64,000 nucleotides of DNA. Source: Kribbella amoyensis. Its GTDB lineage: Bacteria > Actinomycetota > Actinomycetes > Propionibacteriales > Kribbellaceae. Under the pieces are notes generated by a model. The model was not told the origin of the DNA. It searched no databases and saw nothing but the letters and a program-made list of their open reading frames with translations. Where the stretch lies: contig NZ_VIVK01000001.1 of the NCBI RefSeq assembly GCF_007828865.1, forward strand, positions 1,054,001-1,118,000. The letters are read 5' to 3'. Below are positions 1 through 64,000 of this stretch, piece by piece. The translations under genes were made by a program, and so were the position numbers. How positions within the stretch are numbered: position 1 is the first letter of the stretch; each line of letters starts with the position of its first letter.

Positions 1-255
1 CTTCGGCAGGTCGGTGCGCAGGTCCGCGTCCGGCGCCAGCACGGTCCGGTACGACCCGGCGTCGGTGACGTCGAGCAGCGGGACCGGCCGGGGATTGCGC
101 TGGCCGAACAGCAGCATGTCGTACGCCCAGTCGCGCGGCAGGACCACCAGGTTCGCCTGGGTGAATCCGGGGGCGTGGCCGGTGGACGGCACGACCAGCC
201 CGTCCCGGTACCGGCTGCGGGCCGCGGTCGGCGTGGCGGTGTCGGCAGGGGTCAT
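1..255 (-). CDS. YcsI-type putative hydro-lyase (DUF1445 / D-glutamate cyclase family), N-terminal part
   Basis: The first 85 residues are present; the gene runs off the left edge. Blocks such as [21 protein letters not shown] and [19 protein letters not shown] are typical of the DUF1445 family, whose vertebrate members include a D-glutamate cyclase (D-glutamate to 5-oxo-D-proline) and whose Bacillus member is YcsI. The ATG at 255 is preceded by a GAGGAG ribosome site lying over the stop of the flavin oxidoreductase, so the two are probably co-transcribed. The 5-oxoprolinase genes just across the divergent promoter support a role in 5-oxoproline/D-glutamate metabolism. The family assignment is good; the exact reaction is inferred. 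Confidence 0.8.
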
Positions 256-265
256 GCGGCGCTCC

Positions 266-1279
266 TCAGGCTCCGGCGGTGGACAGGCCGGCCGCACGCA
301 GGGCCGGTCCGATGGTGCTGCCGAACGCGTCCACCTCGGCGCGCGGCAGCTCGTACGTGGTGTCCCAGCTGTGCGCCGGGAACAGGAAGACCCGGGTCGT
401 CCCGAGCTCCTCGTGCGCTCGCAGCAGCCGGTCGGCGCACTGCTCGGGCGTACCGAACAACCCGTACGCGTCCAGGATCCGATCGGTCAGGTCGTCGGAC
501 AGCTCCTCCGGCGGACCGTCCGGGACGTCGATCCCGGCGTACCGCAGCCAGGTGAGGTTGGACGCGCTCGGGTACCGCAGCCAGGGCTGGCCCGGGCGGA
601 ACCAGCCGCGCGGCCAGGCCCGGACCGTCGCGGTGTCCCCCAGCCCGAACGGGACGATCAGGATCTCCTCCAGTTCGGCGGGATCCCGGCCGGCTCGTTC
701 GGCCCCGATCCGGACGTGCTTGCGGGCCGCCTCGACCCCCGCCGGATCCAGACCGACCAGCATCATCACGCCGTCGGCGACCTCACCCGCGAGCTCCAGC
801 AATTTGGGGCCAGAGGCAAGTACCACGACGCGGGACCCGGTCGCGGGCCGGTGGAACAACTCCAGCTCGTGCCCGTCCAGGCTCGCGTGGCCCTCGCCGA
901 GCAGCCCGCGCAATGCGAGCACGATCTCGCGGAGCCGGGCTCGTCTGGCTTGGGGTTCCCCGGCCTTCTCGACCGACAGGAATCCGGGGGCGACGGTGAG
1001 CATCGCGCGTCCCGGCGCGAGCTCGTCCAGCGAGTTCGCGAGGGCGGCCGAGACGAGCGGATGCCGGGTCACCACGTTCGAGGTCGCGGGGAACAGCGAC
1101 AGCCGCTCGGTCCGCGACGCCATCGCGGCGAGCACGAGGTACGCGTCCCGCCCGGTGTGGTGGTGATCCGGGACACCGATCCCGTCCAGCCCGGCCGCCT
1201 CGGCCCGGGCGGCGAACTCGGCCAGCTCCGGCAACGGCCGCCCGACCGGTACCCGCAGATCGACCCGCAGCCCGCTCAT
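266..1279 (-). CDS. LLM-class flavin-dependent oxidoreductase
   Basis: A 337-residue luciferase-like monooxygenase of the F420/FMN type. The N-terminal beta strand and the region [23 protein letters not shown] followed by [17 protein letters not shown] are characteristic of the family, as is a late segment describing the TIM-barrel C terminus ([18 protein letters not shown]). The substrate cannot be read from sequence. It lies between the GntR regulator and the YcsI gene on one strand with short spacers (27 and 10 bp), so it is probably part of the 5-oxoproline operon, perhaps acting on a related lactam or imino acid. That role is inference. Confidence 0.85.
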
Positions 1280-1306
1280 CGGCCGACCCCCAGCCGGGAC
1301 GACGGA

Positions 1307-2056
1307 TCAGCCGCGGGCGCGGAAGGCGGCGAGCAAGCGGGCCTCGGAGTCGAGCATGTACTGGTGGAGCTCGTCCGCGGCGCGCTCGCACTCCCCCGCT
1401 TCGAGCAGTTCGAGCAGGGCCTGGTTGCGCGCGATGTACGGCTCGTGCAGGGCTTGCGGGGTCGCGATGACGTGGAACAGCAGCCGGAGCTCGGCGAGCA
1501 GGCGGCCGATGATCTCGTCGATCCTGGTGCTGCCGGCGAGACCGACCAGGTGCCGGTGGAAGCGCATGTTCGCCGTACCGACGGCGATCCAGTCACCGGA
1601 CCCGGCCGCCGCTCGGCTCGCCTCCAGATCGGCGCGGAGTGGATCCAGCCGATCCGGCTCGAGATCGGTGAGCCCGCGGACCACGTCGCATTCGAGGACG
1701 CGGCGCAGCCGGTAGAGGTCGACCAGGTCGTCCTCGGTGAGGTCGGGAACGAAGACGCCGCGGTGCATCCGGTGCACCAGCAGTCCTTCGTGGGTGAGCA
1801 ACCGGAAGGCCTCGCGGAGGGTGTTCCGGCTGACCTGGAGCGCTTCCTTGAGGAGTTCCTCCGACAGCTGAGTCCCTGGTCGGAGCTGTCCCTCGGTGAT
1901 CCGGCGGCGCAGTACGTCGGCCACCCGCTCGGCCGAACTGCTCCGGTCGAAGAGCGCGGCGTCGTCGGCGACGGCCCGCAGCCAGGACGTGTCGGTGCCC
2001 GGGACGGCCGGTGGTCGGATCTCGCTGGAGCTGGACACCCTCGCATCATCACCCAA
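1307..2056 (-). CDS. GntR/FadR-family (FCD) transcriptional regulator
   Basis: A 249-residue regulator. The winged helix-turn-helix spans about residues 45-110 (RVADVLRRRITEGQLRPGTQL, then VSRNTLREAFRLLTHEGLLVHR), followed by an alpha-helical FCD ligand domain with the expected DLYRLRRVLECDVVRGL entry helix. It is transcribed away from the pyroglutamyl-peptidase-like gene and is first in the operon with the flavin oxidoreductase and YcsI gene. A near-perfect palindrome in the divergent promoter is its likely operator. The inducer is probably 5-oxoproline or a related acid (inference). The ATG at 2056 was chosen because it leaves a conventional leader before the wHTH. Confidence 0.88.
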   Translation of the reverse strand: MGDDARVSSSSEIRPPAVPGTDTSWLRAVADDAALFDRSSSAERVADVLRRRITEGQLRPGTQLSEELLKEALQVSRNTLREAFRLLTHEGLLVHRMHRGVFVPDLTEDDLVDLYRLRRVLECDVVRGLTDLEPDRLDPLRADLEASRAAAGSGDWIAVGTANMRFHRHLVGLAGSTRIDEIIGRLLAELRLLFHVIATPQALHEPYIARNQALLELLEAGECERAADELHQYMLDSEARLLAAFRARG

Positions 2057-2093
2057 TCGCTGTGCCGGAGTGAAACCGCGTTGGATGGGAGTC

Positions 2094-2122
2094 TTGCAGG
2101 ATTGTTGAACAATATCTACCCT
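2094..2122 (+). promoter_or_regulatory. Promoter with embedded GntR-type operator
   Basis: TTGCAG (2094-2099) and TACCCT (2117-2122) are separated by 17 bp and fit a housekeeping sigma promoter reading toward the pxp operon. Inside the spacer lies ATTGTTGAACAAT (2101-2113), six-base arms around one central base, with the AT-rich inverted form used by FCD-GntR repressors. Its location predicts repression by steric block and autoregulation of the divergent regulator. Promoter elements and palindrome are read directly; the protein that binds is inferred. Confidence 0.6.
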
Positions 2123-2187
2123 CGGGAATCACGAGACGCGTTCGACCGCCCACTGAACGCATCGCCTGACCCCTTGGGAGATCCCGG

Positions 2188-3531
2188 ATGATCCACCAGA
2201 GGCTTTTCCCGTCCGCGCTGCTCGCCCTCAACGTCGTCACGGTGGCAGCCCTGGCCAGTACCGGAGGCGGCAGCCCGATGGCCCCATCCTCGACCGCGGC
2301 CGCGCCCTCGTCCGCCTGCGTCGCCCCCGGCACCGTGCTCACGGTCGAGGAGCAGCGGACCACGCTGAGCCTGCCGGGCCGGACCACCCCGGTCGCCCGG
2401 GACTTCATCGAGGCCGCCGGATTCGAGCGGATCGTGGACGACTTCGCCGCCCGGCTCTGCGGTTACACGAGCGTCGGCGAGGCCAGTACCGCCATCAAGG
2501 CCGCCGGCGCCGCACTCTGGCGGACCGCGGTCGACCGGGCACAGGGCCGGCTGACCTCCGGCACCATCGACCGGTACGACGACCGCCCGCTGTACTGGGC
2601 GCGGACGTCGATGAGCCGCGCGGTCCGGGAGTGGCAGGCGCCGTTCGCGCTGACCAGCCTGCAGCGACAGGCGATCCTGCGGCAGTTCAGCTACGCCTCC
2701 CGCGGGATCGACCAGGTCGAGTTCGGAAAGAACACCACCAAGCTGCTGGTCAGCGGGTTCGACACCTACAGCCTGGACGCCAGCCTGCGGAACTCGAACC
2801 CGTCCGGCGCCTCCGCGCTCCAACTCGACGGCCGCACCGTCAAGACCAAGCACGGCACCGTCACCGTCCAGGCGGTGATGTTCCCGGTGAACTGGACCGA
2901 CTTCGACCAGGGCATCGTCGAGGACGCGTTCGGCCCGTGGCTGGTGCACCGCAAGGACCCGCGGTACCAGGGCGCGATCGACGCGCTGATGACGATCAGC
3001 CAGACCGGTCGCGGCCAGACGAACATCGAGAAGTGGGCCGGCGGGTTCCGCGGCGGCTCGCCGGACAACAACCGATCGATCAACTACGGCCCGATCTCGG
3101 CCGCCGCGCTCTGGCCGCAACCGCAGCCGTCGCCGCAGTTCATCCACACCACGCTGCCGTACCAGGCGATGATCGCCGCCGGCACCGGGCCGTGGCCGGT
3201 CAAGCTCAACCCGGGCATCACCGAGTGGCCGGCCGGCACCTTCCCCGACCCGACCGCGCTGCGGACCGCACCCGACCCGTCGCCGGGCTCCCGCGCGGCC
3301 AGTGCGCCGGGCGGCAACTACCTGTCCAACGAGTCCATGTACCGCACCAACCGGCTCCGGCTCGGCACCGGTCACCCGACCCTGCCGGGCGGGCACCTGC
3401 ACATCTCCGCCCTGGAGTACCCGGCCGACCCGGGCGCGCTCACCAGTCCCGCGTTCGAGGCGGACCGCCAGGCCGTCGTGGATCAGACCGTCGCCCTCGT
3501 CGAGGCCGCCGGTAAGGCCGTCCGGCGCTGA
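2188..3531 (+). CDS. Secreted pyroglutamyl-peptidase-like (C15-like) protein, catalytic Cys replaced
   Basis: A 447-residue protein with an N-terminal signal segment (residues 1-24) and a helical region before a peptidase C15-like domain from about residue 185. Core C15 features are visible: LLVSGFDTYSLD with NPSG and a following LDG, a segment with Glu281 that aligns with the catalytic glutamate, GNYLSNESMY (375-384) at the site that is normally TYVCNH, and GHLHISALE with His405 at the catalytic histidine site. The nucleophile position is therefore Ser380, and the protein has no cysteine after Cys91. Ordinary C15 enzymes are cytoplasmic and about 215 residues. It opens the pxp operon, so release of 5-oxoproline from peptides outside the cell is the likely role. 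Activity is uncertain. Confidence 0.7.
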   Translation: MIHQRLFPSALLALNVVTVAALASTGGGSPMAPSSTAAAPSSACVAPGTVLTVEEQRTTLSLPGRTTPVARDFIEAAGFERIVDDFAARLCGYTSVGEASTAIKAAGAALWRTAVDRAQGRLTSGTIDRYDDRPLYWARTSMSRAVREWQAPFALTSLQRQAILRQFSYASRGIDQVEFGKNTTKLLVSGFDTYSLDASLRNSNPSGASALQLDGRTVKTKHGTVTVQAVMFPVNWTDFDQGIVEDAFGPWLVHRKDPRYQGAIDALMTISQTGRGQTNIEKWAGGFRGGSPDNNRSINYGPISAAALWPQPQPSPQFIHTTLPYQAMIAAGTGPWPVKLNPGITEWPAGTFPDPTALRTAPDPSPGSRAASAPGGNYLSNESMYRTNRLRLGTGHPTLPGGHLHISALEYPADPGALTSPAFEADRQAVVDQTVALVEAAGKAVRR

Positions 3532-3581
3532 CGCCGCGGTCCCTGCGCACCCCTCACCGCCAGCGGAAACAGGAGAGCACC

Positions 3582-4859
3582 ATGGCCAAGCCGCCGTCCA
3601 AACCGACCAGCCCCCGCCCCGTCCGCCGGACCGGACAGCCCAGCTCGGAGGGCACGGCCACCACCTCGATGAAGGCCAGTACCCGGTCGACGCTGATCGG
3701 GGCGATGTTCCTGATGGCCACCTCGGCCATCGGGCCCGGCTTCATCACCCAGACCACGACGTTCACGGTGCAGCTCGGCGCCGCGTTCGCCTTCGCCATC
3801 GCCGCGTCGATCCTGGTCGACATCGCCCTCCAGCTGAACGTCTGGCGGGTGATCGGGGTGTCCGGCCGGCGGGCTCAGGAACTCGGCAACCTGGTCGCTC
3901 CCGGTCTCGGCTGGGTGATGGCCGGGCTACTGTTCGTCGGCGGCCTGGTCTTCAACATCGGCAACGTGTCCGGCTCCGGGCTCGGCACCGACGCGATGCT
4001 CGGCCTGGACCCGAAGCTGGGTGGCGCACTGTCGGCGTTGATTGCCATCGGCATCTTCTTGTCCAAGCGGGCCGGGCTGGCGGTGGACCGGATCGTCTTC
4101 GTGCTCGGCGCGCTGATGATCGTGCTCACCACCTACATCGCGATCACCTCCGGACCACCCGTCGGCCAGGCCCTGAAGAACGTGGTGCTGCCCGAGCAGG
4201 TCAGCTTCCTGGCCATCACCACGCTGATCGGCGGCACCATCGGCGGGTACATCGTGTACGCCGGGGCGCACCGGCTGCTCGACTCCGGGGTGAGCGGGCC
4301 GGAGCATCTCAAGGACATCACCCGCGGTTCGGTCACCGGCATCCTGATCACCGGCGTGATGCGGGTCGTGCTGTTCCTGGCGATCTTCGGCGTCGTCGCC
4401 GGGGGCGCCAAGCTGGACCCGGCGAACCCGGCCGCGTCCGCGTTCGAGCAGGCCGCCGGCGAGGTCGGGCTGCGGGTCTTCGGCATCGTGCTGTGGGCCG
4501 CGGCGATCACCAGCGTCATCGGCGCCTCGTACACCACGGTCTCGTTCATCACCTCGCGGACGCGGACCAGCGACCGGGTCCGGACCGGCCTGGTGGTCGC
4601 CTTCATCGTCGTGACCACGCTGCTCTTCCTGGTGATCGGGACCGCGCCGACCACGCTGCTGGTGTTCGCCGGCGCGTTCAACGGGCTGCTGCTGCCGGTG
4701 GGGATCGGTGTGCTTCTCTGGGTGGCATGGCGGCGCAAGGACCTGCTGAACGGCTACCACTACCCGGCCTGGCTGCTCGGGATCGGCGGGCTGGCCTGGC
4801 TGCTGACCATCTACCTGGCGGTGCGCTCGGTCCGTCCCGTCATCGACCTGTTCGGCTGA
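3582..4859 (+). CDS. NRAMP-family (YcsG-type) membrane transporter
   Basis: A 425-residue protein with about 11 hydrophobic segments. The start of the core, GAMFLMATSAIGPGFITQTTTF, is the NRAMP-family first helix (usually GPG), but the metal-binding DPGN signature is absent, as in the YcsG branch. YcsG genes sit with ycsF, ycsI and kipIA in Bacillus, the same partners as here. It starts 50 bp after the secreted protein, with an AGGAGAG ribosome site, and is followed 24 bp later by pxpA. Import of 5-oxoproline or a similar acid rather than a divalent metal is likely, by context only. Confidence 0.8.
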   Translation: MAKPPSKPTSPRPVRRTGQPSSEGTATTSMKASTRSTLIGAMFLMATSAIGPGFITQTTTFTVQLGAAFAFAIAASILVDIALQLNVWRVIGVSGRRAQELGNLVAPGLGWVMAGLLFVGGLVFNIGNVSGSGLGTDAMLGLDPKLGGALSALIAIGIFLSKRAGLAVDRIVFVLGALMIVLTTYIAITSGPPVGQALKNVVLPEQVSFLAITTLIGGTIGGYIVYAGAHRLLDSGVSGPEHLKDITRGSVTGILITGVMRVVLFLAIFGVVAGGAKLDPANPAASAFEQAAGEVGLRVFGIVLWAAAITSVIGASYTTVSFITSRTRTSDRVRTGLVVAFIVVTTLLFLVIGTAPTTLLVFAGAFNGLLLPVGIGVLLWVAWRRKDLLNGYHYPAWLLGIGGLAWLLTIYLAVRSVRPVIDLFG

Positions 4860-4883
4860 CCGGCCGCTGAAGGAGGAGATCCG

Positions 4884-5645
4884 ATGAACACCGTCGATCT
4901 GAACGCCGACCTCGGTGAGGGCTTCGGCAGCTGGAAGATGGGCGACGACAACGCCTTGCTCGACGTGGTGACCAGCGCCAACGTGGCCTGCGGCTTCCAC
5001 GCCGGCGACCCGTCGATCATGCGCGCGGTCTGCCGTCGCGCCGCCGATCGGGACGTGGCGATCGGGGCCCACGTCGGGTACAACGACAAGCCCGGATTCG
5101 GCCGCCGGTTCGTCGACGTCGAGCCGGCCGTCCTGCGCGACGAGGTGCTGTACCAGATCGCCGCGCTGGACGCGTTCGCCCGGATCGCGGGGTCCGAGGT
5201 CCGCTACGTCAAGCCGCACGGCGCGCTGTACAACACGATCGGCAGCCACGAGGACCAGGCCGCGGCCGTGGTCGCGGCGGTCGCCGACTACGACCGCGCG
5301 CTGCCGGTGCTCGGGTTGCCGGGTGCGTTGTGGCTCAAGCTGGCCGAGGAGGCCGGGCTGACCGTGGTACACGAGGCGTTCGCCGACCGCGCGTACACCC
5401 CGGAGGGCACGCTGGTCTCCCGGCGGGTCGAGGGATCCGTCCTGCACGACGGGCGCGAGATCGCCAAGCGCTGTGTGGCGATGGCGACCGGCAGCGCGAT
5501 CAAGGACGTGGAGGGTGGCGAGCTGAAGCTGCACCCCGGGTCGATCTGCGTACACGGGGACACCCCGGGCGCGGTCCAGATCGCCCAACAGGTCCGCAAG
5601 TCGCTCGGGGACGCGGGTGTCGAGCTGACCCCGTTCGCGGCCTGA
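4884..5645 (+). CDS. pxpA: 5-oxoprolinase subunit PxpA (LamB/YcsF family)
   Basis: A 253-residue protein of usual length for the family. It begins with the family signature VDLNADLGEGFG, followed by SANVACGFHAGDP, GAHVGYNDKPGFGRR and the YVKPHGALYNT block, then HPGSICVHGDTPGAV near the C terminus. PxpA, PxpB and PxpC together form the prokaryotic ATP-dependent 5-oxoprolinase that opens 5-oxo-L-proline to glutamate. A strong AGGAGGAG site lies just upstream of the ATG. Its stop overlaps the start of pxpB in a TGATG arrangement, indicating translational coupling. Confidence 0.95.
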   Translation: MNTVDLNADLGEGFGSWKMGDDNALLDVVTSANVACGFHAGDPSIMRAVCRRAADRDVAIGAHVGYNDKPGFGRRFVDVEPAVLRDEVLYQIAALDAFARIAGSEVRYVKPHGALYNTIGSHEDQAAAVVAAVADYDRALPVLGLPGALWLKLAEEAGLTVVHEAFADRAYTPEGTLVSRRVEGSVLHDGREIAKRCVAMATGSAIKDVEGGELKLHPGSICVHGDTPGAVQIAQQVRKSLGDAGVELTPFAA

Positions 5646-6259
5646 TGCGCCTGCTGCCCTGCGGCGGTACCGCGCTGCTGGTGGAGCTCGCCGATCTCGA
5701 CGAGGTCCTCGGGTACTACGCGGCGCTGCTCGCCGAGCCGCCGGCCGGTGTCGTCGACATCGTGCCGGCGGCCCGGACGGTGATGGTGGTGACCGACCCG
5801 GCCGTCACCGACCTCGCCGCGCTCGAACGCTCCCTGCGCGCGACGGTGCCGACCGCCGATCGCCGGGCCGCCGGCGACCTGGTCGAGATCCCGGTCGTGT
5901 ACGACGGCGCGGACCTCGACGACCTGGCCGGGATCCTCGGCTGCGACGTCGCCGAGGTGGTCCGCCGGCACACCGCCGACGAGTGGACGGTGGCGTTCTG
6001 CGGCTTCGCGCCGGGCTTCGGATATCTCACCGGCCGCTCGGACTGGAACATCCCGCGCCGCGAGTCGCCGCGGACGAAGGTGCCCGCCGGTTCGGTCGCG
6101 CTCGCGGGCGAGTTCAGCGGGGTGTACCCGCGCGAGTCGCCCGGCGGCTGGCAGCTGCTCGGCCGGACCGACGTGGCCGTCTTCGACCTCGACCGCGATC
6201 CCGCGGCCCTGCTGCAACCCGGCCGGCGAATTCGCTTCGTGGATGCGGGTCGAGCGTGA
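5645..6259 (+). CDS. pxpB: 5-oxoprolinase subunit PxpB (KipI-like)
   Basis: A 204-residue protein starting at the ATG within the TGATG junction with pxpA. The family block FCGFAPGFGYLTG lies at about residues 118-130, with PRRESPRTKVPAGSVALAG and the GVYPRESPGGW motif following; these are the allophanate-hydrolase-subunit-1 signatures of KipI/PxpB. It forms a complex with PxpC. The stop overlaps the GTG of pxpC, so the three subunits are translationally coupled, consistent with fixed stoichiometry. Confidence 0.94.
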   Translation: MRLLPCGGTALLVELADLDEVLGYYAALLAEPPAGVVDIVPAARTVMVVTDPAVTDLAALERSLRATVPTADRRAAGDLVEIPVVYDGADLDDLAGILGCDVAEVVRRHTADEWTVAFCGFAPGFGYLTGRSDWNIPRRESPRTKVPAGSVALAGEFSGVYPRESPGGWQLLGRTDVAVFDLDRDPAALLQPGRRIRFVDAGRA

Positions 6260-7095
6260 CGGTGCGCTGCGAAGTACTGGAGACCGGTCCGCTGACGACC
6301 GTGCAGGACACCGGCCGGACCGGCCAGGCCGCGTTGGGCATCGGCCGATCCGGGGCCTGCGACCGGACCGCGTACCGGCTGGCCAACCGGCTCGTCGGCA
6401 ACAGCGAGGACGCGGCCGCGTTGGAGGTGACCTTCGGCGGCCTCGCACTGCTCGCCGAGGCGGACCTCGTGTACGCGATCACCGGCGCCCCCTGTTCCGG
6501 CGTACCACTGAACGCACCCGCGATCCTCCGCAAGGGCGAGGTCCTACGTCTCGGCGTACCGCGGACCGGCCTGCGCACGTACGTGGCGATCCGCGGCGGC
6601 GTGGACGTGGAACCGGTGCTCGGTTCCCGTTCGACCGACCTGCTGGCCGGGCTCGGTCCCGCTCCGCTGAAGGCCGGCGATGTGGTTGCTGCTGGTAAGG
6701 ACCACGGTCCGATGCCAGGCGTCGACCTGGCGCCCGTCGCCGAACCGGCCGGCGGACTGGTGACGGTACGCCTCCTGCCTGGTCCCCGGCGCGACTGGTT
6801 CACGGATGCGGGCTGGGCCTCGTTGCTCGGCCAGACGTACAAGGTCAGCAGCAACAGCAACCGCATCGGGGTACGCCTCGAAGGTGAGCCCCTGGAAAGA
6901 GCCCGCAACGGCGAACTCCCCAGCGAAGGCATGGAACTGGGCGCCCTCCAAATCCCCCCATCCGGCCTCCCCGTCCTCTTCCTGGCCGACCACCCAGTCA
7001 CCGGCGGCTACCCCGTCATCGCGTACGTAGCCCCCGAAAACCTAGACCCCTGCGCCCAACTCCGCCCCGGCCAACCCCTCCGCTTCACCCCCTGA
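6256..7095 (+). CDS. pxpC: 5-oxoprolinase subunit PxpC (KipA-like)
   Basis: A 279-residue protein of the biotin-dependent carboxyltransferase/allophanate-hydrolase-2 family. The N terminus LETGPLTTVQDTGRTGQAALGIGRSGACD is the family signature; SNSNRIGVRLEG, LPSEGMELGALQIPPSG and the final HPVTGGYPVIAYV block are also present. The GTG at 6256 overlaps the pxpB stop and gives the expected N terminus; a second GTG at 6262 is possible. It is the last gene of the operon; non-coding repeats follow directly. Confidence 0.94.
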   Translation: MTVRCEVLETGPLTTVQDTGRTGQAALGIGRSGACDRTAYRLANRLVGNSEDAAALEVTFGGLALLAEADLVYAITGAPCSGVPLNAPAILRKGEVLRLGVPRTGLRTYVAIRGGVDVEPVLGSRSTDLLAGLGPAPLKAGDVVAAGKDHGPMPGVDLAPVAEPAGGLVTVRLLPGPRRDWFTDAGWASLLGQTYKVSSNSNRIGVRLEGEPLERARNGELPSEGMELGALQIPPSGLPVLFLADHPVTGGYPVIAYVAPENLDPCAQLRPGQPLRFTP

Positions 7096-7309
7096 GGCCG
7101 TAACCCCGCACCACCCCACCACCTGCCCCGCCCCCATCGCCCACTCACCAACCCAACCCAAGCACCCGCCCCAGCCGAGCACCCCACCGCTCGCCCGCCC
7201 AGCACCCCACCACTCGCCCCACCCAGCACCCGCCCCTGCACCCCGCCGCTCGCCCCTCCCCAGCACCCCCCCGCTCGCCCCGCCTCATTACCCACCCCTC
7301 GCCCCACCC
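7096..7309. other. C-rich low-complexity spacer after pxpC
   Basis: The plus strand is almost entirely C/A with runs such as CACCCCACC and irregular repeats of CGCCCAGCACCCC. No reading frame has a plausible protein. It leads into the first composite repeat. It may act as a transcription end region, but no clear hairpin terminator is visible. Confidence 0.5.
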
Positions 7310-7677
7310 CACTTTGTGCACCCACCAGCCACCGCCCGTCGCACTTTGTGCACCAACCGGTCGCCACAGCCGGCGCAGTATGACCAACCCGCACACAAAG
7401 TCGGCTCGACTGCGGGCCGGCGGTGGTGGCCGGGGGCGGTGGGCCTAGGCCTGGTGGCCAGGGGCCGGGTGGCCAGGGGCCGGGTGGCCAGGGGCCGCGG
7501 GCCGGAGGGCCGGCGCGGCGATGGCGGAGCGGCGGTGGCGGGGCGGCGGTGGCGGGGCGGACGCGGTGGGCGGGCTCGCCGGTGAGGTAGTCGGCTAGCG
7601 GGTTGTTGGACGCTTGGCGGGTTGTTTGACCGATGGAGTGTTGTAGCAGGGGTGGTGATCACAAAGGGCGCCATCAG
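7310..7677 (+). repeat. Composite intergenic repeat, copy 1
   Basis: The order is: two direct CACTTTGTGCACC modules (from 7310 and 7345) ending in the inverted CGCACACAAAGTCG; a G-rich stretch with three 15-bp units GTGGCCAGGGGCCGG (7454-7498); three 19-bp units ending TTGTTG/TTGTTT/TTGTAG (about 7592-7646); and a tail AGCAGGGGTGGTGATCA to GCGCCATCAG. The same order recurs in copy 2. Open frames here are low-complexity and not conserved between copies, so I call it non-coding. Confidence 0.75.
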
Positions 7678-7738
7678 AGAACCAACCCACGCCCCGCCAG
7701 CCGCAGCCACGACGTGCCGCCCGCCAACCACCCGCACC

Positions 7739-8167
7739 CACTTCGTGCACCCACCACCCACCCGCACCCACTTCGTGCACCCACCAGCCACCGCCCGTCG
7801 CACTTTGTGCACCCACCGGTCACCACGGACGCCGCGACACGACCAATCCGCGCACAAAGTCGCGACCTCGGGACGGCGACAGCGGCGGGGCGGCGGCGGG
7901 GCGTGTGTCTCGGCGGGACGGCGGTGGTCGCGGGGCGGACGTGGCAGCGAGCTCCGTGGGTTAGGCGTGCCGCTGCCGGCAGTTGGGTGGCCGCCGGGTC
8001 GTTGGGTGGCCGCCAAGGTGTCGGACAACTGGCGGGTTGTTGGACGACTGGCGGGTTGTTGGACGGCCGCTGGGTCGTTCGACGACTGGCGGGCTGTCAG
8101 GTGGTTGGCGGGTTGTTTGGCCGATGGCGTGTTGTAGCGGGGGTAGTGGTCAAACTGAGCGTCATCG
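7739..8167 (+). repeat. Composite intergenic repeat, copy 2, with 19-bp tandem array
   Basis: It repeats the layout of copy 1. GTGCACC modules start at 7739, 7769 (30-bp period) and about 7801, and end in CGCGCACAAAGTCG near 7863. A G-rich segment follows, then about eight 19-bp units (7986-8137), best represented by GACGACTGGCGGGTTGTTG, and the tail CGATGGCGTGTTGTAG to GCGTCATCGG. The tail aligns with copy 1 almost base for base, showing segmental duplication with later expansion of the array. Confidence 0.75.
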
Positions 8168-8199
8168 GGCACGCGTACCGGCGGGAACCTGCGGATGGG

Positions 8200-9201
8200 T
8201 CAGAGGATGAAGCCGGTGGGGAAGGGGTCGGTGGGGTCGAGGAGGTAGTTGGCCATGCCGGTGATCCAGGCTCGGCCTGTGACGGTCGGGATGACGGCTG
8301 GGCGGTCGCCGACCTGGGTTTCCTCCAGGAGGCGGCCGATGAAGCGGGTGCCGATGAAGGACTCGTTCACGTAGTCCTTCAGGAGTTCGAGCTCACCACG
8401 CGCGTGCAGCTGCGCCATCCGCGCGCACGTCCCGGTACCGCACGGGGAACGGTCGAACCAGCCGGGGTGGATCGCCATCGCGTTGCGCGAGTCCGACCCG
8501 TCCCGGCCGGGTGCCGTGAACTGGACGTGCTTGCAGCCGTTGATGCCCGGGTCCAGCGGGTGGACCGGGCGGTCGGTCGCGTTGATCGCGTCCATGATGT
8601 CCAGCCCGGCCTGCAGGATGCGTTCCTTCTCGGCCCGGTCGAACGGGATGCCGAGCTGGTCCAGCGGCAGGATCGCGTAGAAGTTCCCGCCGTACGCCAG
8701 GTCGTAGGTGACCTCGCCGAGTCCCTTCACCTCGACGGTGGTGTCCAGCGCGTGTGAGTACGCCGGCACGTTCTGGATCGTCACGTGCTCGGCCTTGCCG
8801 TTGCTCACCGCAACCTTCGCGACGACCAGGCCGGCCGGGGTGTCCAGCCGGACCTCGGTGACCGGCTCGGTCACCTTCACCATGCCGGACTCGACCAGGA
8901 CCGTGGCCACGCCGATGGTGCCGTGGCCGCACATCGGCAGGCAGCCGGACACCTCGATGTAGAGCACGCCCCAGTCCGCGTCCGGCCGGGTCGGCGGCTG
9001 CAGGATCGCGCCGCTCATCGCCGAGTGGCCGCGCGGCTCGTTCATCAGGAACAGCCGCAGGTCGTCGTCGTGCGCCAGGAAGTACTCCCGGCGCTCGGCC
9101 ATCGTCGCGCCCGGGATCACGCCGACGCCACCGGTGACCACGCGGGTCGGCATGCCCTCGGTGTGCGAGTCGATCGCGGTCAGGGTGCGGACGGATCTCA
9201 T
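8200..9201 (-). CDS. Proline racemase-family epimerase (probable 4-hydroxyproline 2-epimerase)
   Basis: A 333-residue protein. Both catalytic cysteines are present: Cys91 in MCGHGTIG and Cys254 in DRSPCGTGTCA. Two cysteines fit racemase/epimerase activity rather than trans-3-hydroxyproline dehydratase, which has Thr at the second site. The early motif IDSHTEGMPTRVV is also family-typical. It is last in the hydroxyproline operon; its ATG overlaps the stop of the DapA-type gene by 4 bp. It would convert trans-4-hydroxy-L-proline to cis-4-hydroxy-D-proline. The start at 9201 was chosen over an upstream extension because of this overlap. Confidence 0.92.
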   Translation of the reverse strand: MRSVRTLTAIDSHTEGMPTRVVTGGVGVIPGATMAERREYFLAHDDDLRLFLMNEPRGHSAMSGAILQPPTRPDADWGVLYIEVSGCLPMCGHGTIGVATVLVESGMVKVTEPVTEVRLDTPAGLVVAKVAVSNGKAEHVTIQNVPAYSHALDTTVEVKGLGEVTYDLAYGGNFYAILPLDQLGIPFDRAEKERILQAGLDIMDAINATDRPVHPLDPGINGCKHVQFTAPGRDGSDSRNAMAIHPGWFDRSPCGTGTCARMAQLHARGELELLKDYVNESFIGTRFIGRLLEETQVGDRPAVIPTVTGRAWITGMANYLLDPTDPFPTGFIL

Positions 9202-10100
9202 CGCAACGACTCCACGGCCTTCTTCATGTCCTGCTCCAGCTGGGCGAGGTGTTCCGGTACCAGTGGACCACGCGGCGGGCGGCACGGTCCCCCGAACCGG
9301 CCGACGTAGTCCATCCCGTACTTGATCGCCTGCACGAACTCGACCCGCGAGTCCCACCGGAACGCGGCCACCAGCGGCTCGTACATCGCCCGCGCCGCGT
9401 CCAGCTCGCCGGCCAGCGCGAGCTCGTACAGCCGGACCGACTCCTTCGGGAAGACGTTCGGGAACCCGGCGAACCAGCCGGTCGCCCCCATCAGCAGCGC
9501 CTCCAGGGTGAGGTCGTCGGCGCCCGCGATCACGGCCAGGTCCGGGGCCTGCTCGCGGATCTCCAGGATCCGCCGGACGTCACCGGTGAACTCCTTCACC
9601 GCGACCACGTTCTCGATCTGGGCCAGCTCGGCGAGCAGGTCCGGGGTCAGGTCGACCTTGGTGTCGTGCGGGTTGTTGTAGACCATCACCGGCAGCCCGG
9701 CCTTGGCGACCTCGGTGTAGTGGTGGATCACCTCGCCGCGGTTCGCGCGGTACATCGTCGGCGGCAGGCACAGTACCCCGTCGGCGCCGTCCTCGGCCGC
9801 CTTCTCGGCCCAGCTCCGGGCCTGGTGCGCGCCGGCGCCGTGGACGCCGACCACCACGACACCGTCGTCGCCGACCGCCTCGATCGCGGTCCGGGCGACC
9901 TGCCGGCGCTCGTCGTCGGTGAGCGACGAGTACTCCCCGAGCGACCCGTTCGGGCCGACACCGCGGCAGCCGTTCTCGATCAGCCAGCGGCAGTGCTCGG
10001 CGTACTTGTCGAAGTCTGGCCGCAACCCGGCCGGCGCGGCCGCGTCCTCGGCGTAGGGCAGCGCGGTGGCGACGATGACGCCTTCCAGCTTCTCGGTCAC
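9198..10100 (-). CDS. DapA-family lyase (probable 1-pyrroline-4-hydroxy-2-carboxylate deaminase)
   Basis: A 300-residue class I aldolase-like TIM barrel. Tyr140 in VMVYNNP and the Schiff-base Lys168 in VAVKEFTGD are in place; NGSLGEYSSLTDDER is the usual loop near the N terminus. Within a hydroxyproline cluster this family carries out deamination of 1-pyrroline-4-hydroxy-2-carboxylate to 2-oxoglutarate semialdehyde. It overlaps both neighbours by 4 bp. No 2-oxoglutarate-semialdehyde dehydrogenase is in the window, so the last step must be encoded elsewhere. Confidence 0.9.
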   Translation of the reverse strand: MTEKLEGVIVATALPYAEDAAAPAGLRPDFDKYAEHCRWLIENGCRGVGPNGSLGEYSSLTDDERRQVARTAIEAVGDDGVVVVGVHGAGAHQARSWAEKAAEDGADGVLCLPPTMYRANRGEVIHHYTEVAKAGLPVMVYNNPHDTKVDLTPDLLAELAQIENVVAVKEFTGDVRRILEIREQAPDLAVIAGADDLTLEALLMGATGWFAGFPNVFPKESVRLYELALAGELDAARAMYEPLVAAFRWDSRVEFVQAIKYGMDYVGRFGGPCRPPRGPLVPEHLAQLEQDMKKAVESLR

Positions 10101-11863
10101 AGGTCCTCCTGGAGGTTGGCAAGATCAGCGAGCCGGACCGGCACGGCGATCGGACGATGGTGTTCAGCCCGTACCCCGGGCTGGTGGGCGGCCGCGAGAT
10201 CGGCCACGGTGCGGGCACAGACCCGGCCCTGGCAGAGCCCGAGCCCGGCCCGGCTGGTCAGCTTGAGCGGGCGCGACCCGGCGACGTCGCGCTCGGCGAG
10301 AGCGGACTCCAGCGCACCCCGGGTCACGCCTTCACACCGGCAGACCAAGGTGCCGTCGTCGCTCCACGACCGCCACCCGTCCCGGACCGGATAGGCCCGA
10401 GCCAGCGCAGCCGCAAACCGCTTGCCCTCGACAACCTTCCGCCGAGCCGTCGTCGGGGGCACGGAGCTATCGGTTCGTACTGCGTGGGCCGCGGCCTGGC
10501 CGGCGACGCGACCTTCGGCAGCGGCCAGGTCGGCACCACCGATGCCGGTGAGTTCGCCGGCGGCCCAGACCGCGGGGTCGCTGGTCCGCTGGGAGTCGTC
10601 GACCACGACCGCCGGTCCACCGTCGGGCCCGGTACCGAGCTCGCAGCGGGCCGAGACGGCGAGTTCGAGCTGAGCGGTGAAGCCGTAGCCGATGCAGACC
10701 GCGTCCACCTCGACCTGCCGCTCGGTCCCGGGAATCGGCCGCCAGTCCGGAGTCAGCCGCGCGACGGTCACCGCCTCGACCCGGTCCGTACCGTGCGCGG
10801 CGATCACCGCCCGCCCGTGCTGCAACCGAAGCCGGTGCCGCGCCAGCAGCCCGGCGTACCCGGCCGCCTCGCGAAGCTTGCTGCGGGCAACCAGCGGATC
10901 GGTCCGCCAGCCCTGCGCGATCGTGCTCAGGTGGTTCGCCTCGAGCAGTCCGGCGACCTCGGCCCCGACGCCCAGCAAGGACTCGGCGACCGGCAACAGG
11001 AACGGCCCCGTCCCGCCGACCAGGACGCGTTGCCCGATCGCGATCCGCTGCCCCTTCGCCAACGCCTGCGCGGCCCCGGCGCTGTACACCCCGGGCAGAT
11101 CCCAACCAGGGAACGGCAACACCCGGTCGTACGCCCCGGGCGCGAGCACGAGCGCCTCCGCCTCGACAGACGACATCCGCCGCCCTGGCGCGTCCGCGGC
11201 CCCCGTCTGCAGCCACAGGCGCCGCCCGGTCCGTCCCGTCAGCGGCTCGATCGCCCACACCGAGGTCTCGGCCAGGTACTCGATCCGCTCGTGCCGCGCG
11301 ATCCGATCCCGCACCCGCGCGAAGGAGGTCCACCCGTGGTGCACCCGACCAGGACGCCGCGCGTTGAACTCCGCGGGCAACTGCCGGTGGTACTGCCCGC
11401 CGACGGCCCGCCCGGCGTCGACCAGCAGCACGTCGACCCCCGCGTCGGCCGCCGCCAACGCCGCGTTCATCCCTGCGGGTCCCGCGCCCACAACGACGAC
11501 GCTCCACTGGCTCCGTGGTGCCGCGGCCGTGCTGCCGTTGACCGCAGCAGGGAGTACCGCGCCGTGTTGGGTGGAGATGCTGTCGCCCGGCGCGATCGTG
11601 CGCTGGCAGGCGCGGACATCCGGTACCCCGTTGACGACGACCAGGCAGTCGAAGCAGGCGCCGATCCCGCAGAAGACGCCGCGCGGTTTCGCCTCGGCAC
11701 CACGCGTGGTCCGCCACGAATCACGCCCGGCCGCCATCAACGCGGCCGCGACCGTCTGGCCAGGCAACGCCTGCACGGGTTGTCCATCAACGCTGATCTG
11801 CATGGACGCCTGGGGACGCGGCTCGGCCGGGTCACCGCCGGCCGGCTGGAGGTACGGGCTCAC
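10097..11863 (-). CDS. Fused ferredoxin / FAD-NAD(P) oxidoreductase / BFD subunit of D-hydroxyproline dehydrogenase-like complex
   Basis: A 588-residue fusion. Residues about 20-110 carry a [2Fe-2S] ferredoxin motif (CGIGACFDC and a later Cys in VRACQRTI). A pyridine-nucleotide disulfide-type flavoprotein follows from VVVVGAGPAGMNAALAA. The C terminus is a BFD-like domain with cysteines in LVCRCEG and LCQGRVC. In other bacteria HcnA-like and HcnB-like parts are often separate subunits beside a DAO-type HcnC-like subunit; here the first two are one chain. The GTG at 11863 overlaps the upstream stop (GTGA). An internal ATG at about 11803 is a possible alternative. Confidence 0.88.
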   Translation of the reverse strand: MSPYLQPAGGDPAEPRPQASMQISVDGQPVQALPGQTVAAALMAAGRDSWRTTRGAEAKPRGVFCGIGACFDCLVVVNGVPDVRACQRTIAPGDSISTQHGAVLPAAVNGSTAAAPRSQWSVVVVGAGPAGMNAALAAADAGVDVLLVDAGRAVGGQYHRQLPAEFNARRPGRVHHGWTSFARVRDRIARHERIEYLAETSVWAIEPLTGRTGRRLWLQTGAADAPGRRMSSVEAEALVLAPGAYDRVLPFPGWDLPGVYSAGAAQALAKGQRIAIGQRVLVGGTGPFLLPVAESLLGVGAEVAGLLEANHLSTIAQGWRTDPLVARSKLREAAGYAGLLARHRLRLQHGRAVIAAHGTDRVEAVTVARLTPDWRPIPGTERQVEVDAVCIGYGFTAQLELAVSARCELGTGPDGGPAVVVDDSQRTSDPAVWAAGELTGIGGADLAAAEGRVAGQAAAHAVRTDSSVPPTTARRKVVEGKRFAAALARAYPVRDGWRSWSDDGTLVCRCEGVTRGALESALAERDVAGSRPLKLTSRAGLGLCQGRVCARTVADLAAAHQPGVRAEHHRPIAVPVRLADLANLQEDL

Positions 11864-13020
11864 GACGACTCCCCCGTACCGACGACGGCCGGCCGATCGA
11901 CGCGGAACGGCTCCTGGTCCACGTGCGGCCGCAGTCCGATGAACAACTCGGTCAGCAGCCGCCCTGTCGACGCGGCCAGCCCGATCCCGGCGCCCTCGTG
12001 CCCGGTCGCGTGCCACAACCCGGGGACGCGCGGATCCGGCCCGATCACCGGCAGATGGTCCGGGGCGTACGGACGGAAGCCCCCGTACGCCCGCATCACG
12101 GGGACCGCGCCGAGGAACGGGAACAGGCCGACCGCCTTCGCGGCCAGCTCACGTAGCACCCGGACCCGGATCGTGTCGTCGAATCCGATCCGCTCCCGGC
12201 TCGACCCGATCAGGATGGTGCCCGCCTTCGTCGACTCGACCACGGTGGACGTCTGGAGATCCGCGTCCCCGCTCCCGACGGCGCCGACGTAGTCCGCGTC
12301 GTACACCTTGTGCCGGACGGACTCGGGCAGCGGTGCCGTCACCAGGATCATGCCGCGCCTCGGGAGTACCTCGATGGGCGCGCCGGCCGCCGTACCGAAG
12401 GCGCCGGCCCAGGGCCCGCAGGCGTTCACCACCGCGGTACACGGGATCGTCTCCGCATCCGTCTCCACACCGATCACGCGGCCTTCGGCGGACCGGAGTA
12501 CGGAGCGAACGGTGACGCCGGAACGGACCTCACCGCCACGCGCCCGGACCGCAGCGAGGAGCGCCGTGGTCGCGAGGACGGGCTGTACCTGTGCGTCGTC
12601 GGGGTAGTAGACCGCCGTGGTCACCTTGCGGGTGAGCAGCGGTTCGAGCTCGAAGGCATCGGCCGGGGTGATCAGCTGAGCGTCGACACCGGCGTCGCGC
12701 TGGGTGGCGGCGAACTTCTCCAGCGGTGCGGGATCGGTCGTCGCGACGACCAGGCCACCCTTGTCCTCCCACTCGACATCGGCCACCTGCTCGGGCAGCC
12801 GGTCGAGGACGGCGGGCCACTCGCGGCGGGAGGCGATCGCCAGGTCGAGCTCCGGACCCGGCTCCTTGTCGGACACCAGGACGTTGCCCTCACCGGCGGC
12901 CGTGGTCCCGCCCGCCGGGGCACCGCGGTCGAGCACCAGGACGCGGACACCGGCCGCCGACAACGCCTCGGCGCAGGCGGCACCCACCATGCCCGCTCCG
13001 ACCACGACGACGTCCGGCAT
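11860..13020 (-). CDS. FAD-dependent DAO-family oxidoreductase (D-hydroxyproline dehydrogenase-like catalytic subunit)
   Basis: A 386-residue protein with an N-terminal FAD Rossmann motif VVVGAGMVGAACAEALSAAG and a C-terminal second FAD contact near GLWHATGHEGAGIGLAASTG. This is the glycine-oxidase/HcnC/DadA-like layout. It is the first gene of the operon that also encodes the fused ferredoxin-flavoprotein, deaminase and epimerase, so it should oxidise cis-4-hydroxy-D-proline and pass electrons to the fused partner. The ATG lies 17 bp from a palindromic operator. Confidence 0.9.
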   Translation of the reverse strand: MPDVVVVGAGMVGAACAEALSAAGVRVLVLDRGAPAGGTTAAGEGNVLVSDKEPGPELDLAIASRREWPAVLDRLPEQVADVEWEDKGGLVVATTDPAPLEKFAATQRDAGVDAQLITPADAFELEPLLTRKVTTAVYYPDDAQVQPVLATTALLAAVRARGGEVRSGVTVRSVLRSAEGRVIGVETDAETIPCTAVVNACGPWAGAFGTAAGAPIEVLPRRGMILVTAPLPESVRHKVYDADYVGAVGSGDADLQTSTVVESTKAGTILIGSSRERIGFDDTIRVRVLRELAAKAVGLFPFLGAVPVMRAYGGFRPYAPDHLPVIGPDPRVPGLWHATGHEGAGIGLAASTGRLLTELFIGLRPHVDQEPFRVDRPAVVGTGESS

Positions 13021-13036
13021 CCAGCACTCCCAGCAG

Positions 13037-13058
13037 ATCGTTCAGTTTAATGAACGAT
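13037..13058. promoter_or_regulatory. Operator-like palindrome upstream of the hydroxyproline operon
   Basis: Perfect 8-bp arms ATCGTTCA and TGAACGAT flank six bases (GTTTAA). On the minus strand a promoter-like pair lies just upstream: TTGACC (13087-13092) and TACGCT (13063-13068) with 18 bp between. The palindrome would then cover the transcription start. The adjacent XRE-cupin regulator is the obvious candidate to bind it. Sequence elements are seen; binding is inferred. Confidence 0.6.
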
Positions 13059-13088
13059 TCCGAGCGTACGACCGGGATCGCGCCGAGG

Positions 13089-13691
13089 TCAACCGGTGTG
13101 CAGCGAGTCCAGCCCGGCCGGATGGACGTCGGGCGGGTACTCCAGCAGCAGGACCGACTTCACCTCGTCGGTCAGCGCCGCGTACTCGTGCGGCCCGTTC
13201 GCGCGGAAGGCCAAGTAGTCGCCGGGGCCGAGCTCCTGGGTCTGGTCGCGGGCCGTGATCAGCAGCCGGCCGGTCAGGATCACGTGGTGTTCGGTGCCCG
13301 GATGCCCGGCCGAGTGCTGCACCTTGCCGGCGTGGATCCGCTGGTCGTAGATCTCGAACAGGCTGCCCGGCGACTCCAGCCGGCGCAGCATCCGCAGATC
13401 GACGGCGTCACCGCTCAGCACGTCGGTGTCGGCGGACCGGACCACGACCAGGTCGGAGGCCGGTGGCTCGCTCAGCAGGGCCGAGACCGGGACCCCGAGA
13501 GCGTTCGACAGACTGAACACCGTCTCGATCGTCGGGTTGCCCGCACCGGACTCCAGCTGGGACAGCGTGCCCTTCGCGATCCCGGACCGCCGCGCCAGTT
13601 CCGACAAGGAGATGCCCAGCTCGTCCCGGCGCAGGCGCAGGTTCACCCCCAGTACCCGCCCCGCTCCCTGACCAGCCACAGCCCGGAGCAT
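13089..13691 (-). CDS. XRE-family regulator with C-terminal cupin
   Basis: A 200-residue protein. The helix-turn-helix is at about residues 15-72 (LRLRRDELGISLSELARRSGIAKGTLSQLESG), followed by a cupin_2 sensor barrel in the C-terminal half (GHPGTEHHVILTGRLLI, then GPGDYLAFRANGPHEY). This HTH-cupin family commonly controls amino-acid or small-molecule catabolic operons. It lies directly upstream of the hydroxyproline operon on the same strand, 68 bp apart with an inverted repeat between. Confidence 0.92.
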   Translation of the reverse strand: MLRAVAGQGAGRVLGVNLRLRRDELGISLSELARRSGIAKGTLSQLESGAGNPTIETVFSLSNALGVPVSALLSEPPASDLVVVRSADTDVLSGDAVDLRMLRRLESPGSLFEIYDQRIHAGKVQHSAGHPGTEHHVILTGRLLITARDQTQELGPGDYLAFRANGPHEYAALTDEVKSVLLLEYPPDVHPAGLDSLHTG

Positions 13692-13727
13692 GTCACAAAC
13701 CCCGGACCGGTGACGGACGGCGCCGGA

Positions 13728-14789
13728 TCAGGGGATCATCCGGCGGCGCCGCAGGTCGGCGAAGATGCCGTAGAACATCGCCTCGGTGTCGACGTAGGTG
13801 TGGAACCCGGCGCGGCGGGCCTTCGAGCCGTCGGCGAAGAAGTCGTAGTCCCAGCCGAAGACGAAGTCGGCGAACGGCCAGGACGACACCTCGGCGAACG
13901 GCGTACCGGCGAGCCCGTGGGCGGCCTGGAGCTGTTTCCACACCGGCTCCTTGTCGGCCATCACGTCGGTCAGCGCCATCTGCAACGGCGGCGCCGCCTC
14001 CATCCCGAACCAGCCGGCCAGCTTCGGCCAGAGCTCGTTCCAGCGGAACAGATCGCCGTTCGTGATGTTGAACGCCTGGTTCGCCGCAGCCGGCTCGGTG
14101 GCCGCCCAGACAGTTGCCTCGGCCAACAGACCGGCGTCGGTCAGCTCCAGCAGACTGTCGTACGCGCCGGGCTTGCCCGGGAATCGCAGCGGGACGCCGA
14201 GTTCCTTCGACAACGACGCGTACACCGCGATCGCGACGGCCAGGTTCATCGGGTTGCCGAGCGCGGATCCGCCGACCACCGACGGCCGCAACGCCGACCA
14301 CGTCCACGCCTTGCCGGCCTGCCGGTCCTCGAGGAATCGCTGCTGGTCCACGTTGAACTCCGGCGGCAGGTGCGGCGGATCGTCCTCGCGCGCGGGCGTC
14401 TTGAACGGGCCGAGATGCGCGCCGTACACCTTGTACCCCTGCATCAGGCTGACGTGCCGCAGGTTGCGGGCGACCGGCTCGATCGCCTCGACCACGTTCA
14501 CCAGCATGGCGAGATTGGGCGCGACCAGCTCGGCCCAGGTCGGGCGGTCCTGGTACGCGACGTAGAAGACGTGGGTCACGCCGGTCAGGCCGGACAGCTT
14601 CGCGCGGGTGTCGTCCGGGTCCAGCAGGTCGACCGCGACATGGCGGACGCGGCTGTTGTCCACACCCCCGCGCCGGGACAGACCGATCACGTCCCAGTCC
14701 GGGAGGCCCGCCAGATGCTCCACGAGGTTGGTGCCGATGACTCCGCGGGCCCCGACGACCAGGGCCACGTTCCGCCGTTCTGTGCTCAT
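13728..14789 (-). CDS. SDR-family NAD(P)-dependent reductase (PRISE/VEP1-like)
   Basis: A 353-residue extended SDR. The nucleotide-binding motif GARGVIGTNL is near the N terminus; THVFYVAYQDRPTW, LMQGYKVYGAHLGPFKT and FNITNGDLFRWNELWPKLA match the progesterone 5-beta-reductase/iridoid-synthase-like (PRISE) group, in which a Tyr/Lys pair replaces the usual YxxxK. Enone or ketone reduction is plausible; the substrate is unknown. The ATG at 14789 was chosen because the upstream extension has low-quality sequence. It is divergent from a LysR gene that probably controls it. Confidence 0.85.
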   Translation of the reverse strand: MSTERRNVALVVGARGVIGTNLVEHLAGLPDWDVIGLSRRGGVDNSRVRHVAVDLLDPDDTRAKLSGLTGVTHVFYVAYQDRPTWAELVAPNLAMLVNVVEAIEPVARNLRHVSLMQGYKVYGAHLGPFKTPAREDDPPHLPPEFNVDQQRFLEDRQAGKAWTWSALRPSVVGGSALGNPMNLAVAIAVYASLSKELGVPLRFPGKPGAYDSLLELTDAGLLAEATVWAATEPAAANQAFNITNGDLFRWNELWPKLAGWFGMEAAPPLQMALTDVMADKEPVWKQLQAAHGLAGTPFAEVSSWPFADFVFGWDYDFFADGSKARRAGFHTYVDTEAMFYGIFADLRRRRMIP

Positions 14790-14811
14790 GTCCCCAGCCT
14801 GTGGCTGAACC

Positions 14812-14851
14812 TGTGGATAAGTCCAACTCATTGCATTCACAGTGTGGATAA
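14812..14851. promoter_or_regulatory. Two TGTGGATAA direct repeats in the SDR/LysR divergent promoter
   Basis: Identical 9-mers at 14812-14820 and 14843-14851 are spaced 31 bp, about three helical turns. The second is embedded in CACAGTGTG, a local palindrome. The 9-mer equals the reverse complement of the E. coli-type DnaA box, but the location between divergent genes favours a LysR-binding region. Function is inferred. Confidence 0.4.
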
Positions 14852-14860
14852 ACTCCGTGC

Positions 14861-15778
14861 ATGGCCACGCTGCGGCAGCTGGAGTACCTGGTGACCGTGG
14901 TCGACCAGGGCTCCTTCACCCGCGCGGCCGAGCTGCTGCACGTCACCCAGCCCGCGTTGTCGCACCAGATCCGCGCGCTCGAGCGGTCGGCCGGCAGCCA
15001 GTTGCTGGAGCGGCTGCCGAAGAACATCCGGCTCACCCCGAGCGGGCGCGCGATGCTGCCGCACGCCCGGGCCGCGCTCGCCGACGCCGAACGCGCCCGC
15101 TGCGCGGCCCGGCAGACGGCGGGGCTGGAGGCCGGTGAGCTGCAGATCGCGACGCTGTACTCGCTCAGCCTCGGCGTCCTGCCCGCGGCGTTACGGGCCT
15201 GGCGGCGGGAGCACCCCGACGTGGGCATCCGGCTGTACGAGCACCGGCACACCGACGAGCTGGTCGAGGCGATGAGGACCGGCCAGGCCGACCTCGCCGT
15301 CGGTCCCGATCCCACCGGCTGGTCCGGGGTCAAGCACCTTCTCGGCGAGGAGGAGCTGGTCGTGGTCGTCGCGGCCGACGACCCGCTCCTCACTCCTCGA
15401 CGGAGGCGTCGCCGGCAGCACACGGTCGAGTTGACCGAGCTCGCCGAGCGGGCCTGGGTGCACTACGTACCCGGGCACGGATTGGGCGACATGCTCGATC
15501 TCGCTTGTGCACAGGCAGGATTCGAGCCGCGGATCGCGGTACGCACCGAGCAGACGGCCGCGGCTCCCGCGCTGGCCGCGGCGGGACTTGGGCCGGCCCT
15601 GGTCCCGGCGAACATCCTGCCGCCCGGATTCGACGGTCACGTCCTCCACCCGGAGCCGCGGGTCTGCCGCACGCTCGCGGCGTACACGCGGGGTACACCG
15701 GACCCTCTCGCGGCCGCTTTCGTCGACGTGTTGCGCACCGTTTGGGCCGAGGGGAACCAGGGCACTCGGCACGGTTGA
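14861..15778 (+). CDS. LysR-family transcriptional regulator
   Basis: A 305-residue protein with the classic N-terminal wHTH (LRQLEYLVTVVDQGSFTRAAELLHVTQPALSHQIRALE) and a LysR substrate-binding domain from about residue 90. It is divergent from the SDR gene (71 bp apart), the usual arrangement for regulator and target. It contains a rare TTA leucine codon at 15191. The effector domain has an Arg-rich insertion around residues 176-184. Its stop overlaps the ATG of the cation exporter. Confidence 0.92.
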   Translation: MATLRQLEYLVTVVDQGSFTRAAELLHVTQPALSHQIRALERSAGSQLLERLPKNIRLTPSGRAMLPHARAALADAERARCAARQTAGLEAGELQIATLYSLSLGVLPAALRAWRREHPDVGIRLYEHRHTDELVEAMRTGQADLAVGPDPTGWSGVKHLLGEEELVVVVAADDPLLTPRRRRRRQHTVELTELAERAWVHYVPGHGLGDMLDLACAQAGFEPRIAVRTEQTAAAPALAAAGLGPALVPANILPPGFDGHVLHPEPRVCRTLAAYTRGTPDPLAAAFVDVLRTVWAEGNQGTRHG

Positions 15779-16704
15779 TGGCTGAGGAATCCCAAGGCAC
15801 CGTCCTGCTCGCCGGCGCGGCGAACCTCGCGATCGCGGCGGCCAAGTGCGTCGCCGGGCTGCTGTCCGGTTCGACCGCACTACTCGCCGAGGCCGCGCAC
15901 TCCGTCGCGGACACGCTCAACCAGGTTTTCCTGCTCACCGCGCTCCGTCGCAGCCGCAAACCCGCCGACGACCGGCACCCGTTCGGGTACGGGATGGAGC
16001 GGTACTTCTGGTCGTTGCTGGCCGCGGTCGGCATCTTCGTCCTCGGCGCCGGGTTCTCGATCGCCGAGGGCCTGCGCGCCGTGGTGGACCCCGAACCGGT
16101 GGAGCGGCTCGCGATCGTCTACCCGGTGCTCGTCATCTCGTTCGTCTTCGAGGGGATCTCCTGGCTGCGCGCGGTACGCCAGGTCCGCCGGGAGGCACGG
16201 GCCGCCGGGATCTCAGCGCTTTCCCATCTTCGCGAGGCCGAGCCGGCCGTGAAGACGGTCGCGTTCGAGGACTCGGCCGCCTTGATCGGGCTGGTCATCG
16301 CCGCGGCCGGGATCACGGCGAGCGCGCTGACCGGTGAGGAGGTCTGGGACGGGATCGCGTCGATCGCGATCGGGGTCCTGCTGATCGGCGTCGCGTTCAC
16401 CCTTGGCCGGGACAACAAGGCGATGCTGATCGGCCAGGCGCTGCCGCCGGAGACCGAGCGGGAGATCCGCGCGATCATCGGGCGCGCACCCGGCATCGTC
16501 GGGGTGATCGAGCTGATGACGCTGCGGCTGGCGGCCGACGAGGTCCTCGTCGTCGCCCGGGTCGATCTGGACGACCGTGAGACCACGGGCGCCGCTGTCG
16601 AGCAACTGGCCGACCGCGTCGATCGGGAGGTCCGCGCCGAGTTCCCGACGGTCCGCCACCTCTACCTCGACCCGACCCCCGATCCCCACGGATCCTCCGA
16701 CTGA
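15778..16704 (+). CDS. Cation diffusion facilitator family transporter
   Basis: A 308-residue inner-membrane protein with about six hydrophobic helices. Metal-site residues are visible in AEAAHSVADTLNQ (HxxxD, helix 2) and in AFEDSAALIG (helix 5), followed by a cytoplasmic C-terminal domain ending near HLYLDP. CDF proteins export Zn2+, Fe2+ or related metals in exchange for protons. The ATG sits in the TGATG overlap with the LysR stop, which fixes the start and suggests co-translation. Metal specificity is not readable. Confidence 0.92.
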   Translation: MAEESQGTVLLAGAANLAIAAAKCVAGLLSGSTALLAEAAHSVADTLNQVFLLTALRRSRKPADDRHPFGYGMERYFWSLLAAVGIFVLGAGFSIAEGLRAVVDPEPVERLAIVYPVLVISFVFEGISWLRAVRQVRREARAAGISALSHLREAEPAVKTVAFEDSAALIGLVIAAAGITASALTGEEVWDGIASIAIGVLLIGVAFTLGRDNKAMLIGQALPPETEREIRAIIGRAPGIVGVIELMTLRLAADEVLVVARVDLDDRETTGAAVEQLADRVDREVRAEFPTVRHLYLDPTPDPHGSSD

Positions 16705-16753
16705 CGGCATCGGGCCCGGGACTGGGGCGCCGCTCGCTGGGTACCTTGGAAGG

Positions 16754-16957
16754 GTGGCGGATCGGAAGTGGCGGATGACCGGGCGCCCGGGTAACGAGAA
16801 GGCGTACCTGTGGCTGATGGGGACGTGTCTGACCCTGATCGGTCTGGCCTGGTTCGTGGTCCGGCTGTTCTCCGTGCCGCTCGCGATCGGGATGAGCGCG
16901 GTCGCCGCTGTGATCCCACCGATCGCCGTCATCGTCGCGAACAACCGGCAGGACTGA
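16754..16957 (+). CDS. Small membrane protein, DUF3099-like
   Basis: A 67-residue protein with two predicted membrane helices and the closing motif PPIAVIVANNR typical of DUF3099. A GGAAGG ribosome site precedes the GTG at 16754; an ATG at 16775 is a possible alternative. DUF3099 proteins are widespread in actinomycetes and have no known function. It stands alone between the exporter and the two-component genes. Confidence 0.65.
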   Translation: MADRKWRMTGRPGNEKAYLWLMGTCLTLIGLAWFVVRLFSVPLAIGMSAVAAVIPPIAVIVANNRQD

Positions 16958-16959
16958 GC

Positions 16960-16981
16960 CTGAAGATGCGCTGAAGATGCG
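16960..16981 (+). promoter_or_regulatory. Tandem 11-bp direct repeat upstream of the response regulator
   Basis: CTGAAGATGCG occurs twice head to tail. OmpR/PhoB-family regulators bind tandem half-sites with about 11-bp period, and this pair lies 57 bp before the response-regulator ATG. A further CTGAAGAT occurs at about 19069 after the kinase gene. Autoregulation is the simplest reading. Confidence 0.45.
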
Positions 16982-17037
16982 CGCGGGGTCGTCGCCAGGT
17001 CCGTGGATCCACCGGGACGCAGTGCGAGGATGGCCCG

Positions 17038-17706
17038 ATGGCGCGGGTACTGCTGGTCGAGGACGCGGAGGCGATTCGTACCGCGGTCGGTATCGCGCTC
17101 CAGGAGGCCGGGTCCGAGGTGCTCACCCGCGCCGACGGGACGTCGTACGAGCGTGATCTGGCCGCGTTTCGTCCGGATCTGGTGCTGCTCGACGTGATGG
17201 TGCCTGGCCGGGACGGGTTCGAGCTGCTCAAGATCACGCGGGACACGTCGAACGCGGGCATCGTCCTGCTCACCGCGCGCGACGGCGTCGAGGACCGGTT
17301 GCACGGACTGCGGACCGGCGCCGACGACTACGTGGTGAAGCCGTTCGTCCTGGCCGAGCTGATCGCCCGCGTCGAGGCCGTCCTCCGCCGCCTCGGCCGG
17401 TTGCGAACCGTGCTGGAGATCGGCGACCTGGTGATCGACGCGGAGGCCGGGTCCGTGGTCCGGGCCGGGCAGCCGCTGGAGCTGACCGCGACCGAGCTCA
17501 AGCTGCTCACGTTCCTGGCCGGGCGAAAGGAGAAGGTGGTCGGCAAGGCTCAGCTCCTCGCCGCGGTGTGGGGATACGACGACTACGCCGCCAACCTGGT
17601 CGAGGTGCACGTGAGCGCCTTGCGCCGCAAGCTCGAGGCGCACGGTCCGCGGCTGCTGCACACGGTCCGCGGATCCGGCTACGTCCTCCGTCCGGGCGCC
17701 TCGTGA
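17038..17706 (+). CDS. OmpR/PhoB-family response regulator
   Basis: A 222-residue protein. The receiver domain has acidic residues VEDAE, phospho-acceptor Asp52 in LVLLDVMVPG, Thr79 and Lys101 (VVKPF). The C-terminal winged helix carries ELTATELKLLTFLAGRKEKVV and VEVHVSALRRKLE. Its stop overlaps the GTG of the histidine kinase, so the two form a coupled pair. The signal is unknown. Confidence 0.95.
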   Translation: MARVLLVEDAEAIRTAVGIALQEAGSEVLTRADGTSYERDLAAFRPDLVLLDVMVPGRDGFELLKITRDTSNAGIVLLTARDGVEDRLHGLRTGADDYVVKPFVLAELIARVEAVLRRLGRLRTVLEIGDLVIDAEAGSVVRAGQPLELTATELKLLTFLAGRKEKVVGKAQLLAAVWGYDDYAANLVEVHVSALRRKLEAHGPRLLHTVRGSGYVLRPGAS

Positions 17707-19025
17707 CCGAGTTCGGCCTGCGCACGGTCTCGCTCCGTCGCCGGGTCACGTTGACCGCGCTCGCGGTGCTGATCGTCGTCCTGCCGATCACCGGGTTCGC
17801 CGTGAAGGCCGTCTTCGACGCGCAGGCCGAGCGTAACCTCAACACGTTGCTCAACGGCCGCGCCCAACTCGCCCAGCAACTCGCCCGGCAGAACGTAGCG
17901 CCCGCCGCCCTGGTCCGCCGGATCGACGCGGACGGTGTGCGGGTGACCCTCATCCTCCGCGGCGGCCAGCAGTTCGGCGCTCCGCCGGTCGAGGCGGCCG
18001 GTGAGATCCGCCAGGTCCGGGCCACATTGCAGGCAGGCCAGCGGACCCGCGGTGCGACGTTGCTGCTGTCGGCGGACACGTCGTTGCTCGACGAGGCCAG
18101 CAGTACTCTGCGGGTCGTCCTGCTGATTTCGGGCGCGGCCGCGATCGGGATCACCGCTCTGCTGCTGGTGGCGGGGATGCGGTTCGCGCTCGAACCGCTG
18201 GACAGGATGACCGGGCTGGCTCGCTCGATCGCGGCCGGGGTCCGGGGTGGGCGGTTGCAGCCGACGCGGCACGACACCGAGCTCGGCCGGACGGCGGCCG
18301 CGTTCGACGAGATGCTCGACTCGCTAGAAGGCGCCGAACGGTCCGCGCGGAACTCGGAAGAGCGGATGCGCGAGTTCGTCGCGGACGCCGCGCACGAGCT
18401 GCGCACCCCGGTCGCCGGACTGCAGTCGGCGGCGGAAACCCTGCTCCAGTTGGGACCTGACGCGCCCGCTGAGCGTCGTGCGGACCTCGAACTGCTGCTG
18501 GTCCGCGAATCCCGCCGGGCCGGCACCCTGGTCTCCGACCTGCTCGAACTGGCCCGGATCGACGCCGGCATCGAACTGCGCCGACGCCCCGTCCACCTGC
18601 TCGAACTCGCCGAGAACCAGGCCGAGCGCCTCCGTCTGGTCGCGCCGGAGTTGACCGTGCGCACCGAGGGCGAACCGGTCCAGGTGATCGCAGATCCGGA
18701 CCGGCTCGCCCAGATCCTCGCCAACCTGCTGGACAACGCGCGGCAGGCTGGTGGGACGGATCTGCGCATCCTGGTCGGGGCGGGTGAGCGGTTCGCCGAG
18801 GTCGTGGTCGAGGACAACGGCCCCGGCGTCCCTCCGGCCGACCGGGAGCGGATCTTCCAGCGGCTGGTCCACGGTGAGCGCAGCCGCGGCTCGGGTCTCG
18901 GCCTGCCGATCGCCCGCGGATTCGCCGAAGCCCACCGCGGCCAGCTCATCTGCCTGGACCGCGCCGACAACCACCCCGGCGCCGCCTTCCGCCTCACCCT
19001 GCCCCGCACCTCCCCACCCAGCTGA
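17703..19025 (+). CDS. Sensor histidine kinase
   Basis: A 440-residue membrane kinase. Membrane helices lie at about residues 14-36 and 136-158, enclosing a roughly 100-residue extracytoplasmic sensor. A HAMP segment follows, then the HisKA box FVADAAHELRTPV (His231), N box NLLDNARQ (341-348), G1 DNGPGV (371-376) and G2 GSGLGL. The GTG at 17703 overlaps the response-regulator stop (GTGA). Confidence 0.95.
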   Translation: MTEFGLRTVSLRRRVTLTALAVLIVVLPITGFAVKAVFDAQAERNLNTLLNGRAQLAQQLARQNVAPAALVRRIDADGVRVTLILRGGQQFGAPPVEAAGEIRQVRATLQAGQRTRGATLLLSADTSLLDEASSTLRVVLLISGAAAIGITALLLVAGMRFALEPLDRMTGLARSIAAGVRGGRLQPTRHDTELGRTAAAFDEMLDSLEGAERSARNSEERMREFVADAAHELRTPVAGLQSAAETLLQLGPDAPAERRADLELLLVRESRRAGTLVSDLLELARIDAGIELRRRPVHLLELAENQAERLRLVAPELTVRTEGEPVQVIADPDRLAQILANLLDNARQAGGTDLRILVGAGERFAEVVVEDNGPGVPPADRERIFQRLVHGERSRGSGLGLPIARGFAEAHRGQLICLDRADNHPGAAFRLTLPRTSPPS

Positions 19026-19094
19026 ACTCCAACCACGGCAAGCCCCTCCGTCCCTGACCGGCACCACCGCTGAAGATCAAGCACAGCAGGGGTT

Positions 19095-20345
19095 TCAGGT
19101 CTTGATGAGGTTGTCGATCGTGCCTCGGTGACCGTCGAGGATCTGCTCTGGATCGGCGTCCAGGACGCCGCGGAGGACGCTGGCGTACACGTCGCGGAAG
19201 TCCGTGGTCGCTTTCAGGTCGCCATTGGACAGGTCGGTCAGGCTCGGCTGCTCGCCGTGGAATCCGCCTTGCACCTTCTCCCCGATGACGAACAGCGGAC
19301 CGGCCGTCCCGTGATCGGTACCGTCGCTCCCGTTGGCGTGCACGCGGCGCCCGAACTCGGAGTACACCAGCACGACGACGTTGCGCCCGCGATCGGTCTT
19401 GCGCATCCGCTGGACGAAGGGCGTCAGCGCCTTGTCCAGCTCGGTGAGCAGCCGTTGCTGGGTGCCGCGCTCGTCCGCGTGGGTGTCGAATCCGCCGAGC
19501 GACACGGAGTACGCCCGAGTCGGGACGCCGGCCTCGACCAGTCCGGCGACCAGGTCGAGCTGAGCGCCGAGCTGCGACCCACCACCGGCGGAGGCACCCT
19601 TCGTCCGCTCCTCGTCCTCGTCCTCTTCACGCTCGGCGGCATCGTGGACGGCACCGCCCAGCACGCGCACCGCGTTCTGCAGGTCGCCTACCGACTTCGC
19701 CGCAGCGGCGTGCCAGTGCTCCTCGCCCGGACTCGGCTTGCCCAGCGCGGCGAACGCCGTCCCGAGCTTTCCCTCCGGCAGCTTCAGCCCGCGGACCGGA
19801 AGGGAGGCGGCGGCGGTCGTTGCCCCGGCCAACAAAGGCGGCAACGTCGGCTCCACCGAGACGGCGCGCAGCGGATCGGCGCCGGCTGCGTCCAGCCACC
19901 GGCCGAGCCACCCGGTCGGGACCGGGGTCTTCGGAGCGCCGGTCTGCCAGATCGCCATCGATCGGAAGTGGCTCCGGTCGGGCTCTGGATACCCGACGCC
20001 GCGCACCACGGCCAGCAGGTCCTCGTCCCACAACCCCTTCAACCCCTTGAGGCCGGGACTGAGGCCGAGCCCTTCACCGAGGTCGAGCACCTCGTCGGCC
20101 TGGTACGCGAGCTCCGGCCGCGCCTTCTGGTACTCGGGGTCGCCGGCGGGGACGACGGTGTTCAGCCCGTCGTTGCCGCCGTACAGGGTGACCACGACGA
20201 GTACGGAATCCCCGCTGGGCAAGGGATCCCGCACCGCCGCGGTCATCAGGTCCGACCAGTTCACCTGGGTGGCGCCCACTGCGAGCGCACCCGCGGCGGT
20301 CACCCCGCTCATGGTCAGGAACCGGCGCCGGGTCAGGTTGTCCAT
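19095..20345 (-). CDS. DUF1501 domain protein, Tat-exported
   Basis: A 416-residue protein with a twin-arginine leader (TRRRFLTMSG, then an Ala-rich hydrophobic stretch). The mature part has VVVTLYGGNDGLNTVVP, typical of DUF1501, a branch of the alkaline-phosphatase/sulfatase-like fold, and HGTAGPLFVIG near the C terminus. It is translated just after a DUF1800 gene, the standard pairing for the two families. The biochemical role is unknown. Confidence 0.9.
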   Translation of the reverse strand: MDNLTRRRFLTMSGVTAAGALAVGATQVNWSDLMTAAVRDPLPSGDSVLVVVTLYGGNDGLNTVVPAGDPEYQKARPELAYQADEVLDLGEGLGLSPGLKGLKGLWDEDLLAVVRGVGYPEPDRSHFRSMAIWQTGAPKTPVPTGWLGRWLDAAGADPLRAVSVEPTLPPLLAGATTAAASLPVRGLKLPEGKLGTAFAALGKPSPGEEHWHAAAAKSVGDLQNAVRVLGGAVHDAAEREEDEDEERTKGASAGGGSQLGAQLDLVAGLVEAGVPTRAYSVSLGGFDTHADERGTQQRLLTELDKALTPFVQRMRKTDRGRNVVVLVYSEFGRRVHANGSDGTDHGTAGPLFVIGEKVQGGFHGEQPSLTDLSNGDLKATTDFRDVYASVLRGVLDADPEQILDGHRGTIDNLIKT

Positions 20346-20354
20346 CGGTCCTCC

Positions 20355-21635
20355 TCAACCGCTCACGACGTACTCGGGGGCGCAGGCCGCGATCGCGGTC
20401 AGCTGCGCGGGATCGCTCAGGCCGGTGAACGCGGACCTGGTCCGGTCCGACCATCCGTCCACCCCGAGCACGGTCTGGACGGCGGCCGCCTTGTCCTTCG
20501 CGTCCTCGATCGCGGCCAGGTCGGCCTTCCTGGCCAGCAGTTGCGCAACCTGCAGGCGGGCCACGCCGGCCGAGGTGGTCAGCCAGCTCGCGCCGGCCGG
20601 CCAGCCACCCACACTCGGTGGCCGGAACGGCACCTGGCCCAGTCCGCGCAGCCCCGCGATCAGCCGGACCCGTGTCTTCTCGTCGAGCCGTGCCGGCTGG
20701 ATCTTCAGCGCGCGCAGGAGCCCGACAGCCCACTCCACCGGCTGCTTCACCAAGGCGGACGCGCTGTCGGTGAAGGCAGGCTCGGCCACCATCGCCCGCA
20801 GGACGGCGCGCACATCGCGCTCGGCTCCGTACGTTGCGACCAGGCGGCGCAGTGTCTCCGCTGACGGTGGAGTCGGCGAGACCAGCCGGAACCACAGCCG
20901 CCCGATCACGAACGGCGCGGACGCGGACTGCGCGAGCGCCTGACCGACGAACCCGTGCGCGTCGAAGGCACCGGCCTTCCCGAACAACGTCTTGGTCTCC
21001 GCGTCGTACCGCGCCTTGACGAACCGCGCCTCGGCCGCGTCCCGGCGGACCACCCAGCCGGTCAGGCAGCGGGCGCCCTGGAACACGTCGACCTCGGTGT
21101 AGTGGCCGATGCCGAGCGTGAACAGCTCGAGGAACTCGCGGGCGAGGTTCTCGTTCGGGGAGCCTTTGCGGTTGTCGTTGCCGTCGAGCCAGCGGATCAT
21201 CGCCGGATCGACCACCACGGCCTGGGCCAGGTCGCCGAACTTCCCGAGCGCGTGCGTGCGGAACGTCTCGTTCTGCCGCCACATCAGCTGGGCGCTGCGG
21301 ACCTTCTGGCCGCTGGTGGCGAAGTGCCCGTGCCAGAACCAGGTCAGCCGCTCGGTCGCGGACTGGCCGGTCACCATCCGGTCCAGCCACCAGGCGGTGA
21401 GCCGCAACTCCTGCGCGGCCCGCTGCTTGGCGGCGGCCTTCTTGCCGGCCTGGTCGTCCTTCTTCGGCTGCTCGGGTGGTGTCAGGCCAGGTGGCGGCGG
21501 AACCTTCGGATCCGCCCCGGTGAGCAGTCGCTCGACCGTGGTGTCGAACCCCTGGTCCGCCGCGCCCGCGACCGGCCCGAAGCCGAGCCGGTCGTGCAGG
21601 CGCCGGACGGCGGCACGTTCGCTGATCTCACCCAT
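20355..21635 (-). CDS. DUF1800 domain protein
   Basis: A 426-residue protein. The segments RLTWFWHGHFATS, NENLAREFLELFTLGIGHYTE and DVFQGARCLTGWVV are signatures of DUF1800. The ATG at 21635 was preferred over an upstream extension of 26 residues because GEISERAAVRRLHDRLGFGP is the normal family N terminus. It ends 9 bp before the DUF1501 gene, so they form a two-gene operon. The Lys/Ala-rich insertion near residues 68-90 is a linker. Confidence 0.9.
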   Translation of the reverse strand: MGEISERAAVRRLHDRLGFGPVAGAADQGFDTTVERLLTGADPKVPPPPGLTPPEQPKKDDQAGKKAAAKQRAAQELRLTAWWLDRMVTGQSATERLTWFWHGHFATSGQKVRSAQLMWRQNETFRTHALGKFGDLAQAVVVDPAMIRWLDGNDNRKGSPNENLAREFLELFTLGIGHYTEVDVFQGARCLTGWVVRRDAAEARFVKARYDAETKTLFGKAGAFDAHGFVGQALAQSASAPFVIGRLWFRLVSPTPPSAETLRRLVATYGAERDVRAVLRAMVAEPAFTDSASALVKQPVEWAVGLLRALKIQPARLDEKTRVRLIAGLRGLGQVPFRPPSVGGWPAGASWLTTSAGVARLQVAQLLARKADLAAIEDAKDKAAAVQTVLGVDGWSDRTRSAFTGLSDPAQLTAIAACAPEYVVSG

Positions 21636-21737
21636 GCCCCGATCCTGACCAGTCCCGGCCCAGGAGCCCAGCAGAATCGACCCTTCTTCAGCCAACCCAC
21701 AGGAAGCCGCCACGGACCAGCGAGGCGGAGCGCCCGC

Positions 21738-22700
21738 TTACTCGAGCAGCGCCTGCAAACAGTCTCGCGCCGCAGCCCGCCGAGCAGCTTGCCACTCGGC
21801 GCTCTTCTGCCAGTAGTAGTGGGTCTCCGTCTCAGGAGCCAGCGCAGCGATGTCGAACATGGTCAGCGCCAGGTGTACCTGGTCCCAGGTCGGCAGCGGC
21901 GCCGATCTGTGGTCCGCGTACGCCGTCCAGAGATACCGGCGAAGCTCGCCGTAGGAGCGTTCGGCGGCCCAGCTCGCGCTGTCCCATTGGCTGCACGTGA
22001 AGTCGACCAGTGGAGACAGCACACCTCCGAACCCCCAGTCGAGAATCCCGGTCAGGGTGCCGGATTCGTCGAGCAGCAGATGGTTCTCGTAGAGGTCGCC
22101 GTGGGCAAGGACCGGGTCCATCGCGTCGACAGCTTCGAGGGCATCGAGCAGCGTCGTTCGCGCCGCCGGACCGATGGACGGAGCAGCTGACTTGACGAGT
22201 TGCTCGGCACCGCCCAGCTCGCGCAGAGGGGTGTAGCAATCGCCCGCTGTCGGGGGCGCCATCGGCGGCTCCGACCAGGCGTTCGCCCAGAGCGGCCGCG
22301 GGACTCGCTCGAGACTGAGGTCGTGGCAGGCCGCCAGCGCCGCGCCGAGCTGGCGCGCCAGTACTCGCAGGTGTTCGGACGACAGGTCACCGGGCGTAGA
22401 ACCCGGGAGCCGGGTCACGGCGAAGAACGGATACGGCGAGATCGCCGGTTCGTTCCACCGTCCGAGCAGCTTGGGGACGGTCGGGTGGTCGCTGGTCGCG
22501 TAGACGTCGCATTCGCGCTCGAGCTGCGTGACGATCGTGTGGTTGCGGGGGAACAGGAAGGCGCGGTCGCCGGCGAGGAGAACATGCTTCGTGGAGCCGT
22601 CGAATCGAGGCTCGATCGGCCCGTCCACCTCGCAGATCTCCCTGAACCGCTTGAGTTGCGGCGCGACGAGGACGGCGGCGACGGCCTGTTCGTCATCCAT
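21738..22700 (-). CDS. Aminoglycoside phosphotransferase (APH)-family kinase
   Basis: A 320-residue protein with the APH catalytic loop VLAHGDLYENHLLLD (Asp202) and the metal-binding GILDWGFGG (Asp221). A glycine/lysine-containing N lobe is present but divergent. Such proteins phosphorylate small hydroxylated molecules; an antibiotic target cannot be assumed. It stands alone on the minus strand. Confidence 0.85.
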   Translation of the reverse strand: MDDEQAVAAVLVAPQLKRFREICEVDGPIEPRFDGSTKHVLLAGDRAFLFPRNHTIVTQLERECDVYATSDHPTVPKLLGRWNEPAISPYPFFAVTRLPGSTPGDLSSEHLRVLARQLGAALAACHDLSLERVPRPLWANAWSEPPMAPPTAGDCYTPLRELGGAEQLVKSAAPSIGPAARTTLLDALEAVDAMDPVLAHGDLYENHLLLDESGTLTGILDWGFGGVLSPLVDFTCSQWDSASWAAERSYGELRRYLWTAYADHRSAPLPTWDQVHLALTMFDIAALAPETETHYYWQKSAEWQAARRAAARDCLQALLE

Positions 22701-22979
22701 GGCGAGCCACCGACAGCCACGCTCCAGGCGGGAGTACGGGCAACTGTCGCCTCCTCTCGACTGCGGTCCACCATGTCGGCGTCGGCTCCGAGCACTTGGC
22801 CGCGTCCCTCAGAGGCGACCAGTATGTCAGTCGACCCGCTCCGGAGGGACTCACGCTGAGTCGATCCTGGTAGTTGCCTCTAGCTACGACGTGTCGATTC
22901 TGCGGCCTCGGCTGCTCACAGGATGGGACGCGTGAGTCACTGCTGGGGCTGCCGTCTGCGGTGCCGTAGGGTTCGGGTC
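22701..22979. other. Divergent intergenic region without a visible gene
   Basis: 279 bp separate the APH-family gene and a membrane-protein gene transcribed away from each other. Frames here are short and lack ribosome sites. It must hold both promoters, but no convincing -35/-10 pair or palindrome stands out. Confidence 0.5.
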
Positions 22980-23567
22980 GTGCCTGACACCGACCTGCTC
23001 GTCCTGCGGCCGGCTGCGGGCCCGCGCCGCAAGGTCTTCCTGATCGCCGCCATCGTCGCCGTCGCCCTCTTGATCGGCGGCGTCAACGCCGGCGGCAGGC
23101 CCGCCCTGATCACCTCCATCGGCCTCGCCCTGCTACTGGCCGCCACCCTCGCCGTCTACCTGCGGCGCTCCCGGATCGTCGTCACCCCGGCCGAGATCTC
23201 GGCGCGCGGGCTGACCTTCCACCACCGTCGCGACCGCGCCCTCGCAGCCTCGGTGATCCGGGCTACGGTGGTCCATCCCGGCGCTTCCGCCGAGACCATC
23301 GTCGTCCTCGGCGCCGGCGGACACGCCCTGCTGACGATCAACGGCGCCCTCTACTCGCCCACCGATCTCGACCGGCTGGTCTTCCACCTCGGACTGCCCA
23401 TCGGCGGGCCGGGCCGGCCGATCACCACGACACAGCTGGCCCGCGAGCAGCCAGGCTCCGTGGGCTGGGCCGGGCGGCACCCGATCGCCTTCACGCTCCT
23501 CTGCGCCCTCGGCTTCGCTGTCGCCGCGGTGGTTCTCGGAGCCGTGATCGCGGCCCTGACGGGCTGA
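22980..23567 (+). CDS. Membrane protein of unknown function
   Basis: A 195-residue protein. Two hydrophobic helices (about residues 20-60) are followed by a beta-rich cytoplasmic segment beginning RRSRIVVTPAEISARGLTFHHRRDRAL, which resembles a bacterial PH-like module, and one C-terminal helix. The GTG at 22980 was chosen because the longer frame starting at 22923 begins with a Cys/Arg-rich stretch. I do not recognise a specific family. Confidence 0.65.
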   Translation: MPDTDLLVLRPAAGPRRKVFLIAAIVAVALLIGGVNAGGRPALITSIGLALLLAATLAVYLRRSRIVVTPAEISARGLTFHHRRDRALAASVIRATVVHPGASAETIVVLGAGGHALLTINGALYSPTDLDRLVFHLGLPIGGPGRPITTTQLAREQPGSVGWAGRHPIAFTLLCALGFAVAAVVLGAVIAALTG

Positions 23568-23626
23568 CCCGCCTCGCCCCAGAGTGGACGAGCCGGAGGT
23601 GCAGCGCCCGAGCTGCCGGCCTGAGG

Positions 23627-24082
23627 TCAGACCGTCGCGGGCAGTGAGAGGCGGGCGAGCGCGTCCACCAGCGGCGCCAGCTCGGGGAGTTCGGCGGCCC
23701 TTTCCAGGGCGGACGTCAGGACCGCGTCGTGGGTCGGCTGGGCCTCGTCGAGCAGGTCGCGACCGGCCTTGGTGACCTCTGTGTAGATGCCGCGCCGGTC
23801 GTCCGGGCACAGGTACCGTTCGAGCAGTTTGCGGTCCTCCAGCCGGTTCACCAGCCGGGTGGTCGCGGACTGGCTGAGCACCACCGCGTTGGAGAGCTGG
23901 TTCATCCGCAGGTGGTAGTCGTCCTGGCGGGCCAGCACGTCGAGCACGCTGTACTCACTGACCGACAGGCCGTGATTCTTCTGCAGCGACCGCTCCAGCT
24001 CGTCCTCGATCCGGGCATGCAGAGCGGCCAGGGTGCGCCAGCCCTGGGCGCGGGCCTCGGCGGCGTCGTCCGGTAGTCCCAC
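23627..24082 (-). CDS. MarR-family transcriptional regulator
   Basis: A 151-residue winged-helix protein. The recognition region MNQLSNAVVLSQSATTRLVNRLEDRKLLERYLCPDDRRGIYTEVT is diagnostic, including the DDRRG wing. The target is unknown. It is transcribed from a promoter shared with or just beyond the secreted TIM-barrel gene; upstream (about 24110-24135) the sequence TATCGCGCACGCGGGTA is weakly palindromic and could be an autoregulatory site. Confidence 0.92.
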   Translation of the reverse strand: MGLPDDAAEARAQGWRTLAALHARIEDELERSLQKNHGLSVSEYSVLDVLARQDDYHLRMNQLSNAVVLSQSATTRLVNRLEDRKLLERYLCPDDRRGIYTEVTKAGRDLLDEAQPTHDAVLTSALERAAELPELAPLVDALARLSLPATV

Positions 24083-24187
24083 AGCTCCTCCTGCGTAGTC
24101 CGCGCCTGCAACTATCGCGCACGCGGGTAATCACCAGGGTACCTTCAGGGACCCGAAACGCCATCCCCCACCGAGGCCCGGCCGGAT

Positions 24188-25330
24188 TCACCTGGTCCGA
24201 TAGGTCTCGGCCACGGCGTGGAATGACTTCTTCGGCTCCCAACGGTACGGCGAGGCCGGGTCCCAGCTGTCCTTCCGGATCACCTTGCACAGCCCGTACC
24301 CCGCGATGTCCTCGTCGTGCTTGGGATCGCGGAGGCGGTGCGGGGCGTCGGGCGAGATGAACGTGTACGGCGACGCACCCAGGAAGCCCTCCTCCCGGAA
24401 CACCGTGAGCATGGTCCGCAGGTGGTCCGCCTGAGCCTGCTCGTCGCGGACGAAGCCGTCCTTGATCTCCGGCGGATCGACGGTGTAGTCGACGATGTCC
24501 CAGCCCATCCCGCCCGCCTCGGGCGCCCCGGTGAACGTGCAGCAGCCGAACTCCAGGATCAGGATCGGCTTGCCCCAGCGCCGGAACCGGGCCAGTTCGG
24601 CGGTGTGCCCGGCGCGGTCCTCGTGGTACGAGTAGTAGTCCAGCCCGACCAGGTCGAACAGGGACCAGTCGATCTGCTCGAGGTCCGACGCGGCACCGTA
24701 CGTGATCCGGCCATGGAAGTTGCTCCGAGCAACGGCCACCGCGCGCGCCGTGAACGCGCGTAGCTTGCGTTGCAGCTCGGCCATGTCGGGGTTGCCGGTG
24801 GTGAGGTACTCGACCCGTTCGAAGAAGTTCGCGCCCGGCACGATCCCCGGGGTGAACAGCATGAACTCGCACCCGATCACCAGGATCACCTCGGGCCCGT
24901 ACCGGCAGCGCAGCCGCTCGGCCTCGCGGGCGGTCCGGGCGAGCTTGGCCAGCGCGTCCTCCTGCGGCTCGTCGAAGGACCGCGGCTGGATCGACACCTT
25001 CAGGCCGAGCCGGAGCGCGTCGGTCGCGGTGTCGGTGAGCCGTTCGACGTCGCTGCCGTAGATGCTCACCCAGTTCGCGTGCAGGCGGTCGCGGATCGCG
25101 CGCAGCTCGCCGCGGACCAGGTCGCGCTCCCACAGCACCCGGCTCTCGTCACCGATGAAGCCGGTCCCGGTGTCGTAGGCGACGCCCTGGAACTCCAGTC
25201 TCCGCCGAGGCGCCGAGCTCGGTCCGTTCGTCGTGGTCGCGCTCGCCGGGAGGGCGGTGCCGGCGGCGGCCAGCACTCCCAGGACGGCGGCTCGGTGCAT
25301 GAACTGGGCTCGGTTCAGCTGTCTGGTCAT
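24188..25330 (-). CDS. Secreted glycoside-hydrolase-like TIM-barrel protein
   Basis: A 380-residue protein with a clear signal peptide (HRAAVLGVLAAAGTALPASA). The mature sequence starts FQGVAYDTGTGF, has NWVSIYGSDVERL, and carries two likely acidic catalytic positions, VIGCEFMLF and LILEFGCCTF, in the spacing of clan-A glycoside hydrolases. Close relatives in actinomycetes have often been labelled abortive-infection proteins without evidence that I know of. The ATG at 25330 is chosen because upstream sequence belongs to an intergenic repeat. Confidence 0.7.
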   Translation of the reverse strand: MTRQLNRAQFMHRAAVLGVLAAAGTALPASATTTNGPSSAPRRRLEFQGVAYDTGTGFIGDESRVLWERDLVRGELRAIRDRLHANWVSIYGSDVERLTDTATDALRLGLKVSIQPRSFDEPQEDALAKLARTAREAERLRCRYGPEVILVIGCEFMLFTPGIVPGANFFERVEYLTTGNPDMAELQRKLRAFTARAVAVARSNFHGRITYGAASDLEQIDWSLFDLVGLDYYSYHEDRAGHTAELARFRRWGKPILILEFGCCTFTGAPEAGGMGWDIVDYTVDPPEIKDGFVRDEQAQADHLRTMLTVFREEGFLGASPYTFISPDAPHRLRDPKHDEDIAGYGLCKVIRKDSWDPASPYRWEPKKSFHAVAETYRTR

Positions 25331-25420
25331 GGCCCCGAGTCTTCGCGGCCGGGGCGCGGAGTACGTCCGTCCGAGGTCGCCGGTCCGCCGACTTTGGTCG
25401 CCCGTCGTCCTTGACCCCGT

Positions 25421-25860
25421 CCTCGTGCACCAACCAGCCACGCCCTGTCCTCTCTGTGCACTCATCAGCCACCGTTCGCCTCGGCAAACGGCCACCCCGT
25501 GCACAAAGCCGCGCGGCGGCAGCACCAACGCGCGGGGCGCCAGCGCGGACCCGCCCCGCGCATCGCCCCCCTCCCAGCCAGCCGCACCTCGTGCACCAAC
25601 CAGCCACGCTCTGTCCTCTCTGTGCACTCATCAGCCACCGTTCGCCTCGGCAAACGGCCACCCCGTGCACAAAGCCGCGCGGCGGCAGCACCAACGCGCG
25701 GGGCGGCGGCGCGGACCCGCCCCGCGCATCGCCCCCTCCCAGCCAGCCGCACCTTGGGCACCCACCAGCCACGCCCCGCGTTCCTTGTGCATCAACCAGC
25801 CGCCGCCGACCCGGACAAACGGCTGCCCCGCGCACAAGGTGGGGCGGGCGCTCGTGGGCA
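25421..25860 (+). repeat. Three tandem copies of a ~165-bp intergenic repeat
   Basis: Copies begin at 25421, 25587 and 25752. Each opens with CTCGTGCACCAACCAGCCAC or a close variant, contains a second GTGCA(C/T) element, a hairpin-forming CCGTTCGCC/GGCAAACGG pair, then CCGTGCACAAAG or CGCGCACAAGG and a GC-rich tail. The first two are nearly identical; the third is diverged and shorter. The layout matches the 7.3-8.2 kb repeats. No coding role is apparent. Confidence 0.75.
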
Positions 25861-25891
25861 GGTGACGTGGGGTGTGGGTTCCGGTGAGGTG

Positions 25892-26020
25892 GTCGAGCGG
25901 TGGGGTTGTCGAGCGGTGGCGGTTGTCGAGCGGTGGCGGTTGTCGAGCGGTGGCGGTGGTCGAGCGGTGGCGGTGGGTGAGCGGTGGTGGTGGGTGAGCG
26001 GTGGTGGTGGGTGAGCGGGA
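25892..26020 (+). repeat. 17-bp tandem array before the TetR gene
   Basis: About seven and a half copies, consensus GTCGAGCGGTGGCGGTT, changing gradually to GGTGAGCGGTGGTGGTG toward the right. The period is not a multiple of three, so it is not a coding repeat. It stops exactly where the TetR operator-like sequence begins. Confidence 0.75.
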
Positions 26021-26054
26021 GACAATGTGCCAGGGAATGACACGGTGTATTGTC
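26021..26054. promoter_or_regulatory. Inverted repeat before tetR-family gene
   Basis: GACAATGTGCC and GGTGTATTGTC (with GACAAT/ATTGTC outer arms perfect) flank about 11 bases, eight bases before the ATG of the TetR-family gene. Position and symmetry suit an autoregulatory operator. Binding is inferred. Confidence 0.5.
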
Positions 26055-26061
26055 CCTGCTC

Positions 26062-26754
26062 ATGACGCGGGTGGCGGACGAGAAGTCGGTACTGGGGTCG
26101 GTGTGGTTGCGGGCCGAGACGGCCGAGCCGAGGACGACGCTGAGCCGGGACGACGTGGTCGCGGCCGCGGTGGCGATCCTCGATCGCGAGGGCCTGGAGA
26201 AACTTTCGATGCGCCGGATGGCGGCCGAGCTCGGGACCGCGGCGACGTCCGCGCTGTACTGGCGGGTGGCGACCAAGAACGACCTGCTCGAGCTGGCCGT
26301 GGACGCGGTCCTCGCGGAGGCGTTGGTCGACGCGGAGGACGGTGACTGGCGCGATCAGCTGACCGAGCTGGCGACCTCGGCGTACGACGCGCTGGCCCGG
26401 CATGCGTGGGCGCCGCAGTTGCTCGCGTCGCACGCGGGGCTGGGACCGAACTACCAGGCGTTCACCGAGAAGGTGGTCGGCGTACTGCGGTCCGCCGGCT
26501 TCCGTGGGATACACCTGGACGCCGCGGTCACGGCAGTACTGCACTACATCGTCGGGTCGGCCGTGACGGATGCGGCATGGACGTCGATGGTGCGGCGCAG
26601 CGGGATGCGTGAGAAGACGTGGGCGGAGGCGGCCGGCGAGCGGCTCGGCGTGGAGGCGTCCGCGCTCGACGGCTATCTTTCCGGCCCGGAAACCCGCTTC
26701 GCCGCGGGCCTCCGGGTCATCCTGGTCGGTCTACGCCCTCGCCAGTTGCGCTAG
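26062..26754 (+). CDS. TetR/AcrR-family transcriptional regulator
   Basis: A 230-residue protein. The N-terminal HTH (TTLSRDDVVAAAVAILDREGLEKLSMRRMAAELGTAATSALYWRVATKNDLLELAVDAVL) is typical, and the C-terminal part resembles the TetR_C class. The ATG at 26062 follows an inverted repeat. A TTG at 26050 could extend it by four residues. No obvious target is adjacent, as the downstream bkd genes converge on it. Confidence 0.9.
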   Translation: MTRVADEKSVLGSVWLRAETAEPRTTLSRDDVVAAAVAILDREGLEKLSMRRMAAELGTAATSALYWRVATKNDLLELAVDAVLAEALVDAEDGDWRDQLTELATSAYDALARHAWAPQLLASHAGLGPNYQAFTEKVVGVLRSAGFRGIHLDAAVTAVLHYIVGSAVTDAAWTSMVRRSGMREKTWAEAAGERLGVEASALDGYLSGPETRFAAGLRVILVGLRPRQLR

Positions 26755-26767
26755 TCCCCCCGCGTAC

Positions 26768-28192
26768 TCAGAGGTCGGCGAAAGCGGAGGCCGGGTTCTC
26801 GAAGGCGTCGGCGACGAAGCGGAGGAAGCCGGCCGCGGTCCCGCCGTCGCAGACCCGGTGGTCGAACACTAGCGAGAGCTGGGTGAGCTTGCGGATCGCC
26901 AGTTCGCCGTCGACGACCCACGGGCGGTCGATGATCCGGCCGACCCCCAGGATCGCGACCTGCGGGTGGTTGATGATCGCCGCGCTCCCGTCGACGCCGA
27001 AGCTGCCGTAGTTGTTCAGCGTGAACGTGCCGCAGGTGAGCTCGTGGGTGCTGAGCTTTCCCTCCCTGGCCGAGGTGGTGAGGCGGCGGATCTCGGCGTC
27101 CAGGCCGCGGGTGGTGAGGGTGTGCGCGTTCGGTACCGCCGGGACGACGAGGCCGCGGTCGGTCTGCGCGGCCAGGCCGAGGTTCACGCCGTCGTACTGG
27201 ACCAGCTCGTCGCCGTCGACGTAGCCGTTGAGCTCGGGGTACTTCTGCAGGCCCGCGACGACGAAGCGGGCCATCAGGGCGAGCAGGCCGGGGCCGTTGT
27301 CGGTTGCTGTGCGCAACGAGCTGCGGAGGTCGACGAGGGCGGTGGCGTCGACGTCGACCCAGGTGGTCGCCTCGGGGATCTCGGCGCGGCTGCGGGTGAG
27401 GGTGGCGGTGACCGTCTTGCGGAAGGCGGTCATGGGGGTGCGGCGGAGTTCTGGGAGGCCGGTGTGGTTGGTGGCCGGTTGCTGGGGTTCGTGGCGGGCG
27501 GCTATCTCTTGCTCTACGTCCCTGCGGACGATGAGACCGTCGGGGCCGGAGCCGGTGAGCTGCTTGAGGTCGATCTCGGCGTCGCGGGCGAGGCGGCGGA
27601 CCAGGGGTGAGATCACCAGAGGTACCCGGGGGCGGGTGGTTGCGGAGGTCGCTCGGCTTTCCCCGGAGTGCCTGGCTGGGGTAGCCGGCTTCGCCGGCGG
27701 GTGCGGGGTGGGGGTGGTGGGTGAGGTGTCCGCCCGGTGGGTGGCTGGGGTAGCCGGCTTCGCCGGCGGGTTGGGGGTAAGGGAGGCGTCGGACCCCGGG
27801 CCGAGCGCCGGCCGATGGGAGGCCGGAATGGCGGTTCTGGGGCGGCGGGTTCGGTGGGTCGTGGTTGATTCTGGGGTGCCGTAGCCGACCAGGACGTTGC
27901 CGGAGCCGGCTTCTTCTTCTTGGCGGTAGGTTTCGGCTTCTGCTGTCGCCGGGGTGGCGATGGTGATGAGGGGTTGGCCTACCGCGATGGTTGTGCCTTC
28001 TTGGCCGTGCAGGGTTTCGACCAGGCCGGCGTACGGGGACGGGACCTCGACCAGGGACTTGGCGGTCTCCACCTCGGCGACGGGAGCGTCGACGGTGACG
28101 ACGTCGCCGACCGCGACCAGCCAGCGGACCACCTCGGCTTCGGTGAGGCCTTCGCCGAGGTCGGGGAGACGGAAGGTCTTCGTCGTGGTCAC
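26768..28192 (-). CDS. bkdC: Branched-chain 2-oxo acid dehydrogenase E2 (dihydrolipoyl acyltransferase)
   Basis: A 474-residue protein. An N-terminal lipoyl domain has VETAKSLVEVPSPYAG with the lipoylated Lys; a long Pro/Ala/Thr linker (about residues 105-200) follows, then the E1/E3-binding domain (VISPLVRRLARDAEIDLKQLTGSGPDGLIVRRDV) and the acyltransferase domain ending FDHRVCDGGTAAGF with catalytic His and Asp. The GTG at 28192 overlaps the E1-beta stop. The linker contains a perfect 29-bp DNA repeat. No E3 gene is nearby. Confidence 0.93.
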   Translation of the reverse strand: MTTTKTFRLPDLGEGLTEAEVVRWLVAVGDVVTVDAPVAEVETAKSLVEVPSPYAGLVETLHGQEGTTIAVGQPLITIATPATAEAETYRQEEEAGSGNVLVGYGTPESTTTHRTRRPRTAIPASHRPALGPGSDASLTPNPPAKPATPATHRADTSPTTPTPHPPAKPATPARHSGESRATSATTRPRVPLVISPLVRRLARDAEIDLKQLTGSGPDGLIVRRDVEQEIAARHEPQQPATNHTGLPELRRTPMTAFRKTVTATLTRSRAEIPEATTWVDVDATALVDLRSSLRTATDNGPGLLALMARFVVAGLQKYPELNGYVDGDELVQYDGVNLGLAAQTDRGLVVPAVPNAHTLTTRGLDAEIRRLTTSAREGKLSTHELTCGTFTLNNYGSFGVDGSAAIINHPQVAILGVGRIIDRPWVVDGELAIRKLTQLSLVFDHRVCDGGTAAGFLRFVADAFENPASAFADL

Positions 28193-29175
28193 GCGTCCTC
28201 CCACTGCAGGTCGTCGACGGCGTCGAGGATGCGGTTGACCGAGGGCAGCTGGTGACGTTCCAGGTGCGGCGGCGGGTACGGGATGTCGAAGCCGGTGACG
28301 CGGCGGATCGGGGCCGCGAGCGAGTGGAAGCAGCGTTCGGTGACGCGGGCGACGATCTCCGACGACACGCTCGCGAAGCCGCTCGCCTCCGCGACCACGA
28401 CCGCCCGGCCGGTACTGCGGACCGCGGCGCACACCGTCTCGTCGTCGAACGGCACGATCGACCGCAGATCCACCACCTGGAGCTGCCGTCCTTCGGCCGC
28501 GGCGACCTCGGCCGCCTCCAGCGCGATCGGCACCGCCGGCCCGTACGCGATCAGCGTCGCGTCCGTCCCCTCCCGGCGGACCACGGCCGTACCGATGCCG
28601 GGCTGGTCCTCGGTGAGATCGACCTCGTCCTTGGCCCAGTACAGCTTCTTCGGCTCCAGGAAGATCACCGGATCCGGGTACTCGATCGCGCGGCGCAGCA
28701 ACGTGTACGCGTCGGCGACGGTGGCCGGGGCGACCACGGTGAGGCCCGGGGTGTGGGCGTAGTAGCTCTCCGAGGAGTCGCAGTGGTGCTCGACCCCGCC
28801 GATCCCGCCCGCGTACGGCATCCGGATCACCAACGGCAGCGTGACCCGGCCGCGGGTGCGGTTGCGCATCTTCGCGACGTGGCTGACCACCTGCTCGAAC
28901 GCCGGGTACCCGAACGCGTCGAACTGCATCTCGACGACCGGGCGCATCCCGTTCATCGCCAGCCCGACCGCCATCCCGACGATGCCGGACTCGGCCAGCG
29001 GGGTGTCGAAGCACCGGTCCTCGCCGAACTCCGCGGTCAGCCCGTCGGTGATCCGGAACACGCCACCGAGCGCGCCGACGTCCTCGCCGAACATCAGCAC
29101 GGTGTCGTCGGCCCGCATCGCGTCGCGGAGCGCCTGGTTCAGCGCCTGGCCCATGCTGAGTTTCGCGTGCGTCAT
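28189..29175 (-). CDS. bkdB: Branched-chain 2-oxo acid dehydrogenase E1 beta subunit
   Basis: A 328-residue protein of usual length. The transketolase-like fold is shown by LMFGEDVGALGGVFRITDGL, FDTPLAESGIVGMAVGLAMNGMRPV and HHCDSSESYYAHTPGL, and the C-terminal transketolase domain has VVAEASGF. The ATG at 29175 is placed one base after the E1-alpha stop behind a GAGGAGG ribosome site; an ATG 15 bases upstream is weaker. It forms the alpha2-beta2 decarboxylase with the neighbouring subunit. Confidence 0.93.
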   Translation of the reverse strand: MTHAKLSMGQALNQALRDAMRADDTVLMFGEDVGALGGVFRITDGLTAEFGEDRCFDTPLAESGIVGMAVGLAMNGMRPVVEMQFDAFGYPAFEQVVSHVAKMRNRTRGRVTLPLVIRMPYAGGIGGVEHHCDSSESYYAHTPGLTVVAPATVADAYTLLRRAIEYPDPVIFLEPKKLYWAKDEVDLTEDQPGIGTAVVRREGTDATLIAYGPAVPIALEAAEVAAAEGRQLQVVDLRSIVPFDDETVCAAVRSTGRAVVVAEASGFASVSSEIVARVTERCFHSLAAPIRRVTGFDIPYPPPHLERHQLPSVNRILDAVDDLQWEDA

Positions 29176-29176
29176 G

Positions 29177-30265
29177 TCAGGCCTCCTCACGGTCCAGCTC
29201 GTCCTGCAGGAACGCGGCCTGCTCCCGCAACTGCGGCGTCGGCGTCGCGTAGAGATGCCGGAACAACTCGGCCGGATCCGGTGACACGTCGGCCATCAAC
29301 CCGACCCGCAACTCCTCGGCCACCCGACCGGCCGCTTCGGCGACCTCCTGCTTCCGCTGGTCGTCGAGCAGCCCTTCCGCGGTGAGGTACGCGTCCAGCC
29401 GCTTGATCGGGTCCCGCTCGAGCCACGGCTTCACCTCCGCCTCGTCCCGGTACCGCGCGGCGTCGTCGGCGTTGGTGTGCGCCTGGACCCGGTACGTGTG
29501 CGCCTCGACCAACTGCGGCCCCTCACCGGCCCGGGCCCGCCGGACCGCCTCGCCGAGCACGGCCAGCAGCCCGGCGAGGTCGTTGCCGTCGGCCCGTTCC
29601 CCGGGGACGCCGTACCCGATGCCCTTGTGCGCGAGCGACGGCGCGACCGTCTGCCGGGCCAGCGGGACCGAGATGGCGTACTCGTTGTTCTGGATGAAGA
29701 AGACGACCGGCGCCTTGAACACGGCGGCGAAGTTGACCGCCTCGTGGAAGTCGCCCTCGCTGGTCGCGCCGTCACCGCACAGCGCCATCACCACGGTGTC
29801 CTCGCCCTTCAGCCGGGCCGCGTGCGCGACCCCGACCGCGTGGATGAGCTGGGTCGCCAGCGGCGTCGCCTGCGGAGCCACCTTGTGCGCGTACGGGTCG
29901 TAGCCGGAGTGCCAGTCGCCGCGGAGCAGGGTGAGCGTCTCGACCGGGTCGACGCCCCGGCTGACGATCGACACCGTGTCGCGGTACGTCGGGAACAGCC
30001 AGTCGTCCTCGGCCAGCACCATCGTGGCCGCGAGCTGGCAGGCCTCCTGGCCGTGCGACGACGGGTAGACGGCGAGCCGGCCCTGGCGGACGAGCGCACC
30101 GGCCTGGTCGTTGATCCGGCGGCCGGTCACCAACTGTGCGTAACCGTCGACGAGGACGTCGGCGGCCGGCATCGGGTACCGCGGATGCACGTGCCGGACG
30201 CCGTGCTCGTCGAGCAGCCGGACCGGCTCGGCGGAGGGGAGCAAGTGCTCCTCGACGGTGGTCAT
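29177..30265 (-). CDS. bkdA: Branched-chain 2-oxo acid dehydrogenase E1 alpha subunit
   Basis: A 362-residue thiamine-diphosphate enzyme subunit. The ThDP motif GDGATSEGDFHEAVNFAAVFKAPVVFFIQNN (GDG to NN) is intact, as is the YRDTVSIVSRGVDP/LTLLRGDWHSGYDP region and the conserved HTNADDAARYRD segment. It catalyses oxidative decarboxylation of keto acids from Val, Leu and Ile. It is first in the bkd operon and divergent from an Lrp-family regulator. Confidence 0.93.
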   Translation of the reverse strand: MTTVEEHLLPSAEPVRLLDEHGVRHVHPRYPMPAADVLVDGYAQLVTGRRINDQAGALVRQGRLAVYPSSHGQEACQLAATMVLAEDDWLFPTYRDTVSIVSRGVDPVETLTLLRGDWHSGYDPYAHKVAPQATPLATQLIHAVGVAHAARLKGEDTVVMALCGDGATSEGDFHEAVNFAAVFKAPVVFFIQNNEYAISVPLARQTVAPSLAHKGIGYGVPGERADGNDLAGLLAVLGEAVRRARAGEGPQLVEAHTYRVQAHTNADDAARYRDEAEVKPWLERDPIKRLDAYLTAEGLLDDQRKQEVAEAAGRVAEELRVGLMADVSPDPAELFRHLYATPTPQLREQAAFLQDELDREEA

Positions 30266-30385
30266 GACACCCTCCTGCGCAGGAGACGGACGGATGCCTC
30301 ATCGTCATACTTCTGGCCATTCGGATCCATACCCTGGAAAATTGCGAGACGATCGGCCGAACCGCACGCCGACGAGAGGAGCAGG

Positions 30386-30874
30386 ATGTCCGACGAGGCG
30401 ATGCTCGGCGAGTCCCCGGCTGGACGGATGGCCCACGCCCCCGCCCTGGACGAGGTCGACCGGCAGATCGTGGCCGCGCTGAGCCAGGACGGCCGGCTGT
30501 CGATCCGGGCCCTGGCCGACCAGGTGCACATCTCCCGCGCGAACGCCTACGCCCGGGTCGAACGGCTCACCGCGACCGGCGTGATCACCGGGTTCACCGC
30601 GACCGTGGACCCGCTGAAACTGGGCCTGGCCACTTCGGCGTACGTCACGCTGAGTCTGCGGCAGAGCTCCTGGCGGACCCTGCGCGAACAGCTCCAGGCG
30701 ATTCCCGAGGTCCACCACATCGCCCTGGTCGGCGGTGATTTCGACGCGATCCTGCTGGTCCGGGCGGCCGACAACGAGGGCCTGCGCCGGGTCGTGCTGG
30801 AGAAGCTGCAAGCCATCCCGGAGGTACTCGGAACCCGCACCGCGCTGATCTTCGAGGACCTCGGCACGCTCTGA
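30386..30874 (+). CDS. Lrp/AsnC-family transcriptional regulator (probable bkd regulator)
   Basis: A 162-residue protein. The HTH is DEVDRQIVAALSQDGRLSIRALADQVHISRANAYARVERL, and the C-terminal RAM/AsnC ligand-binding domain includes HHIALVGGDFDAILLV. It has an N-terminal extension of about 25 residues compared with short AsnC proteins. Divergent orientation from bkdA (120-bp spacer) matches known Lrp-type control of branched-chain keto-acid dehydrogenase genes. Branched-chain amino acids are the likely effectors. Confidence 0.9.
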   Translation: MSDEAMLGESPAGRMAHAPALDEVDRQIVAALSQDGRLSIRALADQVHISRANAYARVERLTATGVITGFTATVDPLKLGLATSAYVTLSLRQSSWRTLREQLQAIPEVHHIALVGGDFDAILLVRAADNEGLRRVVLEKLQAIPEVLGTRTALIFEDLGTL

Positions 30875-30881
30875 CCCGAGC

Positions 30882-30944
30882 GATCTACACGTATTGACGC
30901 CCTCTGGCCGGGTTGCTACGTTCCTCGGGATCTACACGAGTAGC
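30882..30944 (+). promoter_or_regulatory. Promoter of the sugar ABC operon with two LacI-like sites
   Basis: TTGACG (30894-30899) and TACGTT (30917-30922) with a 17-bp spacer form a good promoter. A direct repeat GATCTACACG occurs at 30882-30891, just upstream of -35, and at 30929-30938, at the expected start site. The second copy extends into CTACACGAGTAG, a near palindrome centred on CG as in LacI-family operators. The LacI-type gene at the other end of the locus is the likely repressor. Confidence 0.55.
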
Positions 30945-30967
30945 TTCCTGGGTTCCGAGGAGGACCG

Positions 30968-32254
30968 ATGGGACGACGACTGGCGGGAACGAGGTGGCTG
31001 GCGGCAGCGCTCGGAGCGGCGCTCGTGCTGGCCGGATGCGGCGGTGGCGACGAGGCCGCGGGCGGCAAGGTGACACTCCGGTTCACCTGGTGGGGATCGG
31101 ACGGCCGGCACACGATCACGCAGAAGGTGATCGACGCGTTCGAGGCCGAGCACCCGAACATCGAGATCAAGGGCGAGTACGGCGACTGGACCGGGTACTG
31201 GGACAAGCTGTCCACCCAGGTCGCCGCGAACGACGCGCCCGACATCATCCAGATGGACGAGCAGTACATCCGCGAGTACGCCGGCCGCGGCGCGTTGCTC
31301 GACCTGGCGAAGTACGACGTGAACCTGGACGGGTTCGACGCGTCGGTCGCGAAGGCGGGCGAGTTCGACGGCGGACTGTACGGCGTGGTGAACGGGGTGA
31401 ACGCGCCGGTCGTACTGGCGAACCCGCAGCTGTTCCAGAAGGCGGGCGTCAAGCTGCCCGACGACAAGACCTGGACCTGGGACGACTACACCCGGATCGC
31501 GACCGAGCTGACCGCGAAGTCGGCCAAGGGCGTGTGGGGATCGCAGAGCTTCGGCAGCGACCCGGCCGCGCTGAAGATCTGGTTGCGCCAGCGCGGCGCC
31601 GACCTCTACACCGCGGACGGCAAGCTCGGATTCAGCGCTGAGCAGCTGGCCGAGTTCTTCGACCAGGTCAAGCAGCTCCGCGACGCGAAGGCGATCCCGA
31701 CCGCCGAGCTGATCGAGGAGAACGCCGGCGCGACCGTGAACCAGAGCGGCTCGGCCACCGGCAAGTACGCGATGGGCTTCTGGAACAGCAACCAGCTCGC
31801 CCAGGTCTCCGAGGCGGCGGGGCAGGAGTTCAAGCTGCTGCGCTTCCCCAGCCTGACCGGCAAACCGAAGGACGCGCAGGAGTACTACAAGGCGTCCCAG
31901 TTCTGGTCCGCCTCGGCCCGGACCAAGCACCCCGAAGAGGTCGGCCAGTTCATCGACTTCCTGGCGAACTCGGACAAGGCAGCGCAACTGCTGCTGTCCG
32001 AGCGGGGTACGCAGCCGAACAAGAAGTTGCGTGAGGCGACGGCGTCGAAGCTGTCGCCCACCGACCAGGTGATCAACCGCTTCATCTCCGACCTGGCTCC
32101 GGATCTCGGTGCCCCGACGCCGCCGGTCCCGGTCGGTCTGGGCGGCGCCGGCTTCCCGCTCGGCGAATCCACCGGTGAGGTGTTGTTCGGGCGGCTGTCG
32201 TCCCTCGACGCGGCGCGCAAGCTCATCGACGAAGCCAACAACAACATGGAATAG
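30968..32254 (+). CDS. Sugar ABC transporter substrate-binding lipoprotein
   Basis: A 428-residue protein with a lipoprotein signal ending in the lipobox LAGC. The mature start VTLRFTWWGSDGRHTITQKVIDAFEAEHPNI and DIIQMDEQYIREYAGRGALLDL are typical of family-1 sugar-binding proteins (CUT1 class). It leads the operon with two permeases and an oxidoreductase. No ATPase gene is present, as is usual for actinomycete CUT1 systems that share an MsiK-like ATPase. Confidence 0.93.
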   Translation: MGRRLAGTRWLAAALGAALVLAGCGGGDEAAGGKVTLRFTWWGSDGRHTITQKVIDAFEAEHPNIEIKGEYGDWTGYWDKLSTQVAANDAPDIIQMDEQYIREYAGRGALLDLAKYDVNLDGFDASVAKAGEFDGGLYGVVNGVNAPVVLANPQLFQKAGVKLPDDKTWTWDDYTRIATELTAKSAKGVWGSQSFGSDPAALKIWLRQRGADLYTADGKLGFSAEQLAEFFDQVKQLRDAKAIPTAELIEENAGATVNQSGSATGKYAMGFWNSNQLAQVSEAAGQEFKLLRFPSLTGKPKDAQEYYKASQFWSASARTKHPEEVGQFIDFLANSDKAAQLLLSERGTQPNKKLREATASKLSPTDQVINRFISDLAPDLGAPTPPVPVGLGGAGFPLGESTGEVLFGRLSSLDAARKLIDEANNNME

Positions 32255-32260
32255 GCGGAC

Positions 32261-33142
32261 ATGGCCTACACCCGACGGAACGCCAAGGCGGGCTACCTGT
32301 TCCTGGCCCCCTGGCTGATCGGGCTGGTGGTGATCACCATCGGCCCGATGCTCGCCTCGCTCTACCTGTCCTTCACCGACTACAACCTGATCCAGGCGCC
32401 GCAGTGGATCGGCCTGGCGAACTTCACCGAGATGCTGCACGACGAGAAGCTGCACAACTCGCTGAAGGTCACCTTCGTCTACGTGGCCGTCTCCGTTCCG
32501 CTGCAGCTCGTGGTCGCGCTGGCGACCGCGCTGCTGCTCGACCGCGGGATGCGCGGTCTGGCGTTCTACCGCTCGATCTTCTACCTGCCGTCGCTGCTCG
32601 GCTCGTCGGTCGCGATCGCGGTGCTGTGGAAGCAGATCTTCGGTACCGCCGGCCTGGTCAACCAGCTGCTCGAACTGGTCGGCATCGAGGGACCGGGCTG
32701 GGTGTCGAACCCGGACACCGCGCTCGGCACGATCATCCTTTTGCACGTCTGGACGTTCGGCTCCCCGATGATCATCTTCCTGGCCGGCCTGCGGCAGATC
32801 CCGCGCACGTACTACGAGGCGGCGCAGGTGGACGGGGCCGGCAAGGTCCGGCAGTTCTTCTCGATCACGCTGCCGCTGCTCAGCTCGATCGTGTTCTTCA
32901 ACCTGATCCTGCAGCTGATCGGCGCCTTCCAGAGCTTCACCCAGGCGTTCATCGTCTCCGGCGGCAGCGGTGGCCCGGCCGGCTCGACGACGTTCTTCAC
33001 GCTGTACCTGTACCAGGAGGGTTTCGGCAAGTTCGACATGGGCTACGCCTCGGCGATGGCCTGGCTGCTGATGATCATCATCGGCCTCTTCACCGCGATC
33101 AACTTCCTCGGCGCGAAGTACTGGGTGTTCCATGAGAACTAA
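32261..33142 (+). CDS. Sugar ABC transporter permease (MalF type)
   Basis: A 293-residue membrane protein with six predicted helices. The cytoplasmic coupling loop EAAQVDGAGKVRQFFSITLPLL matches the EAA motif that contacts the ATPase. It starts 6 bp after the binding-protein stop and overlaps the next permease by 11 bp. It forms a heterodimer with that permease. Confidence 0.94.
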   Translation: MAYTRRNAKAGYLFLAPWLIGLVVITIGPMLASLYLSFTDYNLIQAPQWIGLANFTEMLHDEKLHNSLKVTFVYVAVSVPLQLVVALATALLLDRGMRGLAFYRSIFYLPSLLGSSVAIAVLWKQIFGTAGLVNQLLELVGIEGPGWVSNPDTALGTIILLHVWTFGSPMIIFLAGLRQIPRTYYEAAQVDGAGKVRQFFSITLPLLSSIVFFNLILQLIGAFQSFTQAFIVSGGSGGPAGSTTFFTLYLYQEGFGKFDMGYASAMAWLLMIIIGLFTAINFLGAKYWVFHEN

Positions 33143-33956
33143 GGCGATCCTCAAGCACACCGCACTGATCCTGGTCGCGCTGGTGATGCTCTATCCGTTG
33201 CTCTGGATGATCGTGTCGTCGTTGCGGCCGGACGACCTGATCTTCCGCGCGCCCGGACTGTGGCTGCGGGACCTGCACGTGGCCAACTACACCGACGGCT
33301 GGAACGCGCTGTCGCAGCCGTTCGGGCGGTACCTGCTGAACTCCGCGGTGGTGGTGCTCGGCGCGATCATCGGCAACCTGGTGTCCTGCTCGCTCGCGGC
33401 GTACTCGTTCGCGCGGCTGGAGTACCGCGGCCGGCGGATCTTCTTCGGGATCATGCTGGCCACGCTGATGCTGCCGTTCCACGTCGTCGTGGTGCCGCAG
33501 TACGTGCTGTTCTCGGAGCTCGGCTGGACGAACACCTTCCTGCCGCTGATCGTGCCGAAGTTCCTGGCCACCGACGCGTTCTTCGTCTTCCTGATGGTCC
33601 AGTTCATCCGCGGCCTGCCGCGCGAACTCGACGAGGCCGCGGTGATGGACGGGGCCGGACACGTCCGGATCTTCGGCCAGATCCTGCTGCCGTTGATGGT
33701 GCCGGCGCTGGCGACCACCGCGATCTTCACCTTCATCTGGACCTGGAACGACTTCTTCAGCGCGCTGATCTACCTCACCTCACCGGACCTCTACACGGTT
33801 CCGGTGGCGTTGCGCGCCTTCATCGACGCGCAGGGCAGCAGCTCGTGGGGCTCGCTGTTCGCGATGTCGATCGTCTCCCTCCTGCCGGTCTTCGTGGCGT
33901 TCCTGTTCGGGCAGCGGTACCTGCTCCGCGGCATCGCCACCACCGGCCTCAAGTGA
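33132..33956 (+). CDS. Sugar ABC transporter permease (MalG type)
   Basis: A 274-residue protein with six helices. The EAA loop is seen in ELDEAAVMDGAGHVRIFGQILLPLMVPALAT, and the C terminus FGQRYLLRGIATTGLK is typical of MalG-like subunits. The ATG lies inside the preceding permease gene, showing coupling. The substrate is probably a sugar whose derivative is handled by the following oxidoreductase. Confidence 0.94.
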   Translation: MRTKAILKHTALILVALVMLYPLLWMIVSSLRPDDLIFRAPGLWLRDLHVANYTDGWNALSQPFGRYLLNSAVVVLGAIIGNLVSCSLAAYSFARLEYRGRRIFFGIMLATLMLPFHVVVVPQYVLFSELGWTNTFLPLIVPKFLATDAFFVFLMVQFIRGLPRELDEAAVMDGAGHVRIFGQILLPLMVPALATTAIFTFIWTWNDFFSALIYLTSPDLYTVPVALRAFIDAQGSSSWGSLFAMSIVSLLPVFVAFLFGQRYLLRGIATTGLK

Positions 33957-33965
33957 AAGGACCCC

Positions 33966-35327
33966 ATGACCATCCCGCAGCGCTACGCCGTCGCCGGTAC
34001 CGGCAGCCGGGCCCGCGACTACGTCCGCGCCCTGCTCCGTGACCACGCCGATGTCGCCGACCTGGTCGCCCTGCTCGACCCGAACCCGGGCCGGCTGGCG
34101 TACCACGACAGGCTCGCAGGCGAGTTCGGCCGCCCCGGGCTCCCGCAGTACGACGTCGCGGGGCTCGAGCGGATGATCCAGGAGCAGTCCGTGGACCGTG
34201 TTCTGGTCGCGAGCCCGGACCACACCCACGCGGACGTCGTCGCCCGGATCCTGCGCGCCGGTGCCGACGTGATCGTGGAGAAGCCGCTCACCATCGACCC
34301 GGCCGGGACCCGGCGGATCGTCGAGGCGATGACGGACAGCGGCCGATCGGTCGTCGTCACGTTCAACTACCGGTACTCCCCGCGGAACAGCGCGTTGCGC
34401 GAGCTGATCGCCGACGGGGCGGTCGGCCAGGTGACGAGTGTGGAGTTCCAGTGGGTCCTCGACACCCGGCACGGTGCCGACTACTTCCGCCGCTGGCATC
34501 GCGAGAAACGGAACTCCGGCGGTCTCCTGGTGCACAAGGCGTCGCACCACTTCGACCTGGTGAACTGGTGGATCGGCGGCGTGCCGACCCGGGTCTTCGC
34601 GTCCGGCGACCTGTCCTTCTACGGCGCCGAGAACGCGGCCGCAAGGGGCCTCGGGCAACGACCTGCGCGTGGTTCGGTGGACGGTGCGGCCGGCGACCCG
34701 TTCCTGCTCGACCTGCGGGCCGACGAGGACAACCGGCAGCTGTACTACGAGGCCGAGAAGTACGACGGGTACCTGCGGGACCAGGACGTGTTCGGTCCGG
34801 GGATCACGATCGAGGACAACCTCGCCGTGGTCGCGGAGTACGCGAACGGAGCGCGGTTGACGTACTCGCTGAACGCGCACTCGCCGTGGGAGGGGTACCG
34901 GGTCGCCGTCAACGGGACCGAGGGACGGGCCGAGCTGGAGGTGGTGGAGCGGGCCGAAGTGCTGGCGTCGTCGGCGCACCTGGACCCGAGCTACCCGACC
35001 ACGTCCGCGGGTGGCGGTGCGGTACGGGTGAACGGCGAAAGGCTTGTCCTGCAACGGCATTGGTCGCCCGCGGTCGAGGTGGAGATCCCGGCCGGAGTCG
35101 GTGGGCACGGTGGTGGGGATCGGCTGTTGTTCGAGCACCTTTATCGCGGGGCGGTCGAGGATCGGCTCGGGCGCGCGGCCGACTTCTACGACGGGTTGCG
35201 GGCCGTTGCCGTCGGCATCGCGGGGAACGCCTCGCTGGCGTCGGGTGCACCGGTCGTGGTCGGCGACCTCGACCTCGGCGGCTGGCCCGAAGCCTCCGCC
35301 CAGACTTCAGCTCCGATCGCCGGCTGA
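33966..35327 (+). CDS. Gfo/Idh/MocA-family oxidoreductase
   Basis: A 453-residue protein, longer than the usual 330-390 residues. The N-terminal Rossmann motif is YAVAGTGSRARDYV, and EKPLTIDPAG carries the family's EKP motif. HKASHHFDLVNWWIGG is the catalytic-domain histidine region. An insertion at about residues 215-275 precedes LYYEAEKYDGYLRDQDVFGPGITIEDN. It oxidises or reduces a sugar or cyclitol with NAD(P). It ends the ABC operon and is 9 bp behind the permease. Confidence 0.9.
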   Translation: MTIPQRYAVAGTGSRARDYVRALLRDHADVADLVALLDPNPGRLAYHDRLAGEFGRPGLPQYDVAGLERMIQEQSVDRVLVASPDHTHADVVARILRAGADVIVEKPLTIDPAGTRRIVEAMTDSGRSVVVTFNYRYSPRNSALRELIADGAVGQVTSVEFQWVLDTRHGADYFRRWHREKRNSGGLLVHKASHHFDLVNWWIGGVPTRVFASGDLSFYGAENAAARGLGQRPARGSVDGAAGDPFLLDLRADEDNRQLYYEAEKYDGYLRDQDVFGPGITIEDNLAVVAEYANGARLTYSLNAHSPWEGYRVAVNGTEGRAELEVVERAEVLASSAHLDPSYPTTSAGGGAVRVNGERLVLQRHWSPAVEVEIPAGVGGHGGGDRLLFEHLYRGAVEDRLGRAADFYDGLRAVAVGIAGNASLASGAPVVVGDLDLGGWPEASAQTSAPIAG

Positions 35328-35352
35328 GACTCACCCCGGCTCAGGCTCAGCC
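35322..35352. terminator. Possible bidirectional terminator
   Basis: GGCTGAG (35322-35328) pairs with CTCAGCC (35346-35352) across 17 bases between the converging ends of the oxidoreductase and LacI genes. There is no U-run, as is common in high-GC genomes. Evidence is moderate. Confidence 0.35.
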
Positions 35353-36330
35353 TTCGCCGCAGCCGCAGGAGCGGCGGAGGATCAGCTCGGTCGGGTAGGT
35401 GACCTGCTCGATCCCGGTCTGCCCGTCGACCAGGCGGGCGACCGTGTCCTTCGCGATCCGCTCGATCGGCTGCCGGATCACGCTCAACGGCGGCCAGCTG
35501 AACTCCGACTCGGCCGTCCCGTCGAAGGACAGCACGGCGACATCACCAGGAACGTCGAGGCGTGCTTCGTGCAACGCGCGGAGCACGCCGACGGCCTGCA
35601 GGTCCGAGCTGACGAACACCGCGGGCGGCCGGTCCGCCTTCAACAACCGCCGGCCCGCCTCGTACCCGCCTTGCCGGGTGAACGTCCCGCGCGCGATCGG
35701 CCCCTCCGGCAACCCCGCCTGCTCCAGGGCGTCCCGCCAGCCGAGTTCGCGTTCGGGCCGCCAGCCGGTCAGGTCGAGGCCCATCACCAGGCCGACGCGC
35801 TCGTGCCCGTGCCCGATCAGGTGCTCGACGCCGATCCGCGCACCCTCCCGGTACTCCGGGATGAGCGAGGTCGCACCGGTCACCGGCCTGTTCAGGGCGA
35901 TCACCGGAACGTCGGTCTCGCTGAGCTCCGGCTCCTCGGTCGGGGTGGCGAGGATGATCGCGCTGACCCGGCGGGCCACCAGTTCGGCGATCTTGGTGCG
36001 CTCGACCGTCGGATCACCGCCCGCGTTGGTCTGCAGCACGACATACCCGCGCGCCGACGCCTCCTTTTCGATCGCGCGAGCAAGCTCGGCGTACAAGGGG
36101 TTTCCGCTGTCGGGGACGATCAGGCCGAACGTCTGCGTGGTCCCCATCCGGAGTGCGCGGGCCGTCGCGTTCGGCCGGTAGCCGAGGACGCGAATCGCTT
36201 CCAGGACGCGCTCGCGGGTCTCCGGGGCCACCCGGCGCGGTCCGTCGTTCACCACGTAGCTGACGACCGCCGAACTCACCCCGGCGTACTCCGCAACGTC
36301 GTTGCGGGTAACGGGGGACGCCTTGGCCAT
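35347..36330 (-). CDS. LacI-family transcriptional regulator
   Basis: A 327-residue repressor. The HTH and hinge helix are VTRNDVAEYAGVSSAVVSYVVNDGPRRVAPETRERVLEAIRVLGYRPNATARALRMG; the periplasmic-binding-like domain follows from TFGLIVPDSGNPLYAELARAIE. It ends in a Cys pair (RRSCGCGEG). It faces the end of the sugar ABC operon and is the natural candidate for the operators at 30.9 kb. It lies 9 bp after the prenyl-transferase gene and may be read through from it. Confidence 0.94.
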   Translation of the reverse strand: MAKASPVTRNDVAEYAGVSSAVVSYVVNDGPRRVAPETRERVLEAIRVLGYRPNATARALRMGTTQTFGLIVPDSGNPLYAELARAIEKEASARGYVVLQTNAGGDPTVERTKIAELVARRVSAIILATPTEEPELSETDVPVIALNRPVTGATSLIPEYREGARIGVEHLIGHGHERVGLVMGLDLTGWRPERELGWRDALEQAGLPEGPIARGTFTRQGGYEAGRRLLKADRPPAVFVSSDLQAVGVLRALHEARLDVPGDVAVLSFDGTAESEFSWPPLSVIRQPIERIAKDTVARLVDGQTGIEQVTYPTELILRRSCGCGEG

Positions 36331-36339
36331 GCGGTGAGT

Positions 36340-37110
36340 TTACGACGCGGTCTTGCGGTCGGCGTACGAGCGGAGGGCGCGGAGGAAGTCGATCTCGCGG
36401 AAGGCCGGCCAGTACGCGTCGCAGAACCAGAGCTCGGAGTGGGCGCTCTGCCAGAGCAGGAAGTTCGACATGCGCTGTTCGCCGCTGGTCCGGATGATCA
36501 GGTCGGGATCCGGCTGGCCCGCGGTGAACAGGTGCCGGGCGATGTCCTCGGCCTGCAGGCTGTCGGCGACCGTGTCCAGGTCCTTACCGGCCCCGGCCTC
36601 GGTCTCCAGCAGTGCGCGCACCGCCTCGACCACCTCCTGCCGGCCGCCGTACCCGATCGCCAGCGTGAGGTGGTTGCCGGTGCTGACCGTCTCGGTCGCC
36701 TCGACGGCCGCCTTCAACGCGGTGGACGTGGTGTCCGGGAGAAGGTCGAGCTGTCCGGCCACGTGGACCTGCCAGCGCGCGTCGGGCCGGTTCAGCCGTT
36801 CGGTGACGATCTCCTCGGTGACCTGCATCAGGTACGCAACCTCGGCGCTGCCGCGCTTGACCAGGTTCTCGGTCGAGCAGAGGTAGACGGTGACGTGCTG
36901 GACGCCGGCCGCCTCGCACCAGCCGAGCACCTTCTCCACGTGCATCGCGCCGTACCGGTGGCCGACGCTGGGGTTGCTGTGCCCCTGTCCGCGAGCCCAG
37001 CGGCGGTTCCCGTCCATCACCAGACCGACATGCCCCGGCCGCGGCTTCCCCACCAACTGCCGACGCAACCGCCGCCGGTACACCCCGTAGACCAACCCCT
37101 TGACCGCCAT
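36340..37110 (-). CDS. Short-chain cis-prenyl diphosphate synthase (Rv1086-like)
   Basis: A 256-residue undecaprenyl-synthase-family enzyme. HVGLVMDGNRRWARGQG carries the catalytic Asp and diphosphate-binding Arg residues; TVYLCSTENLVKRG and the C-terminal DLIIRTSGEQRMSNFLLWQSAHSELWF are diagnostic. The AVKGLVYGVYRRRL N terminus and STENL resemble the mycobacterial Z-farnesyl diphosphate synthase branch, which makes the short primer for longer polyprenyl carriers. An ATG at 37119 is an alternative start. Confidence 0.9.
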   Translation of the reverse strand: MAVKGLVYGVYRRRLRRQLVGKPRPGHVGLVMDGNRRWARGQGHSNPSVGHRYGAMHVEKVLGWCEAAGVQHVTVYLCSTENLVKRGSAEVAYLMQVTEEIVTERLNRPDARWQVHVAGQLDLLPDTTSTALKAAVEATETVSTGNHLTLAIGYGGRQEVVEAVRALLETEAGAGKDLDTVADSLQAEDIARHLFTAGQPDPDLIIRTSGEQRMSNFLLWQSAHSELWFCDAYWPAFREIDFLRALRSYADRKTAS

Positions 37111-37120
37111 GCCGAGCAAC

Positions 37121-37621
37121 CTACCCCGCTCCCAGCCCCGTCGCGCCGAGGATGCGCCGGACCGTCTCGTCGAGCGAGCTGGTGTGGTCGATGACGGTCT
37201 CCACCGGATCCGCGAGCAGATCGCGTTCCCGGTACCAGGCGCGCAGATCGTCCGCGGGGAACAGCTTCGCCTTCTCCCGCGTCCCGTGCCGGCGGATCGT
37301 CTCCTCCAACGGCACCTCGAGGTGGAAGAAGTACGCGTCGTACTCGCGGGCCAGCCGCGCCAGCATCTCGCCGTACCAGACGGTGTGGAAGACCCCGTCG
37401 AGGACCGCGTGGTAGCGCTGTCCGATCGCGGTCCTGGTGATCTGCTCGACCAACGCGACGTTGCCGAGCTCGGGCGGCTCGAGCTCGTTCAGCAGGATCC
37501 GGCGGACGTAGTCCTGCTCGATCCACGCGACTCCCGGGCCGTGGGCTCGCCGGATCGCCTGGGCGACCGAGCTCTTGCCGGCGCCGGAGTTGCCACGGAC
37601 GACGATCAGGCGGGGGTCCAT
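37121..37621 (-). CDS. P-loop kinase-like ATPase
   Basis: A 166-residue protein with a Walker A motif VVRGNSGAGKSSVAQAI and a basic lid-like region (EETIRRHGTREKAKLF). It resembles small-molecule kinases of the AAA_33/zeta-like group; the substrate is unknown. It is followed 10 bp later by the prenyl-transferase gene and then by the LacI gene, all on one strand. Confidence 0.8.
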   Translation of the reverse strand: MDPRLIVVRGNSGAGKSSVAQAIRRAHGPGVAWIEQDYVRRILLNELEPPELGNVALVEQITRTAIGQRYHAVLDGVFHTVWYGEMLARLAREYDAYFFHLEVPLEETIRRHGTREKAKLFPADDLRAWYRERDLLADPVETVIDHTSSLDETVRRILGATGLGAG

Positions 37622-37684
37622 CCGGGCAGGCTAGGGCATGTCTGAGGTCCGGGCCCGGTTGCGGGCGGGCCCGGACTTCTGGTT

Positions 37685-38119
37685 CTACCAGGTGGTGGGT
37701 TGGCCGGGGATGTGGGTGCCGAAGGTCCATTCGTAGCCTTCGGGGTCGGCGACGCGGCAGCGGTAGTTGCCCCACTCGGTGGTGTCCGGGGTCCACACCG
37801 ACTCGGCTCCGGCGGCGATGGCCTGGGCGTGGATCTCGTCGACGGCCGCTTCGGTCGCGAGGCCGATGTACGCCCCGTGGCCGACGGTGTCCCCCTTGCG
37901 GGCCGGGCGGTCGTAGCCCTGCTCGTCGGTGAACAGCGTGAACGCGACGTCGCCGAAGCGCATCTCGGCGTGCATGATCCCGCCCTTGTCGTCGGGAACC
38001 TCCATGGTCGTCTCGAAGCCGAACGCCTTCTCCAGCCACCGCAGGGCGCCCACCGCGTCCCGGTAGGCGAAGTACGCGTGCAAGGAAGCCGGCCTGGTGC
38101 TGTTGCTGTTCTCGGTCAT
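37685..38119 (-). CDS. VOC-family (glyoxalase-like) protein
   Basis: A 144-residue protein. LHAYFAYRDAVGALRWLEKAFGFE opens the fold and YRCRVADPEGYEWTFGTHIPG closes it, as in PhnB/YdcW-like VOC proteins. Only part of the metal-ligand set can be recognised, so an enzymatic role is uncertain. It is a single gene. Confidence 0.85.
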   Translation of the reverse strand: MTENSNSTRPASLHAYFAYRDAVGALRWLEKAFGFETTMEVPDDKGGIMHAEMRFGDVAFTLFTDEQGYDRPARKGDTVGHGAYIGLATEAAVDEIHAQAIAAGAESVWTPDTTEWGNYRCRVADPEGYEWTFGTHIPGQPTTW

Positions 38120-38172
38120 GCGTCCAGCTTGGCGAAGGTAGCGGCCAGATTATGACCGCTACCCGAAGAGAT

Positions 38173-39147
38173 TCAGCGCCGGAACTGACCCGGGCCGAGA
38201 ATCTGCCAGCCCTGCGGGTCCGGGTCGGTGATCGAGCCCAGCGGGACGGTGAAGGTCCGGACCTGCCGAGCCGGGCGGCTGATCGCCCACAGCGTCGGGT
38301 TGCGCGGGTTCGATCGGTCCCAGGCGATGCCCTGGCCCTGGACGTCGGCCAGGTGCACGGTCGCGATCCAGCGCAGCTCGGAGCCGGCCTTCGGCAACTC
38401 CAGCACGTACGCCTCGCCGAGGTCGTGCCCGGTCAGCCAGAGCCGGCCGTCCGGGCCCCATGATCCCCCCGAGTTGCTCATCGGCTTGAACCGGTCGAGG
38501 ATCGGCTTCGGGATCGTCCAGGACGCGACCGGCTCGAACCGGTCGTTCAGCTTCACCACCTGGGTGTTGTAGGTCTGCCCGTACGGCTCGGTCATGCCGT
38601 CCTGGATCTCGTCGTAGTTCGCGAACCCGGCCCACCAGGCGCCGTCGTGCCGGTCGAGCCAGGTGAGCGAGCCGCGGTAGATCCCGAACGAGTACGTGTC
38701 GACGTGCCGCATCGTCCTGGTGTCGAAGACCTCGATCGAGCTCTCCATCGGCCACTCCGGGTAGTTGGAGTGCACCGCGTACAGCTTGCCGCCGACGACC
38801 ACGCCGCTGTCCATGTGCTTGAACGGCCCGTCGGTGTCGCCCGCGAACTGCAGCAACGGTTCGCCGGTAACGCGGTCGTGCTTGGTGACGGTCCGGTTGT
38901 TCACGGCGTAGAAGTACTTCGCGTCCACCGCGACCGCCTGGTTGGCGTCGAACGCGGGGTACGACCTCAACGGCGCCGCCGGGAACGCGGGCGGCTCGTC
39001 GGCCTGCACAGCAGCCGGTACGGCGGCCGCCTGCGCCGCGGTGGTGGGGGTCTGCGCCGCGGTGGTCCGGCGGGCGGCGGTGGCGGGCAGCGCGATCGCG
39101 GCGAGGGTGGCCGTCACGGCGATCAGGGCGGGGAGCTTCTTCATCAC
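38173..39147 (-). CDS. Secreted propeller-like protein of unknown function
   Basis: A 324-residue protein with a signal peptide (KKLPALIAVTATLAAIALPATA), an Ala/Thr linker (residues 25-55), and a body with repeated short strands such as FDANQAVAVDAKYFYAVNN, GVVVGGKLYAVHSNYPEWP and GPDGRLWLTGHDLGEAYVL that suggest a beta-propeller. No catalytic motif is recognised. The start is one of two adjacent ATGs. Confidence 0.75.
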   Translation of the reverse strand: MMKKLPALIAVTATLAAIALPATAARRTTAAQTPTTAAQAAAVPAAVQADEPPAFPAAPLRSYPAFDANQAVAVDAKYFYAVNNRTVTKHDRVTGEPLLQFAGDTDGPFKHMDSGVVVGGKLYAVHSNYPEWPMESSIEVFDTRTMRHVDTYSFGIYRGSLTWLDRHDGAWWAGFANYDEIQDGMTEPYGQTYNTQVVKLNDRFEPVASWTIPKPILDRFKPMSNSGGSWGPDGRLWLTGHDLGEAYVLELPKAGSELRWIATVHLADVQGQGIAWDRSNPRNPTLWAISRPARQVRTFTVPLGSITDPDPQGWQILGPGQFRR

Positions 39148-39225
39148 AACCTCCGGGGGAAGGGATCCCCGGCAGCCTCGGCCGCCCGCCCGAACGGCGA
39201 TCGTCGCCGACCTGAATCGGGCGGG

Positions 39226-40230
39226 TCAGGTAGGTTGCCGCGCGGTCCGGTGCTGGTGCCGGAACCAGGCGAGCAGCGCGACGCACGGCACCACCAGGCC
39301 GCCGAGCCCGAGGACGACGAAGTCCCAGCCGGTCCCGACATGGTCGACCAGCCAGCCGAAGTTCTGGCCGAAGAAGCCGGTGACGAAGGTCAACGGCAGG
39401 AACACCGTGGCCAGGACGGTGAGCTGCTGGATCGTCGCGTTCTGGCGGACACTCACCTTGGTCTGCTCGACCGAGATCACCGCCATGTTCGCCTCCAGCA
39501 CGGTGGCCAGCAGGTCCCGCTGGGCGGCGACCTCCTCGTTCACCAGCACCAGGTGGTCGTGCACGTCGCGGAAGTACGGCAGCAGGCCGGTACTGCGGGC
39601 CGCGCGTTCGATCGTCGCGAGCACGGCGATCAGCGGGTGCACGGCGCGATAGAAGTCGGTCACCTCGCGGCGGAGGAAGTAGATCCGCTCGGTCGGCGCG
39701 ACCGCCCCGGCGAAGACGGTGTGCTCGACCTGCTCGATGTCGCGCTCCAGCTCCGCGACCACCGGGCTGTAGGTGTCGACCACCTGGTCCAGGATCGCCC
39801 AGAGCACCGAGTTCGTGCCGTTCTCCAGCAGCTCGGGGCGTTGCTCCAGCCGGGTCCGGGCCCCGTGCAACTCGCTCGCGACCCCCTGCCGGACGGTGAT
39901 CACGAACGACGGCGCGACGAACACGCTGACCTCGCCGAAGTCCACCTCCTCCCGCTCGTCGTCGTACCGGGCGGTGCGCAGGATGACGAGCCGGATGTCG
40001 CCCTCGTACGGCTCGACCTTGGGGCGCAGGTGGAACGTCTGGGCGTCCTCGACGGCCAGTTCGTGCAGGCCGAAGCTCTCGCTCGCCTCGCGGAGCTCCT
40101 CCGGGCTCGGCTCGAACAGGCCCAGCCAGACGAACCCGCCCTGCCAGCACTGCTCGGCGGCCTCGGCGACCGACATCGTGCCGACATGCTGGCGGCGCCC
40201 GTCGCGGTAGTACGCGCAGTCGATGATCAT
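39226..40230 (-). CDS. CorA-family divalent cation transporter with GQN in place of GMN
   Basis: A 334-residue protein. A soluble N-terminal domain and long stalk helix precede two C-terminal membrane helices. The pore signature, normally GMN, reads FFGQNFGWL. The ATG at 40230 sits behind AGGAGGAGTC, which fixes the start. CorA proteins are pentameric Mg2+/Co2+ channels. It is divergent from a 2-hydroxyacid dehydrogenase gene with about 100 bp between. Confidence 0.88.
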   Translation of the reverse strand: MIIDCAYYRDGRRQHVGTMSVAEAAEQCWQGGFVWLGLFEPSPEELREASESFGLHELAVEDAQTFHLRPKVEPYEGDIRLVILRTARYDDEREEVDFGEVSVFVAPSFVITVRQGVASELHGARTRLEQRPELLENGTNSVLWAILDQVVDTYSPVVAELERDIEQVEHTVFAGAVAPTERIYFLRREVTDFYRAVHPLIAVLATIERAARSTGLLPYFRDVHDHLVLVNEEVAAQRDLLATVLEANMAVISVEQTKVSVRQNATIQQLTVLATVFLPLTFVTGFFGQNFGWLVDHVGTGWDFVVLGLGGLVVPCVALLAWFRHQHRTARQPT

Positions 40231-40328
40231 GACTCCTCCTCGGGCCTCTCCCCCGATCGTCACCCCGTCGGCCGCCGGGAAATAGGCTTGGCCGGACAAA
40301 GCCCCGCACCGAGACCCTGGGAGCACCC

Positions 40329-41300
40329 ATGACCCGCCCGCTCGTGTTGATGCCCGGCCCGATGAACCCCCGCGTCGCCGAAGGCCTCGGTGATCGGTTC
40401 GAGGTGCTGCGGCTGTGGGAGGCGGCGGACCCGGACGCGGTGCTCGCCGAGCGCGGCAAGGAGGTCGTTGCCGTCGCCAACGGCGGGGCCCGGATCGACG
40501 CCGCGTTCCTGGACCGGTTCCCGTCGTTGCAGCTGGTCGCCAGCTTCGGCGTCGGGTACGACCAGATCGACGCGGCCGCCGCGGCCGAGCGGGGCGTCGT
40601 GGTGACGAACACGCCGGGCGTCCTGGACGACGAGGTCGCCGACACCGCAATGGGGCTGCTGCTGATGGCGGCCCGCTGGCTGCCGCAGGCCGAGCGGTAC
40701 CTGCGGGCCGGGAAGTGGGAGGAGCGCTCGTACCCGCTGACCCCGGCGACGTTGAAGGGCCGGACGATGGGCATCCTCGGCCTGGGCCGGATCGGCGAGG
40801 CGATCGCCCAGCGCGCGGAGGCGTTCGGGATCTCGATCGCGTACCACAACCGCAGTCGCAAAGACGTTGCCTACAGCTACTACCCGACGCTGCGCGAACT
40901 GGCCGAGGCGGTCGACATCCTGACGATCGTGGTCCCCGGCGGCGGTGGGACGAAGCACCTGGTCGACGCCGAGGTACTCCGCGCGCTTGGACCGGACGGC
41001 ATCCTGATCAACGTCGCCCGCGGCACCGTCGTCGACGAGGCGGCCCTGGCCGAAGCCCTGGCCACCAAGACGATCCTGGCCGCCGGCCTCGACGTGTTCG
41101 AGCACGAGCCCAAAGTCCACCCCGGCCTCCTCGAGGTCGACAACGCGGTCCTGCTCCCGCACGTCGGCTCGGGCACTGTCCCGACTCGCGACGCCATGGG
41201 CCGCCTGGTGGTCGAGAACCTGACCAGCTGGTTCGACTCCGGTGTCCCGGTCACGCCGGTCGCCGAGTCCAAGGGCCTGGTCACCAAGGCACGCGGCTGA
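40329..41300 (+). CDS. D-isomer-specific 2-hydroxyacid dehydrogenase
   Basis: A 323-residue protein. The NAD motif GILGLGRIGEAIA is present, with the catalytic triad Arg in NVARGTVVDE, Glu in FEHEPKVHPG and His in LLPHVGSGT. Substrates of the family include glyoxylate, hydroxypyruvate and related 2-keto acids. The gene stands alone; the spacer with corA contains GGACAAAGCCC, faintly like actinobacterial DevR boxes. Confidence 0.92.
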   Translation: MTRPLVLMPGPMNPRVAEGLGDRFEVLRLWEAADPDAVLAERGKEVVAVANGGARIDAAFLDRFPSLQLVASFGVGYDQIDAAAAAERGVVVTNTPGVLDDEVADTAMGLLLMAARWLPQAERYLRAGKWEERSYPLTPATLKGRTMGILGLGRIGEAIAQRAEAFGISIAYHNRSRKDVAYSYYPTLRELAEAVDILTIVVPGGGGTKHLVDAEVLRALGPDGILINVARGTVVDEAALAEALATKTILAAGLDVFEHEPKVHPGLLEVDNAVLLPHVGSGTVPTRDAMGRLVVENLTSWFDSGVPVTPVAESKGLVTKARG

Positions 41301-41377
41301 TCAGCGCCGGGGGCCCGACCGACCTCCGAATGCACACCGAACGTCGTAGGCATCGTTCCTCCCCCCTGACAGACCTC

Positions 41378-42292
41378 CTAGGTCGGGACCACCTGGGTCC
41401 CGGCGGTCCCGGCCACGATCGCCTCGATCTCGGCCAGGCTGCCGATCGCGGCCCGCCGGCCGGTCGCGGTCACGAACCGCCTGGCCGCCTCGACCTTCGG
41501 CCCCATCGAGCCGGCCGCGAGGGCCGGCTTCCGCAGCTCGCTCGCGGGGACCACGTCGAGCCGGCGTTGCCGCGGTGTCCCCCAGTCGAGGTAGACACCG
41601 TCGACGTCGGTCGCCAGCACCAGCAGATCGGCGCCGACCTCGGCCGCCAGCAACTGGCTGGCGAGGTCCTTGTCGATCACCGCCTCGACCCCGACGAGGG
41701 CCTTGCCATTGCCCGGCGCGAACATCGTCGGCACCCCGCCACCGCCGGCGCAGATCACGATCACGCCTCGGTCCAGCAGCCACCGGATCGGCCGGATCTC
41801 GAAGATCCGCCGCGGCTCCGGCGACGGCACCACCCGGCGCCAGTACTCGCCGTCCGGCTTGACCGTCCAGCCCTGGTCCGCGGCGAGCTTCTCGGCCTGG
41901 TCCTGCGGATAGACCGGTCCCACGAACTTGGCCGGGTCGCCGAACGCGGGGTCGTCCGGGTCGACCTCGATCATGGTGAGCACGGTGGCCAGCGGGATGT
42001 CGGGCGGGAGTTCGTTGCCCAGCTCCTGCTCGATGACGTAGCCGATCATCCCCTCGGTCTGGGCGCTGAGGATGTCCAGCGGATACGGCTCGACGTCGGG
42101 GTACGCGGCGGCCTGCAGCGCCAGCAGGCCGACCTGCGGGCCGTTGCCGTGGGACAGCACCAACTGGTGGCTCATGGCAATCGCCGCCAGAGCCGGCGCG
42201 GCCGCTTTCACGTTGGCGCGCTGCCGTTCCGCCGTCATCGGCTCGCCCCGCTTCAGCAGCGCGTTACCGCCCAGCGCCACCACCACCCGCAT
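41378..42292 (-). CDS. arcC: Carbamate kinase
   Basis: A 304-residue amino-acid-kinase-fold protein. [18 protein letters not shown] at the N terminus, [15 protein letters not shown], and the [11 protein letters not shown] and [14 protein letters not shown] blocks are specific for carbamate kinase. It makes ATP from carbamoyl phosphate and ADP. No arginine deiminase or ornithine transcarbamylase gene is present, so it is not in a standard arc operon. It lies 27 bp after the P-type ATPase gene's end in the divergent layout, so the two are separate units. Confidence 0.94.
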
Positions 42293-42319
42293 CGCGATCC
42301 CCCCTCGGTCCTCCCTTGC

Positions 42320-45091
42320 TCAGTGCGCCGATGCGACGGCCGGCGTGATCGGCTGGACCGCTGGTTCGGGCTCGCGGCGGCGGAGGAAGACCTTGATCAC
42401 TTCCTCCAGCACGAGCAGGGCCAGCGACAGGCCGGCGCAGATCACCCACTGGTTGAAGCTGAGTGAGGTGGTGTCGAAGATCCGTTGCAGGATGTCGAGG
42501 GCGGTGATGGCGATGATGGCCAGCAGCGCCACCCCGTACCGGCGCAGCTGGGCGACGCCGGGGATCACGTCGCGGGAGAAGATCGTGTTGCGCTGATCGC
42601 GCGACATCAGCCCGGCGACGATGTGGAACAGGGACAGCGTGGTCAGCAGCATCGTGGCGGCCAGGATCGCGTCGCCCTGCGCCTCGCCGATCTGGTAGGC
42701 GACCAGGGCACCGGCGGTCATCACCGCGCCCTGGGCACACAGCCGGATCCAGTCGCCACGGGACAGCACCGGAGCGCCGACCGGACGAGGGGCCCGTTCC
42801 ATCAGACCGGGGGTGGCCCGGTCGAAGCCGAGCGCGATCGCGATCGGGATGTCGATCACCATGTTCAGCCAGAGGATCTGCAGCGGGTTCAGCGGGACGC
42901 CGCCGGCGATGCCGAAGATGCCGGCGCAGATGAAGATCGCGATGTACGCGACCAGGGTGGACATCTGGAACCGCAGGTACTTGACCAGGTTGTCGTAGAG
43001 CGTGCGGCCGTACGAGACCGCGTTGACGATGGTGGCGAAGTTGTCGTCGGTCAGAATCATCACCGCGGCCTCCTTGGAGACCTCGGTGCCGGTGATGCCC
43101 ATCGCGACCCCGATGTCGGCGGCCTTCAGCGCGGGCGCGTCGTTCACGCCGTCACCGGTCATCGCGACCACGTTGCCGGTCCGCTTCAGCGTCTGGACCA
43201 GCCGGATCTTGTCCTCCGGCGCCACTCGCGCGACCACCCCGATGTCGTCCAACTGGGCCAGCAGTTCCTCGTCGCTCATCGCGGCGAACTCGGTCCCGGT
43301 GATCGCCCGGCCCTCGATCCCCAGCTCGCCGGCGATCGCGCCGGCGGTGGTGGCGTGGTCGCCGGTGATCATCCGGACCCGGATACCGGCCGCGTGGCAC
43401 TCCGCGATCGCCACCTTCGCCTCCGGCCGGGGCGGGTCGACGATGCCGACCATCGCGAGCAGGGTGAGGTCCTCGATCATCCGCAGCAGGGTGGAGCCGT
43501 CACCGGACGCCGCCTCGAACACGGCCGGGTCGAAGTCCCGTTGCGCGACCACCATCACCCGCTGCCCGGCCTCGGCCATCCGGTCGTTCGCCTCCAGCGC
43601 GAGATGCCGGTTCGCCTCGGTGATCGAGACCAGGGTGCCGTCCGGTTCCCGGTACGAGCCGCCCCGGGAGACCAGGACGTCGGGCGCGCCCTTCACGTAC
43701 GCCCGGACCACGGGCCGCCCGTCGGTCCCGGTCATGGCGTGGAAGGTGGCCATGAACTTGTACTCGGAGTCGAACGGCACCTCGCCGATCCGCGGGTGGC
43801 TGCGCCGGGTCTCGTCGAGGTCCAGGCCGCCCTTGGCCGCGAGCACGATCAGCGCGCCCTCGGTCGGGTCGCCGATGAGGGCCTCCCCGTCCAGCACAGC
43901 GTCGGCGCACAGGGCCATCGGCAACAGGTACGGGTCCAGGTCCATCCGGGATCCGCCGACGTGCTTGATCTCGCCCTCGGTCCGGTAGCCCTCACCGGTG
44001 ACCAGGAACCGGTTCTGGCCCGGGATCGCGAGTTCGCGGGCGGTCATCTTGTTCAGGGTCAGGGTGCCGGTCTTGTCCGAGCAGATCGCCGAGGTGGAGC
44101 CGAGCGTCTCCACGGCGGGCAGCCGTTTGACGATCGCGTTCCGGTTCGCGATCTCCCGGGTTCCCATCGACAGCAGTGCCGTGACGACCGCGGGCAGTCC
44201 GGTCGGGATCGCGGCGACCGCCAGCGCGACCCCGGTGACGAACAGGGTGTCGAACGAGTCGCCGCGGATCAGGCCGAGAACGACGACGAGGATCAGCGCG
44301 ATCCCGGCGATCGTCGCGATCACCTTCGACAGCCCGTCCAGCTGCTTCTGCAACGGCGTCTTGTCCGCCTCGGTGTTCGCGAGCATGTCGGCGATGTGGC
44401 CGATCTCGGTCTTCATCCCGGTCGCGGTGACGATCATCTCGCCGCGGCCCCGGGTGACCGAGGTGTTCATGTACGCCATGCAGATCCGGTCGCCCAGCGG
44501 GACGTCCTCGCCGGGGACCGGGTCGCTCGACTTGCCGACCGGCAGACTCTCGCCGGTCAGCGCGGCCTCCTCGATCTCCAGCGTGGCCGCCAGCCAGATC
44601 CGGCCGTCGGCGGGGACCAGGTTGCCGGCCTCCATCAGCACCACGTCGCCGGGGACCAGCTCGCCGGCGTCGATCTCCACCGCCTGGCCGTCCCGGCGGA
44701 CCCGGGCGATCGTCTTCATCATCTGGGCCAGCGCCTTGACGCTCTCCTCCGCCTTGGCCTCCTGGCGCAGCCCGATCACCGCGTTGAACACGGTCAGCCC
44801 GGCCAGCACGACCGTCGTGCCGACCTCCTGGGTGGCGAGCAGGTTCACCACGGCCGCGACCAGCAGGACGATCTGCATGAAGTCCTGGTACTGCCGCACG
44901 AACGCCTGGAACCCGGACTCCTTCTTGCCGCCGGCCAGCTGGTTCGGCCCGTACTCCGCGAGCCGTGAGCGCACCTCGTCGGCGCCGAGTCCGCGCTCCG
45001 GGTCCACGCCGAACTGCTCGGCGACCGCGCGGGCTTCCTGTCCGACCGGCGAAGGCTGCCGGCGGTTCTCCACCGTGCCGGGCGCGGTCAT
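42320..45091 (-). CDS. Cation-transporting P-type ATPase (P2-like)
   Basis: A 923-residue pump. An N-terminal cation-ATPase domain precedes the actuator domain with TGES (179-182), the phosphorylation site CSDKTGTLT (Asp339) and TGDGVNDAPALKAADIGVAMG. About ten membrane helices are present. Helix 4 reads AAIPTGLPAV, with Thr297 where Ca2+ ATPases have Glu; helix 6 keeps Asn and Asp in LNMVIDIP, but helix 5 lacks the Asn/Glu pair. The transported ion is therefore uncertain. The ATG at 45091 gives the usual N terminus. Confidence 0.9.
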   Translation of the reverse strand: MTAPGTVENRRQPSPVGQEARAVAEQFGVDPERGLGADEVRSRLAEYGPNQLAGGKKESGFQAFVRQYQDFMQIVLLVAAVVNLLATQEVGTTVVLAGLTVFNAVIGLRQEAKAEESVKALAQMMKTIARVRRDGQAVEIDAGELVPGDVVLMEAGNLVPADGRIWLAATLEIEEAALTGESLPVGKSSDPVPGEDVPLGDRICMAYMNTSVTRGRGEMIVTATGMKTEIGHIADMLANTEADKTPLQKQLDGLSKVIATIAGIALILVVVLGLIRGDSFDTLFVTGVALAVAAIPTGLPAVVTALLSMGTREIANRNAIVKRLPAVETLGSTSAICSDKTGTLTLNKMTARELAIPGQNRFLVTGEGYRTEGEIKHVGGSRMDLDPYLLPMALCADAVLDGEALIGDPTEGALIVLAAKGGLDLDETRRSHPRIGEVPFDSEYKFMATFHAMTGTDGRPVVRAYVKGAPDVLVSRGGSYREPDGTLVSITEANRHLALEANDRMAEAGQRVMVVAQRDFDPAVFEAASGDGSTLLRMIEDLTLLAMVGIVDPPRPEAKVAIAECHAAGIRVRMITGDHATTAGAIAGELGIEGRAITGTEFAAMSDEELLAQLDDIGVVARVAPEDKIRLVQTLKRTGNVVAMTGDGVNDAPALKAADIGVAMGITGTEVSKEAAVMILTDDNFATIVNAVSYGRTLYDNLVKYLRFQMSTLVAYIAIFICAGIFGIAGGVPLNPLQILWLNMVIDIPIAIALGFDRATPGLMERAPRPVGAPVLSRGDWIRLCAQGAVMTAGALVAYQIGEAQGDAILAATMLLTTLSLFHIVAGLMSRDQRNTIFSRDVIPGVAQLRRYGVALLAIIAITALDILQRIFDTTSLSFNQWVICAGLSLALLVLEEVIKVFLRRREPEPAVQPITPAVASAH

Positions 45092-45123
45092 CGTCCGGCC
45101 TGTTCGAGCGTGTCCATCTGACC

Positions 45124-45138
45124 GACCCCCTAGGTCGG
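45124..45138. promoter_or_regulatory. GACCCCCTAGGTCGG motif upstream of the P-type ATPase
   Basis: The 15-mer lies 33 bp before the ATPase start and contains CCGACC/GGTCGG arms (45122-45127 and 45133-45138). A version differing at one base, GACCTCCTAGGTCGG, is at 41372-41386 over the arcC stop. The shared motif suggests one regulator or a common structural signal. No protein is known to bind it. Confidence 0.35.
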
Positions 45139-45248
45139 CGACCGCCAGCGCCGCGCGGCGGTCACCTCGCCCATCGTGGTCGGGCGGGCCCCGGCGCCAC
45201 CTCCCCCACACCGGGTGACCCGGCCGGGAGAACCGGTTCACCAGGTGG

Positions 45249-45743
45249 TCAGCGGTCCCAGATGCGGTGCGTGTGCCAGGCGTACTCCCAGGCCTGGATG
45301 TCCGGCGGCTCGAGGCCGAAGCCGGTGAGGACGGCGCAGACCTGCTCGCGGTGGTGGTTGGCGTGGTTGAGGCTCTGCGCGATGAAGATGCCGGCCCGGG
45401 TCTCGCGGGTCTCGTCGTCGATCACGATCACCCGCTCGGTGTCGATCGGTTTCGCCAGGGTCTCCTCCCACAGCACCCGGGTCTGCTCGGTCCACTCCGC
45501 GAGCCGGGCGAGATCAGCCTGTTCGTCGCTGTCCACGAAGTCGAGCTCGGTCTGGGCGAGCCGGCGCAGGTAGCTGCCGTCGCACCGGACGATGTGGTCG
45601 AGGGTGGCGAGGATCCCGCCGTACGTCCCGACGCCCGTCACCTCCAGCTGCTCGGCCGTGAAGTCCTGGTCCTGGCAGAACCGGATCAGGTGCGCGGTCG
45701 CCCAGCAGTTGTGCCGGACGGAGTCCAGCAGCACCTCGTTCAC
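45249..45743 (-). CDS. DinB-family protein
   Basis: A 164-residue four-helix protein. Metal-ligand histidines of the fold are seen in LDHIVRCDGSYLRRL and LNHANHHREQVCAVLTGFG. DinB/DUF664 proteins include mycothiol- and bacillithiol-dependent transferases, which suits an actinomycete. The gene is alone in the gap between the ATPase and the alpha/beta hydrolase. Confidence 0.87.
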   Translation of the reverse strand: MNEVLLDSVRHNCWATAHLIRFCQDQDFTAEQLEVTGVGTYGGILATLDHIVRCDGSYLRRLAQTELDFVDSDEQADLARLAEWTEQTRVLWEETLAKPIDTERVIVIDDETRETRAGIFIAQSLNHANHHREQVCAVLTGFGLEPPDIQAWEYAWHTHRIWDR

Positions 45744-45805
45744 AGGTCGCTCCCCTCGTCGAGTCCTTCGACGCTAACCCGGGTGCCGCGACGCGCGGTA
45801 CTTAT

Positions 45806-46747
45806 TTAGCTCCGGCCGGTGAGCTCGTCCAGGAACTGCGGCCAGTGCTCGTGCAGTGTGGTGAGGTGCGCGGTCGGGTGGAAGGTCGCGGTCGCGCCGG
45901 GGATGTGCGCGGCGAGCCAATGCGCGTTGCGGATGGACGGATTCGGGTCCTCGACACCGTGGTGCACGGTGACCGGGCAGATGACCGCCTCGGGCCGGAA
46001 CGACCAGGTCCGGAAGGTGATCGCGGCGTCGCGGAGATAGCCGGCCGGGTTCGCCAGCGCCTCGCGGACCGACGCCGCGACGGCCGACGGCGGCAGGTGG
46101 GCCAGGTACGCCGCGTCGAGAGGCGGGTGACCTTTGATCCAGCGGGCCGCGAGCGCCTCGTCGTCCGGGTCGTCGAGCGCGAGGCTCGCGCGGTACTTCT
46201 CGAAGCCGGGCCGCAGCGCCTCGATCGCCTCGTCGACGGTGCCATGGGCGAGGTCGGTGAAGAACTTCTGCTGGTCGGGTCCGAGGTCGTCGCGGTGGTA
46301 CGGCGGATCGAGCTCGAACGGGATCGCCGGCGACTCGACCAGCGCGACCGCGGTGACCCGGCCGGGATGCCGGACCGCGCAGGCGAGCGCGTACGGACCG
46401 CCGAGGGACATCCCGAGCACGGCGTACCGCTCGATGCCGAGCTGGTCCGCCACGGCCGCGACGTCGTCGGCCACGGTCAGGTGGTCCGAGTCGCACGGGT
46501 CGGACAGCCCGTACCCCGGCCGGTTCACTGCGATCAGGCGGACGCCGGCGTCGGTGGCCGCCTCCGCTCCCGGGTACGCGGCATGTCTCGTGTCCGGGCA
46601 GCCGTGCAGGAAGAAGACCACCGGGTCAGGCTGGGACCTCCCGCGTCCGGGTCCGAAGCGCCGGAACAGGCCGGATCGTGTGGGCGGGGCCGCGCTCCAG
46701 TACTGCGCCTGCCGCCCATCCGGCAGGCGCAGTAGCTCTGGAGACAC
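45806..46747 (-). CDS. Alpha/beta hydrolase
   Basis: A 313-residue protein. VVFFLHGCPDTRH gives the oxyanion loop and VLGMSLGGPYAL the nucleophile elbow with Ser. The acid is probably in VEDPNPS and the histidine in TLHEHWP. The substrate is unknown. Its ATG directly abuts the stop of a VOC gene, so they are co-transcribed. Confidence 0.88.
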   Translation of the reverse strand: MSPELLRLPDGRQAQYWSAAPPTRSGLFRRFGPGRGRSQPDPVVFFLHGCPDTRHAAYPGAEAATDAGVRLIAVNRPGYGLSDPCDSDHLTVADDVAAVADQLGIERYAVLGMSLGGPYALACAVRHPGRVTAVALVESPAIPFELDPPYHRDDLGPDQQKFFTDLAHGTVDEAIEALRPGFEKYRASLALDDPDDEALAARWIKGHPPLDAAYLAHLPPSAVAASVREALANPAGYLRDAAITFRTWSFRPEAVICPVTVHHGVEDPNPSIRNAHWLAAHIPGATATFHPTAHLTTLHEHWPQFLDELTGRS

Positions 46748-47158
46748 TCAGCCCTGCGGCTGGGCGATGTTCACCATCCAGCCGATGCCGAACCGGTCCA
46801 CGCACATGCCGAACTCGTCGCCCCACATCTGCTTCTCCAGCGGGACGGCCACGGTGCCGCCGTCGGACAGCTTCCCCCAGTACCCGCGGAGCTCGTCGCC
46901 GTCGTCGCCGCTGAGGCTGATCGTGATGTTGCTGCCCGGGTTGTACGGCATGTCGGGCGGTGTGTCCGACGCCATCAGGGTGAACCCGTTGTCCGCCTCG
47001 AGCTGGCTGTGCATCAGCCCTTCCGGGGCGTTCTCCATCCCGAACTCGGCGAACGTGCTCACGTCCAGCTGCCCGCCGAAGACCCCCTGGTAGAACTCCA
47101 TCGCCGAGCGCGCGTCGCCGTTGAACTGGAGATACGGATTGAGTCGAGACGCCATCAC
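46748..47158 (-). CDS. VOC-family protein (PhnB-like)
   Basis: A 136-residue protein. NPYLQFNGDARSAMEFYQGVFGGQLDV, followed by GSNITISLSGDD and a closing DRFGIGWMVNIAQP, is the PhnB/YdcW-like pattern. These proteins rarely have a proven function. There are two possible ATG starts three bases apart. It is upstream in a two-gene unit with the alpha/beta hydrolase. Confidence 0.87.
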   Translation of the reverse strand: MMASRLNPYLQFNGDARSAMEFYQGVFGGQLDVSTFAEFGMENAPEGLMHSQLEADNGFTLMASDTPPDMPYNPGSNITISLSGDDGDELRGYWGKLSDGGTVAVPLEKQMWGDEFGMCVDRFGIGWMVNIAQPQG

Positions 47159-47336
47159 ACACTCCCCTTGCCGAGACGACCTCTGTTCTCTCGCACACTA
47201 ACGCCGGGTCCGGACGGTCCGCGATGCCTCGGCACCAGGCAATTGCGGCAACCTCGCGCCGTGACCGGTCCCGCGCCGTCCGTGATCGTTGACCATGACA
47301 ACTTTCAACGAGAACGCCATGCCCTAGGGTGTGCGG

Positions 47337-47726
47337 ATGATCCTGCGCCACATCACTATCGACGCCGCGAATCCCTACCAGTTGGGGACTTTCTGGAGCC
47401 AGGCGACCGGCTGGCCGGTCTCCGCGGACGACGCGCCGGGCGACAACGAGGTCCTGGTCGAGGCACCGTCGCCGGTCCCCGCGCTGCTGTTCATCGCAGT
47501 GCCCGAGGGAAAGACGGCGAAGAACCGCGTCCACATCGACTGGCAGCCCGACGAGCGCACCCGCGACGAGGAGGTCGACCGCCTGGTCGGACTCGGCGCG
47601 ACCATCCACGAGGACCACCGCAAGCCCAACGGCCGCGGCTGGGTGACGATGCACGACCCCGAGGGCAACGAGTTCTGCATCGAGGTGAGCGCCTCGGAGC
47701 GAGCCGCCCTGACCGCGACCGACTGA
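47337..47726 (+). CDS. VOC-family protein
   Basis: A 129-residue glyoxalase-fold protein (ILRHITIDAANPYQLGTFWSQATG, then NRVHIDWQ and HDPEGNEFCIE). It belongs to the short actinobacterial VOC set with FW-Q-ATGW. The ATG at 47337 is preferred to the GTG at 47331 because the family begins LRH. It is divergent from the PhnB-like gene. Confidence 0.86.
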   Translation: MILRHITIDAANPYQLGTFWSQATGWPVSADDAPGDNEVLVEAPSPVPALLFIAVPEGKTAKNRVHIDWQPDERTRDEEVDRLVGLGATIHEDHRKPNGRGWVTMHDPEGNEFCIEVSASERAALTATD

Positions 47727-47743
47727 CCGCGCCTCGCGACCAA

Positions 47744-48415
47744 CTAGCCCCGCCGGCGAGCGACCTGCAGTACGGCGTCCGCCAGCTCGGCCATGCTCTC
47801 GGTCACGACGTCCGCGGCCGAGAGCCGGTCATGGTGCCGCGGGGTCTTGGCGTACCCGATCGCCGCACCGGCCCCGATCCGCCGGGCGAACTCGACGTCG
47901 CTCGCCGAGTCCCCGATCATCACCCAGCCGGCCGGGTCGACGGCGAGGTGCTCGATCATCCGGGGACTCGGCTTCATCGACTCCGGCCGCGCGAACGGCC
48001 GCCCGACCACCTCGCCGACCTTCGCCACGAACCCGTGTCGCTGGAGGAAGAGGTCAATCGCGGGTGCCGCGTTGTTGCTGACAACGGTGATGGGCAGGCG
48101 CGCGGTGGTACAGGCGTCCAGGAACTCGGCGGCCCCGGCCGTGACGGGCGCAGTACGAGCCGCCTCGACCTCGGCCTCGACGGCGATCCGCTCGGCCTCC
48201 TCCAGCTGATCACGGGCCTGCGCGGCGGCGAACCGCAGCACCACGAGGTGGTCGACCGAGGTGGCGACCGGCTCCGGCAGCTCGACCCCGGCTCGGACCA
48301 GAGGTTCCCGGACCGCGTCCCCGATCCTCCCGGTGTATCCGCTCGGAAAGAGATCGGCCACCGGCCCGTCGAAGTCGAGCAACACGCCCTTGGCCCGCTC
48401 GAAGAACCCGATCAT
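47744..48415 (-). CDS. HAD-superfamily hydrolase
   Basis: A 223-residue phosphatase-like protein. Motif I is VLLDFDGPVADLFP, motif II TVVSNN, motif III Lys in KPSPRMIE, and motif IV GDSASDVEFARRIG. A helical cap lies between about residues 20 and 100. The substrate is unknown. It is an independent gene, convergent with the VOC gene. Confidence 0.9.
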   Translation of the reverse strand: MIGFFERAKGVLLDFDGPVADLFPSGYTGRIGDAVREPLVRAGVELPEPVATSVDHLVVLRFAAAQARDQLEEAERIAVEAEVEAARTAPVTAGAAEFLDACTTARLPITVVSNNAAPAIDLFLQRHGFVAKVGEVVGRPFARPESMKPSPRMIEHLAVDPAGWVMIGDSASDVEFARRIGAGAAIGYAKTPRHHDRLSAADVVTESMAELADAVLQVARRRG

Positions 48416-48467
48416 CCGCTCAACCTACCGATGCGGCTCCGGGGGATGTCCGTGAGAGTGTCGGCTT

Positions 48468-48716
48468 ATGTACGAGTGGCACGGCTGGGCGACTGTTGTG
48501 GCTGATCCTGGGATTGCGTACGGCGGTCCGGTCGAGTTGTTCCGGTCGATCGCGGAGCTGGCGCCCGGGTCGTACGGGGTGTTGTACGCGATCGACTTCG
48601 ACCGGGAGAGCGACTGGCGTCGGTGGGTCCTGCGGCGGGGAACGGTCAGCGCGGAGGTGGATGCGAGCCTGTCGCCGCACGTCGGCCGGGTGGAGGATCC
48701 CGCGGTCCCGGAGTGA
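48468..48716 (+). CDS. Short Imm7-like immunity protein
   Basis: An 82-residue protein. The opening YEWHGWATV, the middle ELFRSIAELAPGSYGVLYAIDFD and the ending LSPHVGRVEDPAVP match Imm7, a family of immunity proteins from polymorphic toxin systems. Full members are longer, about 120-140 residues, so the central segment seems to be deleted. No toxin gene is near. It could be an orphan immunity gene or a decaying copy. Confidence 0.65.
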   Translation: MYEWHGWATVVADPGIAYGGPVELFRSIAELAPGSYGVLYAIDFDRESDWRRWVLRRGTVSAEVDASLSPHVGRVEDPAVPE

Positions 48717-48735
48717 GGACTCGTATTCTGGCCCG

Positions 48736-49023
48736 ATGGAGCTGAAGTTCAGCGGCGAGATCTGGTTCTGGCGCGGCCCGGCACCCTGGTACTTCGTGAC
48801 CGTGCCCGAGGACCTCGGCGCCGATCTGCAGGCGGAGTCGTCGTTCGTCAGCTACGGGTGGGGAATGATCCCGGTGACCGCGCGGATCGGCGGGACCGAG
48901 TGGACCACGTCGCTGTACCCCAAGGACGGCAGCTATATCGTCCCGGTGAAGGCCGTCGTCCGCCGCGCCGAATCCCTCGACGAGGGCGACACGGTCGACC
49001 TGCACCTCACCGTCACCGACTGA
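48736..49023 (+). CDS. DUF1905 domain protein
   Basis: A 95-residue protein. FSGEIWFWRGPAPWYFVTVPEDLGADLQ, followed by WGMIPVTARIGGTEWTTSLYPKDGSYIVPVKAVVRRA, is the complete DUF1905 pattern, a small beta barrel of unknown function. The ATG at 48736 was chosen as the domain start. It is 19 bp after the Imm7-like gene. Confidence 0.85.
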   Translation: MELKFSGEIWFWRGPAPWYFVTVPEDLGADLQAESSFVSYGWGMIPVTARIGGTEWTTSLYPKDGSYIVPVKAVVRRAESLDEGDTVDLHLTVTD

Positions 49024-49074
49024 CGCCGGAATAACCCGGTTGCTGCACTCCGGTCCGGCTGCGAAGCTCACCAG

Positions 49075-49914
49075 ATGCCCACCTTCACCACCTCCGACGG
49101 GACCACGCTCGCCTATCACCTCCTCGGACAAGGGGAACCGCTGATCTGCCTCCCCGGCGGCCCGATGCGCGACTCCGCGTACCTCGGCGACCTCGGTGGT
49201 CTCGGCGAACACCGGCAGCTCGACCTCCTCGATCTCCGCGGCACCGGGCAGTCCGCCGTACCGGAGGACGCCACCTCGTACCGTTGCGACCGCCTCGTCG
49301 ACGACGTGGAAGCGCTCCGCGAGCACCTCGGCCTGGACCAGCTGGACCTGCTCGCGCACTCGGCCGGCGCCAACCTGGCCGCGCTGTACCTCACCCGTCA
49401 TCCGGACCGCGTCCGCAAGCTCGCCCTGATCACGCCGAGCGTCTTCGCCGTCGACCTCCAGGTCACCGGCGACCACCGTCTCGAAGTCGCCCGCCTCCGC
49501 GAGGGCGAGCCGTGGTACCCGGCCGCGTTCGCCGCCCTCGAACGCATCACCCAGGGCCAGGCGACCGACGACGACTGGCAGGCCATCGACCCGTTCCGCT
49601 GGGGCCGCTGGGACGAGGCCGCCCAGGCCCACGAGGCCGCCAACGCGACCCAGCGCAACAACGAGGCCGCCGCGATCTTCGGCTCCGCGGGCGCCTACGA
49701 CCCACCGACGACCCGAGCCGCCCTCGCCGCCTTCACCAACCCGGTACTCCTCCTCGCGGGCGAAGTGGATCTCGCCGCACCCCCAGCCGTCGTGGACGAG
49801 TACGCGGCCCTCTTCCCCTCAGCCACCCGCACCACCCAACCTCAGGCCGGCCACTGCCCGTGGCTGGACGACCCGCAGGCCTTCACGAAAACCACCGCGA
49901 CCTTCCTCGCCTGA
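49075..49914 (+). CDS. Alpha/beta hydrolase
   Basis: A 279-residue protein of the proline-iminopeptidase-like type. LICLPGGPMRDSAYLGDLGGL gives the HGGPG-like oxyanion region (here LPGGPM), LDLLAHSAGANLA the Ser nucleophile, and QAGHCPWLDDP the catalytic His. Aminopeptidase or esterase activity is possible. The GNAT gene follows two bases after its stop. Confidence 0.87.
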   Translation: MPTFTTSDGTTLAYHLLGQGEPLICLPGGPMRDSAYLGDLGGLGEHRQLDLLDLRGTGQSAVPEDATSYRCDRLVDDVEALREHLGLDQLDLLAHSAGANLAALYLTRHPDRVRKLALITPSVFAVDLQVTGDHRLEVARLREGEPWYPAAFAALERITQGQATDDDWQAIDPFRWGRWDEAAQAHEAANATQRNNEAAAIFGSAGAYDPPTTRAALAAFTNPVLLLAGEVDLAAPPAVVDEYAALFPSATRTTQPQAGHCPWLDDPQAFTKTTATFLA

Positions 49915-49916
49915 CG

Positions 49917-50402
49917 ATGACGATCATCCACCTGGAGATGACGTCCCCCGATCAACTCGTCCCGGGCAACCCACCGCCGTCCTCGCTGGAGCTCACCGAG
50001 GTCGGTCCCGAGGCAGCGGCCGAGATCGGCGACCTCTACCGGCAGACCTGGGAGCCGCTGGCAACCGGCGGTCGCCTGACCTGGTCGGACGGACAATGGG
50101 CCGATGAGCTCGCCCCTCCGACCATCCACACCTGGGTCGCCACTGTGCACGGTGACGCGGCCGGGTTCGCGGAACTCTCGGTGGAACCCGAAGGCGTCGT
50201 GGGCATCGTCGTCTTCGGCCTCGTCCCCACCTACCAGGGCCGCGGCTTCGGCGCCGCCTTCCTCACTGAGGTGATCCGCACCGCGTGGACCCTCGCCGAC
50301 CCGACCACCCGGGTCTGGTTGCAGACCTCCAGTACCGACCACCCGCACGCCCTGCCGAACTACCGCCGCCGCGGATTCCAGATCCTCAAGAGGACTTCAT
50401 GA
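49917..50402 (+). CDS. GNAT-family N-acetyltransferase
   Basis: A 161-residue protein. The acetyl-CoA loop is visible in VVFGLVPTYQGRGFGAAFLTEVIRTAW (Q/RxxGxG/A), with HPHALPNYRRRGFQILKRT at the end. It sits between an alpha/beta hydrolase gene and a second GNAT gene whose start overlaps it (ATGA). The substrate is unknown. Confidence 0.86.
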   Translation: MTIIHLEMTSPDQLVPGNPPPSSLELTEVGPEAAAEIGDLYRQTWEPLATGGRLTWSDGQWADELAPPTIHTWVATVHGDAAGFAELSVEPEGVVGIVVFGLVPTYQGRGFGAAFLTEVIRTAWTLADPTTRVWLQTSSTDHPHALPNYRRRGFQILKRTS

Positions 50403-50812
50403 CTGCTGAGATCGTGTCTGCCGACTTCGACCACCTGACCGTTGCGACCAAGAAGTTCATGAACACCGACGCCAACCGCGCGTATCTCGAGGCGCCGGGC
50501 TCGCTGGCCTACGTGGCGGTCGACGAGGGCGAGGTCGTCGGGTGGGTGTGGGGTTACCAGCTGATCCGGCCGGACGGTCCGCCGATGATCTACGTGCACC
50601 AACTGAAAGTCGCCGAATCGCATCGCCGTCAGGGTCTTGGCCGAGGGCTCATGTGCGCGTTCATGGACGCCGGCCGCGCAGCTGGTGCGACGAAGATGTT
50701 CCTCACCACGGGCGCGGACCGAGCCCCCGCGCGAGCGCTGTACGAATCGCTCGGTGGAGGACTCGCAGCCCAAGGGCCGACCGCCAACTACTGGTTCCTC
50801 CTCGACCGCTGA
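50399..50812 (+). CDS. GNAT-family N-acetyltransferase
   Basis: A 137-residue protein. YVHQLKVAESHRRQGLGRGLMCAFMDAGRAAG is the acetyl-CoA binding region, followed by the usual ARALYESLGG. The ATG overlaps the preceding stop, with AGGA as the ribosome site. This size and motif order resemble AAC(3)-I-like enzymes; drug modification is not implied. Confidence 0.86.
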   Translation: MTAEIVSADFDHLTVATKKFMNTDANRAYLEAPGSLAYVAVDEGEVVGWVWGYQLIRPDGPPMIYVHQLKVAESHRRQGLGRGLMCAFMDAGRAAGATKMFLTTGADRAPARALYESLGGGLAAQGPTANYWFLLDR

Positions 50813-51043
50813 CCGTTTGGCGGGACCAGGAGCAGCAGGTCGCTGTCGTACGCGGGATCGCGATCGTCGCGGGCAGAAGCGAACCTGCACCACTCACCAA
50901 CCTCCCACCGGCCCTGCCACCCCAGGGCGTCCACGCCTACTCCCGCCCGACCGCACCGCCGTTGGCACACTTTGTGAGTGCTGCAGCTCCACCTCTCCAG
51001 TCGACCTCCTGTCCACTTGCACGCGGCGTGTGATGATCGGGGC

Positions 51044-51337
51044 ATGGCTCAGGTTTCCGACCGGCTGGAGCGCCGGATTCGTGCGGACTTCTCGCCCGAC
51101 CAGGCGCCGCGGGTGCTGGCTCGGCTTGCCGACATCCCCGAGAAGCTTGCCCAGGGCGCGTCCCAGAATCCCGAGCGCATGCAGGCCGCGCTCGTCCTCC
51201 CCGCGAAGGGCGACTTCACCGCCTTCCGCCGGCAGTTGGAGCTTGCCGAGCTCGACTGGCGGGACGCTCTGATGAACTCCCACTTCGCCCACGCCGACTG
51301 GCCGGACCGGCTCGACGCCGCGCTCGGCGTAGCTTGA
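51044..51337 (+). CDS. Conserved hypothetical protein
   Basis: A 97-residue soluble helical protein (RLERRIRADFSPDQAPRVLARL, then LVLPAKGDFTAFRRQLELAELDWRDALM). I recognise it as an actinobacterial hypothetical type without an assigned role. The ATG at 51044 fits a start after the low-complexity 231-bp spacer. It is followed after 27 bp by a VOC gene. Confidence 0.65.
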   Translation: MAQVSDRLERRIRADFSPDQAPRVLARLADIPEKLAQGASQNPERMQAALVLPAKGDFTAFRRQLELAELDWRDALMNSHFAHADWPDRLDAALGVA

Positions 51338-51364
51338 GACCATCACCGACCTGAGGAGTGACCG

Positions 51365-51742
51365 ATGGCCGAGATCCGGCACAAGATGATCGTGCTCGAC
51401 GCGGCGGATCTCGAGGCGGAGAGCGCGTTCTGGGCCGGGTTCCTCGGCGGGACGGTCGAGAAGTCGAACCGCTGGCACAACATCTGGGTCGACGGCGACT
51501 GGCAGCTCGGCATCCAGCTGGCTCCGAACCACGTCCCGCCCGACTGGCCCGACGGGACCCCGCAACAGCTGCACCTCGACTTCTACGTCGACGACCTCGA
51601 CGCCGCCCACGCCGAGGTCGTCGCACTCGGCGCCCGCCTGCTCAAGGCCGCCGAGGACCGTAGTACTCCGTCCGGGTTCCAGGTGTACGCGGATCCGGCC
51701 GGTCACCCCTTCTGCTTGTGCTGGCTCCCGCCGCGCTCCTGA
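51365..51742 (+). CDS. VOC-family protein
   Basis: A 125-residue glyoxalase-fold protein. KMIVLDAADLEAESAFWAGFLGG and HLDFYVDDLDAAHAEVVALGA form the typical halves, and PAGHPFCLC ends the fold. Its stop directly meets the stop of the converging serine hydrolase gene (TGATCA). Function is unknown. Confidence 0.87.
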   Translation: MAEIRHKMIVLDAADLEAESAFWAGFLGGTVEKSNRWHNIWVDGDWQLGIQLAPNHVPPDWPDGTPQQLHLDFYVDDLDAAHAEVVALGARLLKAAEDRSTPSGFQVYADPAGHPFCLCWLPPRS

Positions 51743-52861
51743 TCAGCCGCAGATCGCCTTGTCCAGGAAGGCGTCGACAGCCGGGTCCACGTCGCCGGTG
51801 AAGTTCGGGGTCAGGGCGAGCGCGGCGCGATGGCGGCCGTCCTCGGTGGTGAAGGACCACGTCTGGTACGAGACCGCGTCGCCGTCGTTGCCGTACACCT
51901 TGCGACCACAGGTCGTGTCCCGCCAGGCCAGGCCGAGCCCGTATGCCTTGCCCTCGACGGCCGGCTTCTTCATCTCGTCGAGCAGGTGCGGCGGGAGCAG
52001 CCGACCACCGAGCAGGGCGGCGACGAAGCGGTTCAGGTCCGCCATCGTGGAGATCATCTCGCCACCGGCGCCGAACAACGACGGGTTCATCTCGGTGAAG
52101 TCGACCAGCTCAGGCTTGCCTGGTTCCCACTCGGTCGGCACGTACCCGTGCGGATGCGGACCCGCGATCCGCCGGCCCGTCCCCGGCAGGACCGTGTTGC
52201 GCAGGTGCAGGGGCCGGAGTACGCGGCGCTCGATCTCCTCCGCGTACGAACGTCCGGTCGCCTTCTCGACGATCTGGCCGAGCAGCAGGTACCCGGTGTT
52301 CGTGTACGAGTAGGCCTTCCCCGGCTCCTCGGAGGTCGGCGGGAGAGTCAGGGCCCGCTGGATCTGCTCGTCCGCGGTCCACGTGCGCCACCGGTACTCC
52401 AGGAACTTCGGGCTGTTGGGCCGCTCCAGCGTAAACCGGTAGTCCGGCAATCCGCTGGTGTGGTTGAGCAAATGGCGCAAGGTGATCCGCTCGCCGTTCG
52501 GCACGACGCCGGGCAACCACTTCTCGACCGAGTCGTCCAGCCCCATCCGCCCTTCGCCGACGAGCTGCAGCACGACGGTCGCGAGGAACGTCTTCGTGAT
52601 CGAACCGACCCGGACCCGCCCCTCCACCGGTACCGGCCGCGAAGTACCCACCTCGGCGACCCCACTGGCACCTCGCCAGACCCGCCGGCCGTCCCGTACC
52701 TCCGCCAAAGTGCCAACGGAGCCGTCGGCAACAACCGCATCAAGTCGCTCCTGCAACCCCGAGCGATCCCCGTTCCCCGGCGCTGCGAGAGCAACCCCAG
52801 GCACCACCATCAAACCCATGCCGGCAACAACACCGACGATTCCGCGAGCAACGCGCCGCAT
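51743..52861 (-). CDS. Beta-lactamase-family serine hydrolase (D-Ala-D-Ala carboxypeptidase type)
   Basis: A 372-residue secreted protein with an N-terminal signal segment. The SxxK motif is in VGSITKTF, the YxN motif in AYSYTNTGYLLLGQIVEKATG, and HLLNHTSGLPDYR is also typical of class C-like esterases and carboxypeptidases. Cell-wall peptide or ester hydrolysis is likely. It is a single gene. Confidence 0.9.
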   Translation of the reverse strand: MRRVARGIVGVVAGMGLMVVPGVALAAPGNGDRSGLQERLDAVVADGSVGTLAEVRDGRRVWRGASGVAEVGTSRPVPVEGRVRVGSITKTFLATVVLQLVGEGRMGLDDSVEKWLPGVVPNGERITLRHLLNHTSGLPDYRFTLERPNSPKFLEYRWRTWTADEQIQRALTLPPTSEEPGKAYSYTNTGYLLLGQIVEKATGRSYAEEIERRVLRPLHLRNTVLPGTGRRIAGPHPHGYVPTEWEPGKPELVDFTEMNPSLFGAGGEMISTMADLNRFVAALLGGRLLPPHLLDEMKKPAVEGKAYGLGLAWRDTTCGRKVYGNDGDAVSYQTWSFTTEDGRHRAALALTPNFTGDVDPAVDAFLDKAICG

Positions 52862-52997
52862 CCCAGCCTCCAGTCAAAAGTCCGTCACCCCCACCCTCAC
52901 GGACCAGACCCGAAAGAACCCTCCGGAACCACCCCCACCCCACCCCCAAGCCCCCGTGGGGGTTCCACCAGTTGTTGCCTCCGGAGCCTGCCTGAAT

Positions 52998-53654
52998 CTA
53001 GCCGCGCCAAGCGTCTGCGCAGAGGTCTATCCAGGTGGGGAGGTCTGGTGCTGCGTCGATGGTGAGGAGGGAGTAGGGCGGGCAGGCTGGGTGGTCGGTG
53101 ACGCCTTCGAAGGAGTGGTCGGGGGCGAAGAGGAGGAGGTCGCCTTTGGTGCGGTGGGCGAGGGTGAGGTTGCCGTTGGCTTCGACCGCGACCACGGAGT
53201 ACTCGGCCGGGTCGATCGGCAGGTCCAGTCCGCTGTCTTCCCACAGCCAGGAGTACGCGTCGAGCACGTCCGCGGCGCGTACCTCGGCCGCGGCGACCGT
53301 GAGGACCTCGTTCTGGTTGCTCCACCAGCTCGGTGGTTCGCCGAAGCGTTCGACGATGCCGCCGCAGACCTTCCAGAACTCGCGATGGATCGGGTGCACC
53401 GCGTCGTTCCAGGCCGCGACCGGTGGATGACAGAGCCAGCCGCGCCGCCCCTCGGACGGGCCCCAGGCAACCACCTCGTACGCCCTGCCGCCCACCGACA
53501 CGGGCGTCACCGTCGCCGACGCGAGGAGGTCGGACAGTACGGGCAACCCGTCGACCCCACCCCGGGTCCACGGCAGCGCGGTACCGACGTCCACCTTCTC
53601 CCCCGGCTGGACGAACCACGAGACCTCTGCGACGAACCGCTCCCAGTCACTCAT
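52998..53654 (-). CDS. Hypothetical protein, possibly SUKH-like
   Basis: A 218-residue soluble protein. A C-terminal part (NGNLTLAHRTKGDLLLFAPDHSFEGV, then PPYSLLTIDAAPDLPTWIDLCADAW) has the alternating strand/helix look of SMI1/KNR4-SUKH proteins, and an AspTrp-rich middle includes LWEDSGLDLP. The match is by eye only. Its start overlaps the end of a decayed methyltransferase gene by 8 bp. Confidence 0.5.
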   Translation of the reverse strand: MSDWERFVAEVSWFVQPGEKVDVGTALPWTRGGVDGLPVLSDLLASATVTPVSVGGRAYEVVAWGPSEGRRGWLCHPPVAAWNDAVHPIHREFWKVCGGIVERFGEPPSWWSNQNEVLTVAAAEVRAADVLDAYSWLWEDSGLDLPIDPAEYSVVAVEANGNLTLAHRTKGDLLLFAPDHSFEGVTDHPACPPYSLLTIDAAPDLPTWIDLCADAWRG

Positions 53655-54018
53655 CGTCGGCGATGCTAACCAAGTCTCCAGCTTCTTGGGAGAGGACTCG
53701 GAACCCAGCTCGACCGAGTTCTGCACGCAGGGCCTCGGGGCGAAGGTGACGCCGATGCGGTTGGTACCACTGCAGGCAATAGCTGTCCACGATGAGGTCG
53801 TACTCCTTGCGCGCCGGCTCGTCCGCCATCGCGCAGACGTCCTGCACGCTGAAGGCAACCTCCACACCGCGTTCCCGCGCGAACCGCCGAGCGAGTTCGA
53901 TCGCGTCCGGGATCAGGTCGATCCCGTCGACCCGGAAGCCTCGTTCCGCAAGGAAACGTACCTCACGCGCACCTCCACAGTCACGAGCACAATCGCACCC
54001 GCCTCTCCCGCCCCGCAC
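53647..54018 (-). pseudogene. Decayed class I methyltransferase
   Basis: The segment GAREVRFLAERGFRVDGIDLIPDAIELARRFARERG and YDLIVDSYCLQ are the SAM-binding core of a class I methyltransferase, but the N terminus (with the usual W..G...P and GCG loop) is missing. Directly after CLQW the sequence jumps to RPEALRAELGRAGFRVL, a normal C-terminal end, so about 80-100 central residues are deleted. No good start exists. It is a remnant. Confidence 0.65.
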
Positions 54019-54046
54019 CTGGATTACCAGCCGATACGGTCAGGCG

Positions 54047-54601
54047 ATGAGCGATCTCAAGGCGGACCTCTCGGCAGCGCTGCACCAAGCCCGTACGGTG
54101 ATGCTCACCAAGCTGGACGGATTGCCCGAGTACGACCGCCGTCGCCCGATGACGCCGACGGGGACGAATCTGCTCGGCCTGGTCAAACACCTGGCGGGGC
54201 TGGAGTACGGGTACCTCGGCGAGGCGTTCGGACGCCCGCCGATCGAACGACCGTCGTGGTTCCGCGACGACCCGTCCACCGAGATCGACCTGTGGGCCAC
54301 ACCGGACGAGTCGAGCGAGTACATCACCGCTGTGTACCGGCAGGCGTGCGCGCACTCCGACCGGACCATCGCCGAGCTCGATCTGGACAGCCCCGGCCAG
54401 GTCGCGCATTGGGTGGAAGGGGCAACGACCTTGGGCGCGCTGGTCCGGATGACCGCCGAGACCTCGCAGCACGCCGGCCATGCCGACATTCTTCGTGAGC
54501 TGATCGACGGCCGGACCACGGCGGACGCCGACGCCGCGTTCCTGAAGGGCAAGGTCCAGCAGGCCGCCGATCATTTCCGTGCCTTCGACAACGATGTCTG
54601 A
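54047..54601 (+). CDS. DinB/DUF664-family protein
   Basis: A 184-residue four-helix protein. GTNLLGLVKHLAGLEYGYLGEAFG and TSQHAGHADILRELIDG contain the three histidines expected for the metal site. Members include mycothiol-dependent maleylpyruvate-isomerase-like enzymes. The ATG at 54047 gives the usual family N terminus. Confidence 0.88.
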   Translation: MSDLKADLSAALHQARTVMLTKLDGLPEYDRRRPMTPTGTNLLGLVKHLAGLEYGYLGEAFGRPPIERPSWFRDDPSTEIDLWATPDESSEYITAVYRQACAHSDRTIAELDLDSPGQVAHWVEGATTLGALVRMTAETSQHAGHADILRELIDGRTTADADAAFLKGKVQQAADHFRAFDNDV

Positions 54602-54631
54602 GCTGCCTGTTGATCGGCGGTGTTCTGTCGG

Positions 54632-54846
54632 CGGTCTAAGAGCAGCTTCGACGGCTTCGTCAAGGCGACCGGTGCCCCCCGGGGTCCTGCCGGCAGTGGT
54701 TCGGGGTCAGTTCCGTCTACAACACCTCGACGGTGAAGCAGCGCCTGTACATCAGCAGAACCTGCACCGGCACACCCGCGCGCAGCTTCGCCCCCGGTCA
54801 GTACATCTCCGACCTCGGCTACGACTACTACTCGCTGGGCGGCTAG
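54632..54846 (+). pseudogene. Remnant of a small secreted protein gene
   Basis: Two short frames read continuously if one shift near 54680 is allowed: SKSSFDGFVKATGA, then CRQWFGVSSVYNTSTVKQRL and on to DLGYDYYSLGG with a stop at 54844-54846. The Tyr/Gly-rich ending resembles small extracellular beta-rich proteins. No start codon or signal peptide remains. The rest of 54602-54962 shows nothing else except the promoter area of the next gene. Confidence 0.4.
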
Positions 54847-54962
54847 CTGATCGACCGGCCCGACAGAAGATCTCCGGCGAGGATGTCGAACGGGGCCGGA
54901 CCCGTTCGTAGCCAGGGTGAGAGATCGGCACCGGGCCGGTCGGTTCAGTACCGGAGGTCACC

Positions 54963-55808
54963 ATGTACGCGACCAGCAGCACTCCCCGCGAAGCCCTCGC
55001 GCGCCGCCTGTGCCAGGAGCTGCTGGTACCGATCCACGAGGTCGCCTACATGGCCGACGAGCCGACCGAGGCGCTCCAGGCCCTCGGTTACGAGGGCTAC
55101 TGGCCCGGTTACTTCGCCGCCCGCTCCGCGCCGCTGGGCAAGGTACCGGCCGAGGTCGTGGACGCGCTCTTCTACAACTTCGCGCCCGGCGAGGTCGCCG
55201 CCTGCATCCCCGAGGTCTGGGACGTCGCCACCCCCGACGCCGTACTCGCCGCCCGCGAGCAGGGCTGTGTCGCCGCCCTGCGCCGGATGGTGGGTGACCT
55301 CGCCGACGGCCCCGCGGTCGCCCGATCCGCCGATCTCGTGCTCCGCGCCGCTTTCAACGCCCCAGGCGAAGGACGGATCCTGTACTCCGCGCTCCGGTCG
55401 CTCCCGGTGCCCGACGAGCCGGTCGCCCGTCTCTGGCACGCGGCGACGCTCCTGCGTGAGCACCGCGGCGACGGCCACCTCACCGCCTTGGTCGCCGCCG
55501 GGATCAACGGCCAGGAGTCCCATGTGCTTCACGCCCTCGCGCACGGCATGACACCGCGCGAGTTCGGCCGCCTCGACCCGCTCTCGCCGGACCAGCTCGC
55601 CGCCGTCGTCGAAGGGTTGCAGGTCCGTGGACTCGTCGACGACGACACGCGGCTCACCCCGGCCGGCCGTGCGACCAAGGACCGGATCGAGGCCCTCACC
55701 GACACGCTGGCCGCGCCCGCGTACGACGTCCTGACGCCGGCGGAGGCCGACCAGCTCACCGCCGACCTGGGCCCCCTCGCCGAGAAGATCACCCCCGCCG
55801 GCCACTAG
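54963..55808 (+). CDS. SCO6745-family protein
   Basis: A 281-residue protein. HEVAYMADEPTEALQALGYEGYWPGYFAARSAPLG and AGINGQESHVLHALAHGM are characteristic of the SCO6745 family, an all-helical actinobacterial group with a C-terminal winged-helix-like part (LVDDDTRLTPAGRATKDRIE). The role is not known; a regulatory role is possible. It is followed by a GNAT gene. Confidence 0.85.
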   Translation: MYATSSTPREALARRLCQELLVPIHEVAYMADEPTEALQALGYEGYWPGYFAARSAPLGKVPAEVVDALFYNFAPGEVAACIPEVWDVATPDAVLAAREQGCVAALRRMVGDLADGPAVARSADLVLRAAFNAPGEGRILYSALRSLPVPDEPVARLWHAATLLREHRGDGHLTALVAAGINGQESHVLHALAHGMTPREFGRLDPLSPDQLAAVVEGLQVRGLVDDDTRLTPAGRATKDRIEALTDTLAAPAYDVLTPAEADQLTADLGPLAEKITPAGH

Positions 55809-55907
55809 TGCGGTGGTCTGAGCTCATCGGAGGTGCAAGGCCGTCACTCGCCATCGGCCCGAGCAGTAGCGAGAAGTCGCCTGTTTGCTTGCGATAGGTT
55901 GCGCGCC

Positions 55908-56453
55908 GTGAGCGAGCTGGGAGCTGTTGGTTGGCCGCCCGGTCGGATCAGGACCGCGCGGCTGGTGCTTCGGGAGCCTGAGGGGCGGGATCGGGCTGGG
56001 GTCATCGACCTGCTCGCGTCGCCGGAGGTGGGTACGTACATCGGTGGGGCGCAGTCGCGGGATGCTCTGGAGCGGGCTGTTCCTGAGGTGCCCAACCGGC
56101 GGCCCGGGTTGTTCGTGGTCGAGCTCGACGGGGAGATGATCGGCACCGTCTCGCTCGATCGACGCGAGCCTGAGCGCCCTCGGCACGACGGGCTGAGTAC
56201 CGAGGTCGCGCTCGGCTACCTGTTCCTGCCCGCGGCTTGGGGACACGGGTACGCCGCCGAGGCGTCCGCGGCGGCGCTCGACTGGTTCAGTACCGCGCTG
56301 CCCGGCGAGCCGGTCGTGCTCTACACCCAGACCGCCAACAGCCGCTCACTGCGGGTCGCGGCGAAATTGGGGTTCGCCGAGGTGGACCGGTTCGAGGCGT
56401 ACGGCGCTGAACAGTGGTGCGGCCGGTGGCCCTCCCCCACCTCGACCGATTGA
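55908..56453 (+). CDS. GNAT-family N-acetyltransferase (RimJ/RimL type)
   Basis: A 181-residue protein. IRTARLVLREPEGRDRAGVIDLLASPEV is the RimJ/L-like start, VALGYLFLPAAWGHGYAAEASAAALDWF the acetyl-CoA region, and NSRSLRVAAKLGFAEVDRFEAYG the end. The GTG at 55908 was chosen as the first start before the conserved region. Confidence 0.88.
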   Translation: MSELGAVGWPPGRIRTARLVLREPEGRDRAGVIDLLASPEVGTYIGGAQSRDALERAVPEVPNRRPGLFVVELDGEMIGTVSLDRREPERPRHDGLSTEVALGYLFLPAAWGHGYAAEASAAALDWFSTALPGEPVVLYTQTANSRSLRVAAKLGFAEVDRFEAYGAEQWCGRWPSPTSTD

Positions 56454-56557
56454 GCTGGTCTCGCGCGCCACAGGTGTCATCCCATCCGGGTGATGTGTGG
56501 GTAGCTGGTGGTTGGTGCCATCGAGGTGGGAGTGGACGACCACGGGAGGCGAGTCGG

Positions 56558-58006
56558 ATGACCGGGACCAGGCGGGTCGCGCACCCCGACGTCACGGAAC
56601 GGCGGGCTCGGGGCAAAGAGGCGAGGATCCGGACACCGCTGGCCAGCCATGGTGCCTGGGAACCGGCCGCGGACCGGCCCGACCCGGTCAAGCTGCTCAC
56701 GGATCAGGACGCCGATCGGGAGGCCGATCTCGTCCCGGTGCGGCACGGGCGGATGCTGGCTTCTCCGTTCACCTTCTACCGCGGCGCCGCCAAGATCATG
56801 GCGTCCGACCTCGACGGGACCCCGGTGGCCGGGCTCACCGTCCAGCTCTGCGGTGACGCGCACCTGTCGAACTTCGGGGCGTTCGCCTCCCCCGAACGGC
56901 GGTTGCTGTTCGACCTGAACGACTTCGACGAGACCCTGCCCGGTCCGTTCGAGTACGACGTCAAACGGATGGCGGCCAGCTTCACCATCGCCGCCCGGAA
57001 CAACGGCTTCTCCAAGGCCGACGCCCGGGCGGCGACGGTGGAGTCCGTGGCGGCGTACCGGAAGGCGATGGCCGACTTCGCGAAGATGGGCACGATGGCG
57101 ATCTGGTACTCGCATCTGGACGAGGAGGAGCTGCTGGCCGGGATCCGCCAGGCCCGGACCGCCGCCAGTACCGGGAAGGACAAGAAGAACGCGAAGAAGC
57201 TCAAGCGGGCCGAGGCGACCGCCGTGAAGGCCGTCGAGAAGGCCCACACCCGGGACAGCCTGCAGGCGTTGTCGAAGCTGGGTGAGCTGGTCGACGGACG
57301 GTACCGGATCATCAGCCAGCCGCCGATCGTGGTCCCGATGCGGGAGCTGGAGAGCGAGTACAACCTGTCCGCGGACGAGATCGAGCATGCGCTGCACGAG
57401 CAGTTCCGGGCGTACCGGGCGACCTTGCGCGACGATCAGCGTCAGCTGCTGGAGCGGTTCGAGCTGATCGACATCGCCCGGAAGGTGGTCGGGGTCGGCA
57501 GCGTCGGGACCCGGGCGTTCATCGGGCTGCTGCAGGGCCGCGACCAGAAGGATCCGCTGTTCCTGCAGGTCAAGGAGGCCACCAGGTCCGTGCTGGAGGA
57601 CCACCTGCCCAGGAGCCGGTACAAGCAGCACGGCGAGCGGGTCGTGTACGGCCAGCGGATGATGCAAGCCGCCAGCGACATCTACCTGGGCTGGACCAAG
57701 GGGCTGGACAACAACCGGCACTTCTACTGGCGGCAGCTGCGCGACATGAAGGGCTCGGCCGACGTCGAGACGATGCTCCCGACCGGCCTCGTCTTCTACG
57801 CCCGGGTCTGCGGCTGGACCCTGGCCCGGGCGCACGCCCGCTCCGGTGATCCGATCGCGATCCACGCCTACCTGGGGAAGCGGGACCACTTCGACGAGGC
57901 GATCGCCGACTTCTCCAAGCACTACGCCGACCAGAACGAGCGCGACTACCAGGCCTTCGCCGAGGCGGTCCGCTCCGGACAGCTGACAGCACTCGAAGGC
58001 GTCTGA
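56558..58006 (+). CDS. DUF2252 domain protein
   Basis: A 482-residue protein. FTFYRGAAKIMASDLDGTPVAGLTVQLCGDAHLSNFG and LLFDLNDFDETLPGPFEYDVKRMAAS are diagnostic of DUF2252, a kinase-like fold (APH/HipA relatives) with the DxxxxN and DxD-type residues in place. A Lys/Ala-rich stretch at about residues 200-230 is a linker. Function is unknown. An ion-channel gene follows after 51 bp. Confidence 0.9.
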   Translation: MTGTRRVAHPDVTERRARGKEARIRTPLASHGAWEPAADRPDPVKLLTDQDADREADLVPVRHGRMLASPFTFYRGAAKIMASDLDGTPVAGLTVQLCGDAHLSNFGAFASPERRLLFDLNDFDETLPGPFEYDVKRMAASFTIAARNNGFSKADARAATVESVAAYRKAMADFAKMGTMAIWYSHLDEEELLAGIRQARTAASTGKDKKNAKKLKRAEATAVKAVEKAHTRDSLQALSKLGELVDGRYRIISQPPIVVPMRELESEYNLSADEIEHALHEQFRAYRATLRDDQRQLLERFELIDIARKVVGVGSVGTRAFIGLLQGRDQKDPLFLQVKEATRSVLEDHLPRSRYKQHGERVVYGQRMMQAASDIYLGWTKGLDNNRHFYWRQLRDMKGSADVETMLPTGLVFYARVCGWTLARAHARSGDPIAIHAYLGKRDHFDEAIADFSKHYADQNERDYQAFAEAVRSGQLTALEGV

Positions 58007-58057
58007 AGGCCGCTGACCGGCCCCCGCACCGAGCGCGCCGACCGCGGGAGGTCCACG

Positions 58058-58774
58058 ATGGCGGAGGAGCCCGACCACCGGGTTCGGCCCCGACGGCGGC
58101 CGAGGCGGGTCCGCGAGCTCATCGCCTCACCCGACAGCTACGGCCTGGTGCTGGTGCTCATCCTGGTCACCTACGTCGTGACCGCGATGGCCACGTCGGC
58201 CTGGACGGCGTCGCTGGGCCTGGTCCTGCAGATCACGACGATCTGGATGACGCTCCGGGCTTCCCAGGCGCGCCGGCGACTTCGCGCGGTGGCCAGTGTC
58301 CTCCTGGTCGCCTCGGCCGGGATCGCGGTCCTGCACCTGTTCGTCCCGAACGAGGCCGCGAGTTCCGGGATCATCGCCGTGACCAGCGGACTGCTGTACC
58401 TGGCCGCGCCGGTCGTCATCGTGCGCCACCTGGTCCTGCGTCCGGCCGTCGACGGCGAGACGCTGCTGGGTGCGATCGCGGCGTACTTGATGGTCGGGAT
58501 GGCGTTCGCCTTCCTGTACCGGGCCCTGGGGGTGATCCAGGACGGTCCGTTCTTCGGGCCGCAGGGCGAGGGCGACTCCGCCCAGGACCTGTTCTTCTCG
58601 TTCACGACCCTGACCACCACGGGGTACGGCAATCTGGTCCCCGCCGAGAATCCGGGTCAGAGCCTCGCCGTCGGGGAGATGCTGATCGGCCAGCTGTTCC
58701 TGGTGACGGCGGTGGCCAAGGTCGTCAACGCCGTACGCCCTGCGCGCAGGCGCCCGCCGTCCGACGACGGCTGA
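58058..58774 (+). CDS. Potassium-channel-like ion channel
   Basis: A 238-residue membrane protein with about four N-terminal helices before a pore domain. The selectivity filter reads TTTGYGNL and is followed by a final helix (GEMLIGQLFLVTAVAKVVNAV). It has no cytoplasmic RCK domain. K+ flux is likely. Its start is 51 bp after the DUF2252 gene. Confidence 0.87.
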   Translation: MAEEPDHRVRPRRRPRRVRELIASPDSYGLVLVLILVTYVVTAMATSAWTASLGLVLQITTIWMTLRASQARRRLRAVASVLLVASAGIAVLHLFVPNEAASSGIIAVTSGLLYLAAPVVIVRHLVLRPAVDGETLLGAIAAYLMVGMAFAFLYRALGVIQDGPFFGPQGEGDSAQDLFFSFTTLTTTGYGNLVPAENPGQSLAVGEMLIGQLFLVTAVAKVVNAVRPARRRPPSDDG

Positions 58775-58782
58775 ACCGCGGC

Positions 58783-59655
58783 CTACTGGCGCGGCTGGGT
58801 CCCCGTTCGCCAGTCCACGCCGAGCGTGCCTTGCGCGGCCGACATCCCACTCCGTCCCCCGCCGACCCCGCGCAGGATCATGGCGAAGCCGACGGCGACG
58901 ACGGCGCCACCCACCGGGCCGACCAGGTAGGCCCACCAGGCGCTCCAGTCGTTGAGTACCAGGGCCGGTCCGAGCGATCGCGCGGGGTTCATCGACGCGC
59001 CGCTGACCGGCGATCCCCACAACCCGGCCAGCGCGATGTAGCTGCCGACCCCGAGGGCGGCGAACGGCCCGATCTGCTGGGCGCCGGAGGCGGTCCCGAG
59101 AATCACGCTCACGAGTCCGGTGGTCAGCACGATCTCCCACAGCATCGCCGTGGTGGCCGAGATCCCGTTGCCTGGCAGGGTCAGCCCGGCACTGCCTTGC
59201 TTGTCGATCAGCGCGGCCAGCAGCAGCGTGGCCAGTACGGCGCCCAGCAGCTGCGCGACGATATAGGCCGGCACCCGCTTCCACGGGAAGTCACCCCTCA
59301 GCGCGAACGCGATGCTCACCGCCGGATTCAGGTGCGCACCGGACACCGCGCCCATGAACAGGATGATGGCCGCCACCATCAACGCCGGTGACACGACCAA
59401 GGCGCCGTACGGGACCGCGTCGCCGCCGAAACGCGCGTTCACCATCCCGCCACCGACGGCGACGAGGACCAGGAAGAACGTGCCGAGCAGTTCGGAGAAC
59501 AGCCGCCGCGCCTCGTAACTGCCGTCCCAGAAGTCGAACTCGTGGGCGACCGAGTTCGGCACCCCGAAGGACCGCAGCGCTACCTCGACATGCGCGGGAG
59601 TAGTCCTACCGTCGGGCGCGGCCGGTCGGACCTGTCCCTCTTGCTTGCTGGTCAT
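58783..59655 (-). CDS. Aquaporin / glycerol-facilitator (MIP) family
   Basis: A 290-residue membrane protein. Both NPA boxes are present, HLNPAVSIAF and SMNPARSLGP, with six helices between and around. A roughly 40-residue N-terminal cytoplasmic extension precedes the first helix. Water-type rather than glycerol-type is plausible from NPARS. It converges on the ion-channel gene with 8 bp between stops. Confidence 0.92.
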   Translation of the reverse strand: MTSKQEGQVRPAAPDGRTTPAHVEVALRSFGVPNSVAHEFDFWDGSYEARRLFSELLGTFFLVLVAVGGGMVNARFGGDAVPYGALVVSPALMVAAIILFMGAVSGAHLNPAVSIAFALRGDFPWKRVPAYIVAQLLGAVLATLLLAALIDKQGSAGLTLPGNGISATTAMLWEIVLTTGLVSVILGTASGAQQIGPFAALGVGSYIALAGLWGSPVSGASMNPARSLGPALVLNDWSAWWAYLVGPVGGAVVAVGFAMILRGVGGGRSGMSAAQGTLGVDWRTGTQPRQ

Positions 59656-59786
59656 CTGGACGCCCCTCTCCGGTCGGCCCCCTCCTCCCAGGGTGAGAAT
59701 CGAGCGTCCTAGACGGCATCACCCTGCGCGGATGACGCTCCCCCGGACCTGACGCGTGAGAGGCTCCGACCCTCGAAGGAGGGGCC

Positions 59787-60416
59787 ATGAGACACGTCTA
59801 TCTCGTCACGCATCCCGAGGCACAGGATCACGTCGACGGCCTCGTCGGAGGCTGGTACGACTCGGAGCTGACAGCCCGTGGGCACCTGCAGGCGGAGCGC
59901 ATCGCCGACGTGCTGGCGAGCAGGATCGGACCTCAGCCGGTCGAGGTGTACTCCTCCGACCTCCGCCGAGCCGGCCAGGCGGCAGCGCGCATCGCCCAGA
60001 GGTTCTCCGTCGACGTCCGGACCGACCCGCGACTCCGCGAGCGGTCCAACGGCGAGGCGGACGGGCGTCCCCAGGCGTGGCTGGCCGAGCGCCGCATCCC
60101 GATGCCGGAATTCGGCGACCGCCTCGGCCACCACGACGGACCAGCCGGCGCCGAAACCCGGCTGGCCCTGGTCGAACGCCTCTACCCGGCCCTCGAAGAC
60201 ATCCTCAGCCGCGACGCCGAGTACCAGATCGTCGTGTCCCACGGCTCCGCCACCAGCTACCTGATCACCGCCTGGCTGGGCATGCCGATGAAGTCCACAG
60301 ACCGAGCCTTCTTCCCCCTGACCTCAGGCAGCATCACCACCCTCCTCCACAACGACACCCACCACAGCCACCAGGTCATCACCCTCAACGAAACAACCCA
60401 CCTACAGGGTCTGTAA
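59787..60416 (+). CDS. Histidine phosphatase superfamily protein with altered RHG motif
   Basis: A 209-residue protein of the phosphoglycerate-mutase-like fold. The N-terminal motif is VTHPEA instead of RHGE, so the nucleophilic His is kept and the first Arg is replaced by Thr. The second catalytic His is in [11 protein letters not shown], and [13 protein letters not shown] and [11 protein letters not shown] are the usual neighbours. Phosphatase activity may be reduced or changed. It is divergent from the aquaporin gene. Confidence 0.85.
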
Positions 60417-60451
60417 AAGCGTCGGTTGAGGTGGCGGGGCAGAATCGGCTT

Positions 60452-60931
60452 GTGAAGAAGCCCCAGACGGATCCCGTGATCGCGCGTAACCGGAAGGCTG
60501 CTCACGACTACGAGTTGGGGGAGTCGTGGGAGGCGGGGATCGTGTTGCAGGGGATGGAGGTGAAGGCGCTCCGGGCTGGGCGGGCTTCTTTGGTGGGTGG
60601 ATTCGCGCAGGTCGAGAACGGGGAGATCTGGCTGCACGGCGTCCACATCCCGCAGTACATGCAAGCTCGCTGGTTCAACGACGGGTCGCGCCGGAAGCGG
60701 AAGTTGCTGCTGCACCGGGCTGAGATCGACAAGATCGAGCGCAAGGTGAACGAGAGCGGGCTGACGATCGTCCCGACACTCCTGTACTTCAAGGACGGCC
60801 GCGCGAAGGTCGAGATCGCCCTCGGCCGCGGCAAGAAGACGTGGGACAAGCGGCAGGCACTCGCCGAGCGGGAGGCGAGCCGGGAGGCCCAGCGCGCGCT
60901 CAGCCGGCGGCTCAAGGGCCGCTCGGCCTGA
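60452..60931 (+). CDS. smpB: SsrA-binding protein SmpB
   Basis: A 159-residue protein of typical length. [33 protein letters not shown] and [34 protein letters not shown] are highly conserved. SmpB delivers tmRNA to stalled ribosomes. The GTG at 60452 was selected because the longer frame is not conserved. No tmRNA gene is visible in the 128 bp downstream or elsewhere in the window. Confidence 0.96.
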
Positions 60932-61059
60932 GGGTCTACCTGCGGTCTGGCCAGGCGATTGTCACCAGGCGTGCCTTGTCGATACCCCAGGTGACCGAGA
61001 CCTAGTAATGTGTCGTCAGCCGGCGTTCCGCTCGGCAAAGCTCGGAACTTGGGGAAGGT

Positions 61060-61878
61060 ATGCAGCCTGAGACGCCAATGACGACGGTCAACGAATCCAT
61101 TCCGACAGCCGCGCGCATGTACGACTTCTATCTCGGGGGCAAGGACAACTTCGCCGCCGACCGCGCGGCCGTAGCGGAGCTGGACAAGGTCGTACCCAGC
61201 ACCCGCGCCCTGGCCGTGAACAACCGGCAGTTCCTCGCGCGGGCCGTGAAGGTCCTCGCCGAGGAGCACGGGATCAGGCAGTTCCTCGACCACGGCTCCG
61301 GTCTGCCCTCGCAGAACAACGTGCACCAGGTCGCCCAGCGCACCGCCCCGGACTCCCACGTCGTCTACGTCGACAACGACCCGGTGGTCCTCGCGCACGG
61401 CCGCGCCCTGCTGGTCGAGGACGAGCGCACCACGGTCATCCAGGCCGACATGCGCGACACGGACACGATCTTCTCCCACCCGGACACCGAGCGGCTGCTC
61501 GACTTCTCCAAGCCGGTGGCGGTCCTGTTCAACTCGGTCTTCCACTGCATCCCGGACAGCGAGACCGACGGTCCGCCGGCCGTGGTCCGCCGCGTCACCG
61601 AGAAACTGGTCCCGGGCAGCTTCGTGGTGCTGTGCCAGCTGGTCAGCGAGGACGCCTCGATCCGCGAGTCGGTCACCAAGTTCATGGACCAGGCGACCCA
61701 GGGACACTGGGGCCGCGTCCGCGAGGAGAAGGACGTCGCCGGCTGGTTCGAGGGCATGGACATCCTCGAGCCGGGTCTGGTCGAGGTCTCCACCTGGCGT
61801 CCCGACGAGGCCCAGACCCCGGCCAAGCAGCTGACCCGGGAGTGGATCGAGTTCGGCGGCGTCGCCCGCCTGCGCTGA
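61060..61878 (+). CDS. SAM-dependent methyltransferase (DUF574 family)
   Basis: A 272-residue protein. The N terminus IPTAARMYDFYLGGKDNFAADR and FLDHGSGLPSQNNVHQVAQR are the signature of DUF574/PF04672 methyltransferases, a family expanded in actinomycetes. VVYVDNDPVVLAHGRALL gives the SAM-contact acid. The substrate is unknown. Confidence 0.92.
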   Translation: MQPETPMTTVNESIPTAARMYDFYLGGKDNFAADRAAVAELDKVVPSTRALAVNNRQFLARAVKVLAEEHGIRQFLDHGSGLPSQNNVHQVAQRTAPDSHVVYVDNDPVVLAHGRALLVEDERTTVIQADMRDTDTIFSHPDTERLLDFSKPVAVLFNSVFHCIPDSETDGPPAVVRRVTEKLVPGSFVVLCQLVSEDASIRESVTKFMDQATQGHWGRVREEKDVAGWFEGMDILEPGLVEVSTWRPDEAQTPAKQLTREWIEFGGVARLR

Positions 61879-62058
61879 CCCGAAGCTCCAGCGCCGGGCG
61901 ACTTCGTCCGGCGCCTCGACCGGGCGTCCGGTCGGCCACGCGCTGAAGTCCGGCAAACTATTTCGGGCATCGGCACGTCTTCACCAACGGACACCGTGCT
62001 GCCGGCGAGTCGCGACAGCACGTGGATCGTTGCTGCCGGCCGACCGAAGGAGCGCTTG

Positions 62059-62757
62059 GTGCCGAAGACCGATTACGACGAGTTCGCCGAGGCGTACGCC
62101 GCGGACAACGAGGTCAATCTGCTCAACGGCCACTACGAGCGGCCCGCGATGCTGAGCCTCGCCGGCGACGTGACCGGCCGGCGGATCCTCGATGTCGGCT
62201 GTGGCGCCGGTCCGTTGTCGGCGGCGCTCCGCGACCGTGGCGCGATCGTCTCCGGCTTCGACCTGAGCTCGGCGATGATCGACCTGGCTCGCCGACGGCT
62301 GGGCGAGGACGCCGACCTGACCGTCGCCGACCTGGCCAAGCCGCTCCCGTACGACGACGCCGCGTTCGACGACGTCATGGCGTCCCTCGTCCTGCACTAC
62401 CTGGAGGACTGGACCGAGCCGCTCGCGGAGCTCCGCCGGGTACTGAAGCCGGGCGGGCGCCTCATCCTGTCGCTGAACCACCCGATCGTCCACCAGGCGC
62501 TGAACCCCGACGCCGACTACTTCGGGGTCACCGAGTTCTCCTTCGACGCCGAGCACGCCGGCCGTACCGTCGTCTACACGCTCTGGCACCGGCCTCTGCA
62601 GGCGATGAGCGACGCCTTCACAGCGGCCGGATTCCGGATCTCGGCCATCAGCGAGCCGCCGATCGACCCGGACACGCCCACCGAACTGCGTCCGGAGGGT
62701 CTGCCACACCCGGCAAGGTTCATCAGCTTCATCTTCTTCGTCCTCGAGGCGTGCTGA
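62059..62757 (+). CDS. Class I SAM-dependent methyltransferase
   Basis: A 232-residue protein. ILDVGCGAGPLSAALRDRGAIVSGFDLSSAMIDLARRRL is SAM motif I to II, and LRRVLKPGGRLILSLNHP a post-motif. It is of the type-11 family. The GTG at 62059 follows an AAGGAG site. The stop lies 8 bp before the next gene, so they may form an operon. Confidence 0.9.
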   Translation: MPKTDYDEFAEAYAADNEVNLLNGHYERPAMLSLAGDVTGRRILDVGCGAGPLSAALRDRGAIVSGFDLSSAMIDLARRRLGEDADLTVADLAKPLPYDDAAFDDVMASLVLHYLEDWTEPLAELRRVLKPGGRLILSLNHPIVHQALNPDADYFGVTEFSFDAEHAGRTVVYTLWHRPLQAMSDAFTAAGFRISAISEPPIDPDTPTELRPEGLPHPARFISFIFFVLEAC

Positions 62758-62765
62758 CCCGACCG

Positions 62766-63548
62766 ATGACGTTGACCGACGCAGAGGTTGCGCTCAAGGC
62801 AGCCAAGGCCGGAGCGCGTGTCGTCGCCGGGGCGTACGGCCGGGAGACCACCCGATACGCCAAGTCGTCGACGGATTTCGCGACCCAGACCGATCTGGAC
62901 GGCGAGAAGGCCATCGTGGCCGTGCTCTCGGCCCACCGACCGGACGACGCCCGGGAAGGAGAGGAGTTCGGTCGATCCGGTCCCGCCTCAACGGCTCGGC
63001 GGTGGTTGATCGACCCCTTGTGCGGGACCCTCAACTTCGCCGCCACCACTCCCCTGATGGTCGTGAATGTCGCCCTGCTCGACGACGATCGGACAGTAGC
63101 CGCAGCCTCTGCCGACCCGATGGCGGACGAGATCTTCTGGACCGACGGCGGGTCGGCGTGGGTGCGACGCGGGGACACCGACGATCCACTGGTCCCAACG
63201 CCGGCCACGGGACTGGTGGAGATCAACGTCGACCGACCCAGCGGCAGCAGATCGGTCAGCGCGCAACTCGTGGCTGACGTCGCGTTCCGCTCGCAGTACT
63301 CGCCACGCGTTCTTTCCTCGACTCTGGGCGTCGCCTGGGTCGCGGCCGGCCGACGCGCCGCGTACGTCTCCGACGGAACCTTCCGCAACGACCTCCACTT
63401 CGCCGCCGGCCTGGCAATCACCGAAGCTGCCGGCTGCGTCGTCACGAATCTTTCCGGAGGCCCGTTGCACGCAGGCGACGGCCTGGTGGTCAGCGCCTCC
63501 GAGCAAGTCCAGGCAGACCTTCTCGAGCACCTTGAGCGACTCCGCTAG
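62766..63548 (+). CDS. Inositol-monophosphatase-like protein with substituted metal-site residue
   Basis: A 260-residue protein with the IMPase layout. The metal motif, normally DPxDGTxN, is IDPLCGTLNF: Asp83 stays and the second Asp is Cys86. An acidic GEEFG is at 65-69, and HFAAGLAITEAAGC replaces the usual WDxAAG...EAGG. It could be a non-canonical phosphatase or a regulatory/non-catalytic member; I recall the DPLCGTLN form from other actinomycetes, which suggests a subfamily. It follows a methyltransferase gene closely. Confidence 0.8.
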   Translation: MTLTDAEVALKAAKAGARVVAGAYGRETTRYAKSSTDFATQTDLDGEKAIVAVLSAHRPDDAREGEEFGRSGPASTARRWLIDPLCGTLNFAATTPLMVVNVALLDDDRTVAAASADPMADEIFWTDGGSAWVRRGDTDDPLVPTPATGLVEINVDRPSGSRSVSAQLVADVAFRSQYSPRVLSSTLGVAWVAAGRRAAYVSDGTFRNDLHFAAGLAITEAAGCVVTNLSGGPLHAGDGLVVSASEQVQADLLEHLERLR

Positions 63549-63605
63549 TCGCCTCGGAGAAGCTCTGTTCCAGCGTCATCCGAACGGCCAGGAAGGCTGA
63601 ATGGT

Positions 63606-64000
63606 ATGCGGGCACTTCTCCTGAGCGGCTTTCTGGCCACGGTCTGCTCGCTGCTGGGGACGCGGGTCGCGGTCGGGTGGTTCGCCCGGCGCGGCTTCGG
63701 CCAGCCGATCAGGCAGGACGGACCGAGGACCCACCACGTCAAGCGGGGTACGCCGACGATGGGCGGCCTCGTGATCCTGCTGAGTGCCACCGCGGCGTAC
63801 TTGGCGGCAACGATCCTGACCGGCCGGTGGCCGAGTGCCAGCGCTTGGCTGCTGATGCTGCTGTTCCTCGGCTGCGGGGTGGTGGGGTTCCTCGACGACT
63901 TCATCAAGGTCTACACCCAGAACAACCAGGGCCTGAGCAGCCGGGCCAAGATGGCGGGCCAGACGCTGGTCGCGCTCGTCTTCGGGGTCCTGGCCACGCA
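63606..64000 (+). CDS. mraY: Phospho-N-acetylmuramoyl-pentapeptide transferase-like protein (MraY), N-terminal part
   Basis: About 131 residues are present and the gene runs off the right edge. QPIRQDGPRTHHVKRGTPTMGG is the MraY signature, and FLDDFIKVYTQNNQGLSSRAKMAGQ has the catalytic Asp pair region. Several membrane helices are visible. MraY transfers phospho-MurNAc-pentapeptide to undecaprenyl phosphate to make lipid I. The neighbouring genes are not those of the division/cell-wall cluster, so this is probably a second copy. Confidence 0.92.
   Translation, partial: MRALLLSGFLATVCSLLGTRVAVGWFARRGFGQPIRQDGPRTHHVKRGTPTMGGLVILLSATAAYLAATILTGRWPSASAWLLMLLFLGCGVVGFLDDFIKVYTQNNQGLSSRAKMAGQTLVALVFGVLAT

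Follow-up and report, generated by a model that had tools for sequence, protein, structure and literature searches.

A PxpR-type 5-oxoproline operon of Kribbella amoyensis begins with a predicted secreted C15-fold protein bearing serine in place of the catalytic cysteine

Introduction

Peptidase family C15, pyroglutamyl peptidase I (structures 1aug, 5z48, and others), is a textbook cysteine peptidase family whose canonical members are compact cytosolic proteins of about 200 to 220 residues. Its catalytic triad is Glu81-Cys144-His168 (Cys144 in 1aug), and its pyroglutamate-pocket residues are Phe10, Phe13, Asn19, and Gln71. Exchange of cysteine for serine in a cysteine peptidase usually abolishes activity. 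Genes for 5-oxoproline (pyroglutamate) use are organized in Bacillus subtilis in the order pxpA-ycsG-ycsI-pxpBC. A 2026 report on Corynebacterium glutamicum describes a divergent locus, pxpR<>pxpTABC, that lets the organism grow on 5-oxoproline, with PxpT and PxpABC essential for that growth; PxpR binds 5-oxoproline with a KD of 726 nM, and RegPrecise is cited for the PxpR site (PMC13274462).

The window considered here, the whole stretch of 64,000 nucleotides analyzed from K. amoyensis (NZ_VIVK01000001.1, positions 1,054,001 to 1,118,000), holds a related gene set in its first 7,095 positions. An initial annotation had read this set as a 5-oxoproline island, and its pxpR<>pxpTABC content and PxpR operator do match the C. 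glutamicum system; every gene then named was found, at the same coordinates.

Results and Discussion

By sequence comparison, positions 1307 to 2056 and 3582 to 7095 are the known pxpR<>pxpTABC arrangement. The first segment is a minus-strand gene (TTG start as listed) for an FCD-GntR repressor homologous to PxpR, in the divergent position described in PMC13274462. On the plus strand, pxpA (4884 to 5645; E = 1.1e-98), pxpB (5645 to 6259; E = 1.1e-61), and pxpC (about 6256 to 7095; E = 6.7e-84) form one predicted operon, within which gene order and strand also place the NRAMP-related carrier gene pxpT (3582 to 4859; PF01566, E = 1.4e-21). The locus shares with the C. glutamicum system (PMC13274462) the divergent GntR gene, the operator core, the carrier type, and the three hydrolase subunits, whereas here a gene for a secreted C15-fold protein lies between operator and pxpT, and an LLM gene and ycsI follow pxpR. 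PxpABC, YcsG, and YcsI also occur together in B. subtilis, but the operon as described in PMC10448178 has other regulators and is without a secreted C15-fold protein. The gene core is already known; the new part is the operon's first gene, at 2188 to 3531 on the plus strand.

The 131-bp divergent gap between the GntR-type regulator gene and the operon carries a palindromic PxpR operator, ATTGTTGAACAAT, at positions 2101 to 2113, with the core ATTGTTNAACAAT identical to that of the C. glutamicum site. It is the single match at up to two mismatches in the 64 kb, versus 0.02 expected, and the exact core occurs once in the 8.12-Mb Kribbella-type genome, at this divergent promoter. A sigma-70-type promoter scan of positions 1900 to 2300, with models that do not cover the host organism, gave no match. 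Exact operators are held by 25 of 39 genomes at 31 sites, 25 of them at the pxpR/pxp divergent promoter and 6 upstream of ycsI, and the operator was also present in all nine further loci chosen by PxpT or YcsI matches and not by the operator. The shared divergent promoter and the role of the FCD-GntR protein as the island's regulator, both proposed before, are supported by these sites. Neither the operator nor the cysteine-to-serine exchange described below figured in the initial annotation.

PxpR-type operators (zero to two mismatches, at most 450 bp upstream) also precede the secreted gene at two Saccharothrix loci, which have no pxp genes nearby, two Streptoalloteichus loci, one Kineococcus locus, and one locus of a Renibacterium MAG. 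Operator-like matches near the secreted gene were seen at 11 of 80 collection loci, and 7 of these count as sites, versus 20 of 2411 random segments. The remaining four, three from Fictibacillus and one from a Bacillota MAG, are AT-rich and probably due to chance, and were not counted.

Beyond pxpR on the minus strand lie two further genes. The ycsI gene enters the window with its N-terminal part (1 to 255) and runs on to the left of it (G000:C1:1053473-1054255), encoding a DUF1445 protein of 261 residues (PF07286, E = 1.5e-68). Every one of the 17 full-length ycsI genes of the genus is either part of the pxpR unit or preceded by a PxpR operator, and by this pattern DUF1445/YcsI is a member of the predicted PxpR regulon in the genus; the unlinked ycsI genes with the operator connect DUF1445 with 5-oxoproline metabolism by a line of evidence that does not depend on a shared operon. 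The suggested role on the D-isomer comes from the Pfam name, “D-Glu_cyclase.” A mammalian two-domain protein is active, but its authors assign racemase homology to the other domain, DUF4392 (PMC5339696), and a function test of a bacterial DUF1445 protein was not among the literature matches listed, from a search mostly outside subscription journals. The luciferase-like (LLM) flavin/F420 oxidoreductase gene (266 to 1279, minus strand; PF00296, E = 8.6e-49), earlier counted as part of the set, is not supported as a member: present in 2 of 38 genus genomes (the orthologue only in G006) and at 1 of 80 collection loci, that of the sister strain, it is ruled out as a conserved pathway member and is probably an incidental addition.

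The first gene of the operon encodes a protein of 447 residues with a signal-like N terminus and an extra domain. Its signal peptide and linker (residues 1 to 44, positions 2188 to 2319), of which residues 1 to 33 are modeled with low confidence, are followed by a helical N-terminal domain (residues 44 to 182, 2317 to 2733) and a C15-fold domain (residues about 183 to 447, 2734 to 3528). The Pfam profile PF01470 scored the protein at E = 0.11 and 12.9 bits, below the cut-off of 22.7 bits, but the earlier description as C15-like stands: profile-profile comparison places it with C15 (E = 1.3e-8), and in structure comparison of the AF2 model (pLDDT 90.5) C15 chains reached Z scores of 16.8 to 20.5 over about 200 residues, versus 10.2 for the next best. 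PF01470 also matches all eight members of alignment A1 at E values up to 1 (best, 2.3e-6). A PDB sequence search with the protein alone gave no match, and one with the 8-row profile A1 gave seven weak matches (E, 0.13 to 0.56), only the weakest of which is a pyrrolidone-carboxylate peptidase.

We observed serine in place of the catalytic cysteine (S380 in the window protein) in all 92 proteins examined, and the serine is also kept in relatives from the Actinomycetota, Bacillota, Pseudomonadota, and Bacteroidota. E281 and H405, at the catalytic Glu and His positions, are kept in 92 of 92, while a Tenacibaculum relative has Asp for the Glu. At the positions matching F10, F13, N19, and Q71 of C15, F191, F/Y194, and N204 are likewise kept in all 92 and Q272 in 90; a further invariant residue, H403, is particular to the secreted family. 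The set includes 80 collection members found by patterns outside the nucleophile position, and as Glu, Ser, and His are nonetheless invariant, the site looks to be under selection, not in decay. No serine variant of pyroglutamyl peptidase was among the literature matches listed (subscription journals lay mostly outside the search).

By one crude rule, a signal-like N terminus is present in 73 of 83 secreted-family proteins, versus 6 of 77 PxpA, PxpB, PxpC, and GntR proteins; the other 9 of the 92 gave no start codon. The N-terminal domain, about 140 residues long, carries an invariant DDRxLYWAR (D131-D132-R133, W137, and R139 in the window protein). Searched alone by Foldseek it had no PDB match at E ≤ 0.001, and as the best E was 1.1 we make no call on its fold; viral structures also gave no match at E ≤ 0.001. 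Most likely the protein is an extracellular serine hydrolase that removes pyroglutamate from peptides.

An unlikely variant of this account is that peptidase activity was lost through the exchange and that the protein binds extracellular 5-oxoproline or pyroglutamyl peptides and feeds PxpT. The missing cysteine nucleophile, the retained pocket positions, and the location of the gene directly before that of the carrier would suit such a role. Glu281 and His405, however, serve catalysis and not obviously binding, yet are as invariant as the serine, and SNE is also kept in all six plasmid relatives examined (of eight found), proteobacterial and Bacteroidota members included.

The Ser-type family also has a representative on the pOXA436 plasmid (identity, 29% over 83%, with YLSNE and DDRSLYWAR kept; 33.7 bits with PF01470), whose 13-kb surroundings contain no 5-oxoproline genes. 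In PMC3480492, a “Peptidase C15” gene adjoins the blaOXA-48-like genes of Shewanella; from the shared neighbors, we infer that this is the same gene. Family members are found next to a beta-lactamase gene and, elsewhere, next to a type VI secretion spike-type gene.

We also regard it as improbable that the protein acts as a C15-fold serine hydrolase on a different substrate, such as pyroglutamyl esters or amides, lactam compounds, or 5-oxoproline itself, as does the signal-peptide-bearing, ATP-independent 5-oxoprolinase of Alcaligenes faecalis mentioned in PMC13274462. The N-terminal domain, with its invariant motif and no Foldseek match, could reshape the pocket, and the unlinked branches and the beta-lactamase-adjacent member show no 5-oxoproline context. 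Against this, the C15 pocket positions are kept, and PxpT and PxpABC would already provide for hydrolysis of 5-oxoproline inside the cell. Hydrolysis of free 5-oxoproline is, moreover, thermodynamically unfavorable (PMC13274462 quotes a Keq of about 0.035). Pyroglutamyl peptide cleavage is the reading retained below.

NRAMP metal transporters carry the ligand motifs DPGN in TM1 and MPH in TM6. All 32 aligned PxpT rows, Fictibacillus included and with the window and G006 each counted twice, instead have GPGxxxQTxxFT and (A/S)GAHRL, which confirms the earlier remark that the NRAMP-type protein lacks the metal motif and speaks against its being a Mn2+ importer that supplies the pathway with metal. 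A PDB search with PxpT had no match at E ≤ 0.001. Such an importer role is argued for B. subtilis YcsG in PMC10448178, where inducing ycsG increased the Mn content of the cells, and the mntH mntA ycsG triple mutant was obtainable only with ectopic ycsG. In C. glutamicum, however, cells deleted for pxpT did not grow on 5-oxoproline, and a plasmid-borne copy complemented the deletion (PMC13274462); this supports the proposed 5-oxoproline carrier, and we consider metal supply quite improbable. The expected conservation of YcsG beside pxp in relatives was found in part: the gene is there in only 17 of 38 genus genomes.

Linkage of the secreted gene to pxp genes was surveyed in the best 80 of 583 collection relatives, ranked by similarity to alignment A1, a choice that favors linkage since A1 opens with the pxp-linked copy from the window itself. 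Of these 80, 35, from 14 genera, had pxpA, pxpB, pxpC, or pxpT at a distance of up to about 9 kb; 42 were not linked and 3 were unknown. The linkage spans Actinomycetota and Bacillota in at least six gene orders and supports a functional tie to the pxp genes; in Saccharothrix, the gene directly follows pxpA, with 7 bp between the two frames and about 76 bp before its likely start. As a control, 44 other window genes were linked at no more than 8 of 80 loci, mostly none, a weak comparison because many of them may have no homologue in other genera.

Conservation of this neighborhood nearly fails inside the genus, where 3 of 38 genomes (G000, G006, and G445) have a full-length linked copy with a signal peptide, G436 has a remnant, and the G437 copy begins MMLTVEEQ and lacks a signal peptide, an argument against a purely extracellular role in G437; the wider survey rescues the gene. 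The SNE[IV] branch (Kribbella paralogues and the Streptomyces type) is linked to pxp in 0 of 27 cases, so the family as a whole is not definable by 5-oxoproline. A Septum_form lipoprotein gene, a candidate partner, lies behind the secreted gene at 21 of 92 loci, all also with an MctP gene; two of these loci, from Kutzneria, share the MctP and Septum_form neighbors with Lentzea but have no pxp gene. Canonical C15 was not found in 25 relatives searched (16 of the genus, own genome included). A phylum search with alignment A2 matched 8 of 396 genomes, own included, a count not used as a frequency because the genomes searched come from numerous small lineages. That the secreted gene sits by chance in an ordinary operon, the island being pxpR-pxpTABC plus neighbors, is very improbable: the few copies in the genus and the gene addition exemplified by LLM agree with it, but linkage recurs in 14 genera of two phyla with rearranged order, and PxpR-type operators precede the gene in Saccharothrix, Streptoalloteichus, Kineococcus, and the Renibacterium MAG.

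Conclusions

We consider it reasonably probable that the operon is under PxpR control and scavenges 5-oxoproline, with a front end that works outside the cell. Outside the cell, the C15-fold protein would cleave N-terminal pyroglutamate from peptides, with Ser380 as nucleophile beside Glu281 and His405, a C15 triad in which serine for cysteine would suit an oxidizing environment. The freed 5-oxoproline would be imported by PxpT and converted to glutamate by PxpABC, the ATP-dependent 5-oxoprolinase, while internal 5-oxoproline would release PxpR and so jointly induce peptidase, carrier, and hydrolase. YcsI/DUF1445 would be a further enzyme of the regulon, with 5-oxoproline or the D-form as its probable substrate.

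More tentatively, and as a possibility that we hold below even chances, secreted serine-type pyroglutamyl peptidases may be a large family, derived from C15 by a fixed Cys-to-Ser exchange and an added N-terminal domain, that in several lineages gives the PxpR/5-oxoproline regulon an inducible front end outside the cell and has other uses elsewhere, as beside the OXA-48-type and type VI secretion spike-type genes, with DUF1445 as the regulon's D-form enzyme. The Ser-type C15 branch represents either a natural switch from cysteine to serine peptidase or a very conserved non-peptidase. If the proposed cleavage is true, it fills a gap in 5-oxoproline metabolism by giving PxpT and PxpABC an environmental source of 5-oxoproline.

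The pxp operon and its operator

The window begins at G000:C1:1054001 in a genome of 8.12 Mb. Genes for YcsI (DUF1445; 1-255), a luciferase-like (LLM) oxidoreductase (266-1279) and an FCD-GntR regulator (1307-2056) stand in that order at its left end, all on the minus strand, and to the right of the regulator gene the plus strand encodes a secreted protein (2188-3531), an NRAMP-like, YcsG-type carrier (3582-4859), and pxpA, pxpB, and pxpC (4884-7095). In C. glutamicum, growth on 5-oxoproline requires both pxpT and pxpABC, which a divergent GntR-type repressor, PxpR, controls via agattgttcaacaatct; PxpR also binds 5-oxoproline (PMC13274462). The window shares the operator and the genes of that system by sequence and differs from it in having the gene for a C15-fold protein first behind the operator. 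The site, ATTGTTGAACAAT, lies at 2101-2113, within the 131 bp that separate the GntR gene from the secreted gene; the search of the window allowed up to two mismatches, for which 0.02 matches are expected, and no other exact copy occurs in the genome.

A survey of 39 genomes (this one, 24 others of the genus, and 14 of the order) returned 31 exact sites, present in 24 of the 25 genus genomes and 1 of the 14 others, while a reversed control pattern occurred in 1 of the 39. All 31 sites were inspected: 25 separate pxpR from the pxp operon, and each of the remaining 6 immediately precedes a ycsI gene at another genomic location. Nine further genus loci, picked via matches to PxpT or YcsI, all carry the operator, eight of them at pxpR and one at an unlinked ycsI. 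Judged by sequence, the window operon is a new member of the known 5-oxoproline system.

Across 38 genus genomes we found 17 full-length copies of ycsI, and remnants in 3 genomes. Ten of the full-length copies sit behind pxpR on its strand, and the other seven are solitary, each preceded by the operator at a distance of about 30-45 bp; all 17 are thereby predicted to be under PxpR or beside pxpR, which ties DUF1445 to 5-oxoproline by the operator, beyond neighborhood. PF07286 is the sole domain of YcsI exceeding its cutoff, and its Pfam name, “D-glutamate cyclase,” is shared with a mammalian two-domain enzyme, in which it is DUF4392 that the authors relate to a racemase (PMC5339696).

A serine in a C15 fold

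The window protein passes a crude hydrophobicity rule for a signal-like N terminus at an allowed start, as do 73 of the 83 family members for which a start codon was found (the other 9 of 92 had none), compared with 6 of 77 PxpA, PxpB, PxpC, and GntR proteins from the same loci. A counterexample within the genus is the copy in genome G437, which starts MMLTVEEQ, without a signal peptide.

Against the Pfam C15 model the window protein scored 12.9 bits, below the cutoff of 22.7. A 47-sequence profile matched six canonical C15 proteins with a probability of 95.5 (E value, 1.3e-8), and an AlphaFold2 model (pLDDT 90.5) gave 16 Foldseek matches at E values up to 0.001, C15 entries without exception. 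With VIA-align the top 23 rows were all C15 (Z, 16.8-20.5) and the next row scored 10.2. The C15 domain spans residues 183-447; a separate helical domain, residues 44-182, had no Foldseek match at E values up to 0.001.

E281, S380, and H405 correspond to the C15 triad, Glu81, Cys144, and His168 in 1aug, whose numbering was matched through an ungapped alignment. Among 92 aligned proteins (the window protein, 11 genus paralogues, and 80 members from a collection scan, including L094 from sister strain G006), the invariant residues are E281, S380, N381, E382, H403, and H405 in the C15 domain and W111, D131, D132, R133, W137, and R139 in the N-terminal domain. Neither scan pattern, DDR[GP]LYWA or PV[RN][YW]TDFD, covers the nucleophile, and a member with cysteine there would not have escaped the scan on that account. 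Six of eight plasmid relatives were inspected (from Streptomyces, Tsukamurella, Burkholderia, Comamonadaceae, Enterobacter, and Tenacibaculum), and all six have YLSNE; in the Tenacibaculum protein an Asp replaces the C15 Glu. Canonical C15 was absent from the 25 relatives searched (16 of the genus, this genome included), and PF01470 matched in 8 of 119 phylum genomes, one of which, G145, holds a member of the Ser-type family.

Because the defining cysteine was tested for and is absent, the secreted protein does not qualify as a C15 cysteine peptidase. It is instead a variant within the C15 group, and it may well work like a C15 peptidase. Alternatively, a protein of this sequence might act on another substrate or might be a dead binding protein. 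Two plasmid members from the Streptomyces group carry the NCBI label “pyroglutamyl peptidase”; no remark on the serine was seen there or in the passage of PMC3480492 that mentions “peptidase C15.”

That passage places a “peptidase C15” gene in the OXA-48 neighborhood of Shewanella (PMC3480492). Neighbors are shared with the Enterobacter plasmid pOXA436, where a Ser-type family member annotated as a “hypothetical protein” (L194:5866-7023) adjoins blaOXA-436. In a type VI secretion cluster, the Tenacibaculum plasmid relative (L195:5278-7062) comes immediately after a baseplate/spike-type gene; pyroglutamyl-peptidase domains are reported among polymorphic toxins (PMC3482391).

Linkage across genera

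With linkage defined as PxpA, B, C, or T at 60 bits or more in flanks of up to 9 kb, 35 of the 80 collection loci are linked, 42 are not, and 3 are undecided from contig ends. These are the 80 of 583 members most similar to an alignment headed by a pxp-linked query, a choice biased toward linkage. The linked loci span 14 genera: Lentzea (11), Fictibacillus (7), Umezawaea (3), Kineococcus, Streptoalloteichus, and Saccharothrix (2 each), and Kribbella, Desertihabitans, Pseudokineococcus, Blastococcus, Friedmanniella, Halosaccharopolyspora, Nocardia, and a Renibacterium MAG (1 each). Five more (Longimycelium and four Saccharothrix) have a PxpR-type GntR gene nearby and no other link. At a control threshold of 100 bits in the same loci, PxpA was found in 29 of 80 and GntR in 27, compared with 8, 3, 2, 1, 1, 1, and 1 for seven of 44 other window genes and 0 for the other 37. 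The control is weak, as those genera may lack homologues of many of the 44.

Gene order varies: the secreted gene may precede pxpT-A-B-C, follow pxpC, stand immediately behind pxpA, come after an MctP gene with pxpA on the opposite strand, or lie ahead of a convergent GntR gene that has pxpA-B-C beyond it. It is divergent from pxpA-B-C in the Renibacterium MAG and a few kilobases from ycsI-pxpT in Fictibacillus. On a rough FastTree phylogeny the linkage state changes at least 10 times, and the SNE[IV] branch has pxp linkage in 0 of 27 members.

The carrier and a possible substitute

Full-length PxpT occurs in 17 of 38 genus genomes, adjoined by pxpA every time; 2 of the 17 genes carry one internal stop. 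The metal-ligand motifs of NRAMP are missing from all 32 aligned PxpT rows. One study argues that B. subtilis YcsG imports Mn2+ (PMC10448178); the C. glutamicum study leaves that role open but demonstrates a complemented 5-oxoproline phenotype (PMC13274462).

From the 21 other genus genomes, 15 pxp loci were inspected, in all of which pxpA lies directly behind the operator, so another importer must serve there. An MctP-type symporter is a candidate alternative 5-oxoproline importer by gene context: its gene is present in 23 of the 92 secreted-gene loci (e.g., L133:7139-8956 and L136:5278-7229), and PxpT was not seen in those 23. All are outside the genus, in Lentzea, one “Nocardia,” Umezawaea, Saccharothrix, and two Kutzneria, whose loci lack pxp genes. 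Both proteins scanned scored 757 bits against NCBIfam MctP, and a DUF3311 partner was scanned in one locus.

Flanking genes

The LLM gene is confined to G000 (this genome) and G006 among the 38 genus genomes. Opposed to pxpC is a hydroxyproline-type catabolic cluster (8200-11800) with a 4-hydroxyproline epimerase family gene, a DHDPS-family enzyme, and a Fer2/FAD oxidase subunit; the epimerase-family gene falls inside the fetched stretch of 26 of 32 genus pxp loci. Immediately left of the window, on the pxpR strand, is an Xaa-Pro aminopeptidase (M24, AMP_N; L027:6038-7459), a second peptidase adjoining imino-acid genes. Of the 32 genus pxp loci fetched, 31, this one included, hold a homologue of 84-94% identity. 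The intergenic stretch 7096-8199 holds a duplicated 114-nt block (7290-7403 and 7749-7862, 84% alike) containing ACTTTGTGCAC elements; units of a 19-nt repeat occur near 7595-7640 and 8010-8130.

Distribution and proposed role

Of the 38 genus genomes, three (G000, G006, and G445) have a full-length pxp-linked secreted gene that encodes a signal peptide; the linked copy of G437 has none, and G436 retains a remnant. A paralogue of 38-41% identity occurs in 35 of the 38; the copy in this genome (38%) is at G000:C1:5601062-5602345 (L028). Eleven paralogue loci had no pxp gene and no exact operator within a fetched stretch of about 19 kb. The patchy pxp-linked copy looks like loss or transfer at the locus, not a genus-wide trait. 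Decaying or shortened copies of pathway genes in single genus members (pxpT in G009 and G021, the secreted gene in G436 and G437, and ycsI in G020, G436, and G441) point to ongoing loss of pathway parts.

In the model that we consider most likely, PxpR would sense 5-oxoproline, and PxpT with PxpABC would be needed for its use, as others have shown for homologues; outside the cell, the secreted C15-fold protein would free pyroglutamate from peptides via Ser380.
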